Source: Amyelois transitella
Taxonomy: Eukaryota > Arthropoda > Insecta > Lepidoptera > Pyralidae
Length of the DNA: 64,000 bases
Reading direction: 5' to 3'
Assembly: GCF_032362555.1 (NCBI RefSeq)
Contig: NC_083532.1
Location: forward strand, 1,935,001 to 1,999,000
The translations under genes and the position numbers were made by a program. The notes under the pieces were generated by a model. It saw only the letters and a program-made list of their open reading frames with translations. It searched no databases and was not told where the DNA came from. Below are positions 1 through 64,000 of this stretch, piece by piece (the stretch's first letter is position 1; the number at the start of each line of letters is the position of its first letter).

Positions 1-898
1 AGAGTAATTCGAAAAATAATGTGACGTCATTTAAATTTTGTAAAAAAAGAACCGCCTCCAATCGATATCCTTCTTGTTTCGAAGTAGGTTAAATTTCTAT
101 ATCCTTCTCCTAAGTGTAACAAACGTTTTTCTGAAAACTGCATTAAAATCGGTGCAGCGAAACGCGAGTCAAATAATCAACTCAATCTAATAAAATAAGT
201 TTGTCAAGAAATAATAAATATTACTTAAAATTCAAAATTCGGTTAATTTAGTAGTAGGTAGGTACTAACTTTTCTATATAGGTATCAATAAATCATTGTC
301 AAAGAAAAATGTCAAAATAAAATTGAAATACTTTTAAAAAGTGACTACTTACACTATTTTTTTTTAAAAAGTGACAATAATCTCTTACTTAGGTAAGTAT
401 GACACTAAAAATGTCTATTTTATCGTTTGACTGTAGGCTTAAGATTTTTTTTTCCTAAAGGCGGTCTGCCTTAAGGAAAAAAAAAGTAGTTCAGTCGAAA
501 GAAAATATTTCAAAAAAATAATCCGGCAATTGATACCGCGTGTCCAGTTCATAGTTGACGGACTACTCTTCAGTTAAATAAATTCACACCCAAAAATCAC
601 ATAGAGTTGAAATTCGAATACTATTCCTTTTTCGAAGTTCATCTTTTCGAATTGGCAAATCAAAATAGCTCCAATTCCTTTAGTACTACGGTTAAAAATA
701 TAATGTTTGAACTATTTGTGCAACCGTCACCTCCCATGAGCAGGAGGCGTGGTCGCCACACCGCAGCAGATAATAGCACAAATCTCAGTTGGTATCACCG
801 ACATACGGACGTTCCAAATTCGAGAACTCGGTTAAAAATCGAAACTGTCTCGGTAACGAAATATAAGTGGCCAGTGACATTCTGTGTGGTGTTTAGTG
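1..898. other. AT-rich non-coding flank
   Basis: No gene seen. It holds a short hairpin at 445-485 and otherwise AT-rich unique-looking sequence. The last part (about 700-898) is richer in GC and may be the promoter or 5' UTR of the exon that starts at 899. Confidence 0.5.
445..485. repeat. short hairpin, 18 bp arms
   Basis: Arms TTTTTTTTTCCTAAAGGC and GCCTTAAGGAAAAAAAAA pair with one mismatch around a 5-base loop (GGTCT). Function unknown; probably a remnant of a small inverted-repeat element. Confidence 0.6.
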
Positions 899-1244
899 AT
901 GGAATCGGAGATTAACAAAATGCAAACGAAAATGCCGTCAAAAAATTTTTCTATCGAATCGATAGTCGGTTTGAACGATAGACGATCGCCAGATATCGAT
1001 ATCGAGAATACGATATCTCAAGATTACCAAGGGAACGAGCATTTAGAAGATGAGGATATTAAAATTAGGGAGGGGAAAATGGGGTACTATTTTCAACGGA
1101 ATAGGATGCCGAATTTTCCGTTTTTCATGAGGGTTGGGGAGTTTCAGGAGGACCAGAGGTTGGTCCCTGAAGATCTGAAGAGGGCTAGCCCGGGAAGTGT
1201 GAGGAGTGAGGTGGATAGCGACGGGGTGGACGACCGACCGCACG
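899..1244 (+). CDS. orphan first exon with eh1-like motif (homeobox-type N-terminus?)
   Basis: An open frame from ATG at 899 runs 115 codons to a strong splice donor (CACG|GTAAGT, exon end 1244, phase 1). Near the start it reads KNFSIESIVGLNDRR. FSIESIVG fits the eh1 pattern (F-x-I-x-x-I) by which many homeodomain repressors recruit Groucho. The end (RASPGSVRSEVDSDGVDD) is an acidic/Ser-rich linker like those that precede homeodomains. I found no second homeodomain downstream on this strand. The only one in the window is that of eve, and eve exon 2 accepts phase 1, so this could be an alternative first exon of eve or the first exon of another gene whose remainder I cannot see. Without splicing the frame would stop at 1294. 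Coding seems likely from composition; the gene identity is open. Confidence 0.5.
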
Positions 1245-2724
1245 GTAAGTTTGATCAAACAATTCAATTTTTGAGGTTACTAGGATCGTTATAGTGATTT
1301 CAAGTTTACTTTGTTGTACCTACTTTGAATTTTGAAAAGAAATATCATAAAAGGTGCTCTAGGGAATGCTCCTGCGAGTACTCACGATTTATGAACAACA
1401 ATGGGTACCTACGGCGTGAACTCGTCAATTTCCAGAGCCCGCGGCCGTTTTACTGGCTTTTATCGCAAATAATCATAATTACCAAAGAAGAAAAAAAAAA
1501 CCCGCATTAACAGCAACCTGACAGTCCAACTGAGCTTTACTCAGTTCATCGCAATTTTATAATAATATGGAGCGGCGGGCAGGTTTATGTCGGCTATTAT
1601 GATGAATATAACAATAATGAACATTAGCGTATTATATTTAGAGTTAATATTTATAAGTTATTTAAAATAACAAGTGTTGATAGTTCAAAAATGTTAAACA
1701 TGACGTTCGGGAATTTTCGAAACTTTTCCATTCTATTCTTTTTTTTTAGTTTTTTTTTAAATTGCATTTTAGCACAAACAATAGCTATTATAAGGTTTCG
1801 CCGGTGACTGTGAGCAGTCTATGTCTATGGTTAAAAAGCCTTCGGTGAGTCGTTGATAAAAAAAAGCGTCGGTGGTTGAATCGGTAAGGTTAAAACGCGG
1901 GTGCGCATTGAAGGCACCGGCTTCGAATCCCGGCCATGTCCCAATGACTATTTCCGAAGTTATGAGTACATTAGTTTGATAACTAACCGATGCTCTGAGG
2001 GAAAACATCGTGAAGAAACTTCAGGCATCTAGATATTAGGTTCCCCTGCAAAGTGAGCATGCAACCCGGACTAAACGAGTAGCCAGGAAGAATAAGAGTA
2101 GTTGACAGCCATTAAGCAAAAACAGGTGAACTTTATGGGCAAAACGGTCGAATTTTTTTTTTAAATTATTTTTTGCATTGTCCAAAAAGTAATAAGTCAA
2201 GCATTGTCTGCAAATTTTTTTTGTTAGTTAATTGCCCCTTTAATGATTTCCGATTATTATGATCTCCAAAAAAAAAAAAACCGTAATAAACCGATTTTTT
2301 ACGTTAAAAGCAAAAGAATATAATAAATAAACAATGCCATTTGAATAGAGAACCCAAATTAGCATTGTCATTGAATAAGTTAATAACGCAAGTAGTTACA
2401 TTGTAAAATCCGGAAACGGTTCTCTTTTTGAGAACCCGCTTAAAGTAGTAATACTCCTTGTTTAGGAATCGCGATTTTCCGGTTATACCTACTAGGAATT
2501 TTGTGTGTTACTTAGTAAATAATTTTTTGGTTCTTGTTAAGTTTTGGTTGAAGGTACCTATATAAAACGTTATTTTAGATTTAACTAGTGCTTGGTATGT
2601 AAGTAACAATCGATAACGATGTTTTAATTGAAATTTTATGTAATTTAAACGTTCCCTCATTTCTGCTGTTGGTTGCCGTCTTACCTGACTGAACAGGCAT
2701 AGCATAAGGCATAACATTTAATGG
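1245..2724. other. non-coding, one SINE
   Basis: AT-rich sequence after the donor at 1245. Apart from the SINE-C copy at 1866-2100 nothing coding or structured was recognised. Confidence 0.5.
1866..2100 (+). mobile_element. SINE-C copy
   Basis: tRNA-like head (GGTGGTTGAATCGGTAAGG) with a B-box-like GCTTCGAATCCCGG, then the body seen in the other SINE-C copies (CCAATGACTATTTCCGAAG, ACCGATGCTCTGAGGG) and a tail running into GAAGAATAAG. Slightly diverged, nearly full length. Confidence 0.75.
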
Positions 2725-2853
2725 ATGCTTCTCAGATTGGTGTGACCTAGTAGCTGGTGTCCCGCAGGGTTCCGGATTTCCAATTTATATACCTACATAT
2801 AGTCACGTCCGTAGCCCATATGAGGGGTAGACAGAGCCAACAGTATTAAAAAG
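2722..2853. mobile_element. LINE reverse-transcriptase scrap plus Family A fragment
   Basis: 2725-2780 on the plus strand translates to SDWCDLVAGVPQGSGF, recognisable as the AGVPQGS block of LINE reverse transcriptases. It is joined at about 2789 to a 65 bp Family A fragment in minus orientation (TATAGTCACGTCC). Both are short dead remnants. Confidence 0.6.
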
Positions 2854-4124
2854 ATTGAGATAAACAAATTTTTTATTATAATAATATACAATTAAATATT
2901 CTGTGAATATTTTAAGCGTCTACCGTTTTTATTATAGCATTAATATTGTAGCATAATTATTGTATATCTATTATTAATAATTGTAATATATATATGTGGG
3001 TTGTGAACGTTTTTTTTATATAAGTTATTCGTTATTTTTAGTTATTGCTAGCACTGGCAACTTTATTTTAGAATAAAAAATGACGTTAGATGTCAAAGAG
3101 TGTCAATAGAAAATTGAAGTTTGTAAGATGTATAAGTCTATTATAAAAACCGAAATAAGATATTTGGTTTTACTTAATCTAACTGAGTAATTTTTTTTTT
3201 TTTTTTTTTTTTTGGGACAATAATCCCACATATATATATATTTTAATTTTTAGTATTCCTTGTCGGTGACAAAAATACATAATTAAAAAAAAATCATCTT
3301 TCTAGCTATCTTTGTTTGTTTATGTGATACAGCCTGGTGACTGACAGACGGACAAACAGACAGCGAAGACTTAGTTACTTAATAGGATTCCGCTTTTACC
3401 TTTTAGGTACTAAACCTAAAAAAAAATATAATGTATGTATTCAAAAATATGTAGAAACGTGAATATAATAAAAAATAATTTAAGTAACAAACGCGATGTT
3501 ACGGAACCCTTCGTGCGCGAGTCCGACTCGTACTTAGCCAGTTTTTTATTTAGTTATATTCCAAAATTTTTTTTTATCCGAGAAGTAACTAGGAACCTAC
3601 TTAATATGTTTTTTTTTTTAATTTTAAATACACATAGGAACGTGGTTTTGGACAATATACCTAAATGTGAGTCATTTAAATATAATGAAATAAGTTATAT
3701 GTGTTTTCCTGAAAGAATTCATCTGCCTGCCTGTCTAAATGATGAAAGATTTACCTACAGCCAAGTAGGGTTAAGTAGGTAGACCTATTGTTAATTAATC
3801 GCTCTCAAAAATGCTTAAGTTATCTGTAACTACTAGCCTTCATTCCCTTTATTTCGTATTTATTTTCAGATGAAAATGATTGATACATTTCAGATATTTC
3901 CAGAACTTAAACGCACGCCATTTCTTCTCAGTCTTTAATTTGACTTCAAGCAAACTTGACTAGATTTTTCGGCCATGTGGTTAACCTACACTAAGGCGGG
4001 CAGTTCTAAAGCTTCTCCGCATTGTTAATTTTAGGGCGCTTTTCCTGTTGTGCTTTTTTTGCATGCATCCTTACGCGCTCTTTGCCACACGCAGGACAAA
4101 GATTTTAGTTCCGTGGTTGAAATG
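2854..4124. other. AT-rich non-coding
   Basis: Contains a poly-T run at about 3188-3213 followed by (AT)n. No exon, tRNA or intact element was found. Confidence 0.5.
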
Positions 4125-5250
4125 AAATGAAATATTCTTTATTTACTAGAAACATGGTACAAATGGGTGTGAGAAATATATGTGATCTTACATGTTCCGC
4201 CAGAAGTATGGCATGTAAATATTGTTTTGTAATAGCATTGCGTTACTTTTAAAATTAATAATTTTAATATTAATAATTATACTGTTTCTTAAATTTATTA
4301 ATTGGCAAAGACTTGTATGAGTCCGGTAGCTTATTATACCTATATTTTAATGCACATGCAATATGAATTCCTTCTAAATCGTAAATTGGTGCTGGGAACC
4401 ACTAAATTAAATTTGCGCCTGTTCGATCGTTGTATTTGATCATCAAGTTTATCAAATAAGTCATGATATTTTTTTACAAAAAATGCAGATTCAAATCTAT
4501 ATAGTGAATGGACAGTTAGAATTCGAAGTTCGTTGAACAATGGTACACATGTGTCACGATATCCCAGGCCACAGATTGCACGAATACTTTTTTTTGTGCT
4601 ATGAATGCTCTATCGGAATAGACAGAGTTTCCCCTTAAAGTCATGCCGTATCTCAGTATTGAATGTAAGAGTACATAGCCATAGTATGTTAAAAGTGCAG
4701 CTTTTTGAGATACGGTTTTTTTAGCCTCCAAAGTGCATACACAAATTTGCTAATTTTTTTTTATAAGGATCGAAATGTGTTCTTTCCAGTTACAATGCGA
4801 ATCCAAAGTGATACCCAAGAATTTAGTTGTCGTTACTTCTTGGATTGTGTTATTATTGTATATATATAATTTAAGTGGTATTGCTTGGTGAGGTAGGAAT
4901 TGCATAAATTGTGTTTTGGATAAACTAATTTTTAAGTAATTATTAGTCAACCAAATTATTATATCATTAAGGGCGCTATTAATGTCATACTTATTCAAAA
5001 TTATCATTTTTATTGTTTTTAATTATTATTGTTGTGTCGTCAGCGATATATACCAAATTTATATATACCAAAAATAATGGTCCCAGTATACTGCCTTGGG
5101 GAACACCAAATAAATTTTCTTGGTATGATGATTGATATTTAGTTTGATACAATTCATCTTGCCCTGTAGTTTGAACGCACTGTAGGCGTGCTTTGAGGTA
5201 ACTTGTAAACCACGTTAGCACTACGCCTCTTGCACTACAAGCATCCAATA
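4125..5250 (-). pseudogene. decayed non-LTR retrotransposon (LINE) 3' part
   Basis: On the minus strand four overlapping frames give consecutive pieces of a reverse transcriptase and its C-terminal region. About 5248-4991 carries FGVPQGSILGPLF and then YIADDTTII. About 5007-4750 carries WLTNNYLKISLSKTQF and TKFLGITLD...W..HI, the blocks after the catalytic ADD. Pieces at 4731-4516 and 4540-4340 follow in other frames. The frame changes, and a gap between the GPLF block and the ADD motif (the usual LYINDL is mostly lost), show the element is dead. The 3' end lies near 4125, where the minus strand reads AATAAAGAATATTTCATTTC. The 5' part is absent. It looks like a jockey/CR1-type element, but the clade is not certain. 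Confidence 0.8.
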
Positions 5251-5287
5251 TTTTAAAAGTATGTTTCTGTCTTTTCTCTGTTGTAAC

Positions 5288-5461
5288 AGCTGTTTGTTAT
5301 TATAGAATTGAGATTCAAATAGTGACAGGCTGCTAGCCCATCGCCTAAACTATGAATCCAAAGTTTATAAATTAATAAGCCTAAGTCGGTTTATAAAACA
5401 TCCATGGGAAACAGATGGAGTAGTCCTATTCTTTTCTATTTGTGCCTGGAACCACACGACA
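5288..5461 (-). mobile_element. Family A fragment
   Basis: Matches the half of Family A nearest the GCCGTGTGG end (GTGCCTGGAACCACACGAC at the right edge); the (ATGT)n end is missing. Confidence 0.75.
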
Positions 5462-5987
5462 CCTTTACACCTTCCAACTACTTATTACGCGTAAGATTAG
5501 AAGTGGCCAAAAAGTCAGAGGAAGTACCGTTTAACATTGGGTTATCAACAAAAGAGCCCTTCACGGTTTGATTTTGACAAATGATTCTTGATTTAACTTA
5601 AACAGTAGCTGTGTATTACCAAATATTTACTTCTGTATGTGTTCCATTTAAGTATGCCAAGACAATGTAAGCACCATAGACAATAGACTGCGACAATAAG
5701 CCTGTTGCCATTGTCCCACGTCACGGCGACAAAGTTCTTTTTGCTCAATTATAGCGTGGTTCTTTTTGGTAATGTAACTGAATCAGAAATTTCTCTTTTA
5801 CGATTCATTATTTGTTAATTGGTCATACAATCACCACATTTTTTGTAACTGCATTGTGTTTCTCAGAAGTTGTAATAATATGGTTGGTTGGTGAATCATT
5901 TTGCATACATACATACATACGTACTATAATCACACAGACACACACACACACAAGGTAGACATAACAGTCTTAAAAAAATATACTTAT
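5462..5987. other. non-coding, small microsatellite
   Basis: Contains (CATA)n near 5907-5922 and (CA)n at about 5936-5952 followed by a 25 bp scrap of Family A. No gene seen. Confidence 0.5.
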
Positions 5988-7456
5988 AAATATGTACGGG
6001 ACAAATTATACAGATTGAGTTAGCCTTAAAGTAAGGTCGAGACTTGTGTTACGAGATACTAACTCAACGATACTACCCAAGTAACAATTAGGCGCTAAAG
6101 TAAGATTTATAATAAGTCTATAAAAGCGCTAACTAGATTCTAAAGTGGTTTATGGGTGTAACAAATTAGTGTTAGAGCGCGCTCTAACCCTACTTTACCC
6201 CCGAATTGGGCACAATTTTTATATTACTTAAGGTTGTATAATGACGGTATACAAGAGTTATGGTAATTGGCTAAGAGGTACAATTAGTGCTATAAGAAAG
6301 TTATTATAGCGGTAACAGGATCTCTTAGCGATACAAGAGGGGTAAATAAGCGTCAACTGACTCCTTAAGCGGTACAGTAGAGATACAAAGGCGTTAATTA
6401 TATTTTCAAGCGCTAAAAGGGAGGTAAATAGGTGTTTTGTAACGGTCTGAACGCTATTCAAGATAATTAAACTAATTTTGTGATCTAATAATAAATAATT
6501 TTATTTTCAATGACTATAAGTTTACGACTAATGATTTTTATATTAAACAAAAAAAAGTGATATTGTGTGGTGAGAAAGGAAGCATATTTTTGCTGCGAAG
6601 GGAAGTACACTGTGAATATGTTACATATTTATTGGCAAATAATTCGAGCGCCCGATGTATGTTGTCTATTTACTGAAAACTTTTCCACGTATTTACAACA
6701 ATTTTTGTTTATTTTGGTTGCGACGCCATTGTCAAAAACAAGTAGTCAATATAAGAAATACAGTAGTGACCTTAAGCGCTATTACTTTACCTTTAGTCAC
6801 AAAAAAGTAACAATAGACGCTATAGGATCTGTTATAGCGAAAAATTATACTCCTATTTGACTTAAGGTAATGCAAGAGAGTTTTGTATAACTTCAAGCAT
6901 TTGGTTCTATATAAGATTAAATAAACACTATTGTAAGGCTGGTAGCGCTTATTAACGCTATTGTGCAACTTTAGGTTCTTGTAAAGAGTTTATTATCACC
7001 TGCATAGCACTTTTGGAGGTAGTAGCTAATTCTTATTCTTATTTAGATCTTAGAGTTCTAAGATTCACTTAAAGCTATAACACAAAATGCTGTGCATGTA
7101 CAACAGTGTTGAGATTTGCCATAATACATCCATAACCTTTAAGCTCGCCTAATTGTCGCACTTGTAACTCTGTATTATAAGTAGAAGTGATATACGTTAC
7201 TTGGTACGCCACTTTATCGCCAATAGTCATAAGTGTTGCTACTGTAATGCCTTTGTAGCCCACTAAGTAACAAAATAAGCTCTAATCGTCGCCTAAATGT
7301 TTGTTGGGTATATTTTATAATAAATACTTATATAGATAAACATCCAAGACCCAGGCCAATCAGAAAAAGTTCTTTTCTCATCATTCCCTGGCCGGGATTC
7401 GAACCCGGGACCTCCGGTGTCACAGACAAGCGTACTACCGCTGCGCCACAGAGGCC
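5988..7456 (-). mobile_element. SINE-B copy split by a nested TIR element
   Basis: The left piece (5988-6075) is the 3' half of SINE-B (GTACGGGACAAATTATACAG ... CTCAACGATACTA). The right piece (7309-7456) continues at the next base of the family consensus (TATTTTATAATAAATACTT) and reaches the tRNA-like head (B-box complement GGGATTCGAACCCGGG, end GCGCCACAGAGGCC). The two pieces add up to one full copy, so the sequence between is a later insertion. Confidence 0.8.
6076..7308. mobile_element. 1.23 kb non-autonomous TIR element, TA target
   Basis: Ends are CCCAAGTAACAATTAGGCG and the inverted CCCAACAAACATTTAGGCG, flanked by TA on both sides, within SINE-B. Inside are many copies of a short GCGCTAA/AGCGGTA-like motif in both orientations near each end, as in the subterminal repeats of some DNA transposons. 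The frames inside have no recognisable transposase, so it was moved in trans. Family not recognised. Confidence 0.7.
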
Positions 7457-7477
7457 GTAAAGACTGAAAAGACGACT

Positions 7478-7532
7478 GACGTCTTGAAAAGACTGAAAGG
7501 CCATGTTCCGCTGTTTGGCTTCATGATAGTTA
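7478..7532 (-). mobile_element. Family A scrap
   Basis: GTCTTGAAAAGACTGAAAGG...TGTTTGGCTT matches the middle of Family A. Confidence 0.6.
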
Positions 7533-7649
7533 CCTAATGATGAATCATTTTGACTTATACTTTTATAATGTTGTCCGACTTGCTTATCATAACTATTTTT
7601 ATATTCTCTCCTTAACTCCTCATTATTGCATTCTACATTACAAAAATAC

Positions 7650-7788
7650 ATCTTTCCACGCACGAGTAGGCAGAGACCACATCTTCCACTTGCCACGATC
7701 CCTTCATACTTCTTTCGCTACATCCACATTCATAACTCTCTTCATGCAAGCTCGTCGGTTTCGGGTACTCTTGACCTGACCTTTTTCT
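7650..7788 (-). mobile_element. Family D copy (LINE ORF tail)
   Basis: On the minus strand it reads through MNVDVAKEV.RDRGKWKDVVSA-type residues, resembling the C-terminal end of RTE-like LINE proteins. The same segment recurs at 52215-52376 and 58260-58395. Clade assignment is an inference. Confidence 0.5.
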
Positions 7789-7976
7789 AGAAAGACTTCA
7801 TTATTTCATTCTCAGCCGACATTTAATATTCTTATAAAAATATTCGAAAATGTTTTTACACCCATATCAGCCAAAAGTATTTCTAATTCACTCGTAATTG
7901 TTTTATTTAGTTGTCTCCTACAACTTCACAAAATATGGCCCTAATTTATTTTATCTTAGACGTTTATTTAAATAAG

Positions 7977-8050
7977 TCTTCTTCTCCCTCCTGATTTTAG
8001 TCTCGGTTGCATCCTCACAACTCTTGAGCCCGAGGTATGCCTTTGACCAT
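7977..8050 (-). mobile_element. SINE-C 3' fragment
   Basis: CTTCTTCTCCCTCCTGATTT...CGGTTGCATCCTCA is the complement of the SINE-C tail, also seen at 56563 and 63135. Confidence 0.65.
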
Positions 8051-9212
8051 GCACAGAATTGTTAGTAGTACCTACAGTCAACATAAAGTTGCAAGGAACG
8101 GGACAATAGTGGCTTTCCCGTGAATTTGGGTATGTTGATATGATGCTCACCGTACTACATACAATAGGTAGACCTCTTCATCAAGCAGAATGTTTAGTAA
8201 CAGAGTATTAATATTGTTCCCGGCCATAACGCGCCATGATGCGAACTGCGAAGTCCGCTATTAAATCTGAATGAGGACTGATTAAAATGTAAAGGCAGGG
8301 ATCCACTGGGAGCTACTTATTTAGAATATTATGCAACTTTCGTTACCCGCATTTGCCTGTAAATAAGCTTAGTCAGCCTGTTGGGCACAGTCTTGTTTTC
8401 GACTTTAAACTACAGGTTACATCATTGGTTAGGTCTTTTTGAAGAAAAAACTTTTTTAATTAGGCAGAAAGAACAAAGAAAGCAAGTAATTATATATATC
8501 ATATAATTTTACTAGGCTAGGATGTTTATACAAACATACATATGGTCACGTCTATATCCCTTGCGGGGTAGACAGAGTCAACAGTCTTGAAAAGACTGAA
8601 TGGCCACGTTCAGCTATGTTTGATTATTTATTTTATTATTTAGGATGTTTATCTCTAAAAGTATCTTTTTTTACTTTCGATTATGGTGTTAGCTCAATCT
8701 GCGTGTCCTCTCATACCCACGCATACACACACAATCTCGTCTATATCAATATAAATAGAATGAAAAATATCTTCGAATTATCAAACAAGGTAATTTTCAC
8801 ATCAGAACATTAGAAAGGTTGATTTGTGATACGATTTTAAGCAAATAGAACTAGGTATAAGTATTAAATCAATATTTTTTTAAATAAATGTCAAGAAAGA
8901 TTAAGTTCCTGTACCTACCTATTATAGCCAGATGATTTTGCAAAAACATACCTATGATCCATAACACTATAATAAATTCAGTATAATTGGCTATAAACTA
9001 ACATTTGCAAAGACTATTGGAACCATTAAAAATATTTATTGGGAAATAAAAATACATTATAATATTATGTGTGTAGTTACTTATTGGTCATAAAATAATA
9101 AGTAAGTATCAAGTGATAATATTTTTTTTAACTTACTTTTTTATTTATTTTAAGGCGAACAAACAATATTTCAATATAAAATGTCTTAATACATATAGCA
9201 AAGTTACATTCA
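8051..9212. other. non-coding
   Basis: Only a Family A fragment (8532-8616) was recognised here; the rest is AT-rich with no supported exon. Confidence 0.5.
8532..8616 (-). mobile_element. Family A fragment
   Basis: Tail end only: ACATACATATGGTCACGTC through CCACGTTCAGCTA. Confidence 0.75.
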
Positions 9213-9470
9213 AGATTCAAGATTCATTTATTTATAAAACATGTTACATTACATACATGTATTGCAGATGAAGAAGCATATTGTTGTGACTGAACATGTT
9301 TGGCCATACGGCATACATTATTGGTTGAAAACCAACAAATTAGTGCGCACAGCATACTTAAAAACTTACTCGTTATACTTATATTAAATTAACATCAATT
9401 TTTAGGCATATGAAGGGTAAATCTATTTATACCTAATTGAATTAATTATTATTTAATGATCTTAAGAGGT
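9213..9470 (-). mobile_element. probable LINE 3' end
   Basis: CAAGATTCAAGATTCATTTATTTATAAAAC resembles the complement of a LINE polyadenylated 3' end with an (ATTCTTG) short tandem tail, followed by AT-rich UTR-like sequence. No ORF remains. Confidence 0.4.
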
Positions 9471-9517
9471 AGATAAAAATAAAAATCAGGAAATTATATA
9501 GAAATATAATTGTACTA

Positions 9518-10654
9518 GGGGAAGTACGTCCAAAATGACGTATACCTACGGACAAAACGACACATTAGTGATATTTGAAAACCTGCACGGTATAAACTGT
9601 CAAAAGTTAGCCAATCAAGAAGCACCTACACCGGAAATATACCATTCGAGTTTTGAGAGCCGTTTAAAATACAGAACGGAAGCCATGTTGACATTTGTTT
9701 TTTGAGGTTGGAAAGAAATTTGATAGTGGTCATTTGTTTTTTATTTTTTGATAAGTTTTCTTTTGTTATTGTACTGTCCTATAATTTTATATTTCGAAGC
9801 AATTTGTGTTTGAGGTGATCGCGTTGAATTTAAAACATTATTGTCACTGCAACAAGATTATTTTTCGAATTGTAATATTTTTTGAGGCTATGTACAAAAT
9901 GACATACAACCACTATGGACAAAACGACATAATGTGTCATTTTGTCCGTAGAGACGGTGGTAAGAGAGTTAATGTCATTTCTCCAGTGCCCAGTGGTAAA
10001 TTTGTAAGTGACAGGGTAAAAGAAAGCCAAAGAAACGAACGACGACATTCAAACTTACGTCATCACCCAATTAGGTAGAATTAAAATACAAACGAGAGAA
10101 TGCATCTGAAAAACCAACTCGTAAAAGGAAACAAGCAGTTACTAAGTCTCTTTACATTGATGATGACTCAAATGAAGAGCGCTCTGATCAAGAAGACGAA
10201 GAAGATGATTGTGCTTGTATTTACTGCAACGATCTCTACTCACGTTCAAAGCCTGGTGAGGGGTGGTTGAGGTGCAGGCGGTGCAGTCGTTGGGTTCACG
10301 CAGCCTGTGCTGATTTGCCAAAGCGTACCAAAAATTTTGTTTGCGAATTGTGCAATTAATTTTTACTGTTGTCTCTTATTTTATAATTTTTTTATGTTGA
10401 TGGCTGTGTATGTCATTTAGTCCATACGACTCGTGTCGTTTTGTCCATACGGTATGGACAAAACGGATTTTTCTTGATCTTCATTTAATACTAAATATTT
10501 TTGTAAGTGTTGATTTTTCTGACAAAATCTATATGATTCCTGTTAACCAATTAATATAAGCAAAGTTGTAAGTAAAAAATATGTTCCTATTATGAATAAT
10601 ATTAAAGTTATTTATGATTGATAAAACGATATGTCATTTTGGACGTACTTCCCC
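9518..10654 (+). mobile_element. pogo-like DNA transposon remnant with PHD finger
   Basis: Terminal inverted repeats GGGGAAGTACGTCCAAAATG (23 bases identical at both ends) are flanked by TA duplications at 9516 and 10655. The interior holds several copies of a TGGACAAAACGAC motif, probably transposase-binding subterminal repeats. The left frame (9806-10078) ends with SPVPSGKFVSDRVKESQRN. After a frame change the right frame (about 10079-10359) gives a Lys-rich, then acidic stretch and a C-terminal PHD-type zinc finger (CIYC...GWLRCRRCSRWVH...CELCN). A C-terminal PHD finger is common in insect pogo/Jerky-type transposases. The helix-turn-helix and DDE catalytic domain are missing, so this is an internally deleted, frameshifted copy. 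Confidence 0.75.
10209..10359 (+). pseudogene. PHD finger coding remnant in the pogo-like element
   Basis: Cys/His ligands are spaced as a C4HC3 PHD finger: C-I-Y-C, then R-C-R-R-C, then V-H-A-A-C, then C-E-L-C-N and stop at 10357-10359. An in-frame TAG lies about 135 bases upstream near 10073, and no Met precedes the finger in this frame, so it cannot be expressed as it stands. Confidence 0.65.
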
Positions 10655-11140
10655 TACTACCAACAAAAAGCGACCAATTTAGCGCCACCTACAAAAGAAT
10701 ACAGGTTTTGCGCAAATCCCACGGAAACTTTAGTTATTCTATGGTCACTTGAATAAATGAATATTATTATTATATTCTAGGGATGAACGGCCTTAGTCCT
10801 TCTGTGATAATACGTGATATTTCAAGAAGATTAATTCAGTAGATAGCCCGTGAAGGGGTAACAAACAAACAAACATAATTAGAAAAGGTAATTAACAAAC
10901 AAAAAAAAACAATCTCGCTTTCGCTCTGGAATAGGGAAATAATACCTAAGAATATCATCTTCAATATCATTAACTTATATTTTCGTTATCTTTAAATAAC
11001 TTCCCTTTAACCGAACTTAAATAAAATATGTTATAGAAAATTAAATCACTTTGTAACTTCTTTTTCTAATAAGAAAGAGAATAAAAAAAAAACAATAAAA
11101 CCCAGGTCTCAGTGTGTCACAAACTTAATTATGTCTAACG
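10655..11140. other. non-coding with LINE-tail-like sequence
   Basis: 10740-10775 (CACTTGAATAAATGAATATT followed by ATT repeats) looks like a retroelement 3' end. Otherwise AT-rich; no gene. Confidence 0.4.
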
Positions 11141-11179
11141 AAATGAGCTCATAACAGAATGCTCAGAGGAAATTCTCGT

Positions 11180-11435
11180 GAGTGAAAGAGACGGCTAATG
11201 GCCACGCCCTGGGTGGGGGGAATGGGAACGCCGTTACGATTGGTCGATGCATTATGGATTTTTAGTACGAGGATAGGTGTGCAGTGAAAACAAACTGTCA
11301 CCTTTTCTATCGGCCAGTTCTTTCTTGGTTCTCTTTTTAATAGCTCGTCCATCAAAGGTATCTCTACGGCCAGTGCTTTTTAAAGCGTTATTTTTTTTTA
11401 AGCCAGTGTTTTGTTAAAGTTCCTTTTTTTTAACG
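11180..11435 (+). promoter_or_regulatory. likely eve proximal promoter and 5' UTR
   Basis: Directly upstream of the eve start codon and richer in GC than its surroundings. It includes GGCCACGCCCTGGGTGGGGG (about 11199-11218), which offers Sp1/Krueppel-like sites, and an initiator-like GGCCAGTGC near 11368. No clear TATA box was seen. Assigned by position; the transcription start is not proven. Confidence 0.4.
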
Positions 11436-14400
11436 ATGGTCAAATTGAATTATTACGAGATGTCTCCTAAGATTGTTGATATTCACGACCCGTTTGCTCG
11501 GGATGTCTTCTCTAAGACAAAAGGATATCATGAACGTGGTACCCCGCCACCTTCACCAATCAAAGGTACGTAAGTCACTTGATAATTAATAAATTAATTA
11601 AAAAAAATTGTTGTCTCTAATCGATTTAACTAATCTCCTTTATAGAAGTCGTGTGACAAGTTATTAATATAATTGATGTGTTCAAAAACTTTTACTAATT
11701 ACACGTGTGTAATTTAGCCTAAATTAGATGATAGTATTTTTTTTTAGTTAGGTTAGGTTAATACCATAACGCATCAAAACAAATTTTAGATTCCTAAGTA
11801 CATTATCTGTAATATTTAATAATAATTTACCTAACCTAACTATGTAAACTTACCTATATTTAAATCCAAAAGTTTATTACATATAAGTAAGTACCAATTT
11901 TATATGTCTTGCATAAAATAGATTAAAAAAAATATTTTATTTATTTAAATACGTATCTGACAATGTCTGTCATCTGTCAATATCTGACATTGGATTTATT
12001 TAATGACATGCAAATAGAACGATAAAATTTTATTGTTTATCTTACTACTTGCCTAATCAGATAATCTACCCTTACCTATAGCAGAATGACAATCTGCATT
12101 GACATAACACTATGATCGGAAGGTAGGTTTACATGTTTTTTTCAATAGGTACATTCCAAAACAACATTTTATGTGCCGTGTGGTACATGGGAAAGTGACA
12201 TGAAGCGGTCCTATTTTTTCCTAATGGTATTAGGAACCAAACGGCACGTGATAGTTCTAACCTATAATCTTAAAAGTCTGTTGAAAAAACATTTTAAAAA
12301 TAATTTATAAAAAAGCATGACTGATTTGGACAATGCGTACCTACCCCATAAACAGCTGGGTCTAGAAACTAGAAAAATGTTGCTTCTTTATAATGGTTAC
12401 ATGTTCAACCATTTATTTTTTTGACAGCTCATGTTGTGTTGTTTATAAAGTTACCGATGCGATTCTTCACGACAATCTATCTAACACCTTATCGATTTAT
12501 AATATATTTTTGTTTGCCAAACATATTTAAAATTTAAAGTGTTAATATTATTTACCATTAATTCAAAAAAAATCTTTTTATGAATTTTAGCATGAATGTT
12601 TAAATTGAGTTTTTTAGAGAATAAAATCAATTCCACAATTGACAGTAGGTAGGTAATAGCATGGTATTTAGCCTTTATAAAGCTCATTCTACTACCTATT
12701 ACTTTTTCTCATTAATTCATATAACCACGTCTTTATTCCTTGCGGGGTAGACAGAGCCAGCAGTCTTGACAGATCACGTTTATGCAGCCGTAAGGCTTAA
12801 TGATAGAATTGAGATTCAAATAGTAACAGGTTGCTAGCCCATCGCCTAAGTATAAGAAGAATCCCAGGTTTATAAGCCTATCTCTTAGTCGCCTTTAACG
12901 TCACCCATGGGAAAGATATGAAGCGGTTCTTTTTATATTGATGTTGGGAGCCACATGGCACAATTACTTACTTTTTCTACAGTTTAAAAATCGAACAACT
13001 TTAACAAATTACCTAAAGACCTCAAATTTGTAACGCGTCCGTCAAAACTATTCAAACAAGTAAGTACCTACACAATTTCAGAGGTTAGATACAAAAAAAA
13101 AATACTTTTATCCCATAGAATTTAAGATCTAACGACAGCAATACTTTAATGACTTATTATTTAAAGAAAGAGTACTTACATAATGACGGGAAAAAAACAC
13201 ATGAACAAACCAATTACGAATTCAACAATCGCTTTGAAAAATGCCGACGTGTTTTGTGGTACCAACTTAACACTAAAACTGTTTTGTTTTGTGTGAAATC
13301 GACATATTTTTTTTGTTCCTTTTTATCATGCCGACTATATCGTAAAAAATAAAACGTAGCAAAAAGGTAAATGACGTTGTAGTAAAAAATTCACTTGTTA
13401 AAATTTCACTGAAAATGTTAACGGAATTTTAATGAACGTTTCCAATTTATCGAAACCAATTTTGAAGTCTAAGATAGATTTAACCGATTATACTCCGAAA
13501 TCGAAGTAATAAATTCCACCGAATTAAGTAATCAAACGATTAAAGCAGATGTTAGTAAGCCAAGCGAGAATGTATTGTCTATGGCACGCACGGAAAAGGT
13601 AAAATGTCACCGCGTGGGTGTTCCCGCCACAATTTGACAGCGTGCCATTTTTAAACGAGCAATTGCGAACGGGGGTCGAGGTAATAGGTTAAACTCCTGT
13701 CAATTGGGCTTAAACTGATTGTATTTTTATTGCCTTAGGGTCCCCCCGTAGAGATATTTATCTTCATTACACCGTTGCTGACTAGTAGATACAGATTTTA
13801 TTATGAAGCGTAGGGGAGAGGGATGACACCGTATAATTGCTTTTGTATTGGATAAATTGCTTGGCAAATGTTTTGCTTCGCAGATTGTTTAATTCCTTTG
13901 AGATGGGGTTGGTTTATTTTGTACTTGTCACTTTAAGTCTGGAGAATAATATCTCAATTTTCAATCTTTATTGTCACTAGGTTAGTCTAAACTCACTTCA
14001 AGTAGAGTTCAAAAGTTTTAGATGCTTAGTAAAAGTATTTCATATGTTATTAACATAATGTGTTCAAAAGTGATTTATATTTCATTCCAACGTCATAATA
14101 CCTAAATAGCAAGTTCCAAAAGGTTTCCTTCCTTTCACTAAGTAACCTAACAACTCGCAACACCAAAATAACGCTAAACAAAATAATATCCGTAACAAAT
14201 AAAACTGATAGCGTTCTAATTTCAAATCGGCTATCACTGGCCAGTAACACAATGCTGCCGGCTCTATTAGGGAGGTCATAGACAATGGTATTAAGGGTCC
14301 GAGCACACGCGCCGCGAGGGTGGTGGATTTCGATAATCAATGGTAATGTATTGCAATCGCTTTGTGACTATTACAAGGGCCGTTTGGCTATTTGGCACGG

Positions 14401-17400
14401 CGCAAATTGGCCAGTATCGATTAATTAAACTGTAATTGGTTTATGTTGCGGATTAATACGGCTATTAAGTTTTCTTTCCATTATAATGTTTTTCATGGAA
14501 ATATAAATATTATGAATGTACATATATTCAAGAAGTATAGGGTTAGTGTAAAGCAAATGAAGAAACACATATAAAAAAAATTAATAACAAATATTTTTTT
14601 ATTTGAAATATCTTAAAGGTATCCAATCAAAAGTTATCACACATGAAGGCCAACAAGTGAATGACTAATGCCGGCGAAGGCAAACAGTTTTATCGAATAT
14701 TTGCACATTATATTTATAGCACGAGTGCTATATATAATATGGTAGTCAATACAGTATGTGTTAATAAGTCGAAAACATGATGTTCATCATCAGCATTGCC
14801 AATTACGATTCGAGAAATCCAAACCTATTATTGTTTGTTAAACATTACTTTTATGGATTTTATTAGTGTGAGACTTTATTATGAAATGTAATATTATGAT
14901 AATATGCCACTTAAAAAACCGTAATAAGCTGTATAAAAATAATAGGTATACGTAATCTAAACTATTTGCCCATTTTGTATAAATTAATAATAGGTATTTT
15001 TAAATTTCAAAATCTTTATTACCATAAACTCACAGTTCAGGGAATATAATTAAATAGACAGCTGTCAACACAATAAATAATTTCTCGCAATGGGTTATGA
15101 ACCTTGAACTTCGGAGACGCGATTCTCCACCAAAATTGTGAATGGTAGGAGAAAATATTTTCAAAATTTTTCCTCCAAATTCGACGTTTGCATTTCAAAG
15201 AAGCATTTCGTAATGTCGTCTTTGTCTCGAAACTCGTCAATGAGAAAAACCAACAACACTTGAAAGAGTCATGATTTGAGAGGCCACGACATACTCATAC
15301 TTGTGTGACTTCATGCCTAAACTGACTGTATTTAAACAGCCTATATGTTTATGCTAAAGCAATTAATTTAAATCATTAACATTTCTTTAAATATTAAATT
15401 CTAAATTTAGAAATAAAACGGTTGCACTACAAAGCGGTTAAAATTTCAACAAAAAAAAAATAACACCGGTAGCTGGCCGAAAAGCGAAACATATCTTATA
15501 CATTTAAAATTCAAACGCCGGAAGAGGCGGAAGCTTTGTTTCCTTTTACAAAAATGTTTAGCACACGCCACGACTCAGCTGGTGACCATAGACACGATTT
15601 AGAAAAAAGTTTGTTATACAACAAACTCGAAAGGAAGGCGGGCTAGACGATTGCAAATTGATTCCTAAGTGTTCCGTCGCCACCCAGCATGGGAACCAAT
15701 TGAACCAAGTCAAGTGTCTCAGACGCCGTATGCAAAAAATATAAATGCTCTCATGCAATAAATTTCGCTCAACCACCACTCCATGATATGGTGAAATGAG
15801 TTTCTGCGAGATCATGTGTGTTTATTAAAGTATGGACAGGAGACACTTTAGTTTTTATCTTTATTGGGCTTTCAAGATTTATCTTCTAACTTTCATAGAC
15901 CGAAACTTGGTAGCAACTACGTTCAATAAATGGTAATTATCACATAACATACCATTTACTGTTCTAGTGATTTGCACCCGTTCTTGTACATTAGTCAGAA
16001 TTAACATAGCATTCGTAACGAGTCTCTTCGAAACAGGAAACCGAATCGAACGTCTTAATCACGCCGCCATTACCATAGACAATGGAAGTGACTCGAAAGT
16101 GTTCATACTTTTTAACTGCCAGTGTCAATAACGTTCCTTTTTAAATTTAGAACCACTTCAGCGACTAATCAGATTTGTAAAGCTGGCCGTTTTGGTGTTG
16201 CCGCCTTTTTCAAATTGAGCGGCGATTCACTGAGCTTCGGTATTCTTTGTGGTGAGGGTTATAATGAAAACACAGATAAAAAACTTACACATGGCATGGG
16301 AAAATATTTAATTAGACAATAGCTTATTTGTGTTTGTCTTGTGTTAATGTATTCCTTTTGAAAGGTTGGGTGCGTGCAATTAGCACCTCGCGGCTACTGG
16401 TCGCTGCCTTTCCATTTTTTTTTCTTTTATGATAAGTCAATCTCAGATTCACGAAATAATTAGTCGTTTAAAAATCGATTGAATCATCTTTCTCTCTTCA
16501 TGTTTATTTTTTTTTTTACTAATGTGCAAATAAATTACATGAATTTGAAAAGTCTCACAGTTGTATCTAAATTGCTGTTAACCATACCTTTAATTGTCTA
16601 TGCAAAATTAGACTGAAACTTTCAAATATACCGAATTAAATATAAACCTACGCATCAGCTGTGATAGTCTTAACTTTCATTTTATTAATATAAATATGGG
16701 TAGATTTTTTTTATGAAGGAAATTTAACTAATGTTTGGCATGTGGTACTTAGATGTCTAGACGAAGCCGTAATTAAGATAAAGCAAAGCCACCGGCAGCG
16801 TGCTACTTACAACCCTTTGAGATGCTTTTATGTTAAGATAAGTGATAATCGCTATTATTTGAGCTAATTTTAGTTAATGATCTCTGTTTAAAGTTCAGAT
16901 ACTTTCAGTATTTCACTGAATACTTCACGCGTCGTTCTGTTTGCGTGAATAGTCTGTCATATTGCGCTGGGACTCAATGCAATACAATAACTTGTTATTG
17001 CTATACAATAAATAAGAAAAAAAATCACAATTATCTATTAAAAACTAAATGTTTCAATTAACTTTGGATTCCTCTTGTCGGCTATCTACTTGTCACTATT
17101 CGAAACTCAATTCCATTATGATGTGGTTCAAGTCTTTTCGAGACTGTCAGGTCTGTCCCCAGCAAGGGAATTAGACATGACTATAATGTATAAGTCCTAT
17201 GTTTTAATTAATTTTTATGTTTTCTTTGTTCACAGAGTCGTTGAGTCCTCAATCTGAGCAGATGACCAACACTGGATCCGTTCCCGACCCAAACATAAGG
17301 TAGATAATTATTAAATATGTAAAAGTCTCTGACTTCTTATTATCGGTTATTTTATTAAATATTGAGATTGCACGGACTCGACATAGATGGAGAGCTAGCT

Positions 17401-20400
17401 TTTGCCTAGAAATAAGTACTTACTCGTAATTATGTTATTATCTCGGGCTCTGAATGGCAATTTTTTGTAAAATTGAGACGTAGGTACAAGTAGGTACTTA
17501 CTATTTAGTTGTTAACAATTTTGAAAATCAAAATTTGTTGTAATAATAATCAATTAAATGAAAATTATAAATATTTATTGGACTAAGTATATCAACTATC
17601 TCATTCCATATCAATCTTTTGAAAATTTTCGTAATGTGATAACCTAATGTCCAAAATATTTATTCAATATTTTATTTGCTATTTCAATACAGCTCAGGAA
17701 TGCCTGTTTAATGGCAACCCTACCAAGGGGTCCAAATCTAAATAATATATTTTTAAATTAGGTATTAGGATTTATTATTAGTATCTACTATAAATACTTG
17801 AGTTGAGTCCAAGGAATATTAATTTTATTTATGTTTTCCAGAAGGTACCGTACAGCCTTCACGCGGGAGCAGCTCGCGCGGCTCGAGAAAGAGTTCATGA
17901 AGGAGAACTACGTATCCAGGCCGCGCAGGTGCGAGCTGGCGGCCCAGCTGCAGCTTCCGGAGTCCACTATTAAGGTAATTTTTTTTTAATTTTCAACATT
18001 GGAAACAAGGTATCACTTATTGACGTCACATCACTCAAATCTAGTGATAACTACTAGCGCTTCCAAAGCGCATGTGTAGAAGAAGCGACGGAACAAAATA
18101 TAGCTTTATTTACTTATATCCCTGTAAATTATATCTGCGTGCATGCAATCACGTCTATATCCCTTGTGGGGTAAACAGAGCCAACAGTCTTGAAAATATT
18201 GATAGGCCACGTTCAGCTGTTTGGCTTACTGATAGAATTGAGATTCATATAAAGTGACAGGTTGCTAGTATTACTGTTATTGGAGTATCAGTCTTCCAGA
18301 CTTGGACTTTTTGGCTCTGACTATCCCGCAAGGAATAAAGACGATTATATGTATGTAAATAGGCTACTGCCAAGTATTGCGATGGTGACGAAACTGCATT
18401 CATGTCACAACATAACCTAAAAACATTTATAACGAACGTCCTACACGCTGAAACCGCTATTTTAGCGGACAACCCGATAGGGAACTCAGTTTCTTCATTT
18501 ATCCATCCACCCACATCGTGACCCAAAAAAAATGGCCTCCATACAATTATAACGTAGCAAAGTGTTTTCGTAATATGACCATCAGTTGAGTTGACATGAT
18601 GATATGTCTCTCAAATTAACACTGGCTGAAAACAACAGAAAAAAAACATCGTTTATACCATAGAGTTTTATATTTATTCTCAGTTTCGTGAAGCTATTGA
18701 GAAGAAAGAGCGAGAATACGGTATAATGGACGGAATAAAACGAGATAGCTATACCTCGATGTAGGTCTTCATTGTTGACTCGCTAAATCAATTTTACGAT
18801 CCCGCGGTATGATGCTTCAATTAGATATACAATAATTTCCATCACGAATGCTTTATGGCTGACCGCTAATTCGCAAGAATCACGCGACAAATGTGTGAAA
18901 CGGCGAAACAAAGAGCCTGTTCAAAGAATGTGTTCCAATTTTGAAAACGACTAGTCAATTATGTGTAGATGATAAAGAGGAATAATAACTGTTACAGATC
19001 TAAATGTAATCAATTTGTGTATTGCCAAGATTTAAATATCGAAATAGACTACTGCGGCGCTAAAGAAAAGGTTATATTTACAACAAAAAAAAAAACAAAA
19101 ATAAATAAGGAACACCTAAGCCAATTTAAATTCTTGATTCGCGCGCCAGCTGTCCGGTCATAATCTCAATTATCACTTCGAATTAAAAAAGAAAACCAAC
19201 GGCACAGATAAAAAACGACACGTGTTTTTATGGCCCCATTCGAATTTTACATTCACGCTAATTTGTCGACGTATTAATAAAGGGTACCGACCGAATTATT
19301 CAGTAGCTATAGAATGCTAATTAACATTAATTCCCAAAGAACGGACGCTCTCAACGTTGTTGTGGCGGCCATCATTAGTGTGCAAGTGCATGAAAACACT
19401 TCATCGGGTGTCTATTGACTCCAGGGCTGACAAAACTTATATCGAAATAGATAAATCCATTGAATCTGCATTTGGTTTGGTCAATATGGTAGCTTTGTGT
19501 ATTTATAACAACTTGTTTGAAAACTATTAGAAAACAATCTAGCGTGATCGTAATCTATGTCAAAATGACAGCTTTATACATTCTAGGGCACTATACTGAA
19601 TAAAAGGCACAGATCACAGAACATTCTTATACTATTATGGGGTCATTTTATTACGGAACAAAAAAAAATTCAGTAGCAGCCCTAGCAGCCAGGCATCTGT
19701 TTTATAGCGCGATTATACCAATTAAAACTATTAAACCGCCGCTACCATTTGATAAGTAATAAAAAGAGGAATTTTTTCCGTATGTTTGTTTATTGTGATG
19801 AACGTTTATAGTAGTCTCAATAAATACGCGATAACATACTAATAAAGTTTTCTAATTCAATATGACAAGGTACCTCATTCGCAGTTTATTAAAATTTTAT
19901 TAATATACCGTTAACATAGATCAGTTTTATTTAATCTAAATTGAATAAAATAGGAGCTTATAAAAAAGAAAGTTGCGAAAACGGACATGTCTGCATGAAG
20001 GCTGTTTCCTTTGCCTCTTCTCAAAACAAAGGTGTTGTCTATGGCGTGAAAGGAAGTCTGAGCGTTTTCCGCGCGAATATTCCCGCCAATTAACACATCA
20101 TTCGCAACAAAATGGCGGGCTTGAGGGCTTTTTGTTCGAACTTTGTTGCATTTACTTTTCCATTATGCCTTTAACGATTTTAAATGTCTTTAAACGCTCG
20201 GTTCTATGTGCTGAATGTTTTACGACAGGCTTCGGTTGAGAAATATACAATTAATTAGCGATGGAGTGCGAAGATTTGGCGAAACTCTATGGCTAGTGAC
20301 CACCCGCTATTCAGAGGCCGTTTTCTCTCAAGAGAAGTTAAATATCGAATATTATTTAAAGGTGACTAGTCGTCAAAGACTATTTAGTTTAATGACTTTG

Positions 20401-21016
20401 CAAATTGAAACTAGGTACCTAATAGAAAAACTACCGGTTTTCTCTCTCTCTCTCTTTCTCTTATTGCGTTTTCACATTCATGATTAAATATATATTTCGA
20501 TTTAAACAGACTTATCTCAGTAGGTAATAAATTTCAAATTGTAAATACAAAAATAATATATACTTAGGTATAATTAAACTCTCCTACATACCTAATGACA
20601 ATAAATAAATATAAAAATGAACACCTATAATTTATCTAGGAAAAAAAAATTCTCGGAATACATTACTAAATATATTATTATCTTGTCCACAGGTGTGGTT
20701 TCAGAACCGCAGAATGAAAGACAAGCGCCAACGTATCGCCGTAGCGTGGCCTTACGCGGCGGTCTACAGCGACCCGGCCTTTGCCGCGTCCATACTTCAA
20801 GCGGCAGCTTCCTCGGTGGGGTTACCTTACGGCTACCCCTCCCCGGCCTTAATGCCGCCCTTCCACAACCCCCAGCTATTACCAGCTGGATATCCCTATC
20901 CTTATCCAGCGTACCCTAGGTACCCATACATCTCACCCACTCCGCCATCTTCTATCACTTCGGAGTCAAATTTAAGGCCAGCGTGTCCCAATTATAATAT
21001 TAATGTAGATAAATAA
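11436..21016 (+). CDS. eve: even-skipped homeodomain transcription factor, 4 exons
   Basis: Coding exons 11436-11565, 17236-17299, 17842-17974 and 20693-21016 join in phase (1, 2, 0) to 216 codons; all junctions are GT-AG. Residues 1-43 include GTPPPSPIK, matching the TPPPSP stretch of Drosophila Eve. Exon 2 gives ESLSPQSEQ...VPDPNIR. Residues 65-124 are a complete Eve-class homeodomain ([12 protein letters not shown]; recognition helix [14 protein letters not shown], Gln at position 50). It is followed by the Eve-specific [20 protein letters not shown] and a Pro/Tyr-rich tail. In flies Eve is a nuclear repressor that patterns segments and specifies neurons. This protein is short (Drosophila 376 aa), and the C-terminal LFKPY Groucho motif of fly Eve is not seen; it ends NYNINVDK. 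The 5.7 kb first intron and 2.7 kb third intron are large enough to hold enhancers. A phase-compatible upstream exon at 899-1244 may be an alternative start. Confidence 0.95.
12718..12965 (-). mobile_element. Family A, near full length
   Basis: From CATATAACCACGTCTTTATT to GGGAGCCACATGGCAC; moderately diverged, within eve intron 1. Confidence 0.8.
14220..14480. promoter_or_regulatory. candidate eve intronic enhancer
   Basis: A non-repetitive island in eve intron 1 with balanced composition and clustered homeodomain-like core sites (GATTAATTAA, ACTGTAATTGG, GGATTAATACGG). Supported only by composition and position. Confidence 0.25.
17075..17195 (+). mobile_element. diverged Family A copy
   Basis: GTCACTATTCGAAACTCAAT...TTTCGAGACTGTCAGG...GACATGACTATAATG. 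It ends about 40 bases before eve exon 2. Confidence 0.6.
17990..18103 (-). mobile_element. Tail-F LINE 3' end
   Basis: Shares AAGGTATCACTTATTGACGT and CAAAGCGCATGTGTAGAAGA with the copy at 49180-49330 and, inverted, with 47640-47713; the pentamer tail is lost here. Confidence 0.65.
18143..18353. repeat. two opposed Family A fragments
   Basis: 18143-18268 is in minus orientation and 18283-18353 in plus orientation, both retaining the (ATGT)-end half. The transcript of this intron could fold on itself here. Confidence 0.65.
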
Positions 21017-21224
21017 GTTAAAAATACGTTATTATTTCCAGTGTTTTCTTAAGTGTTGTTTTAATTTATGGTGCGTTATTTTTTCTTTATTAAAGAAAAA
21101 AATGTAAATAGTATCATATAAGCGTGAATGTTTTAAAAATGAAGGAAACAACTTAATTTTTTTGTCATGCAATATGAATGTGTAAAAATGGTTACATTTA
21201 TTTTATAAGTCAGATTATTTTTTA

Positions 21225-21230
21225 AATAAA
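21225..21230 (+). terminator. eve poly(A) signal
   Basis: First canonical AATAAA after the eve stop codon, 209 bases downstream, followed by T-rich sequence. Confidence 0.5.
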
Positions 21231-21782
21231 TATGACCATTTTCAATAACTTAAGTTTCCTTTGATTTTTACCAACGAACTTGCATAGGTCTTAAAATACA
21301 ATAACTCTTTTATGCACCACAAGAAATTAATGCAAATTCACATTCCATAAACTGCAAATATATGTACCTACCTACTGTAAAAAAATATTACAATCTAACT
21401 TCATAAACATGTTAGTACGTAAGTACCTATTTGTAAAAAGAAATATTTTAGTTAATTGGTTTGTATCCAACTAAAACTATTTCACTAAGTAATAGTGACT
21501 TCAGTTTTATGATCAAAAATAATTTGGTGACGTTATATCCTTGCACTAGTTTGCAGACACACCCAAGGTGTTCAACATAATAACTCCTTTTAATACCAGT
21601 GTCCTGGTCCATAGATAAGTGCTTAACTTTTTTTTATGTTTTCAGAGGGGTAACCTAGTCAAATAAGTTGGACCGATGTAAGTTTCGAAATTTGTATTTT
21701 TCATTCAACGAAATTAATATATATTATTGGTATTTGTAGTAAAAAATTTAAAGGTAAATAGAAAACAAATTTATTTCGTTCA

Positions 21783-22356
21783 CTGTTGTGCCGACATCTT
21801 TACGTCACATGCCATCAGCCAATCACGGCGAAGTATGCTTTTGATCAGACATCCATCTTAACATCGTCTTGCGAGGTTTCCGCTGGGGACTTCGGAGTGA
21901 TTGGCTGATGGTGTATGTCGTAAAGATGTTGCCACAACGGTAACAAGAAGAACTAATTTATACTATAGGTACAACTAAATTTGTAACATGCATTCTATCA
22001 GTAGACTTCTGAAATACTTTAATATGACAAAGATTAAGAAAGAGAAGTCGTAATAATTAATACTTGACACTTTCTTTACAATATTTAGTTGGTGTTGTAA
22101 ACTAGTTTATAAGAGGTTATATTAATTTCCCGTGGCGTAATTATAAAATTATATGTTGATCACTCGGCAAATTATAATTAGAATAATGTGGCGACAAAAA
22201 ATAAAGTTATCTATTAGTATTCATAAGTCTATTGAAAAGTGTAAATATATGAGACGATGTTGAGTTAGTTTAGCGTAGTCGCAGGTTTGGCTGATCAAAA
22301 GCATGGTTCGCCGTGATTGGCTGATGGCATGTGACGTAGAGATGTCGCCACAACGG
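21783..22356. mobile_element. foldback MITE with ~66 bp arms and a third partial copy
   Basis: The left arm (21783-21848) and right arm (22291-22356) are inverted copies around GTGATTGGCTGATGGCATGT and GCTTTTGATCAG. A third, shorter copy (21893-21950) lies inside in the orientation of the right arm. No ORF is present. The arms carry CCAAT boxes in each orientation. Confidence 0.7.
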
Positions 22357-22456
22357 TAACAGAAAGAGTATGGTTTGCACTTTTAAGGATGACGCTATTT
22401 ACGCATTCTCACTCGACCACCGATTCTCTTAATCTCTTTTCTATGTTGTACGTATA

Positions 22457-23748
22457 TGGGTGGGCCAGGAATTAGTTAACATTTTAAAAAATCATTAAAA
22501 AAAACTATTATATTTACATCAAAAATTATTTATTTAAGAAATAGCTTATAAAATGGAAATTACTTTTTAAAAATAATATCATTTAAATAGCCACCATCAC
22601 GGCGTTGGCATTCCTCTAAACGAGCACGAAAATTTTCGAATACTCGCCGTAATAAAGATCGTGGGATCGCTGACATTTCGCCTTTAATTGAAGCAATGTC
22701 TTTGGTTTGTGGGTATAGACACGATGTTTTAGATATCCCCAAAGAAAAAAATCGGCTGGCGTTAGGTCAGGGCTCCTAGGTGGCCACGGAATGTCACCTC
22801 TTTGGGAAATGAGCTCTTCTGGGAACATTTCTTTGACGACCGGTAGGGATTCATTAGACGTGTGGCAAGTCGCTCCATCTTGCTGAAACCACGTCTGCCG
22901 ATTGTAGCCGGCAAATTCTTGCAGCTGTGGTGTCAAAAATTCTCTCAGCAGCTTCACATACTCGGAGGAGTTTACTGTGATCGTACAGCCACGAAAATCC
23001 TCAAAAAAATAAGGTCCAATGATTCCTGTAGCTGAAATGGCTGCCCATACAGTGACCTTAAGGGAATGAAGAGGCCTTTGTTGTTTAGCCCTGGGATTTT
23101 CGCTGCTCCAATATCTGTAATTTTGTTTATTGACGTGCCCATTGAGATGGAAGTGGGCTTCGTCAGAGAACAAGATGTTGTCAAAGTTACGGAAGCGATC
23201 CAACATTGTTTCAGCATATTTTTTGCGTAAAATCAAATCATTAGGCTTTAGTTCTTGCACTAATTGAATCTTATATGGATGTAATTTTAAATCACATTTC
23301 AAAATGCGGCGTAAAGACGTGCGAGATATGCCTAATTCAGCCGAGCGTTTGCGCGTCGACAAATTTGGATCGCGCCGAACTGAAGCTGAAACTCTGCACG
23401 TTCTCATCACTCCGTGAAGTCCGTGGGCCGCCGGTTTGCTTCACATTTAGCGTCGATCCGGTCTCTTCAAAATTGTTTACCCATTTCTTTATTAAAACTG
23501 AGCTTGGGCACTCATTTAGGTCGTGTAAATGGAATTCCACGCGAAATAGACGCCGCACAGTGATGAGCGAACCATTGTTTAAATAAAATTGCTTTACGCA
23601 AAAAGCACGCTGCGGTCCCGTGAAGCGATCCATGTCAACTAAATTTCCAAGAACTGAGCTAGCTGTTAGACCTCTCCCCGCACCACGCCCCTCTGCTGTT
23701 TGCGCGCGAAGTCAAATTCAAATGTAAACAAATTCATGGCCCACCCTG
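22457..23748 (-). mobile_element. mariner-type transposon, inactive
   Basis: 1.29 kb, flanked by TA, with imperfect terminal repeats: right end CAGGGTGGGCCATGAATT, left end TGGGTGGGCCAGGAATT. It contains one frameshifted transposase gene on the minus strand and lies 1.4 kb downstream of eve. Size, TA target and terminal repeats fit the IS630-Tc1-mariner superfamily. Confidence 0.9.
22560..23633 (-). pseudogene. mariner-like DDE transposase, two frameshifts
   Basis: Three minus-strand frames cover one transposase. 23633 to about 23400 gives the N-terminal helix-turn-helix part (starts MDRFTGPQRAFCVKQFY). About 23410-22650 gives the catalytic core, with ILFSDEAHFHLNG (first Asp), WFQQDGATCHTS (second Asp) and WPPRSPDLTPADFFLWGYLK (third Asp). 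About 22742-22560 gives the C-terminus, ending RRDGGYLNDIIFKK. One frame change lies near 23400 and one near 22670-22690. The spacing between second and third Asp is 36 residues, not the 34 of classical mariner. All three acidic residues survive, but the frameshifts make it inactive. Confidence 0.9.
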
Positions 23749-25371
23749 TATATGTTGTGAAACCAAAAGATACGACAACTATTAAAGTGTTGTTGAAACA
23801 TATAATAATAATTTAATAATATTTTTAATGTCAATTTGAGTTTGAATCTCTTTTTATATCACTTAAGTAGGTACTGATTCTATTTTGCTTGAAGTATATT
23901 TCTATGACTTAACTATTCGAAACCAAACTTATGAAAGCATTAAAAATGTATAAATGTGAATGTTTAGAAATGTATTTGTGTTAAAATTTAGAAAACTATA
24001 TTTTTGTTTTTAATTCATATTTTATATCAACTGTCTATCTTGTTCTTTAAAAAAAAAAATAATAATAAATTTTTCATTAGGAAATAATTTGTTTAATGAT
24101 CTCGAACTTACAACAATTAAAATATTATGTAGTTGAAACATGTTACATACAATGACAGTTCTGTGCTATTTTTTACTTAAAAATTTTCATTGTGTATTGC
24201 ACGGAATTTCTAATTAGGTTATTAAGGTATTGTAAATAAAATAATTGTAAATATATATTTTATTTTTTGATTCTACAATTATGTGTGTTTTAATATAGTA
24301 TCATTACAAACTCACGATAGAAATAAACTTAAAACTTATCTTAAAAAAGAATATGAAAAATAATTAAGTACCGTATCATACTGTCCGACAAATAAGGAAT
24401 AAATAAATAAAAAGAAATATATACGGGACAAATTACACAACTTGAGTTAGCCTCGAAGCTTATTCGAAACTTGTGTCGCGAGATACTAACTCAATTACTA
24501 CTACTATATTTTATAACACATAATTATATAGATAAACATCTTAGACCCAGGCCAATCAGAAAGTTCGTTTCTCATCATGCCCTAACTGGAATTAGAATTC
24601 GGGACCTCCGGTGTCACAGACGAGCGCACTACCGCTGCGCCACAGAGGCCGACGATAAATACTTAGTTTGAAAAAATGTGTTCCAATTGTGGCATGGTGC
24701 CAAGAACACTGGCTTCATTTCATCAAATATTACCTTTTAAGATTTCACGTGGCACCTTTCCGTTACACGCTGTATAATTATTCGTAAGTCTATTAAAAAT
24801 TGTAAATAAATTGTATATACAAATTATCTAGTGTTCAAAGCGTTAAGATAATCCGTTAGTTTTATAAGTTTAAGATAAAGTAAGTATAAGTTTAAGTTGT
24901 TTAGATTATTGTATAAAAATAGCATAGAATAGATATATTATAAAAGGCAAAAATATAGAGCTACTTATACAAAACTATGTTTTTTTTTCTCATTTATACA
25001 TCACAATTCACATCGTGAGTAATCCCGTCGTTAGTAACATAAGGAACATATCATCTTCTGTCGACAACACGGAAAAAAATGTAAGTTTGTTTTGGATTAA
25101 ATATGCCTCAGAAATAAGAAGTACTTAATGATAGATTTGTTGTAACAGATCCTGATTTACAAATGTCATGATATATCAGAAATACGATTTGCATGCTTCT
25201 TTCACATCTTGAGTAATATTTTTTAGTTGCGTTACTACGTAACATCCACGCACACAACAAAACTTATTTGGTGAAATTCTGCACGATTTTCGTTGTTTTT
25301 TTTCCATATTGAAACAAGATTAACGTCTATATAATACGTTGAAGCCTAACTGCTACAATTTACTTCGATAG
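23749..25371. other. AT-rich non-coding with one SINE
   Basis: Apart from the SINE-B copy at 24416-24650, nothing recognised. Confidence 0.5.
24416..24650 (-). mobile_element. SINE-B, full length
   Basis: From ATATATACGGGACAAATTAC to GCTGCGCCACAGAGGCC; the B-box region is mutated (AATTAGAATTCGGG), so the internal promoter is weakened. Confidence 0.85.
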
Positions 25372-25474
25372 TACATACATATGATGACGTCTTTATCCCA
25401 AAGACAGACAGAGCCAACGGTCTTGAAAAGACTGGTAGGCCATGTTCAGCTATTTGGCTTTAAGATAGAATTTT
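25372..25474 (-). mobile_element. Family A fragment
   Basis: (ATGT)-end half: TACATACATATGATGACGTC through TTTGGCTTTAAGATAGAAT. Confidence 0.75.
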
Positions 25475-25770
25475 CTTCGATAAAAGAATGAACTTCGATA
25501 GTTCGCAATATTTTAATGTTACTGATAAATAAGTAGATGTAAGCAAGCAAGTAAACTGAAACGAGTAATTAACTTTCTGATTATGCGAGTATCTAGACCT
25601 GTTATAAAATATATATATATACTATATTATTTAAGGCCATTTTCTTGTGGAGTAAATACAGGTTGTTTTTTTTTTTTTATTTATGCTAGAATCCGTAGTC
25701 AGTAAGGGTAGTACAACAAAAATAAGTGATCATCGATGCTGTTGTCTATCCACTATTCCCTTGTGAATTA

Positions 25771-25978
25771 GAGCGTCGATGGTCAAATCGATGATGTGCC
25801 TGGTTAAAATGCGTGTGTCACAAAAAGGCACAGGTTCTAATCCCACCCCGGCCATGTACCAATGACTATTTTCGAAGTTATGTACACTAGTTTGAATACT
25901 AACCGATGCTCTTACGGTTTGGAAACTATTGCACATTCAGGCTACTGGATGTGTAACCATGATCGATCCAATAAGATT
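25771..25978 (+). mobile_element. SINE-C copy
   Basis: tRNA-like head GGTCAAATCGATGATGTGCC with B-box-like GGTTCTAATCCCACC, then CCAATGACTATTTTCGAAG and ACCGATGCTCTTACGG; the tail is truncated. Confidence 0.75.
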
Positions 25979-26811
25979 CTTTGATATTTAGTTGATGGAA
26001 TTTACGAATTTCAGTACATGTTGAGCAGAATCTGCGGTTATTGATAGTTAAAGCAGACAGCCATACCTATTCTTTTTTTATTTATTACTAGAGGAAAAAT
26101 AACCATAATTCCAAATCCTACGGGAAAAGGAATAATGCGCACCTGAACCAAATAAAAATCTTATACGCCAAATGACTAGCTGGCATATACATACATATAT
26201 GTCAGCTAGTTGTGTTTGCCAGCTGTGTATATATCATATGTCAGCCAGACATTCACTCTCATCTTTTATATACATATTCTGATATTAAACATTTACATAT
26301 TTGTAATACATCTGCGTTTGATTTTAAACCAAGAAGGGTTTGTCTGACCTAAGTGGAGACAATCCAATCCACTCACACAATTTTTAATTTTCACTACACT
26401 ATTTACTTTACCGGGTGATTTATAAACATCCGTAAAATTTTCTACGAGACCATTTTGACATCACATGTGAAGCGAATAGGTCTATTTTATTAATATATCA
26501 AGTATTTTTTTTTTATTGTAAAATTTTTATATACCTACATATTATTTAACAACTGAAAAATGGAACAGAATTATTATAATATAATTAAATTCCATTTTTA
26601 AAACAGAATTCCAGCATACCTACACTGAAATGAAAAACAGATTAAAAAATGTTGTTTTAGTTTTTTCAGATTATAAAATAGTTTTTAATAAAGTATGCTG
26701 AATTTGTGCTTTAAATTGGAATTTAGTTAAAATATTTAATTCTCTTTGATTTGTCACTTGTTATCACGTTAATTGTCATTTGTATAATACAGAATCATTA
26801 TCTAAATCTCT
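25979..26811. other. non-coding; palindrome at 26175-26210
   Basis: ACTAGCTGGCATATA and TATATGTCAGCTAGT pair with one mismatch around six bases. The rest is AT-rich. Confidence 0.5.
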
Positions 26812-27010
26812 GTACGCTTGTCTGTGACACCGGAGGTCCCGGGTTCAAATCCCGGCCAAGGCATGATGGGAAAAGAACTTTTTGTGTATCTATATAAGTA
26901 TTTATTATAAAATATAGTATCGTTGAGTTGGTATCTCGTAACACAAGTCTCGCACTTACTTCGAGGCTAACTCAATCTGTGTAATTTGTCCCGTATATCT
27001 ATATTTATTG
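26812..27010 (+). mobile_element. SINE-B, 5' truncated
   Basis: Starts inside the tRNA head (GTACGCTTGTCTGTGACACC), keeps the B box (GGTTCAAATCC) and runs to GTCCCGTATAT. Confidence 0.85.
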
Positions 27011-27159
27011 GATATTATTATTTATTTATCAAAACGCGCACCCTGGGATCCTTTCAAAATAGGCTAGACTTAACCGGAACTAAACGACATTAGAAAGAAA
27101 ATCTCGTAAACTGCAATATATTTAGCAAGTAGTAAGGGCAATATCGGTAAAAAATAAAT

Positions 27160-27320
27160 CTGCCGCGTCTATTATTTCATTAAGTGGAGGTCGCAATCCG
27201 TCATTGGTTGTATATGGCTTAATAAAGCCCGACTGTATTAAGGCCACCTGACGGCGGGCGTTAATAAGGCCCGGCATTATTGGCAGTGTAGGCCGCGTGA
27301 TTGACGACTTAACTGCGCGC
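27160..27320. promoter_or_regulatory. non-repetitive GC-richer island, candidate enhancer
   Basis: Sharp change from the AT-rich surroundings; contains ATATGGCTTAATAAAGCCCG and CGGGCGTTAATAAGGCCCGG, a motif (TTAATAARGCCCG) repeated within 60 bases, and no ORF. It lies 6 kb downstream of eve, where fly eve also has enhancers. Function is inferred only from composition, the repeated motif and position. Confidence 0.3.
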
Positions 27321-27639
27321 TAACCTGTTTTTCTTGGGAAAAAAGAGGGGTGTTGGAAACATGAATTCCATTCCTTATGTAGGCAACCTTCTTTATTTAC
27401 GCCATAGCAACGGTCGCCATAGTTTTGTTGGTTAGAAAATAATGTCAGCGATTGTATGTATTTTGTTAAATATTTTTCATTTTATTTTATTAATATAGTA
27501 CTTTTAAACTGATTATTTTCCTCTCTCTCTCCTCTTTTCTCCTTCTATCTATCTTCTGTAGGAACTTTGCAACAAGTAAGCAGGATAAGGTAGGTAGGTA
27601 CTGAAAATTAATGAATTCTTATTGTACACGCCCATGATT

Positions 27640-27955
27640 ACGCCTTCGCCTCTCGCAAAGACTGAAAGGTCACATTCAGCTGTTAATGATGGAATCGAGA
27701 TTCATTCATTCATTCATTTATATAATTACGTCTATATCCGTTGCGGAGTAGACAGAGCCAACCGTTTTGAAAGAGTGATGGGCCACGTTCAGCTGTTTGG
27801 CTTAATAATAGAATTGTGACAGGTTGTTAGCCCATCGCCTAAAAGAAGAATCCCAAGTTTATAAGCCTATCCCTTAGTCGGCTTTTCCTACACCCATGAG
27901 AAAGAGATGGAGTTGTCCTATTCTTTTTTCTATTGGTACCGGGACCACACGGCAT
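27640..27955 (-). mobile_element. Family A, one full and one partial copy
   Basis: 27706-27955 is a near-complete copy preceded by (ATTC)n; 27650-27700 is a fragment of the same family in the same orientation. Confidence 0.75.
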
Positions 27956-27959
27956 TATA

Positions 27960-28190
27960 TCCTACTAATATTATAAATGCGAAAGTTTGTAAGTATGTCA
28001 GGCAGGATGTCAGTATGGATGTTTGTCACTCTTTCACGCAAAAACTGCTGAACAGAATACGATGAAATTTGATATGTAGGTAACTGAAGACCCAGAATAT
28101 CATATAGGCTTTATATCCCGAGTTCCAGCGGGATTGATTGTTAAGTTATAATAGGGTTTCCACGCGGACGAAGTCGCGGGCGGCCTCTAG
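27960..28190 (+). mobile_element. Helitron, non-autonomous, Lep1-like
   Basis: Starts TCCTACTAATATTATAAATG and ends GAAGTCGCGGGCGGCCTCTAG; flanked by A on the left and T on the right, as expected for Helitron insertion. A short stem (GCGGAC-GAA-GTCGC) precedes the CTAG end. Confidence 0.85.
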
Positions 28191-28542
28191 TAACATTATA
28201 TGAAGTAAAACATATTAAGTAGTTCGGATAGTATGGATTTTCTCTGATGCGTGGTCACCCAACAAACTAGTTTATTATTTATCTGTTATCATTTGTTACA
28301 GCTCCCTCCTCCAATATTGATGCTGTGATATTTTATCTGCCATCATTGTAATATGCACAGCTTATATATCGCTTTGACGTTGGGAAAATAACTTTTTTTG
28401 CAAAGCAATAAAAATGTCTTTATAATAAATGGAAATAAAAGCTTGCCAGAGTGTGTCTTGAATAACATACATGTTTATATATTTACTTTATTTATATATT
28501 TGTATTGTTCGTATATAATTGTTAAGTCTTAAGCATGTCAGG

Positions 28543-28797
28543 AGCCGTGTGGTTCCTGGCACCAATCCAAAAAAATAGCCAGACCACTCCATCTCTTTCC
28601 CATGGATGTCGTAAAAGGCGACTAAGGGATAGGCTTACAAACTTGGGATTCTTCTTTAGCCGATGGGCTAGCAACCTGTCACTATTTGAATCTCAATTCT
28701 ATCACTAAGCCAAATAGCTGAACGTGGCCATTCAGTCTTTTCAAGACTGTTGGCTCCGACTACCCCGCAAGGGATATAGACATGACCATGTATGTCT
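28543..28797 (+). mobile_element. Family A, full length
   Basis: GAGCCGTGTGGTTCCTGGCA to GACATGACCATGTATG. Confidence 0.85.
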
Positions 28798-28861
28798 TAA
28801 GCATAATACTCGTAAAAGAACTGTTGTTCACCCTTGCCTCAATTTTGTATATGATCCTCTT

Positions 28862-28976
28862 ATTGTCAGGTTGGCTTGGAAGAGATCCCACTTAGGGATA
28901 AGCCCGCCTTTGTACTGTACTGTTTTTATTTGTAATGTACACCTTTAGTGAACAATAAAGCATTTACTTACTTACT
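28862..28976 (+). mobile_element. LINE 3' end with (TTAC)n tail
   Basis: GGAAGAGATCCCACTTAGGG...GTGAACAATAAAGCATTTAC TTACTTACTT: an ORF remnant, poly(A) signal and microsatellite tail typical of lepidopteran LINE ends. Confidence 0.6.
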
Positions 28977-29036
28977 TGATGACAGTAGGTCGCCTAAAAG
29001 GAAAATACTAAGTTGACCTTTCAAGTGATTACATTC

Positions 29037-29263
29037 ATAGATAAATCGTCACGTCTTGATCCCTTACTGGCTAGACAGAGCTAACAGTTCCGAGAAGAGT
29101 GAAAGGACACGTTTAGCTGTACGTCTTGATGATGTAATTAAGATTCATAACATCGCCTAAAAGAAGAATCCCAAGTTTATAAGATTATTCGCTTTTAGCC
29201 TTTAATCGCCTTCGGTCCTATTCTGTTGCGCCGGGGGCCGGGAACCACACGGCACAATAAGAA
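29037..29263 (-). mobile_element. Family A, diverged
   Basis: Full span with internal deletion; ends GGGAACCACACGGCAC. Confidence 0.75.
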
Positions 29264-30038
29264 AGTAGGTACCTACTTATTAATAAACTAATAAATTAGC
29301 TATTGTCCAAAAAGGCTACATAGGCGATCAGTAAGACAGTGATATATGTTATGTAGAGAATCAAAAACACATAGATATTATTCATAACAGGTACGCTAGA
29401 TAGATTTTTCATCAAGTTATAAGTTATAATTTTTATAAAAAAACCCGTAACGTAATATTGATAATTTTGTCTTATTATAAAATTCTCGTGTCACAATGTT
29501 CATTTTCGTACTCCTCCGAAACCGCTTGACCGATTCTCATGAAATTTAGAACACAATTAGAAAATATAGGGTAGGCTTTTTATCCCAAAATTCCAATAGG
29601 AGCGAGAATTAATGAATGTGGACGAAGCGAAATTAGTATGCAGGGATCGTGGCAAGTGAAAAGGTAGACTCTGTCTATCCCTCAAGAAAAAGGCGTAATT
29701 TTGTTAGTTAGTATCCCACAACACATTTGAGTCTCAAATTTACTATTTTCTAATTTTTCTGGTGTATTTTTTTTTTATTTAATTAAATTCAATTATATTT
29801 GCAAGTTATGTCTAGTACCTAATCCTTAATAGTTCATGTCACAACACAATTTAGTTTACAAGCCAATGGACCAAATATCTTTCGTGATAATATGCAATGA
29901 GATACATATCTGAAATAGGGAGTTTGATTAACTAATGATAAGGGAATAGGGGAGAAAATTGTCTATTGCGTAGGGTGAATATTGTTTTGATATAGTCGGG
30001 ACATTTTGCGAAATTAGATGTTTAAAAATTTAATAAAA
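29264..30038. other. Helitron-like and Family D debris
   Basis: 29480-29640 resembles an old Helitron (ACCGCTTGACCGATTCTCAT ... GTGGACGAAGCGAAATTAG), followed by a Family D scrap (GCAGGGATCGTGGCAAGTG). The rest is AT-rich with no gene. Confidence 0.45.
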
Positions 30039-30172
30039 TAAAATATAGTATCGTTGAGTTAGTGTCTCGTAACACAAGTCTCGAACTTACTTCGAAGCTA
30101 ACTCGATCTGTGTAATATGTCCCGTATATATTTATTTATTTACTATTTGAATCTCAATTCCATCATTAAGCC
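30039..30172 (+). mobile_element. SINE-B 3' half plus Family A scrap
   Basis: ATAAAATATAGTATCGTTGA to GTCCCGTATATATTTATTT, joined to 30 bases of Family A (TATTTGAATCTCAATTCCAT). Confidence 0.8.
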
Positions 30173-31511
30173 ATGAGTGTGCCAAGTGATTATATGTATA
30201 AGTTTTATTGGCGGATGATGCGACTGGGAACACGCAAAGACGAATATAAAAGTGATAAGTGACATTAAAATTTTGCTCGTAAATATTTTTAATATAATAC
30301 AATAAAAAAATATCATTTTCAATTCTATGATAATATGTTTTAAGATATGAACTTGTGCTACTTTGTGTGTCCGTTACGCTTTTTCTTTGAGTACCTAACT
30401 TAAGCGATCGTCCACCGACGCTGTTATATTTAATCTAAATAAATATATCTAAATAAACAAAAGAAACATAAACCCGAAGCCCAATTATGGTGACTGAGCG
30501 TTTGCTAATGAAAAATAAACTTTATGAATACTGTTTCCATTATACTGCCCCGATGTGTACGCCGTGAAAAACTGCCGCTCGGTCGACTGCCGCCATTTAT
30601 TACAACGCCGAGCATTGAAAATTGGACTTGACCAAATTTTCTTTCAAAGATTCAAAATTTAGTTGCTGTCGATGAGAATATGACTATCCGAGATCAGGTC
30701 AAGTGTGCCTGAAACCACAGAGCTCATGAGGCAAGGCTTCCGGGAAAGAGGCATGGGCTTATGGACGATGTGACCTTATAAGTAAAAAATATATCCTAGC
30801 CATTTCTAGATCTTCTGTGCCCATATAAGCTTTTCAAGAAATTCCAGAAAATGTTGTTTTTCTTATAAGGTACTTCTAAAAGTCTAGTCATTGCCTTTGC
30901 CAACTTTCATCAAAATTGGTCTTTAGCCTTTGAGATTTTAATAATAAATCTTAAAAACAACTCGTATAAAACGTGAAAGTTTTTATAAACCTAATATAAA
31001 GGCAAAGTGATTTTTATTAAAAATTTTGTCACGTTGTTGTTTTGTATTGGTAATTGAACCGAAAAATCGCAAACTACTTAATATTTACGTTTGAAGCAAT
31101 ATGAAGAGATTTTTTCCAGTGACAATTGTTGTTCCCGCCCTTTTCAAATTCCGAACACGAACAAATTAATTGTCGAAGGACGTTTCCATTCAGCCACCGA
31201 ATATAATTTGAGTAAGTTTGAATAAAGAATGTTGACGTCATGATACAATGCCTACCCGCTGTTGGAACCCCGCAGTTTGGCCAAAGTATTCAGGAACAAA
31301 ACTGGTCAGCGAGAAACAATATAAAAATAAACCAGTAGCTTCTAATTCGTTTCGGTGTAATTGTTTTAAATAAAAGATTGTCAATTTGTCTTTGGAATGT
31401 GTGAGGTTTGAGTTAGAATTTTGTCTATTATTATGTATATTGTTCATTAAACAATCAATTGACGTTTCATAATGATAAATACTCTCTAACACTAAAACTC
31501 TTCGCCTTACT
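30173..31511. other. non-coding, no repeat recognised except a Family D scrap
   Basis: 30540-30640 is a GC-richer block (CGCCGTGAAAAACTGCCGC). 30690-30765 has weak similarity to Family D. No exon supported. Confidence 0.4.
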
Positions 31512-31704
31512 GAGAGCGTAGGTGGTTGAATCAGTAAGGTGCCCGGTTAAAATGTGTGAATACGGGTTAGGTTTACCTCGGTAGGTTGCAAAGGTCAGAT
31601 GGGAGTAACTTCGTGTAAAAACCTAACTCACCCAATCCAGAAACCATGTTCAAAGGATACCCCAGGATCTTCTCCAGAGAGCATTAAAATTCTTCTTCTT
31701 TAAA
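31512..31704 (+). mobile_element. SINE-C, internally deleted
   Basis: Head GTAGGTGGTTGAATCAGTAAGG is joined early to the 3' body (GGTCAGATGGGAGTAACTTC, CACCCAATCCAGAAACC) and ends in a TTCTTCTTC-type tail. Confidence 0.7.
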
Positions 31705-32668
31705 TTAATTGTTGGGTGTAGTATAATCACTTACTACCAATTATAATGCCGACAAATGTTCACTATTATGTTTGGTTTAGTACAAAAATAAGAAACTAGT
31801 TGAATATAGGTACTTACTTTTCTTCTTCTTCTTAATTATAAACTATTTTACCTTTAATTTTTACAGAATAAGTTTGATTTGATTAAGTTGATATAAAATT
31901 AAAAAAATAATACCACCTCAAAACTTTACGATTCCTTGAAAAAGAAAAAGCGTATAATTGTTCTAATATTGCAATTTCGTTTCGAACCAAGATATTTGTG
32001 TAAATACTCCCGCATAACGTATACAAAAGGTCTTAAATACAGTTCATGGATAACCCGCTTACATCCTTTTATTCTCGCTAAACACTGGCACATACAACGT
32101 TTAATCCGTTGAGTCAATAAAGAACAGAGCGCGAGCAATTTGTTTTGGCCAATCACAAGCGGCGTAGTTTTTTTGAAACAACCAATAGCGGAACAGAGAT
32201 AAAAGTCCGCTTCGCCCGACCGTTCCGTTCCATAATTCCGTGATCATTTTCTAGGAAAACTCGCGCGGAAATCTGTACACGGTATTCTCGCCCGTATTCT
32301 ATTGTATAATCAGCCATCATGGAAGCGGAGGGCGATTCATAAATGGAACACGCCGGCGAAAAGGCTTACCTCGCTCAGTTTTCCTTTGTACGAGTAAAAG
32401 AGATGGCAATACAACTTTTCCTAAGCTAAAATGAGCTGGCAATAGATGGCGGTTTAGTCGTTTTTCAGTTTGAGACAAGGGTGGTAATTTTCCTGGTTTT
32501 ATTTAGTGAGGTACAATGTTACACGTATTTATTTCAGAATTAAAATGCCGACACCGCAACATTTGAGGAACTGCTCTGAATATTTCAAACGGAGTTTTGA
32601 CTTTGAGATTTTTAGTGAATATTTAAATGCGAGTTACTTTTTTTGATATAGCGCGCTTTTTAGTGTCA
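31705..32668. other. non-coding; possible promoter-like island 32140-32330
   Basis: GC-richer and non-repetitive, with two CCAAT-type boxes (GGCCAATCACAAG, CAACCAATAGCGG) and GATAAAAGTCC. No ORF follows on either strand, so it is more likely regulatory than a gene start. Confidence 0.3.
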
Positions 32669-32815
32669 TTACTAAGGGATAGGCTTATAAACTTGGGAAT
32701 TTTATTTTAGGCGATTGGCTAGTCAAGACAACAGTCTCGAAAAGACTGAAAGGCTACGTTCAGCTGTATGACTTTGTGATGGACTGAGATTCAAATAGTG
32801 ACAGCTTGCTATAAA
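32669..32815. mobile_element. rearranged Family A (opposed pieces)
   Basis: 32669-32720 in plus and 32721-32815 in minus orientation. Confidence 0.6.
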
Positions 32816-33064
32816 AATACGTTAAATATGTGATGTCTACAAATTAATAATACTTACTACTACTCCGAGCTACGAGGTCTACAACTTTGCTACGAATCAT
32901 AGCAACGCGGCTACGGAGCTACGCCGCTACGGAAGAAAAAATTGTTTTTAGTTTTTTGTAGTTATATTTTATTTTAATATGTTTATAGAGAAATAACAAT
33001 AAATTAAATCTTTAGCTAAAACCAATGAAAAACAAACTACTTAATTATCATATTTATAATCTCG

Positions 33065-33165
33065 ATACCATCACGGAGTAATGCAGCTGACGGTGGCTTA
33101 GAATTTTCGAGACTGTTAGCTCTGTCTACTCCGCGAAGGATATACACGTGACTATATGTATATTT
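33065..33165 (+). mobile_element. Family A fragment
   Basis: ATTTTCGAGACTGTTAGCTC to GTGACTATATGTATA. Confidence 0.65.
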
Positions 33166-33264
33166 GGATTTATTATTTCATCAATTATTAAGGTTTTTAT
33201 CTCATAACATACACATAATAATGTCCTTTTTTTCTTGGAGGGTAGGGAGAGACAGAGAGTTACA

Positions 33265-33322
33265 ATTTGCAATAAATATTATTATTGCAAATTGTGATTT
33301 GCATTAATAATATTTATTATGA
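33265..33322. repeat. AT-rich hairpins
   Basis: ACAATTTGCAATAA/TTATTGCAAATTGT overlaps a second hairpin with 21-base arms (AATAAATATTATTATTGCAAA, one mismatch) and a 6-base loop. Confidence 0.7.
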
Positions 33323-33473
33323 CTTAGGCTAGCAACCTATCACTATTTGAATCTCAATTCTATCATTAAGCCAAACAGCTGAACGTAGCCTATCAGTCTT
33401 TTCGCGACTGTTGGTTCTGTATACCCCGCCAGGGATAAAGACGTGATTATATGTATGTATGTATATTACTTAG
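33323..33473 (+). mobile_element. Family A 3' half
   Basis: GGCTAGCAACCTATCACTAT to ATATGTATGTATGTATA; starts right at the hairpin edge. Confidence 0.8.
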
Positions 33474-33667
33474 CACGGAACACCGCTACGGTTGCTCTCA
33501 GGGTATCGAAGGAGACAACGAAAGGCCAAATTTTTTTTTACGAATTGCATTAACTTCCTTCCTTCTGGGCACACAAGTTGATGCTGTACAATTTGTTAAT
33601 TTAATTTTAGTTTGTGATTACCTTTCCTTTTTATAAGTAGGTTTAATTTTAATTTTGCTTTTGATTA

Positions 33668-33740
33668 CAATTTATTATTAACCAATTATTGTAACATTTT
33701 GGAATACAAAATGTTACAATAATTGGTTAATAATAAATTG
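33668..33740. repeat. perfect 34 bp palindrome, 5-base loop
   Basis: Left arm 33668-33701 (CAATTTATTATTAACCAATT...) and right arm 33707-33740 are exact complements with loop GAATA. No transposon ends or target duplication were identified. Confidence 0.9.
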
Positions 33741-34239
33741 TTCTTTTAACTTACATATAAACATAATAAAGGATTTAAAGAAAACCACTAAAACTCTATC
33801 AAAAAAAAATCCATTAACGAAAAATAACTACATAATATGTAGTTATAAATTAAGAAAGAAAAATTCCATGTTCGAATCTGGCTACGAACGTGGATTAAAA
33901 GAAATAAATGGTGCAAGAAAAACTGCCACAGTTGAGTTACGGAATTTTGGTTTCTTGAAGAAGATTTTCATTGTATTTTCGTGGATTTACAACAAAGCAA
34001 GCTTGGGACCAACATTTAAACTCAGTGTAATAAAACAATTCAACTCTCTTAGAGAAGCTCCTTCGCGTGTATATTTTAGAGATTCGCCATTGATATAGAA
34101 TTTAATGGGCTTCATAATTTGGTTAAGTCTACGTCAATGCAAGCAGCAAGTAACTTTAATAAAACCTTTATATATACTTATGACTTACCTTGTACTTATA
34201 ATGTAAAAATCACCTTTTGAATTAGTAATGCAAAAGTTA

Positions 34240-34445
34240 AGGCGGTCAAGACGGTTAGCTCTGACTACCTCGCAAAAGATATAGACGTGATTATCTATAC
34301 GTAACATATGGAGGTCAGACGTTTCCAGTAAAAACATGACTTACCCGATCCATTGTCATAGCCAAAAAAAATGAACTCCGGACTCCTCTCAAGATAGGTG
34401 AGAATATATAAACGGGATTTACACCAGGAGGAAGAAGAAGATTCT
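34240..34445 (+). mobile_element. Family A fragment and SINE-C 3' fragment
   Basis: 34240-34302 is the Family A end (CCTCGCAAAAGATATAGACG). 34311-34445 is the SINE-C body and tail (GGAGGTCAGACGTTTCCAG, ending GGAGGAAGAAGAAG). Confidence 0.65.
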
Positions 34446-35950
34446 TATAAAGTGTTATACGAAGTCCATATAAAGTTGTGTTAGTCAGTCAATGGATTTA
34501 GCAGATATTTTGCGAGCAATGATAGTCAGTTATTCCAGTTGCGATGTCTGAGCGAGGCAGCCATTGCGAGTTATAAATGACGTTAATTTTGGCGGGAACT
34601 CCATATTAGAGGAGGAATTCTCTTGCATTAATTCATTTAAAAAAATATATATGCAAATAATGAAAATTAAAATGTTATACAATCGCAATCTAAAAAAACC
34701 TGTTTGGGTTTTTTAATTTTTATTTTAGGAATAAGATAAGTTCAAAAGCAACAATCACTCTTTATATTGCTCTAATTATCCGTCCACCATGACAGGGCCT
34801 TCCAGAAACCGAACGATTTACAACTTCATAAACTAAAAAGAAAGAAATTGTAACAATTTCTTTATACCTTATAAATATTTATTTCGTGTGTACACTTATT
34901 GTGTCAACCTTCTTTTATAACACTGGCATAATGAACCATAAATAAAGAAAAAAGGGCGCGAAACGTTTTGACGTTTCGTGACTTTTTTTTTACAGATGGT
35001 ATCAGGCCGCGGGGGTTTTTAGTTTATGGTTGCGTTCCGTAATTGTCCAAAGCATTTAGTTTTTTTTAATAACAGCCGATTCCCTGCAGTGATGTTGTTA
35101 ATAAAGCTGGCTACCAGTAGCAAATGATTGGTTTCGGTCGCCATTGATGAGTGTAAATAATCTTGTTTTACATTGTTTGTTTGTTTATTATAGAGGTGAC
35201 GATGTCTAAACTGTTTTGTCACGCTTCGACACAATATGTTAAATGTCCTTCTGAATATATTGTACTCATCTTTTTTCAATTAGTTTTGATGTAACTCATG
35301 TACTTCCTATTATGTACTTACTATGTGAAGTTATACATTTTATATTATACATATACATTTTCATCGTAATGTTTAAGCTTTTACCTATTGCATCATAAAA
35401 CAGGCGTTCTAGCACAGCAAGTCTTTCTCAGCTACATATGTAGGTATATATTATACGTCAAAGTATCTACATTTAAAATAATATATATCCGAAAGTTTGA
35501 ATATAACACTCCTCTTCTGTAGGTCGGTTATAAGGATAGTTCACGTGAGACAAGATACCCCTTTGCAAATAAAACATATATTAGGGCCCGTGTCCCGCGG
35601 GAAGCTACATTTTACAGGGAAAAATAGTTGAGATGGCCGGATGATTCGATGCCCGGGCGTTTACGACCCGCCCGGATTAAAAAGTAATAGGGCCGGGTAT
35701 TATTGGGTCGGTCGTTGCTGTGAGGGCTGACTTCTTACTTTTTTTTTCATTTTTTACACAGAAAATTTAAGGAAAAGTCGAAAGGGGAAGGCTTAGATGA
35801 ACGTAGAGCAGCCTAAACCGACAACTTGCATAAATAGAGCATGTTGATGAAGAGAAAGAAGTATACTTTTTCAGGCTACAACATAGGCAGAAATATGTCT
35901 CTCCACTGGCCACGCCACGATACGTACATATGTAAATATAAATGGGACAA
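34446..35950. other. non-coding; GC-rich block 35570-35730
   Basis: The block (GGGCCCGTGTCCCGCGGGAA, GATGCCCGGGCGTTTACGAC, GGGCCGGGTATTATTGGGTC) is non-repetitive and unlike its surroundings; candidate regulatory element. No gene. Confidence 0.35.
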
Positions 35951-36215
35951 GTACATACATATCACGTCTATAGTCCTTGCGGGGTAGACAGAGCCAACAT
36001 TCTTGAAAAAACTAAAAGACCATGTTCAGCTGTTTGGCTTAAAGAAAGAATTGAGATGCTAATAGTGACAGGTTACTAGCCCATCGCCTAAAGAAGAATC
36101 CCAAGTTAATAAGCCAATCCCTTAGTCGCCTTTTATGACATCTGTGGGAAAGGGATACCTTCCTGCATATTTATTTCGCTTCATGCATATTCATCACTTT
36201 TGTCGTTCGTCCTAA
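35951..36215 (-). mobile_element. Family A copy and Family D scrap
   Basis: 35951-36150 is Family A with its GCCGTGTGG end lost; 36165-36215 (CTGCATATTTATTTCGCTTC) matches Family D. Confidence 0.7.
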
Positions 36216-37605
36216 ACTGAATGTTAAAAATTATTTCTAAACTCATTGCAAATATTTGTTAGTGATGTGTGAAACATCGACAATAAAGAAAATAAGATGA
36301 AACATAACTGTGTCATTGCTTTAAGTATTTTATCCTATGATTATTTACAACATGATCACAGTTCATGATCAACTTATAATTAAATTAAAAACTCCCCAAA
36401 TTCATAAACAATTCGGGCCAGAAACAATAACGAAAGCATTATCCTCACTTATCAACACGTATATTATAACAACATCTCTCCATTTATTATTTAAACTTTC
36501 GTGAGCCCTTCGTCCCAGGGCAGTCATGAAAATAAAATCATGGCGCGGGGCGGGCGCGCGCAGATTGAATTCAAAATTGGAATCAAAGACAATCCTTTTT
36601 TTGCTTTTTTTATTGCGACAAATGGGCATCGCGAGAGGTGACGGCCGGGTCGCCAGTGTTGAATTTTATATGACATAGGTTTTGGGGTTCCCTTAGAATT
36701 ATAAATTCGGACGCACATAACTTAGGTATCTTTTTTTTTTTGAGTTTCGTGTCAAAACAAAAATATGTTAACATGCTTTTTTTAAAAAAACACGTAGCAA
36801 ATATGAAACCTTTTTTGATTTTTTGATTACCTTAATAGCCGTGACTAATAATATTATAACTTGAAAACGGACCTGCAGAACAAACTAAGTAATACATATT
36901 TACGTGGTTATATTGGCCTTCCAATTTGTTACGCCATCCATCCATAATGTTCAAAATGAGATATTCATCTTGGTCCCACAAAACAATTAATGGCAAATAC
37001 GTTCATTATATTGCTATCTATAAAAAACAAAAGCATTAATATTTTTACGTCAAAGTCACCGCCATTACTTTTATGATAGACAAAAATATGGGTTCCCTTT
37101 TGAACATTGCGGTAGTTCTGTAATTATATGTTAAGGTTGTATTAAAACAATTTTTAAACTACTGTGAGTGTTTGAAACGCATTACACATTGAGGCATTCC
37201 TCCCGCCATGAAAGGATCAGAGACAATATGCAGACGTTTAAAAACTTTCCTATTCTTTCGCGTCATCTTTGAAAAGGCGGCAAACAAAGGCGGCAAGAGT
37301 ATAAACGTAGACAGACTTTTTTTAGTTTGTTTGTTACATGTAATAAAGAAAGTTTTTTCGGTTTGTAACAAAATATCGTGATGCAATATTTCAAAGAGAT
37401 GGAAATTATGAGCGCGGTTAGCGTTCGTCATATATTTTTTATTTTATTACCTACCTACATATAATTGTTAAAATGTAAAAAAAATATACAACCTACTCAT
37501 TACGATATTTAATTTGCACCGTTAGAATTGCGTCACAGTAAAAACTTTATTTTTTAACTTTTTCTAGAGAATAAATTAATAATTTTGTAAGAATTTTGTT
37601 TGTTA
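36216..37605. other. non-coding; GC-rich block 36490-36690
   Basis: Contains GGCGCGGGGCGGGCGCGCGC and GAGAGGTGACGGCCGGGTCG in an otherwise AT-rich region. No exon recognised; possible promoter or enhancer. Confidence 0.35.
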
Positions 37606-37872
37606 CTAGCTGTGCCCGCGACTTCGTCCGCGTGGAAAAGTTATTTAGGGCATCATTGAAGCCCTCAAGGATGAATAATTTACCCCATTTCTTTCCACAT
37701 TTTCCACTATTTCTTCGCTCCTAGCTGCAGCGTGATGGTATTTAGCCTTAAACCTTCCTCGATAAATGGTCTATTCAACACAAAAATATTTTTTTAATTC
37801 AATTTGTAGTTCCTGAGATTAGCGCGTTCAAACAAACAAACAAACTCTTCAGCTTTATAATATTAGTATAGA
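37606..37872 (-). mobile_element. Helitron, Lep1-like, full length
   Basis: On the minus strand it starts TCTATACTAATATTATAAAG and ends GTCGCGGGCACAGCTAG; flanked by A/T as expected. Same subfamily as 47895-48123. Confidence 0.85.
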
Positions 37873-38044
37873 TATGGACATCAATGGTCATAAGTGAATC
37901 ATCAATTTAATCTCGAAGTTCCTTTATTGTCGATTTTAGGGTTCGATACCTAAAAGGCAAAAACCGCCAAGTGCGAGTCGGGCTCGCACACGAAGGCACG
38001 AGGTTATAAACTGGGCCTTGCCTTGGGCAAAAGTAAGAAACTTT

Positions 38045-38306
38045 ATAAATAAATAAATATATACAGGACACATTATTCAGACTAAGTGAGCCTCGAAATA
38101 AGTTCGAGACTTATGTTACGAGATACTAACCCAACTGTACCTACTGTATTTTATAATAAATACAAATATAGATAATGTCTAATGATATGTCATCTAAGAC
38201 CCAGAGCCGATCAGAGAATGTTCGTTTCTCTTCATGCCCTGACCGGAATTCGAACCCGGGACTTCTGGAGTCACAGATAAGCGCACTGCCACTGCGCCAC
38301 ATAGCC
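38045..38306 (-). mobile_element. SINE-B, full length
   Basis: From ATATATACAGGACACATTAT to CACTGCGCCACATAGCC, B box complement GGAATTCGAACCCGGG. Confidence 0.85.
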
Positions 38307-39596
38307 AGTCGGCCGTTATTATCCTATTTTAACCCACAGATAATATTCACCAAACAAAGCTAAACCACTTAGAGCCGGTTAGAAGCGAATGGATCCAGCT
38401 TAATCCAGTTAATTCCGCCCAAATCCGGATTAATAGTCTGTCAGATTGGCCCGCTAGGGGGCGCCATGAACACCTGTGACTGGCCCTTGTGTTTTGCTGT
38501 GTTTTTTTTATTAAATATAAATCAACACTTGGATTTATGGGGATTACTTCTGTTTAGTTGTTTATGTTGTGATAATTAATATTGTCAAATAGTTATGTAC
38601 GCGAACTTCGTCAGCGCGTAATCGACGTCGACTCCAGGCTTATCAAGATGAAACCTGTGTCGGATTTAAGTTAGGACTTGTACTACATAACTGTAAAATT
38701 CGTATCAAAATCTGTTGAGAAGTCCGTTCTCTGTGATGCGTGAAAAAACATGCACGCATACATACAGACAGACAAAAATTCAAAAAATTTAAAGAACTTT
38801 TATTAAATAAGTTTTAGAAAAAAAAGGTAACGTTATCATCCAAATTTTCTTAGCTTCCTTAAACATCGAAATAAAAAGTTACATCCTATTTCCGTTTCCT
38901 AAAAAAAAACATTAACAAGATTCATAAACAAAATGCTCCATTTTATTGAGTGTTTTGATTTCAAAAACCGAACAAGCATATCGCATTATGCTTACCCTTA
39001 GAGTGACTTTCACTTATAGAGTCCTTAATTCGTTATTGCACAATCTATTAACTAGAAAGAATTTACATAAATACAAATATTTATTAACATAATTAAAGTA
39101 TCTTTAAACAATAAAAAAATTTGCTTAACTCAAGCTCTAGTTGTAAAAATTCAAAGTACAATTTTGTTTTATGTATGAATGACAATCAGTTCGCTGCGCT
39201 CTAATAAAAGCAAAAAGCCATTCTAACTCTCGTCCCCTATTCTATGTTTAAAAAACGGTCACTAATTGGTTCTATAAAGAGCGATACTTTTAACTGTGAC
39301 ATATTGAGGCATATTTACGGATATGCTATGGTTCTTTTAAGTGGTGTATTAAAAGGTCTGATGTGAAATAATGGTAGCTGTGCGTCTTTGAGTATCATTC
39401 GGAAGTTAGTCAGTTAAAATTAGTTTAGTGGGAATGATTTTAGTTGTGATCAAATCTGACTTATTGTATTTAGTGAGCGAATGGAATTTTGTCAGTATTT
39501 TTACAAAGAAATCGAATTATGTTTTATTTAGGGCATTTAGTGAAAAATTCCCGTAGGATTTGCCATAAATAAAAGAACCATAAGTATACTTAGATG
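38307..39596. other. non-coding, one CTCF-like site
   Basis: 38451-38466 holds the CTCF-like sequence. 38588-38800 resembles old repeat debris ending in a CATACATACAGACAGAC stretch. No gene seen. Confidence 0.4.
38451..38466 (+). promoter_or_regulatory. CTCF-like motif
   Basis: CCGCTAGGGGGCGCCA matches the conserved core of the animal CTCF consensus (CC-x-C-x-AG-x-x-GGC) at nearly all positions. It lies between the eve region and the glucose-6-phosphatase region and could mark a domain boundary. A single motif match can be chance. Confidence 0.35.
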
Positions 39597-39868
39597 TGTT
39601 GTGTGGTTCACGACACTGTAGAATAGGACCATCTTTTTCATCAAAGATGGAGCATCTTTTTGCCATGGATGTCGTAAAAAGGGAATAAGGTAAAAGTTAG
39701 TAAACTTAGGATTTTTCTTGTAGGTAAGGGGCTATTAACTTGTCATTCATGTACTTATCTCTATTTTATCATTAAGCCATACAGCTGATCGGGGGCCTTT
39801 GTTTACTGTGGTGGTTTACTTGAGTTTCATGACTGTTGGCTCTGTCTATCCCGCAAGGGATATACCTT
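39597..39868 (+). mobile_element. Family A, divergent subfamily
   Basis: GTTGTGTGGTTCACGACACT to TCCCGCAAGGGATATA; shares diagnostic differences (TTGTAGGTAAGGGGC, CCATACAGCTGA) with 48926-49178. Confidence 0.75.
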
Positions 39869-40032
39869 ACTTACTTTAACAGCCCATAAAAGTCCACTGC
39901 TGGACTAAGGCCTCCCCAGAAATGGGGGGATTATACCCATAGTCTCCACGCTGGGCAGGTGGCTTGGTAACCGCAGTGACTATTGATTCTGGACTAAGTT
40001 GTCTTATCAGAGTAGGAGACGCTGCTGCCCAC
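39869..40032 (+). mobile_element. Family E repeat
   Basis: CCATAAAAGTCCACTGCTGG ACTAAGGCCTCCCC...CTCCACGCTGGGCAGGTGG: a repeat I recognise as widespread in moths; orientation arbitrary. Confidence 0.6.
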
Positions 40033-40318
40033 ATTACATACATACATATAATCACGTCTATATCCCTTGCGGGTTAGACAGAGCCGACAGTCTTAAAAAA
40101 ACTAATAGGCCACGTTCAGCTGCTTGGCTTAATGATAGAAATGAGATTCAAATAGTGACAGGTTCCTAACCCATCGCCTAAAAAGAATCCCAAGTTTGTA
40201 AGCCTATCCCTTAGTCGTCTTTTACGACATCCATGGGAAAGAGATGGAATGGGCCTATTCTTAAATCTGTCTTTTTTGTATTGGTGCCGTGTGGTTCCCG
40301 GCACCAATACAAAAAAGA
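40033..40318 (-). mobile_element. Family A, full, with duplicated inverted head
   Basis: A complete copy whose GCCGTGTGG end is followed by an inverted duplicate, giving a hairpin with GTCTTTTTTGTATTGGTGCC arms around GTGTGGTTCCC. Confidence 0.8.
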
Positions 40319-40680
40319 CATATAAGTATATAATAAATCAATCAATATATATAGCATATTTTAATTTAAGTAAGTAGTTAACTATCACAGAGTTCCAAAA
40401 GAAAATTGTGTACCTAACCAACCAAGTCTTAACAAGTAGAAAATGACTTTCCACATAGCTTTATATTCATATATCTCTCAAGCTCTAACAGCGTGTAAGC
40501 GAGCGCTAACTGCAGACAATGAGCCCCCCCTCAGTAAGGGGGGGGACGCCTCCCAGATTATATTTTAATGCAATAATTCTACGTGATCATACAGCGTTTA
40601 CGAGAGTTTGCGGTGTTGGACGATGTGGGATATGGGGATATATCTCGAGATTTTTCATTTTAGTTATAGAATTAAATTTA

Positions 40681-41020
40681 AGTGCCGTGTGGTTCCCGGC
40701 GCCAATAGAAAAAAAAATAGGACCTGTCCATGTCCATAGGACAGGTCTACCAAAGACCCTGGATTGGGTAAATCAGGTTTTTACAAAAAAAAACTCCCGT
40801 CTAACCTTCCGCAATACTTGGACCTAAGCAGTACCTATTGATACGGTTACACATTTTCAGTGCCTGATTGAGTGAGAGAAAGCTTACAAATCAAATAAAA
40901 GAAAAATCTATTTGAATCTCAATTCTAACATTAAGCCTATCAGTTGAACGTGGCCTATCAGTATTTCATGACTGCTGGCTCTGTCTTCACCACAAGGGAT
41001 ATAGACGTGATTATATTAAT
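40681..41020 (+). mobile_element. Family A interrupted by a SINE-C piece
   Basis: Head (40681-40728) and 3' half (40909-41020) of Family A flank a minus-oriented SINE-C fragment (40730-40812, ATTGGGTAAATCAGGTTTTT). Confidence 0.65.
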
Positions 41021-41270
41021 GAATTAATGAAAAGAAATAAAGGAAGGTGAGATAAATAACAGTTAAGTAATTTTCAGAATCTCAGGATATATTCTCAGTG
41101 AAAAATATCGTGTGAATCGGTTTTTCGAAGCAGCGCAGATTAAATTTGGCGAGACTTGGCGCCGCCGTTTTATACTTGGTACAGTCGCGAAAAGAGGTTG
41201 TAACACACGAATTCTCTATGGTTAGACACAATACTCGTTGGTATATATTAATCTATGGTCACTGGCGGAC

Positions 41271-41510
41271 GGCCTCTGTGGTGCAGCGGTAGTACGCTTG
41301 TCTGTAACACCGGAGGTCCCGGATTCGAATCCCGGCCAGGGCATGATGAGAAAATAACATTTTCTGATTGGCCTGGGTCTTGGATGTTTATCTATATAAG
41401 TATTTATTATAAAATATATAGTAGCGTTGAGTTAGTATCTCGTAACACAAGTCTCGAACTTACTTCGAGGCTAACTCAATCTGTGTAGTACCTTATATAT
41501 TTATTTATTT
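41271..41510 (+). mobile_element. SINE-B, full length, best-preserved copy
   Basis: GGCCTCTGTGGTGCAGCGGT head, B box GGATTCGAATCCCGG, then the family body to CTCAATCTGTGTAGTACC. Looks like an Arg- or Lys-type tRNA-derived SINE; no clover leaf is kept. Confidence 0.85.
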
Positions 41511-41802
41511 TTATGGTCTAGATGTATAAATTTAAGCGGTAAAATTACCTCAGATTTGCATACAAGTTTTCCTTGTAACGGATGATGTTATATAATGCTA
41601 TTTTTTTTTTCAAAGACAAAAATTTGTCCACTTCAGTAATTAAATAAGTATGTTAGTTTTATAAAGTTTTAAATAACTTACATAATATTTTGTTTATTTA
41701 GGTTTCTTTTGATTACAAATATAAATAGAAACAAAATCAGCGCACATGTCTGACCTCGAGTGAGAGTAGCAACTTGAAAAAGAATAGATAAGTACTTAAT
41801 AC

Positions 41803-42424
41803 AATCACGTCTTTATCCCATACGGGGTAGACAGTGCCGACGTAGTGTTGTATTATTTAGGTACATAAAAAAGATGTGGACAAAAAGACAAAACACAAGC
41901 TGTTTTCATCTCCGTACAACTGCCATAGAATAATACTCAATTATTAAAATAATAATCCGCCCTCACTCGCCCGGCGGGACTAGCGTCATCTAGCGGATTT
42001 CAGTAGTATTAGACGCGTTCGGGGAGTATTTCGCAATGAATTGGTTTTCAGAGCGTTTCAGAACTGAATGATTTGAAAATCATTCGTTCAAAGTCAAGCA
42101 CATTTTCCAAATTAAAATGCCTTGAAAGTTTATTTTATTTACTTGTCCAAAGCTTACTTTATCTTTACAGTTTAAAACACATATAGTCACGTCTAAATCC
42201 CTTGCGGGGTAGATAGAGCCAACGGTCTTGAAAAGACGGAAAAGGCGCGTTCAGCTGTTTGGCTTAACGCTAGAATTGAGATTCCAATAGTGACAGGTTG
42301 CTAGTACATCGTCTAAAAGAAGAATCCCAAGTTTAAAAGCCTATGCCTTAATCGCCTTTTACGACATCCATGGGAAAGATATAGTGTAGCTCTGTTCTAA
42401 AGTGGCGGAAACCACACGGCAGTT
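41803..42424 (-). mobile_element. Family A copies
   Basis: A 44-base scrap at 41803-41846 and a full copy at 42184-42424. 41847-42183 is unique, non-coding. Confidence 0.75.
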
Positions 42425-42564
42425 AGAAACCAATGCGTTAAACCAGTAAGAATCTTAATTGTAACTTACAATAAACAATGCCATCATCGTTCAGTGAACA
42501 AGGGAAAAGATCTATGATCTCAGCTGAGTGAGTGGCGCAGTAGTAACATGTTCTGATTCATTAC

Positions 42565-42800
42565 AAAAAAGAATAGGACCACTTCATCTCTTTCCCCCGG
42601 GTGTCCTAAAAGGCGACTAAGGGATAGGCTTATAAACTTGGGGTTCCTCCTTTAGGCGATGGGCTAGCAACCTGCCATTATTTGAATCTCAATTCTATCA
42701 CTAAGCCAAACAGCTGAGCGTGGCCTATCAGTCTTTTCAAGACTGGTGGCTCTGTCTACCCCGCGTGGGATATAGACGTGATCATATGTATGTATGTTTT
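42565..42800 (+). mobile_element. Family A, near full length
   Basis: AAAAAAGAATAGGACCACTT to GATCATATGTATGTATG. Opposed to the copy at 42184-42424, 140 bases away. Confidence 0.85.
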
Positions 42801-42851
42801 GATGCACTATTGTTAAATCTCAACGCACTCGTAACTCTGCGTATCCTATCA

Positions 42852-42928
42852 TACACAGATTGAGTTAGCCTCAGAGTAAGTTCGAGACTTGTGTTACGAG
42901 ATACTTACTCAACGATACTATATCAATA
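42852..42928 (-). mobile_element. SINE-B fragment
   Basis: CACAGATTGAGTTAGCCTCA to CTCAACGATACTATAT. Confidence 0.8.
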
Positions 42929-43063
42929 CATATAATAAAACAGTAAAAAATATCCAAAAAAAAGGTTTCATTCATATCCGTTCAGTAATTCCGGAGATAA
43001 GCGTGTACAAACAATCATACAAAAAGACAGCCTTTTTTTTACTACGCTTTTATTAGCTTGGGT

Positions 43064-43093
43064 TGTATGTATGTATGTATGTATGTATGTATG

Positions 43094-43121
<28 letters not shown>
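43064..43121. repeat. (TATG)n microsatellite
   Basis: About 14 tandem GTAT units, probably grown from a retroelement tail. 43122-44000 is otherwise non-coding with repeat-like debris (CTGATCAACTTGAAACTTTG). Confidence 0.9.
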
Positions 43122-43124
<3 letters not shown>

Positions 43125-44043
43125 CGGAATCTTTGAGCTTAATTTTCACTGATTTCTAAACGTCTGATCAACTTGAAACTTTGCACACGTATCAAGGACC
43201 GATGACAATGCAATATTTTGATAAGAGTTTCTCATTATCCTTATTAAAACTGCCAGGATTAATAAATTCATTTTTAGATCCTTCGTATGAGAGTAAGAGA
43301 GACAGAGATAGCACCATTGTCAGTAATCTCCATACAAGAAACCAAGAAGTTCTGACGTATAAGGAGTCCAAAAAGGGATGTAATATATTTCCATATAATG
43401 TTACTATTAACCTGAGGCTTTTTTATTTCATCGCATCGCTCCATTTAGAATTACCATTAGAAACAATAGTAGAATTAGTAGAATATTTTAAAACAATAAA
43501 AAATATATAAGTAATAAAACAAAAGTAATAAATGAAAATTGAACAACTAAATTTACAACAATACAAGAATAAAGTTACTACCTACAGAACTTTGTGATAT
43601 TTAATACGTATTTAACATATTAATGCAATTCTTGAATTAACATTAGGTATCTTTTGCCTATTTATAATAGCAACACTGTAATACTCGTTTAAGAAATGAG
43701 TGACATTTATTTATGTCAAATAAGTTTTGCAGTAAGTTTCGAATTCGATTAGAAAACCTGTAAACTTTCTTTCTGTTTTTTTATACCGGTGCCTGTGTAT
43801 TTACCTATTTGCACTTTGTTTTGTGCTGATAACTTGTCGTTATTTGTAGTTTGGAATCTTCCGTTGAGTCGAGCTTTGTTCTTCCGGATATTCGTGTGAT
43901 TTTATCATCTGAGATTGGACTCTGACTGTGTTCACTGTGTTGTGCAGATAGGACTCCTGTAAAAAGTACCTGATTATTTGAGATAGGAGTCCCAAGTTTG
44001 TGTTTGTTTTTGTGAAAGACAGTTTTACAACGAAAGTGCCACG

Positions 44044-44092
44044 ATGTCTTCCGATAAACATTGTTGCGTTCCTGGTTGTAAAGGCAGTGGAG
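44044..44092 (+). CDS. possible first exon of a THAP-domain gene
   Basis: ATG at 44044 opens MSSDKHCCVPGCKGSGG and meets a good donor (GGAG|GTATGT) at 44093. A CCVPGC start within the first ten residues is typical of the first half of the C2CH zinc module of THAP DNA-binding domains. The sequence before it (43780-44043) is non-repetitive, as expected for a 5' UTR. I could not find the following exon (His ligand, Trp, AVPTIF-like end) in the next 2 kb, which is full of repeats, so this may be an orphan or TE-derived exon. Identification rests on about 16 residues. Confidence 0.4.
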
Positions 44093-44264
44093 GTATGTTT
44101 GAAATATTTTTGTTCCTGTATCAATCTGCCTCTTAATCTTGTGGTTTGATTCCTGGCAAGGCCACAATCGAAAATTGTTATGTTTGCTGGATAATCAAAA
44201 ATATTATTAACAGTGATTTATCACTATAAAATTCTTTTCAACTGGGTTTAACAATCATCATACA

Positions 44265-44420
44265 TACATGCATACATATAATCACGTCTATATCCCTTGC
44301 GGGGTAGACAGAGCCAACAGTCTTGTAAAGACTGATAGGCCACCTTCAGCTATTGGGCTTTAAGATAGAATTAAGATTCAAATAGTGACAGGTTGCTAGC
44401 CCATCACCTAAAAAAGAATC
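44265..44420 (-). mobile_element. Family A fragment
   Basis: ACATACATATAATCACGTC to GGTTGCTAGCCCATCACC. Confidence 0.8.
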
Positions 44421-44589
44421 ATGATGATGAGAATATTATGAGATTTAATCCAATCAGGCCACATATAACTTTAAGAAAGTTAGATGTGAAAACCTCCGAC
44501 GATGGGCGCATGGTTGCGAAAGTCTTTTCTAGTAAGATAGTTATACTAGAAGTGTTAACTTCCAAAAAATAATTGTATAAAAAAACTAA

Positions 44590-45082
44590 ACAACTACGCG
44601 TTTTATTGCTAATCAAACTAAAAAATAGAAAATAAATAATAGTTTAAAAAAAACTAAAAAACTACGCTTTATTGCTAATCAAACTAAAAAATAGAAAATA
44701 AAAATTAATGACAAAGGAATTATAAAACAGTAGTAGCAAGTCGAACAATCAGTTATAGTCAATTACCTCCGATTAAAATTATAACAAAATTAAATTTATA
44801 AACAAAACAATTTAAATCAGAGTAAAAAGCGTGGGGTGCATTTTACTTCATTTTCATAACTCTCTTGTCATAAATATATGCTAATAGAATGATTTTAATA
44901 TTTACTACATCAGGCACCCCACGCTTTTTACTCAGATTTAAATTGTTTTGTTTATAAATTTAATTTTGTTATAATTTTAATCGGAGGTAATTGACTATAA
45001 CTGATTGTTCGACTTGCTACTACTGTTTTATAATTCCTTTGTCATTAATTTTTATTTTCTATTTTTTAGTTTGATTAGCAAT
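44590..45082. repeat. large inverted repeat, 169 bp arms, 74-base loop
   Basis: Left arm 44671-44839 and right arm 44914-45082 are reverse complements with at most very few mismatches (one seen: AAATCAGAG against AAATCTGAG). The outer ~70 bases of the left arm are also duplicated in tandem (44590-44660). No ORF or recognised terminal motif. Confidence 0.9.
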
Positions 45083-46029
45083 AATTAAATTCAAACTCAG
45101 TTACTATTTCTTAATCGTAATAAATTATTTTTTACAGACAATTTTTTTTACTGTTTTATTATTTGTATTATGTGGCCTATCTGTATGTTTGTATCGTGTC
45201 GAAAATTTTGAAGTCAAATTGATGACACTCTTAATAAAGTCATCAATCCATCAATATTCACTTACAGCGAACTCACACACAGGCACACTTATAAAACATC
45301 TCTTTTTTGCACCGGGGGTTAACTATCAATGCGCTTTTATTCGAGTATTTTCGCCGACATGTGGTCTTGACCACTTTCAACTCCCACAACGTTTGAACGA
45401 CTTAACCGATTTTGATCAAACATATCTAAGAATACTCGCACGTAAGTCACCTGTAATAAAATAAATAAATTTAAAACGCTTCATTTGATGGGTGGGTTGG
45501 GTTAACAATGTCTTTCCCTCATTTTCCGTCCAGGGTAAGAACATTTTAAATTTCAATTTGGTACTACTGCCATCTATTGCCGAATAGCAATAGACGAAGA
45601 ATTATTAAGAGTAATCCTTTTTGTCAAGAGATGGCAGTTTGTTTCTTTTTAAAATAGTAAATTATTCAATAGATGACAGCAGTAAAAATAAGGATAGATT
45701 TAATTTCCTTTATAAAAAATTTAAGAAAATATTGCCATATATGTTACAAGGTAAATAAATTTATTTCCCAATCAATCACCAATTGATATTCATATTTCTT
45801 TTATTTTGGATTTTTTTATCCATTTTGACGGGAAAATAACAGAAAAAGTGCGAGTAAGTTGTCACTGTTATGTCACGGTTTCATTTGACATTCATCATAA
45901 TCACGCGATTTGTTTTGATTTCAAAATTATTTATCACGAAAACTAATTACAAATTAGTATGTAATTGATTTGTTTGTGTTGTGGTTAATTAAAATGTAAA
46001 ATCATAAAGGCCACTACTAGATAAAAAAA
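45083..46029. other. non-coding upstream of glucose-6-phosphatase
   Basis: 45290-45480 resembles transposon debris. 45560-45680 has small inverted repeats around CCATCTATTG. 45800-46029 is unique and probably includes the promoter and 5' UTR. Confidence 0.4.
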
Positions 46030-49000
46030 ATGGAACAACTGTACGCGCTGGGTGTATCTTGTATAGAATTTATTCAAAACTGGTAATTGAATAAAAGTAC
46101 TTATTGATTTTTATATAAACTGCAATAGCGCAAATAAATGTTATTCTGTTCTGCAGCACTTCTGCAATCATTCTTGTTTTAGCTCTCTCTAACAGCGCAC
46201 TCTTGACTTCCTACCTACCCTTGGTTCTGTGTTTTGTTCTGTACTCAACCCCTTTTCTGGGGAAATGAACCTGAATTCCCCTCTTTTGGGTTGGATACTT
46301 TCGCACACTTATTAATGGTCCTGTTAATGGTTTCTTTTCAGCTTTTTTATTTTATTTTAATGAGTCAAGTTATAATAAATAATAATTATGTACTTCCAGG
46401 TTTTCAGAATACGATGGCTATTTCGAAACAATCAATAACCTGTCCAACCCACAGTACGCTCACGAGATATTGTTTCCGCTCATGTCTATCGTAGACTCTG
46501 TGTTTGCTGCTCAACTATTACTGTGCATATCGTTTGGGAGTTGGCTGAATGCTGTCATGAAATGGTTAGTTTATTTATTTATATTGAATCTCAATCGTGG
46601 ACCTGAATGTGGCCTATCAGTCTTTACAAGACTGTAGGCTCTGTCTACCCTGCAAGGGATAAAGACATGATTATATGTATGTATGTATTTATTTATATCT
46701 TATCATCAGTTTCTGCCAAGGAATTACCAAAAGTATTACCATAACTGATATTTTGATTGTGGAAATGGCAACTCAAAGTGGCGCTTATGTATCTTGTTCC
46801 AAAAACAAAGCAGATTTTATATGTAAGATTTTAAATGGGATCTCGAACTGAGTAAGTTCGTTTAAACTCCAGTCAGGCCTTCACAACCTTTGCAGGAGGA
46901 CATAATCCATATTGAGTCAAGATTGCTCATCCAGTTTTCCGAATGTGCTGGTTTCGTCACAATATTTCTCCCGTCATACTCTTGTCATTTGTAATTCAAT
47001 TTGTTTTGTATCCTTTATACATGCAGGTGGCTCCTAGAAGACCGCCCTTACTGGTGGGTCCGCACCACAAACTTCTACACGGAAGCCCAACGGCCCCGAC
47101 TAATGCAGACACACCAGACCTGCGAGACGGGTCCCGGCTCCCCCTCGGGACATTCGGCCACCATCGCCACGTTGATGCTGCTCGTTATAATGTGGCTGCA
47201 ACACGTCATGAATGACAGGTAATGGAACCAGAGGTGCTGTGTGGCTCCCGCACCAAAAAAATAGAATAAGACCATCTCATTCCCATGGATGTCGTAAAAG
47301 GCATCTAAGGCAAAGGCTTATAAACTTGGGATTCTTCTTTTAGGCGATGGTTTCTGTCCGTTATTATATGTAAGTATGTTTGTTTTTACTGTTAACCTTA
47401 AAAAAAATATACATACATACATATAGTCACTTCTATATCCCTTGCGGGGTAGACAGAGCCAACAGTCCTGAAGAGACTGACAGGCCACGTTCAGCTGTTT
47501 GGCTTTATGATAGAATTGAGATTCAAATAGTGACAGGTTGCTAGCCCATCGCCTAAAATAAGAATCCCAAGTTTAAAAGCTTATAAAAAAATATGTTTGA
47601 ATGAAATCTCATGTTTTCATTAGTTATAATTAGATTTAAGTTATGTGACGTCAATAAGTGATACCTTGTATCCAATTTTGAAAATAAATCTATTCTATTC
47701 TATTCTATTCTTTCAAATAACAAATTGATGTTTTTCAGAAAATACTACGTGTCGTGGTGGAGGTATGTAGTGTACCCGCTGACCGGCGCCGCCATTTTGT
47801 CTGTTATGTTTGCCAGAATGTTCGTCGCCACGCATTTCCCCCACCAAGTGGTTTTGGGTGCATTCATAGGTCGGTGATAGCTTTAATGAATTAATCTATA
47901 CTAATATTATAAAGCTGAAGAGTTTGTTTGCTTGTTTGTTTGAACGCGCTAATCTCAGGAACTTCTGGTTCGAATTGAAAAATTATTTTAGTGTTGAGTA
48001 GACCATTTATCGAGGAAGGATTTAGGCTATATAACATCACGCTGCAAATAATGGAGAATGTGAAAAAAATCAATGAAGGCCAAAATAACTATTCCACGCG
48101 GACGAAGTCGCGGGAACAGCTAGTATTAAATACCCGTTTATTTTAATGCCGTGTGGTTTCCGGCACCAATACGAAAAAGAATAGGACCACTCCATCTCTT
48201 TCCCATGGATGTCGTAAAAGGCGACTAGCGGATAGGCTTACAAACTTGAGATTCTTTTTTTTTAGGCAATAGGCTAGCAACTTGTCACTATTCGAATCTC
48301 AATTCTATCTTAAAGCCAAAAAGCTGAATGTGGCCTATCAGTCCGCTCAGGACTGTTGGTTCTGTCTACCCCGCAAGGGATATAGACGTGATTATATGTA
48401 TGTATGTATTTAATTACAGGCTCCTTCCTCGCCCCAGCACTGTGCATCTACGTGTCAGACCCTTACATTTGGCAGTACGGTTTCTACACAAACTACAAGG
48501 TGTCCAAAGCTATAGCCTGGCACGTGTTCAGCGCTGTAGTCATGATAGCTATAGGTGTTTTGACATATTATAGCTTGAAGTTGTGCGGATTGGACCCGAT
48601 GTGGACTGTCAAATTGGTATGTTAATTTTGTGAATACATACATACTTACATATAATCACGTCTATGTCCCTTGCGGGGTAGACAGAGCTGACAGTCTTGA
48701 AAAGGCCACGTTCAGCTATTTGGCTTTAAGATGGAATTGAGAATCAATAGTGACAGGTTGCTAGCCCATCGCCTAAAATAAGAATCCCAAGTTTATAAGC
48801 CTACCCCTCAGTCGCCTTTTACGACATCCATGGGAGAGAGCTGGAGTGGTCCTATTCTTTTCTATTAGTGCCGGGAACCACACGGCAAATTTTGTAAATG
48901 TATATTTTAATGTCACTTACCACGTTAATGCCGTGCGGTTCCCGGCATTTTAGAATAGGAACATTATATCGTATCCGTGGATGTCGTAAAAGGCGTTTGA

Positions 49001-52000
49001 GGGTAAGGTTAATAAACTTGAGATTCTTTTTTGTAGGTGATGAGCTAGCAACCTGTCAATATTTTAATCTCAAATACATAATTAAGGCATACAGCTGAAC
49101 GTGGCCTTTCAGTTTTTTCGACACTACCGATTCTGTCTACCCCGCTAGGGATACAGACGTGATTATATGTATGTAAGAATAGAATAGAATAGATTTATTT
49201 TCAAAATTGGATACAAGGTATCACTTATTGACGTCACATCACTTAAATCTAATTATAACTACTACCGCCTCCAAAGCGCATGTGTAGAAGAAGCGGCGGA
49301 ACAAACTACACTGCAGCATTTTCATCGGACGTCAATATACAAATATAGATCTCTTAAATCTAAATCATGGACGAATGCACATTGTCTACATTAAAAAACA
49401 TGAATGAATGTAGAACTAGTTATTTCAATACGAATATTTCGTCAAATAAATAAAGATAAAGATAAAATAAAATATGTACACACCGTACAAATTATGTCAA
49501 CACCATGTCAAAAATGTTGTTTTAATAATAAAATATTCGATCGATTTTCATTCAGGCGTTCCGCTGGTGCGAATATCCAGAGAACATCCACGTGAGCACC
49601 ACGCCGATGTTCGCGCTGGTCCAGTCCACCGCCAGCCTGTGCGGCTGGGCGCTGTGTGTCACCCCCGCTATAGCCAAGTGAGTTACAAATACATATACAG
49701 GGTGATAGATAGATAGATAGCCAAGTGAGTTACAAATATATATACAGGGTGATAGATAGATAGCCAAGTGAGTTACAAAAATATATACAGGGTGATAGAT
49801 AGATAGATAGCCAAGTGAGTTACAAATATATATACAGGGTGATAGATAGATAGATAGATAGCCAAGTGAGTTACAAATATATATACAGGGTGATAGATAG
49901 ATAGATAGCCAAGTGAGTTACAAATATATATACAGGGTGATAGATAGATAGATAGCCAAGTGAGTTACAAATATATAGTGTGATAGATAGATAGATAGCC
50001 AAGTGAGTTACAAATATATATACAGGGTGATAGATAGATAGATAGCCAAGTGAGTTACAAATATATATACAGGGTGATAGATAGATAGATAGCCAAGTGA
50101 GTTACAAATATATATACAGGGTGATAGATAGATAGATAGATAGCCAAGTGAGTTACAAATATATATACAGGGTGATAGATAGATAGATAGCCAAGTGAGT
50201 TACAAATATATATACAGGGTGATAGATAGATAGATAGCCAAGTGAGTTACAAATATATATACAGGGTGATAGATAGATAGATAGCCAAGTGAGTTACAAA
50301 TATATAGTGTGATAGATAGATAGATAGCCAAGTGAGTTACAAATATATATACAGGGTGATAGATAGATAGATAGCCAAGTGAGTTACAAATATATATACA
50401 GGGTGATAGATAGATAGATAGCCAAGTGAGTTACAAATATATATACAGAGTGATAGATAGATAGATAGCCAAGTGAGTTACAAATATATATACAGAGTGA
50501 TAGATAGATAGATAGCCAAGTGAGTTATAAATATATATACAGGGTGATAGATAGATAGATAGCCAAGTGAGTTACAAATATATATACAGGGTGATAGATA
50601 GATAGATAGCCAAGTGAGTTACAAATATATATACAGGGTGATAGATAGATAGATAGCCAAGTGAGTTACAAATATATATACAGGGTGATAGATAGATAGA
50701 TAGCCAAGTGAGTTACAAATATATATACAGGGTGATAGATAGATAGATAGCCAAGTGAGTTACAAATATATATACAGGGTGATAGATAGATAGATAGCCA
50801 AGTGAGTTACAAATATATATACAGGGTGATAGATAGATAGATAGCCAAGTGAGTTACAAATATATATACAGGGTGATAGATAGATAGATAGCCAAGTGAG
50901 TTACAAATATATACAGGGTGATAGATAGATAGATAGCCAAGTGAGTTACAAATATATATACAGGGTGATAGATAGATAGATAGCCAAGTGAGTTACAAAT
51001 ACATATATGATTGACTAATTAACTAATACTACGGATTTAAAAACACATAATGAACATGCCGCTATAGCCAAGTGAGTTACAAATACATATATGATTGACT
51101 AATTAAATAATACTACGGATTTAAAAACACATAATGTACATGCCGCTATAGCCAAGTGAGTTACAAATACATATATGATTGACTAACTAACTAATACTAC
51201 GGATTTAAAAACACATAATGAACATGCCGCTATAGCCAAGTGAGTTACAAATACATATATGATTGACTAACTAACTTATACTACGGATTTAAAAACACAT
51301 AATGTACATGCCGCTATAGCCAAGTGAGTTGCAAATACATATATGATTGACTAATTAACTAATACTACGGATTTAAAAACACATAATGAACATGCCGCTA
51401 TAGCCAAGCGAGTTACAAATACATATATGATTGACTAATTTACTCATACTACGGATTTAAAAAGACATAATGAACATGCCGCTATAGCCAAGTGAGTTAC
51501 AAATACATATATGATTGACTAATTAACTCATACTACGGATTTAAAAAGACATAATGAACATGCCGCTATAGCCAAGTGAGTTACAAATACATATATGATC
51601 GACTAATTAACAGTAACAGTGACACCGGAGGTCCCGGGTTCGAATCCCGGTCAAGGCATGATGAGAAAAGAACTTTTTCTGATTGTCCTGGGTCTTGGAT
51701 GTTTATCTATATAAGTATTTATTATAAAATATAGTATCGTTGAGTTAGTATCTCGTAACACAAGTTTCGAACTTACTTCGAGGCTAACTCAGTGTATAAA
51801 AAAAAACACATATCAAATAGTACAGTTGTTAAAACAGTACATTCATTTGTATTACTGCATCAGCGCCATTTATTACTAAGTAGTACAGTAAAATGTAAAA
51901 TAGGTAAAATGGTACATTCAACTGTATAACTGCATTAGCGTCGTCTATTGCTAAATAGTTCAGTCGGTAAAACAGTACATTCATTTGTATAACTGCATTA

Positions 52001-53027
52001 GCGCCATTTATTGCCAAATAATTAAGTCGGTAAAACAGTACATTCATTTGTATTACTGCATTAGCGTCATCTATTGACAAGTAGTACAGTGGGTAAAATA
52101 GTACATTCATTTGTATCATTCTACATCACTTCCGGAGGTAAAAATTGTAAAAAGCGAAATGAATGAATTTAAGCAAATATTATAAGAGTAGGACGTGAGA
52201 ATGTTAAGACGAGGGGATGTTCTGGCGTAAGACCAGGTCAAGTGTATCCCTAACCGATGAGCTTGCATGAAGAGAGTTATGAATGTGGATGGAGCGGAAG
52301 AAGTATGCAGGGATCATGGCAAGTGGAAAGATGTAGTCTCTGCCTACCCATCCGGGAAAGAGGCGTGGTTTTGTTTGTATATGCAAATACGTAATATTGT
52401 CATTCTTTGACTAATAAAGGAACACACAATAATAAGTCTGCCCTTGTGCATTGTTATTTTTATGTACTACTAAAAATTTGTTACATACATACATATGGTC
52501 ACGTCTATATCCCTTGCGGGGTAGGCAGAGCCAATAGTCTTGAAAATACTGAATGGCCACGTTCAGCTATTTGGCTTAATGATAGAATTGAGATTCAAAT
52601 AGTGACAGGTTGCTAGCCCATCGCCTAAAAAAGAATCCCAAGTTTGTAAGCCTATCCCTTCGTCGCCTTTTACGACATCCACGGGAAAGAGATGGACTGG
52701 TGGACTGTTCTTTTTTGTATTGGTGCCGGGAACCACACGGCAATAAAAATTTGTTATGTACAATAAAGTATTTACAATACTAATAAAGTATGTTTCCTTT
52801 CCAGATACCGACACTACACCAAAAATCGTTCGCTGCTTATATCTTCATTTTGTACAATCGCAATAGTTTACTTTATTAAACAGTTACAAAGCAATATTAG
52901 TAAAGAATCTGCCTTCCATTTTTATATAGCAAATTTTGTTATAACTGCGGTAACACCTGCCTTGTTTTTAAGATTGGTACCTGTCGTTGCCATGTGGCCT
53001 TTTTCAGGGAAAGAAAAAGCAGAATAG
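46030..53027 (+). CDS. G6P: glucose-6-phosphatase catalytic subunit, 7 exons
   Basis: Exons 46030-46082, 46400-46564, 47027-47218, 47739-47869, 48420-48616, 49556-49677 and 52805-53027 join in phase at GT-AG junctions to 360 codons (human G6PC1 has 357). It hydrolyses glucose 6-phosphate to glucose in the ER lumen. The PAP2-type phosphatase signature is complete: KWWLLEDRP (Lys72, Arg79), PSGHS (His115, proton donor) and ARMFVATHFPHQVVLG (Arg163, nucleophile His169), matching human Lys76, Arg83, His119, Arg170 and His176. Many hydrophobic segments fit a nine-helix ER membrane protein. The C-terminus GKEKAE fits a KxKxx ER-retrieval signal. Every intron except the first carries transposons, and intron 6 (3.1 kb) begins with an amplified copy array of its own donor site. 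Close paralogues of this family exist, so the name is to family level, but the motif set is clear. Confidence 0.93.
46588..46960. mobile_element. intron 2 repeats: Family A (+) and SINE-C (-) fragments
   Basis: 46588-46692 is the Family A 3' half (ATATGTATGTATG end). 46862-46960 is a SINE-C body piece (CTTCACAACCTTTGCAGGAG, GAATGTGCTGGTTTCG). Confidence 0.7.
47231..47713. mobile_element. intron 3 repeats: opposed Family A pieces and Tail-F
   Basis: 47231-47360 is Family A head (+), 47411-47580 Family A (-), 47640-47713 Tail-F (GTGATACCTTGTATCCAATT, tail of TTCTA repeats) ending 25 bases before exon 4. Confidence 0.75.
47895..48123 (+). mobile_element. Helitron, Lep1-like, full length (intron 4)
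   Basis: TCTATACTAATATTATAAAG to GTCGCGGGAACAGCTAG, inserted between A and T, 25 bases after exon 4. Confidence 0.9.
48148..48413 (+). mobile_element. Family A, full length, ending at the exon 5 acceptor
   Basis: ATGCCGTGTGGTTTCCGGCA to ATATGTATGTATGTATT. The tail stops about 6 bases before the AG of the exon 5 acceptor (TTTAATTACAG). Confidence 0.85.
48634..48888 (-). mobile_element. Family A, full length (intron 5, inverted partner 1)
   Basis: From ATACATACTTACATATAATC to GGGAACCACACGGCA. Confidence 0.85.
48926..49178 (+). mobile_element. Family A, divergent subfamily (intron 5, inverted partner 2)
   Basis: ATGCCGTGCGGTTCCCGGCA to GATTATATGTATGTA; opposed to 48634-48888. Confidence 0.85.
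49180..49330 (-). mobile_element. Tail-F LINE 3' end
   Basis: GAATAGAATAGAATAGATTT tail then TACAAGGTATCACTTATTGA and GCGCATGTGTAGAAGAAGCG. Confidence 0.75.
49670..50991 (+). repeat. minisatellite 1: ~47 bp units carrying the exon 6 splice donor
   Basis: Starts at the last bases of exon 6. Each unit is ATAGCCAAGTGAGTTACAAA, TATATATACAGGGTG, then 2-5 GATA repeats. I count 29 junction copies from 49673 to 50982 including the true one. Variation: number of GATA units, TATATAGTG in place of TATATATACAGGGTG in two units, AGAGTG in two, one GAGTTATAA. All 29 keep CAAGTGAGTT. Confidence 0.97.
50992..51600 (+). repeat. minisatellite 2: ~84 bp units carrying exon end plus donor
   Basis: Unit: GCCGCTATAGCCAAGTGAGT TACAAATACATATATGATTG, then ACTAATTAACTAATACTACG and GATTTAAAAACACATAATGA. 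Seven further junction copies (near 51065, 51150, 51233, 51317, 51401, 51485, 51569). They include more exon sequence than minisatellite 1 (CCGCTATAGCCAA). One copy (about 51401) reads CCAAGCGAGT and has lost the GT. Confidence 0.95.
51614..51795 (+). mobile_element. SINE-B, 5' truncated (intron 6)
   Basis: CAGTGACACCGGAGGTCCCG through GGCTAACTCAGTGTA; follows the end of minisatellite 2 directly. Confidence 0.85.
51831..52125. repeat. minisatellite 3: 64 bp units
   Basis: Four units and a partial fifth of AAAACAGTACATTCATTTGT, ATTACTGCATTAGCGCCATT, TATTGCCAAATAGTTCAGTC. Starts near 51831, 51903, 51967, 52031 and 52095. The first unit is longer. Unrelated to minisatellites 1 and 2. Confidence 0.9.
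52215..52376 (+). mobile_element. Family D copy
   Basis: Reads GAGTTATGAATGTGGATGGA and GATCATGGCAAGTGGAAAGA; translates to MNVDGAEEVCRDHGKWKDVV, LINE-protein-like. Confidence 0.6.
52483..52742 (-). mobile_element. Family A, full length (intron 6)
   Basis: ACATACATACATATGGTCAC to CCGGGAACCACACGGCAA; lies 60 bases before exon 7. Confidence 0.85.
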
Positions 53028-54679
53028 GAAATCTTTCGAGCTTTAGTCAATTTTTGTCAAATAATTTTAATCAAATTGTTATAACTTACTACTTACTTAC
53101 TATCAGTCTTTTCAAGACTGTTGGTTCTGTCTACAACGCAAGGGATAAAGACGGGATTATATGTATGTTTTATTCCTGTAATAAAAAAAGTTCTTAAACT
53201 TAATATAAATCTTATTAATATGGTCATTGCTTAACTTTTAGTTTGATTTTGGCTAAATTTATTGAAAATTTTTGCAACAATTGCTTAGGGGCCTTAAAAT
53301 ATTGTAAGTTTAAACTTTTATTAAATTTGTTTTAGTTTTTTGTATCCTGACGATTGAAAATATCCGGATTGCATATTTTATAGAAATAAAAACATAATCA
53401 TATTATGAAGAAATCATTGCATAAGTTTCGACAAAAGCATTTGATTGAACCTTACCATGACATTGAATACGGCTTATTTATTATTTGTTATTGTTAATAT
53501 ACATAAGTTAGTAAAATTATTATTTATAACCTTTAAATTCTTTTTATTTCTAAACTTTAGAAATGAGAGGAAATTTGTTAAATTTTGTTTTCGGGCACCA
53601 CAAGGACCGATATTGGATCCTTTGTAAAATGTTAATTAAATAAAGCTAGTTTATTTGGCGTCTTATTATACCACGAATTATATTATATTATTAATAAAAG
53701 ATATAACGACGAGTGTGATTAATATTTCTGATGGCAAAGTGTTATCAAATTATTCTGAATGTGTGATTAATTTTAAATGATGGATGAAAAAGGTTTCAAT
53801 TTTTTTTTTTTTGCTTTTTTCTCTCGAATAAGGGAGATATCATTTCGTTGGATTTTTTTTTTAATTTATATTAATACATTGTTTTATTTATAACCTTATT
53901 TTATTTATTATGTAAATAATATTTCTTCACATATCGGCTTTTATTATAATTATAATTCTGTGATAGCTTTTGTGAATCAATAATTTGTCACCGAGTTACT
54001 ATTATTTATTTTGTGATGCGCACACCAAATAATTAGATAAGTTTTAAGAGAAAATTGGGAAGAAATAAAAACAGTGAAATCAATTATAAGTAGTTTCATT
54101 TATCAAAGCCCTTGTATTGTTCAATAAAACTTTTGTTTTTCAGATAAGTAAACTTGGATCACATCAAGACGTACTTAGTAGGTACCTAGTAAAAAAGTAA
54201 ATATACATATACCACAGAAATCGTAAGATTTTTAGACACTTTAAGGTTGTGAACGTTGAGTTGTTTAAATAAATCTTTTATTTATTCATTCACTTCTGAT
54301 TGTCTCGTATAAAACCCCAGTTTTTTTTTACAATATCTTTCATGTACAGACATCCCTCAGTTACAATTTTATTACATGTATGGATTCCATTCTCAAAAGC
54401 TTATCAGTATTATCATTAAAACGTTATCATCTACTTGATATCCGCTGATCTCAACAACTTAGAGCTTATCGAATTTAATTAAGTAACTCCCACGCGTGAT
54501 AATTTTCTGTTTAATATTAGTATCGATAAAATTAATATATCTCTGCCAATAGTTAAATTCATTTTCAATCATTTCATTGCATTTGTTGGGCAAATCAGCC
54601 TTATTTTTACTAGACTATATTACGCACTCGTCTTTGGTATTAACGGTGTAGTCAACGCCTAAAGTCAAGCTCGTCAAAT
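53028..54679. other. glucose-6-phosphatase 3' region and intergenic
   Basis: A Family A tail piece lies at 53101-53170 and AATAAA at about 53386. A decayed reverse-transcriptase motif (53595-53627, APQGPILDPL) is followed by AT-rich DNA. The last 100 bases may be the promoter of the next gene. Confidence 0.45.
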
Positions 54680-56147
54680 ATGTTTGGTGAAAAGTCTACG
54701 GTTTGTGCGGAAAATAACTTTTCATCATTGGATTTGTTGAACTTTGTAAGGATTAGTTGCTTTATTCTTAAAAAATAAGAATTTAATCGAATCAAATCGA
54801 TCCAATGAAAGGTCAGGTCAAGAGTTTACATTCTCCAGGCGTAAGTCCCATTTGCGCTCTCTCGCACCTGTCTCGAGAGGGGTCCATTAAAGACCACTAT
54901 TATGGATTGGGTAAGCCAGCCACCGCAGCACGCGCTACGCCGTTTTTATCGCGCGCAAAACTATCGCTGTCCCGTTTCATGTCGTAATAAAAAGCGAAGC
55001 AGAACCAGTTTTTGTCGACAAAATGACGCGCGTGCGCATGCTACGGGTGCAAGTATCAACAAGAAGTGACTCCTGTGTCCTGTCTAACCTCGCAAACCAG
55101 AGGAACTAGTATCTGAACCTGTGCATCATCGCTTTTTAGTCGGATATATTAACCGCTCGATCATCGACACTCATATACCTACAACCATTGACGTACTTAA
55201 ATAGATATTTGGTTCAACTTGATTTACTAAAAATGATTTTAAACATTCGCATTGCATTGCTACGTAACGTACTAACCTCTATTTTATCTACATGTTTTGA
55301 ATTATATTACAACTAACCGTAGTCTCCGAGCGACTATTTTTTTTACTAATTAATGCCTAACCCAAATCGAAATCCGTGATTTGAACCTGCTGAAAACTTG
55401 TCTAAGCATCTAAATAAAAGTATTCACTCATAAATGCTTCTGTCTGTTCTGTCACGCCGTCGAAGGTCGCATCACTACTGAGGAGCTCAAGAATATACGA
55501 AAGAAGATTTTACAGGTCCAACTACAGTTGGCTGAGTACCAGAAACATTGACAACAGATCACTTGAATGTGATCTGGATGAGTTCAAACCTCTTGTTCGG
55601 AAGGTGAGACAATTTTAAATACTTAATCATCCACCCGTCACTATTTGAATCTCAATTCCATCATGTAAGACATAAAATATACATATATATTTTACGATCA
55701 CGTTTATATACCTTGAAAGCTAACAGTCTAGAAAAAAGTAATAGGCCACGTTCAGCTGTTTAGCTTAATGATCGAATTGAGATATATAGGTATTCAAATA
55801 GATAGATATTCGAATAGAGGCAGGTTGCAAGCCCATCGCCTAACATATTAATTCCAAGTTTATTATAAGCCCATCTTTCCATCCATAATCGTTCATTTTT
55901 GTTTTAGTTAACATCAGAAAGCTGCGCCTCCGTAGCTGTCAAGCTTCAAGTCTTTGCTGAAGATCTGAATTCTTCTTCTAGCATTTTGACAGCATTCAAG
56001 AATATTCTAGAAGAGCAATACAGCATACAGATGATGGTGGGGGGCGTGAAGAGGGAGAAGGACGGGAAAGGAAAGAGACAGAATAAAGTACGACCAATAT
56101 TGACGCCGCCGGGTCGACAAGCAACCGTTTCTTTTATATTGAACTAA
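54680..56147 (+). CDS. unrecognised small gene, 3 exons, coiled-coil-like
   Basis: Exon 1 is 54680-54745 (MFGEKSTVCAENNFSSLDLL..., donor TTT|GTAAGG, phase 0). Exon 3 is 55908-56147 (acceptor TTGTTTTAG; LTSESCASVAVKLQVFAEDL..., basic stretch GVKREKDGKGKR, stop at 56145). Exon 2 ends at 55603 (LDEFKPLVRK|GTGAG, phase 0), but its frame is ambiguous. From 55466 one frame is open throughout and gives about 147 aa in total. From 55483 another frame reads ELKNIRKKILQVQLQLAEYQ, a convincing coiled coil, but needs a one-base shift near 55550 to join LDEFKPLVRK. The coiled-coil frame looks more protein-like, which would make this allele frameshifted or the assembly wrong by one base. Family and function not recognised. 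Intron 2 holds a Family A copy. Confidence 0.5.
55625..55880 (-). mobile_element. Family A, diverged
   Basis: CACGTTTATATACCTTGAAA to CCAAGTTTATTATAAGCCC, with a small opposed scrap at 55625-55660. Confidence 0.6.
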
Positions 56148-57196
56148 TGTTCACAGCGTTACCTTCAAACCCTGTACGCCGTCATGATTCAGTGCGATGT
56201 TGAAAAAGTACTGGCTTCTCGCTCGTGCGCAGATTGTGGTTGTGAGGATTTTTGTTGTATGAATGAGATAAATATATATTTGTGTTTCTAGGTTGAATCT
56301 GAAATCATAATGCGCGCTCCGCACTCTCGCGAGAATAGGACTTTTTGACGTGGTTTTACCGCTTCGCGCGTTTCTCGCGTAAGTGTGGAGCGGACTTTAA
56401 TAATATACAGCAGTAAAAATTCTAATTTATAACTCTACGTTACCCCGGACAGATAATTGCCTATGAGCTTATTTGCGTAGGCGCGTCCGCAAAAGCAAGG
56501 TGTAGGTATCGATGTTTTTTTTTAATGAAGCGTTTACGACGATCTCATACGCTGAAATTCTTCTTCTTCCTCCTTTAGTCCTGGTTACATCCTCATCACT
56601 CTGAGAGGAGCTAGGGTTTCGTTCTTGACCTTAGATCTAGATTGGGCGAGTCAGGTTTTTACACGAAACGACTCCTATCTGATCTCTTACAGCTTTATAA
56701 TATAAGTGTAGATTAGGTACGAGTAGTAGTAGTAGTATAGATAAAAACCAGGTGAAAGAACAGGTGTTTGTTAGATAACTATTTCACCATAATTTTTTTT
56801 CGACATTTCGAACAATTTACGTACATGAATAAAAATAAATCGATATCCATACCATGTTTCGTCAAAATATTTATCATAATTATATGTTATACATTGCTTT
56901 GTTTACAATTTATATCCATACAATAAGATAAGATATTGACAAAAAAACAATACAATGATGAACTACCTATCTTTATATAATAAACAAAATACAAAAATGT
57001 AATTTTTAGGATTTCTGCCTGTAATGTTTTGTACTCGCGTCACTAGCGGAAACTGTTGCTTCAATTATGAATGCGATTCTCTGAGGTTTGTTCGGCTTGG
57101 TCCAAATTCGTAAACAAAAATGTCTTAAAAGGGCAATACAGGGAGGTAGTCAGCGTTTTCCGATTCATGGCGGACGAAGTCGTGGGCACCAACTGC
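56148..57196. other. intergenic; SINE-C and Helitron fragments
   Basis: 56563-56690 is a SINE-C piece (-). 56692-56716 is a Helitron 5' end in minus orientation (AGCTTTATAATATAAGTGTA). From about 57000 to 57200 lies the 3' part of a plus-oriented Helitron. Confidence 0.5.
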
Positions 57197-57200
57197 CTAG
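57160..57200 (+). mobile_element. Helitron 3' terminus at the SDR stop codon
   Basis: GGCGGACGAAGTCGTGGGCA followed by CCAACTGCCTAG|T is the Lep1-like 3' end. Its last bases overlap the stop codon of the minus-strand SDR gene (57197-57199). The 5' end of this copy was not located. Confidence 0.7.
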
Positions 57201-57952
57201 TTCAACAATAAGTAACCATTGTCGCTCACATAATCTGAACCAGTTATACCTTTCGCCTTCTCACTGGCCAAAAACAAAATCAAATCTGCTATTTCTTCAG
57301 GCTCAGAAACCCTGTTATTCAACGCTGTTTTGCCTGCAACATCTTCAACCTTCGTTGTTATACCAGCGTTCTCAAGTATATCACTATAAACGGGTCCGGG
57401 ACTTACAATATTCACTCTCACCCCGTGAGGCGCTAATTCCAATGCTGAAACTCTAGAGAAATGACTCAAAGCGGCCTTTGTTGTACAGTATCCACCCATA
57501 TTTATAGTGTTAATGGTTATCCCAGCAATGCTTGATACGTTTACAATGTTACCTTTGGTTTTAATTAGAAATGGTGCGGCTAAAGTTGTCAATTTAACCA
57601 CTGCACGCAAATTTGTATTAATTAACTCGTCGAATGATTCCGTTATTTTTCCATCGAGAATCCTTCCAAATCTTGTAATGCCAGCATTGTTTATAAGCAC
57701 GTCGAGTTTGTTAAATTTTTCTATAGTATCATTAATGATTCTTTTGACGTCATCGTCTTTACACACATCAGCTTTGATGACTAATGGTTTTTTACCGACT
57801 TTGGTACAATCTTCTTCCACTTCCTTCAGTTTCACTTCGTTCCTTGCTACGATCACGACATCAGCGCCTTCTTTCGCGAAAAGAACAGCTGTGGCCGCTC
57901 CAATACCAGAGCTAGCGCCAGTTACAAGGACAACTTTATTGTTAAAACTCAT
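57197..57952 (-). CDS. classical short-chain dehydrogenase/reductase (SDR), 251 aa
   Basis: Single exon. Start chosen at ATG 57952 (MSFNNKVVLVTGASSGIG), because its paralogue starts MSFKNKVV at the same point and the 25 in-frame codons further upstream overlap a TATA-like AATATATAA (about 57999-58006). A Rossmann fold is shown by TGASSGIG at residues 11-18. Arg37 after strand 2 (VARNE) suggests NADP(H). NNAG lies at about 88-91, the catalytic Ser in NVSSIAG, and Tyr/Lys in YCTTK, then SPGPV. The C-terminal SDNGYLLL is typical of FabG-like SDRs, so the enzyme should be an active cytosolic carbonyl reductase; the substrate cannot be told from sequence. The stop codon lies in a Helitron end. Divergent partner of the SDR at 58723. 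Confidence 0.92.
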   Translation of the reverse strand: MSFNNKVVLVTGASSGIGAATAVLFAKEGADVVIVARNEVKLKEVEEDCTKVGKKPLVIKADVCKDDDVKRIINDTIEKFNKLDVLINNAGITRFGRILDGKITESFDELINTNLRAVVKLTTLAAPFLIKTKGNIVNVSSIAGITINTINMGGYCTTKAALSHFSRVSALELAPHGVRVNIVSPGPVYSDILENAGITTKVEDVAGKTALNNRVSEPEEIADLILFLASEKAKGITGSDYVSDNGYLLLN

Positions 57953-58722
57953 TTTCGCAATGACGTATGCAAAGTGAAGGCTAGGACATTGTAGGTCATT
58001 ATATATTACGGCTAACAGCCAAGTCATCTCTCAATGATAATTGCAATCATATCTGGTACACTCAGCGGCTGAATTGTTATTATGATTTAGCTGATGTTTT
58101 ATCAGTTCGTACATAACAAGTGGAAAAGATGACTATTACTTACTGTGCATTAAATATTTTATTGTCAAAAAATTACCAACTCTTGAATTTAAAGGAAATT
58201 TAAATGAGAGGAACTCAAGTAATATATATTTCAACAACCACCTGGGATATGTTCCGATTCCTGACATCCTCTTCTTCGGAGAAGCAGAGACTGCATCTTT
58301 CCAATAGTGTGACCATCCCTGCATACTTTCGCTTCATCCACATTCATAATTATCTCCACGCAAGCTCTTCGGTTAAAAGCATTCTTGACGAATATTAGAT
58401 GCACAAAAAAAAACATCAAAATCTGTACACAATCGGCAGAGATCGCGAAATATAAAAATAAACATGATCGAATTGAGAACCTATTTATTTCTCAACGTGG
58501 TTGAAAATTGCACAAATTATAAAAGTCGTTCTTAATAGTTAACAATCTCATTGCTCTCTATGTCGCTGAGTGTACTTAGATGATATGTTATTATTTGCTA
58601 CTATCATTTCATTATCACACACGATTCAGTTTTATATATATATGACTCACTTAGAACACCAAGTTTAGTCGTGATAAAATTTTCTACACATTCTGTGCGG
58701 ACCAGTTCGGACCAGTGCAGAA
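57953..58722. promoter_or_regulatory. bidirectional promoter region of the SDR pair
   Basis: 770 bp between two divergent starts. TATA-like boxes lie near each gene: AATATATAA on the minus side (about 57999) and TTTTATATATATATG on the plus side (58630-58645, about 85 bases before the ATG). A Family D copy (58260-58395, minus) sits in the middle. Confidence 0.55.
58260..58395 (-). mobile_element. Family D copy
   Basis: CATCCCTGCATACTTTCGCT, CATCCACATTCATAATTATC: complement of the LINE-like segment at 52215. Confidence 0.55.
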
Positions 58723-59478
58723 ATGAGTTTCAAAAACAAAGTTGTCATTGTTACTGGTGCTAGTTCCGGTATCGGCGCATCCACAGCTGTTCTGTTCGCG
58801 AAAGAAGGCGCCGATGTAGTCATTGTAGCTAGAAACGAAATAAAACTGAAGAAAGTAGAAGAAGACTGCGCTAAAGTCGGAAAAAAACCTTTAATCATCA
58901 AAGCTGATGTATCAAATGACGATGACGTTAAAAGAATAATTGATGATACAATTGCTAAGTACAAAAAGATTGATGTACTCGTGAATAATGCCGGCATAGC
59001 GAGAATCGGAACCATTCTCGATGGGTCCGTTCCAAAAATTTACGATTTACTTATGAATACAAACGTACGATCAGTTGTTCAGCTGACAACTTTAGCCGCT
59101 CCGCATTTGGTCAAAACTAAAGGTAACATAGTAAATGTTTCAAGCGTATCTGGCATAACGATCAATAATGCAGAAATGGGTACATATTGTACTACTAAAG
59201 CTGCTTTAAGTCATTTTTCAAGAGCAACAGCGTTGGAATTGGCATCACATGGAGTAAGAGTGAATATTGTGAGTCCTGGGCCTGTTTATACTGATATCAT
59301 TGAAAATTCTGGCCTAGACAAGTCTTTTGAAGAATTAGGAGCCAATACAGCGTTGAACAACAGAATATCTAGACCAGAAGAGATAGCAGACTTGATTTTG
59401 TACTTAGCTAGTGAAAAGGCTGTGGGTATCACTGGTTCCAACTTTGTATCAGATAATGGTATGCTTTTATTAAAGTAA
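58723..59478 (+). CDS. classical short-chain dehydrogenase/reductase (SDR), 251 aa
   Basis: Single exon, same length as its neighbour and very similar along the whole protein, so the two are a recent inverted duplication. Cofactor motif TGASSGIG at 11-18, Arg37 (NADP preference), NNAG at 88-91, Asn of MNTN near 112-114, Ser140/141 in NVSSVSG, Tyr155 and Lys159 in YCTTK, and SPGPV at 184-188: the complete Asn-Ser-Tyr-Lys tetrad. It ends SDNGMLLLK and TAA. Database relatives in moths are usually labelled 3-oxoacyl-ACP reductase FabG-like, but this label does not fix the substrate. A TATA-like box lies about 85 bases upstream. AT-rich 3' UTR to about 59740 with AATAAAAG at about 59718. Confidence 0.95.
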   Translation: MSFKNKVVIVTGASSGIGASTAVLFAKEGADVVIVARNEIKLKKVEEDCAKVGKKPLIIKADVSNDDDVKRIIDDTIAKYKKIDVLVNNAGIARIGTILDGSVPKIYDLLMNTNVRSVVQLTTLAAPHLVKTKGNIVNVSSVSGITINNAEMGTYCTTKAALSHFSRATALELASHGVRVNIVSPGPVYTDIIENSGLDKSFEELGANTALNNRISRPEEIADLILYLASEKAVGITGSNFVSDNGMLLLK

Positions 59479-60241
59479 TTGATTTATTATTAATGTTTAT
59501 CAAAATTTTGTATTACAGGCTATAAAAAGTTAACTAAGTACTTTTAGTTTTAAAAATAAGTTAAGTTTGTTACACATTTCTAAACCATTCAACTTAGAAA
59601 ATTTATATTTTCGTTTTATATCAATATAATTATCTTTTTATAATTTTTTATATTTTTTTTTACATTTAGACTAATTGATTTTTTAAATGTTAAATAGATA
59701 ACACAAAAGGTATATGTAATAAAAGTTTGTAATTTGAAAACAATTTTCATCGTTTCATTATTCACAGTCCCTTTGCTCAGAATTTAATTATGATATATAC
59801 GCGTTGATACATAAAATCACTTCTTTAACCCTTACAGAGTAGACAGAGCCTAGAAATAACTGAAAGACAAAGTACAAATGGGTGGCGCTTGATAAAAAAA
59901 AATTGATAAATTATCTGTCCATCAGTAATCTAATAACTTTATGTAAATGATTACGACACAATGTGTAATACTTATCAGGTATTATCTGGATAATATTCTA
60001 TTTCAGTGTGAAAGATATATACTCGTAGATAAGACAAATAGATATCTATTACAAGGATACAAAAAATCTTGACCAGAAACATAGCAGACCTTATCATATA
60101 GCGGCTTAAAAGTGAAATAAAATATTAGACTGGCAATAATTACACAAAAAGTAAGTTGAAGCCAACACTCAGTCAGTAATTTTATTGTATTTTTTTTTAA
60201 TTTGAGTGCGTTTCTCTTATATAATATATCTAAGTATATAA
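59479..60241. other. SDR 3' region and intergenic
   Basis: AT-rich; a short Family A scrap at 59805-59870 (ACAGAGTAGACAGAGCC). No gene. Confidence 0.5.
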
Positions 60242-60515
60242 ATATATACGGGACAAATTACACAGATTGAGTTAGCCTCGAAGTCATTTCTTGTGTTACT
60301 AGATTCTTACGCAACGATACTATATTTTATAATAAAGACATCCAAGACCCAGGCCACATCATTGGATTCTTCTTTTATGCGATGGGCGAGCAACCTATCA
60401 CTATTTGAATCTCAATTCTATCATTAAGCCAAACAACTGAACGTGGCCTATCAGTCTTTTCAAGGCTGTTGGCCCCGCAAGGGATATAGACGTGATTATA
60501 TGTATGTATGTATAA
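60242..60515. mobile_element. SINE-B (-) fused to Family A (+)
   Basis: 60242-60357 is SINE-B from GGGACAAATTACACAGATTG to CCAAGACCCAGGCC. It joins Family A (60358-60515, GGATTCTTCTTTTATGCGAT to ATATGTATGTATGTA). Confidence 0.75.
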
Positions 60516-60569
60516 ATCTTCTTGAATATGACATCATATATATAATTAAGAGTTTGGAGTAGTAGATAT

Positions 60570-60675
60570 ACCTTTCATCCCGATAAAAACTATAATTCCC
60601 GTGAGATTTGAGAAAAATATGTTTTCTTTTGTAGGTGGCATTTTCGCGAGGGCAAACGTGCGGGTAAAAATCTAG
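60570..60675 (+). mobile_element. Helitron 3' end
   Basis: TTTCGCGAGGGCAAACGTGC GGGTAAAAATCTAG|T: CTAG end before T, 35 bases past the CWC27 stop codon. Confidence 0.55.
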
Positions 60676-60710
60676 TCTACAATAAAACTCAAAGTATTTC
60701 CGAAACTATT

Positions 60711-62073
60711 TTATTTCTTACTCTTTTTCTCATCTTTTTTCTCTCTCTTTCTCTTATTGATCGGGTTCCTGGGATCGTATATGTCGAACCAATCATCGCC
60801 TTTTGTCGAGGCATCTTTCGCCAACACGGCACCTTTGTCTTCGAATTTGAGTGTGTGTCCGAGCCTGGAAACCATAATTTTCTTTATTACCAAACCTACA
60901 TACATATAATCACGTCTTATTCCCTTGCGGGTAAGACAGAGCCAGCAAACTCGAAAAGACTGGAAGACCACGTTCAGCTGTATGACTTAATGATGGAATT
61001 GAAATTTAAATAGTGACTCTTTCCCATAGATGTCGTAAAAGGCGACTAAGGGATGGGCTTATATACTTTGGATTCCTCTTTTAGGCGATGGGCTAGCAAC
61101 CTGTCACTGATTAAATCTCAATTCTATCATTAAGCCAAATAGCTGAACGTGGCCATTCAGTCTTTTCAAGACTGTTGACTCTGTCTTCCCTGCAAGGGAT
61201 ATCAACGTTTGATGATTGTTGGCTCTGTCTGCCCTGCAGGGGACATGGACGTGATTGTATGTTATGTTATGCAAACATATTTGCAACATGGAGTTCTTGG
61301 ATGACGTCAATAATCGATAACAGGCACCTCGCTAACGCTACTGTCAAACATGCAACTATCCGTGTATCAGGGATTTAATTTCGTGCCAAATATTTCCCTT
61401 TGATGTTTGGCACGAATGCCGCCACAAAATGGAGACTAAACTCCGTCGCATTCTCGTATTCGGCAATTTTCGTGAAGTCTTGCCGAGAACGTGGATAGTT
61501 GGAGAGCTAGTGAACCCACCGAGTAACGGTCTTCCTGTAAAGCTAGAAATTTGAAGGGTGATGATTCATAGCACACCAAGGCCAAAAATCATGACTTGGC
61601 AGGCATCTGCCCTTCACGTCATCAGCATACATACATATGGTCACGTCCATATCCCTTGCGGGGTAGACAGAGCGAACAGTCTTGAAAAGACTGAATGGCC
61701 ACGTTCAGCTATTTGGCTTAATGATAGAATTAAGATTCAAATAGTGACAGGTTGCTAGCCCATAGCCTAAAAAAGAGTCCCAAGTTTGTAAGCCTATCCC
61801 TTAGTCGCCTTTTACAACATCCATGCGAAAGAGATGGAGTGGTCCTAGTTTATTTTTTTTTGTAAAATACATAAGATAAAAAAACCGTTACTCGGAGGGT
61901 TCACTAGCTCTTAGACTAGGAGCTGGCTTAAGGTAACTAAAAAAGATTACCAATTATCAGTATTGATGTCCTCCTCTTCATCTTTCGTCTCTGTCTCTCC
62001 CGTCTGCGCTTTCTCCTTTATAGCGTGTAGTTTGTTCTTGAATTTCGCTAGCAATTCCAATGTGAAGTTTTCT
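60711..62073 (-). CDS. CWC27: CWC27 spliceosome-associated cyclophilin, last two exons (partial)
   Basis: Two minus-strand exons join in phase. 62073-61951 (acceptor TTTTGCAG, donor TTG|GTAATC) encodes ENFTLELLAKFKNKLHAIKE, then an acidic stretch. 60864-60711 (acceptor GGTTTCCAG) encodes WLGHTLKFEDKG...DDWFDIYDPRNPINKRKRE and a Lys-rich end. The IYDPRNPxNKR block with a preceding helical TL.LL.KFK.KL segment is the conserved C-terminus of CWC27, a cyclophilin-type protein of activated spliceosomes. The N-terminal PPIase domain is not found up to 63394, so the 5' exons must lie beyond the window with PIG-C in between. The intron between the two exons is full of Family A copies. A poly(A)-like AATAAA overlaps the stop codon. 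Confidence 0.85.
60897..61260. mobile_element. opposed Family A copies in the last CWC27 intron
   Basis: 60897-61015 is minus-oriented (ATACATATAATCACGTCTTA), 61016-61200 plus-oriented, and a short duplicate of the tail lies at 61210-61260. The first copy starts about 32 bases from the last-exon acceptor. Confidence 0.75.
61381..61415. repeat. short hairpin, 11 bp arms
   Basis: TTCGTGCCAAA and TTTGGCACGAA pair exactly around a 14-base loop. Confidence 0.7.
61505..61911. repeat. 27 bp inverted repeats flanking a Family A copy
   Basis: 61505-61531 (GAGCTAGTGAACCCACCGAG...) and 61885-61911 are reverse complements with one mismatch. Between them lie about 95 bases of unique DNA, the Family A copy (61626-61850) and an AT-rich spacer. 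Confidence 0.85.
61626..61850 (-). mobile_element. Family A, near full length
   Basis: ATACATACATATGGTCACGT to GGAGTGGTCCTAGTTTATTT. Confidence 0.85.
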
Positions 62074-62898
62074 CTGCAAAAAGGTCCGAAGTGACGTTTT
62101 ATTGACCATTAAAATCTACGTACCTACTTAAATAATGTAACAATATTGAAATTAAAAGTGTTAACAAACATTTTAATCGATTTAAAAATTATTTATTATT
62201 AATTATAAAAATTATTAAATATTATTATAAATTTAAGCATCAATATTTGTTACATCGAGTTTTAGTGAATCTAATCTAATGAAATAGACAATAACGTGGT
62301 GATACATAGCATATTGTCAAGCCCTAGTTACTTTCCCTTATATGTAACTGATTTCTGGTCAAAAATTACTATTACGAATATTTAAAAAACTAACAGTAAA
62401 CTGTTTGACATTAAAATTTAAACATTGATGGCAGACAACAATGATAATACAATCAGAATATTTTTTTTTAATATTTGAAAGTTTATTTTCACGAAACTAT
62501 AAACATTTACATAAAAATTTCAGTGGCAATTGTCAGGATTAAAATAAATTATTGGACAAGGTATAGGTATAGGTCTTATTTTCTCTCTTTGAGTTACATG
62601 AAAAGCCCAAAATAATGTTTGTTATCAAAAGCTGTGAATGCCACCAGTAACACTATGATGGATGACGGAAACAGGTAAAATTAAAAGCTTGTGAAAAAAA
62701 ATCATTTATTCAAAATAAAAATTACATTCATACATATATATACATTGACATATTTATTCACAGACACCGTTTAAATAACGTATATCATTAAACGTGTTAA
62801 AAATAATACAGCTTTGGTACGATGTTTTGAGCACTCAATATAAATTTAACCTAAGACTTAAATTTAACACAGTTTAAATTTATTAGAATATTAAAAAT
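62074..62898. other. AT-rich, probably CWC27 intron; one weak exon candidate
   Basis: No CWC27 exon found. 62652-62594 on the minus strand (acceptor CATCATAG) could encode LLVAFTAFDNKHYFGLFM and stop, a membrane-like tail, but is too short to trust. Confidence 0.35.
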
Positions 62899-63075
62899 AA
62901 GGGATAGGCTCACAAACTTGGGATTCTTCTTTAGGCGATAGGCTAGCAACCTGTCACTATTCGAATCTCAATTCTATCATTAAGCCTAATAACTGAACTT
63001 GGCTATTCAGTATTTTCCTGACTGTTGGCTCTGTCTACCCCACAAGGGATATAGACGTGACCATATGAATGTATA
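62899..63075 (+). mobile_element. Family A, 3' two-thirds
   Basis: AAGGGATAGGCTCACAAACT to GACGTGACCATATGAATG. Confidence 0.8.
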
Positions 63076-63134
63076 TTAAACATATTTTTGCTGACGAAGT
63101 AGCGGTTATTGCTAGTCATATATATTTTTTGGCA

Positions 63135-63386
63135 TACACCCTTCTTCCTCTTGGCTTCGTCCCGGTTGCATCCTCAGCTCTCTAGAGAGGAGTACGCCTT
63201 TGACCAAGAATCCTAGATTGGGTGAGTCAGGTTTTTACACGAAGCGACTCCCATCTGACCTCCGCAACCTTTGCAAGTAAACCTAACCCGTATTGGACCT
63301 ATGGTTACACATCCAGTTGCCTGAATGTGCAGGTTTCCTCACGATGTTTTCCCTCACCGTAAGAGCGTCGCGTCGGTTAGTATTAA
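63135..63386 (-). mobile_element. SINE-C body and tail, ending at the PIG-C stop
   Basis: CACCCTTCTTCCTCTTGGCT (tail), GATTGGGTGAGTCAGGTTTT, CCTCCGCAACCTTTGCAAG, then CACCGTAAGAGCGTCGCGTC GGTTAGTATT. The tRNA head is missing. The best-preserved SINE-C body in the window. Confidence 0.8.
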
Positions 63387-63394
63387 TTCTTTTG

Positions 63395-64000
63395 TCATAC
63401 ACCATCATTGACCAACTCGTCCAAATCATCAGAATCATTAATTATAGCCTCGTCCCAAGGCCCATATATATTATCCTTATACTTCTGCCAACGCACGAAC
63501 AAAACGGGAAAATAAAAACTCAATATAACAACAACGAGTACAAAATAACAGAATAACGTTACAGATACACTGTACAAACTAACAAAAGTCACTAATAACG
63601 TTACAAAAAATAACAAATTGAACAGCCTAGTATGCAATATCACTTTGAACAGTTGAGGGCTGAGTACGAATAAAATAACCGATACTGTTAAAAGTATGAA
63701 AGCGTCAAACGGCGTAGACAATCTAGACACGAGGCATACGGACGCGAAAACGGCCGCATTTATCGATAAAGACTTAGAAACCAACGCAACGGGTACATCG
63801 TAATCGAAAAATATTAAATGCACCAACGTCATAATAACAGACCACGCGTATATAGTATCCGTACTCACCGTATCTGTCAGAGTGTGCAATATCGGTGACA
63901 ATAAATAACCAAGTACAACGTACACTAGTACCGTTTTGAAATTGGAATAGGTTATGGTGCGTTCCACGTACAAATATAGTACGTGGCAAATGCCCGTAAC
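63395..64000 (-). CDS. PIGC: PIG-C, GPI-GlcNAc transferase subunit C (5' end outside window)
   Basis: An open minus-strand frame enters from the window edge and stops at 63395, giving about 201 residues. It matches the C-terminal two-thirds of PIG-C: LSPILHTLTDTVSTDTIYA, LIFFDYDVPVALVSKSLSIN, FASVCLVSRL, and the end RWQKYKDNIYGPWDEA, all strongly conserved positions of the family. Several long hydrophobic segments fit its multi-pass ER membrane topology. PIG-C belongs to the complex that transfers GlcNAc to phosphatidylinositol, the first step of GPI-anchor synthesis. No intron is seen in this part. A SINE-C copy starts about 10 bases after the stop codon. The neighbouring CWC27 3' exons lie downstream on the same strand. 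Confidence 0.92.
   Translation of the reverse strand, partial: VTGICHVLYLYVERTITYSNFKTVLVYVVLGYLLSPILHTLTDTVSTDTIYAWSVIMTLVHLIFFDYDVPVALVSKSLSINAAVFASVCLVSRLSTPFDAFILLTVSVILFVLSPQLFKVILHTRLFNLLFFVTLLVTFVSLYSVSVTLFCYFVLVVVILSFYFPVLFVRWQKYKDNIYGPWDEAIINDSDDLDELVNDGV

Follow-up and report, generated by a model that had tools for sequence, protein, structure and literature searches.

The 5′ splice site of the penultimate coding exon of a glucose-6-phosphatase gene stands 36 times in tandem in the window (the whole 64-kb stretch of Amyelois transitella DNA analysed here), where the junction CCAA/GTGAGTT recurs on the + strand from 49674 to 51584. The array's structure, the gene that carries it and its effect on the reading frame can be read directly from the DNA. 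We interpret the array as a minisatellite that lies across an exon/intron boundary and grew by ordinary expansion, with the first donor as the main splice site and the remaining ones mostly silent or leaky (probability about 0.72).

The host gene

Which gene carries the array? Six exons on the + strand, joined by splice-site consensus and frame, give a spliced model of 342 codons followed by a stop that ends at 53027.

46400-46564, 47027-47218, 47739-47869 and 48420-48616, + strand: four upstream exons of the spliced model, in open frame
49556-49677, + strand: exon E, the penultimate coding exon, 122 bases; acceptor TTCATTCAG/GCG, donor CCAA/GTGAGT; placed by the spliced model and the G6PC1 match
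49678-49683, + strand: donor 1 (GTGAGT); splicing from any of the other 35 would close the frame before the last exon
52805-53027, + strand: exon F, the last coding exon; acceptor TTTCCTTTCCAG/ATA, stop codon at the exon end; placed by the spliced model

The predicted product carries a PAP2 domain (PF01569, 4.5e-17) and aligns with human G6PC1 (chain 9j7v_A, E 2.2e-37) over residues 7-329 of 342, the alignment running on both sides of the exon E/F junction. A PAP2 domain together with near full-length G6PC1 similarity identifies the host as a glucose-6-phosphatase catalytic-subunit gene, as the first-pass annotation had proposed. That annotation also placed the array in intron 6, behind exon 6, a numbering that is plausible but unproven: five exons are modelled up to 49677, and at least one more, carrying the start codon, should lie upstream, because the exon at 46400 was modelled from its acceptor, and no start codon precedes the conserved part in its frame. 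The array-bearing intron measures 3127 bases, and the other four modelled introns 462, 520, 550 and 939.

A donor junction repeated 36 times

A motif scan of both strands reproduced the first-pass annotation's coordinates and its count of 36 junctions, 35 of them with GTGAGT; the exception is unit 34, which reads GCGAGT. The exact 13-mer CCAAGTGAGTTAC occurs at 33 of the 36 junctions, with units 19 (final base T) and 33 (GTTGC) differing outside GTGAGT, and 35 of the 36 donors are identical over nine bases, CAAGTGAGT. Allowing up to one mismatch, CCAAGTGAGTTAC had no match outside the array in the whole 64 kb on either strand, and 100 dinucleotide shuffles yielded 0.10 matches on average and one at most. 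Measured against the general donor consensus, the donor matches at 7 of 9 positions and ties for best among the five donors of the gene. The array crosses the exon/intron boundary, every one of the 35 later junctions consisting of exon bases followed by the donor. The claim that 8-13 exon bases lie within the repeat unit held up in a more specific form: 8 such bases precede the donor at 28 later junctions and 13 at the other 7.

The same annotation had described a single array. Its repetition of the donor stood, and Tandem Repeats Finder refined the array into two, at 49670-51007 (period 47, 28.6 copies) and 50980-51611 (period 84, 7.5 copies). Both run head to tail, with unit sizes inside the range of roughly 10-100 bp that defines a minisatellite. 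Together they span 1942 bases, the first 8 of which lie inside exon E.

49674-50983, + strand: 28 units of the 47-bp kind with a donor in each; lengths 47 bp (22 units), 43 bp (3), 51 bp (2) and 45 bp (1)
50984-51611, + strand: seven units of 84 bp and a final one cut after about 40 bases, at 51611; a donor in each (GCGAGT in unit 34)

The two kinds have about 24 initial bases in common, from CCAAG onward. Beyond this shared start, the 47-bp kind runs into TACAGGGTGATAG and a GATA run, and the 84-bp kind into TGATTGACTAATTAAC and further sequence. Divergence within each kind is small, with a mean difference of 3.9% between the 84-bp units (n = 7), which vary at 8 of 84 columns, and of 0.9% within the 47-bp kind (computed on the 22 units that are exactly 47 bp long, leaving aside the 6 of other lengths). 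The order of units hints at block duplication, in that a 51-bp unit is twice followed by the same 43-bp variant. A search of the array for an exactly repeated block with at least two variant units returned none, and higher-order repeat structure was rejected on this result.

Could the array be a product of assembly, with a wrong count or a misjoin? Among the 28 units of the 47-bp kind, as many as 17 have the same sequence, which makes an exact copy number hard to assemble. Yet point and length variants are found at scattered places among the units, the variable columns of the seven 84-bp units tell the same story, and the sequence on either side forms part of a single coherent gene; we hence regard an artefact as highly improbable, and a wrong count would in any case leave the structure in place.

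Donor choice decides the reading frame

Joining donor 1 (49678) to the acceptor before 52805 forms the codon AA/A and leaves the frame open into the last exon. The outcome differs for the later copies, owing to a single feature.

49679-49681, + strand: in-frame TGA directly behind the true exon end; it would be encountered on splicing from a later donor or on retention of the intron

We computed spliced products for donors 1, 2, 3, 6, 29, 30 and 36, and the six later ones all stop after 269 codons instead of 342, losing the last 73 residues. Since the TGA precedes each of them, all 35 later donors give the same stop. For donors 2, 3 and 4, exon length would grow from the 122 bases of donor 1 to 169, 212 and 259, and the stop would precede the junction by 43, 86 and 133 bases, respectively; donor 36 would give an exon of 2020 bases. 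Two earlier statements are thus borne out, namely that AAG TGA follows in frame past the true donor (seen in the spliced model) and that use of a later donor brings an immediate stop (from the computed models and the position of the TGA).

Acceptor-like sites within the 47-bp units

The 47-bp kind also contains an acceptor-like site that is absent from the first-pass description. TACAG, followed by GG or AG, is present in 26 of the 28 units—units 7 and 14 have no TACAG—and in 23 of these 26 cases the next donor follows after 24 bases, with stops in all three frames. From a donor to the TACAG of the following unit the distance is 70 bases at 18 of 27 donors. This spacing would be compatible with tandem, stop-bearing mini-exons, mostly of 24 bases, defined by TACAG and the next donor and included singly, severally or in back-spliced form. 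However, the site is poor in pyrimidines (44% in the single unit scored; six real acceptors of the gene have 50-69%), and exons of 24 bases are usually difficult to include. We consider such mini-exons to have very little probability.

Is the array a regulatory device?

If the donors served a purpose, one might expect them to change less than their surroundings. Among the seven 84-bp units, 1 of 13 substitutions falls in the 9-base donor, where 1.4 were expected; among the 22 units of exactly 47 bp, none of 5 does, against about 1.0 expected by our own arithmetic (the 6 units of other lengths excluded). Combined, one donor substitution stands against about 2.3 expected, a slight lean toward conservation at low power. 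At this low power, conservation of the donors does not clearly exceed that of the remaining unit, and selection on them was rejected as an explanation because a clear deficit of substitutions by position was not found, with the same limit of power.

The first-pass annotation had raised three possible roles, namely sequestration of U1 snRNP, blurred donor choice and a dependence of functional mRNA level on copy number. The counts bear on such a functional brake, wherein the extra donors would capture U1 and send a set fraction of transcripts into stop-containing forms, so that array length would tune the amount of G6Pase mRNA. The identity of 35 of 36 donors over nine bases and the stop incurred by any later donor fit this idea, as does a human precedent in which downstream units are reportedly used (PMC4526556). 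The missing clear sign of selection argues against it, and overall we deem a brake unlikely. A more elaborate version, in which about 35 near-equal decoy donors, accompanied by acceptor-like sites in most 47-bp units, would capture U1 and send a set fraction of transcripts into stop-containing forms, with allele length tuning glucose release, appears very unlikely.

RNA structure was rejected as the role of the array on three grounds: the first 271 bases fold no better than shuffled sequences (z -0.58), the two inverted repeats of at least 14 bases reported in 49500-52900 both lie outside the array, and an Rfam scan of 46000-53500 gave no hit at or above a family's gathering score.

Neighbouring repeats and genes

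Further repeats populate the same intron.

51619-51791, + strand: interspersed repeat that borders the array at its far end; it recurs in the window, for instance at 41304-41478 with 93.7% identity
51903-52116, + strand: second, unrelated tandem array of a 63-bp unit, 3.4 copies (Tandem Repeats Finder)

BLAST of one 84-bp unit against the window gave matches only inside the array, and the possibility that this unit continues past the adjoining interspersed repeat was rejected on that basis. A piece related to the 63-bp array lies at 51814-51889, and 52482-52742 is an interspersed repeat with many more copies across the window and pieces in the gene's other introns as well. ARAGORN called a tRNA-His at 7384-7454 (- strand) and a tRNA-Tyr at 41272-41343 (+ strand); because both overlap copies of the interspersed repeat found at 51619, these calls probably mark the tRNA-like heads of a SINE instead of genuine tRNA genes. 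Elsewhere in the window, 43064-43123 is a perfect TGTA microsatellite of 15 copies, and two divergent, apparently intronless short-chain dehydrogenase frames at 57200-58030 (- strand) and 58678-59475 (+ strand; PF13561, 3.1e-59 and 1.1e-58, respectively) look like paralogs.

Origin and likely effect

How might such an array have arisen? Expansion of a minisatellite is supported by the head-to-tail arrangement of units with point and length variants, by the two periods and by the 24 bases that both kinds share at their start. A tandem duplication would have copied a segment that reached from 13 or more bases inside exon E, across the donor, into the first part of the intron, and this segment may then have expanded as 84-bp units. 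The shorter 47-bp kind with its GATA run would have arisen and expanded next to the exon, either more recently or with its units made more uniform by exchange; we infer this order, 84 bp and then 47 bp, from the units as they stand today. The donors would have multiplied along with the array because they lie inside the repeat unit.

As to donor use, we infer that donor 1 is most likely the source of nearly all functional mRNA, since it is transcribed first and ends an exon of 122 bases whose frame stays open. Use of a later donor would put the stop right behind the true exon end and yield the protein without its last 73 residues. On this reading, the array would be mostly silent, or would cause a small drain on the mRNA by leakage to the nearest copies; most likely, it has little effect beyond occasional mis-splicing. 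Two points speak against the dominance of donor 1. In sequence, donor 1 has no advantage over the others, given that 35 of 36 share the same nine bases, and in some test genes with equal donors in competition, the one nearest the acceptor wins, which would favour the late copies. Exon-size limits, NMD rules, the donor consensus and equal-donor competition enter our argument as general knowledge. The second point is by analogy, as two downstream units reportedly serve as donors in human IFI6 (PMC4526556).

The locus thereby amounts to a natural competition experiment, with 36 near-identical donors behind one exon and a readout of open frame versus immediate stop. RNA from this species would reveal how the cell chooses when equal donors are spread over about 2 kb: exclusive use of donor 1 would mean that position or exon context counts for more than donor sequence, and if others are used too, the repeat could tune a metabolic gene.

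Comparison with known systems

Among known systems, the nearest parallel is a minisatellite in human IFI6/G1P3, the interferon-induced gene 6-16, which Turri, Cuin and Porter (1995) reportedly described as providing multiple splice donors. Its repeat unit is said to measure about 12 bp, as compared to 47 and 84 bp here. According to PMC4526556, two of its downstream repeat units serve as splice donors, and the 1995 work is cited there as well as in PMC2572611 and PMC2915984. The two systems are alike in that a tandem repeat within a gene supplies splice donors downstream of the real exon. They differ in that the two downstream IFI6 units are said to be used and to give isoforms, whereas here the later donors are putative and any of them would lead to an immediate stop.

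Variable internal tandem repeats have likewise been described in human genes of segmental duplications, with units averaging 30 bp in four copies (PMC2812944). Those repeats are similarly minisatellite-sized, lie in some cases at exon-intron boundaries, alter gene structure and may form novel introns; in contrast to the human paralogs compared there, the present case comprises 28 units of 47 bp and 7.5 of 84 bp. Finally, work on intron gain describes how splice signals are copied when a tandem duplication spans an intron-exon boundary (PMC4974935). The copying of splice signals by duplication over a boundary is common to both, but there the result is a new intron, and here the donor of an existing intron was multiplied. 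Because the human 6-16/IFI6 precedent is published, the novelty implied by the first-pass annotation is reduced: the array is a further example and not a new kind, its own traits being units of two sizes and a frame that meets a stop immediately past the true donor.
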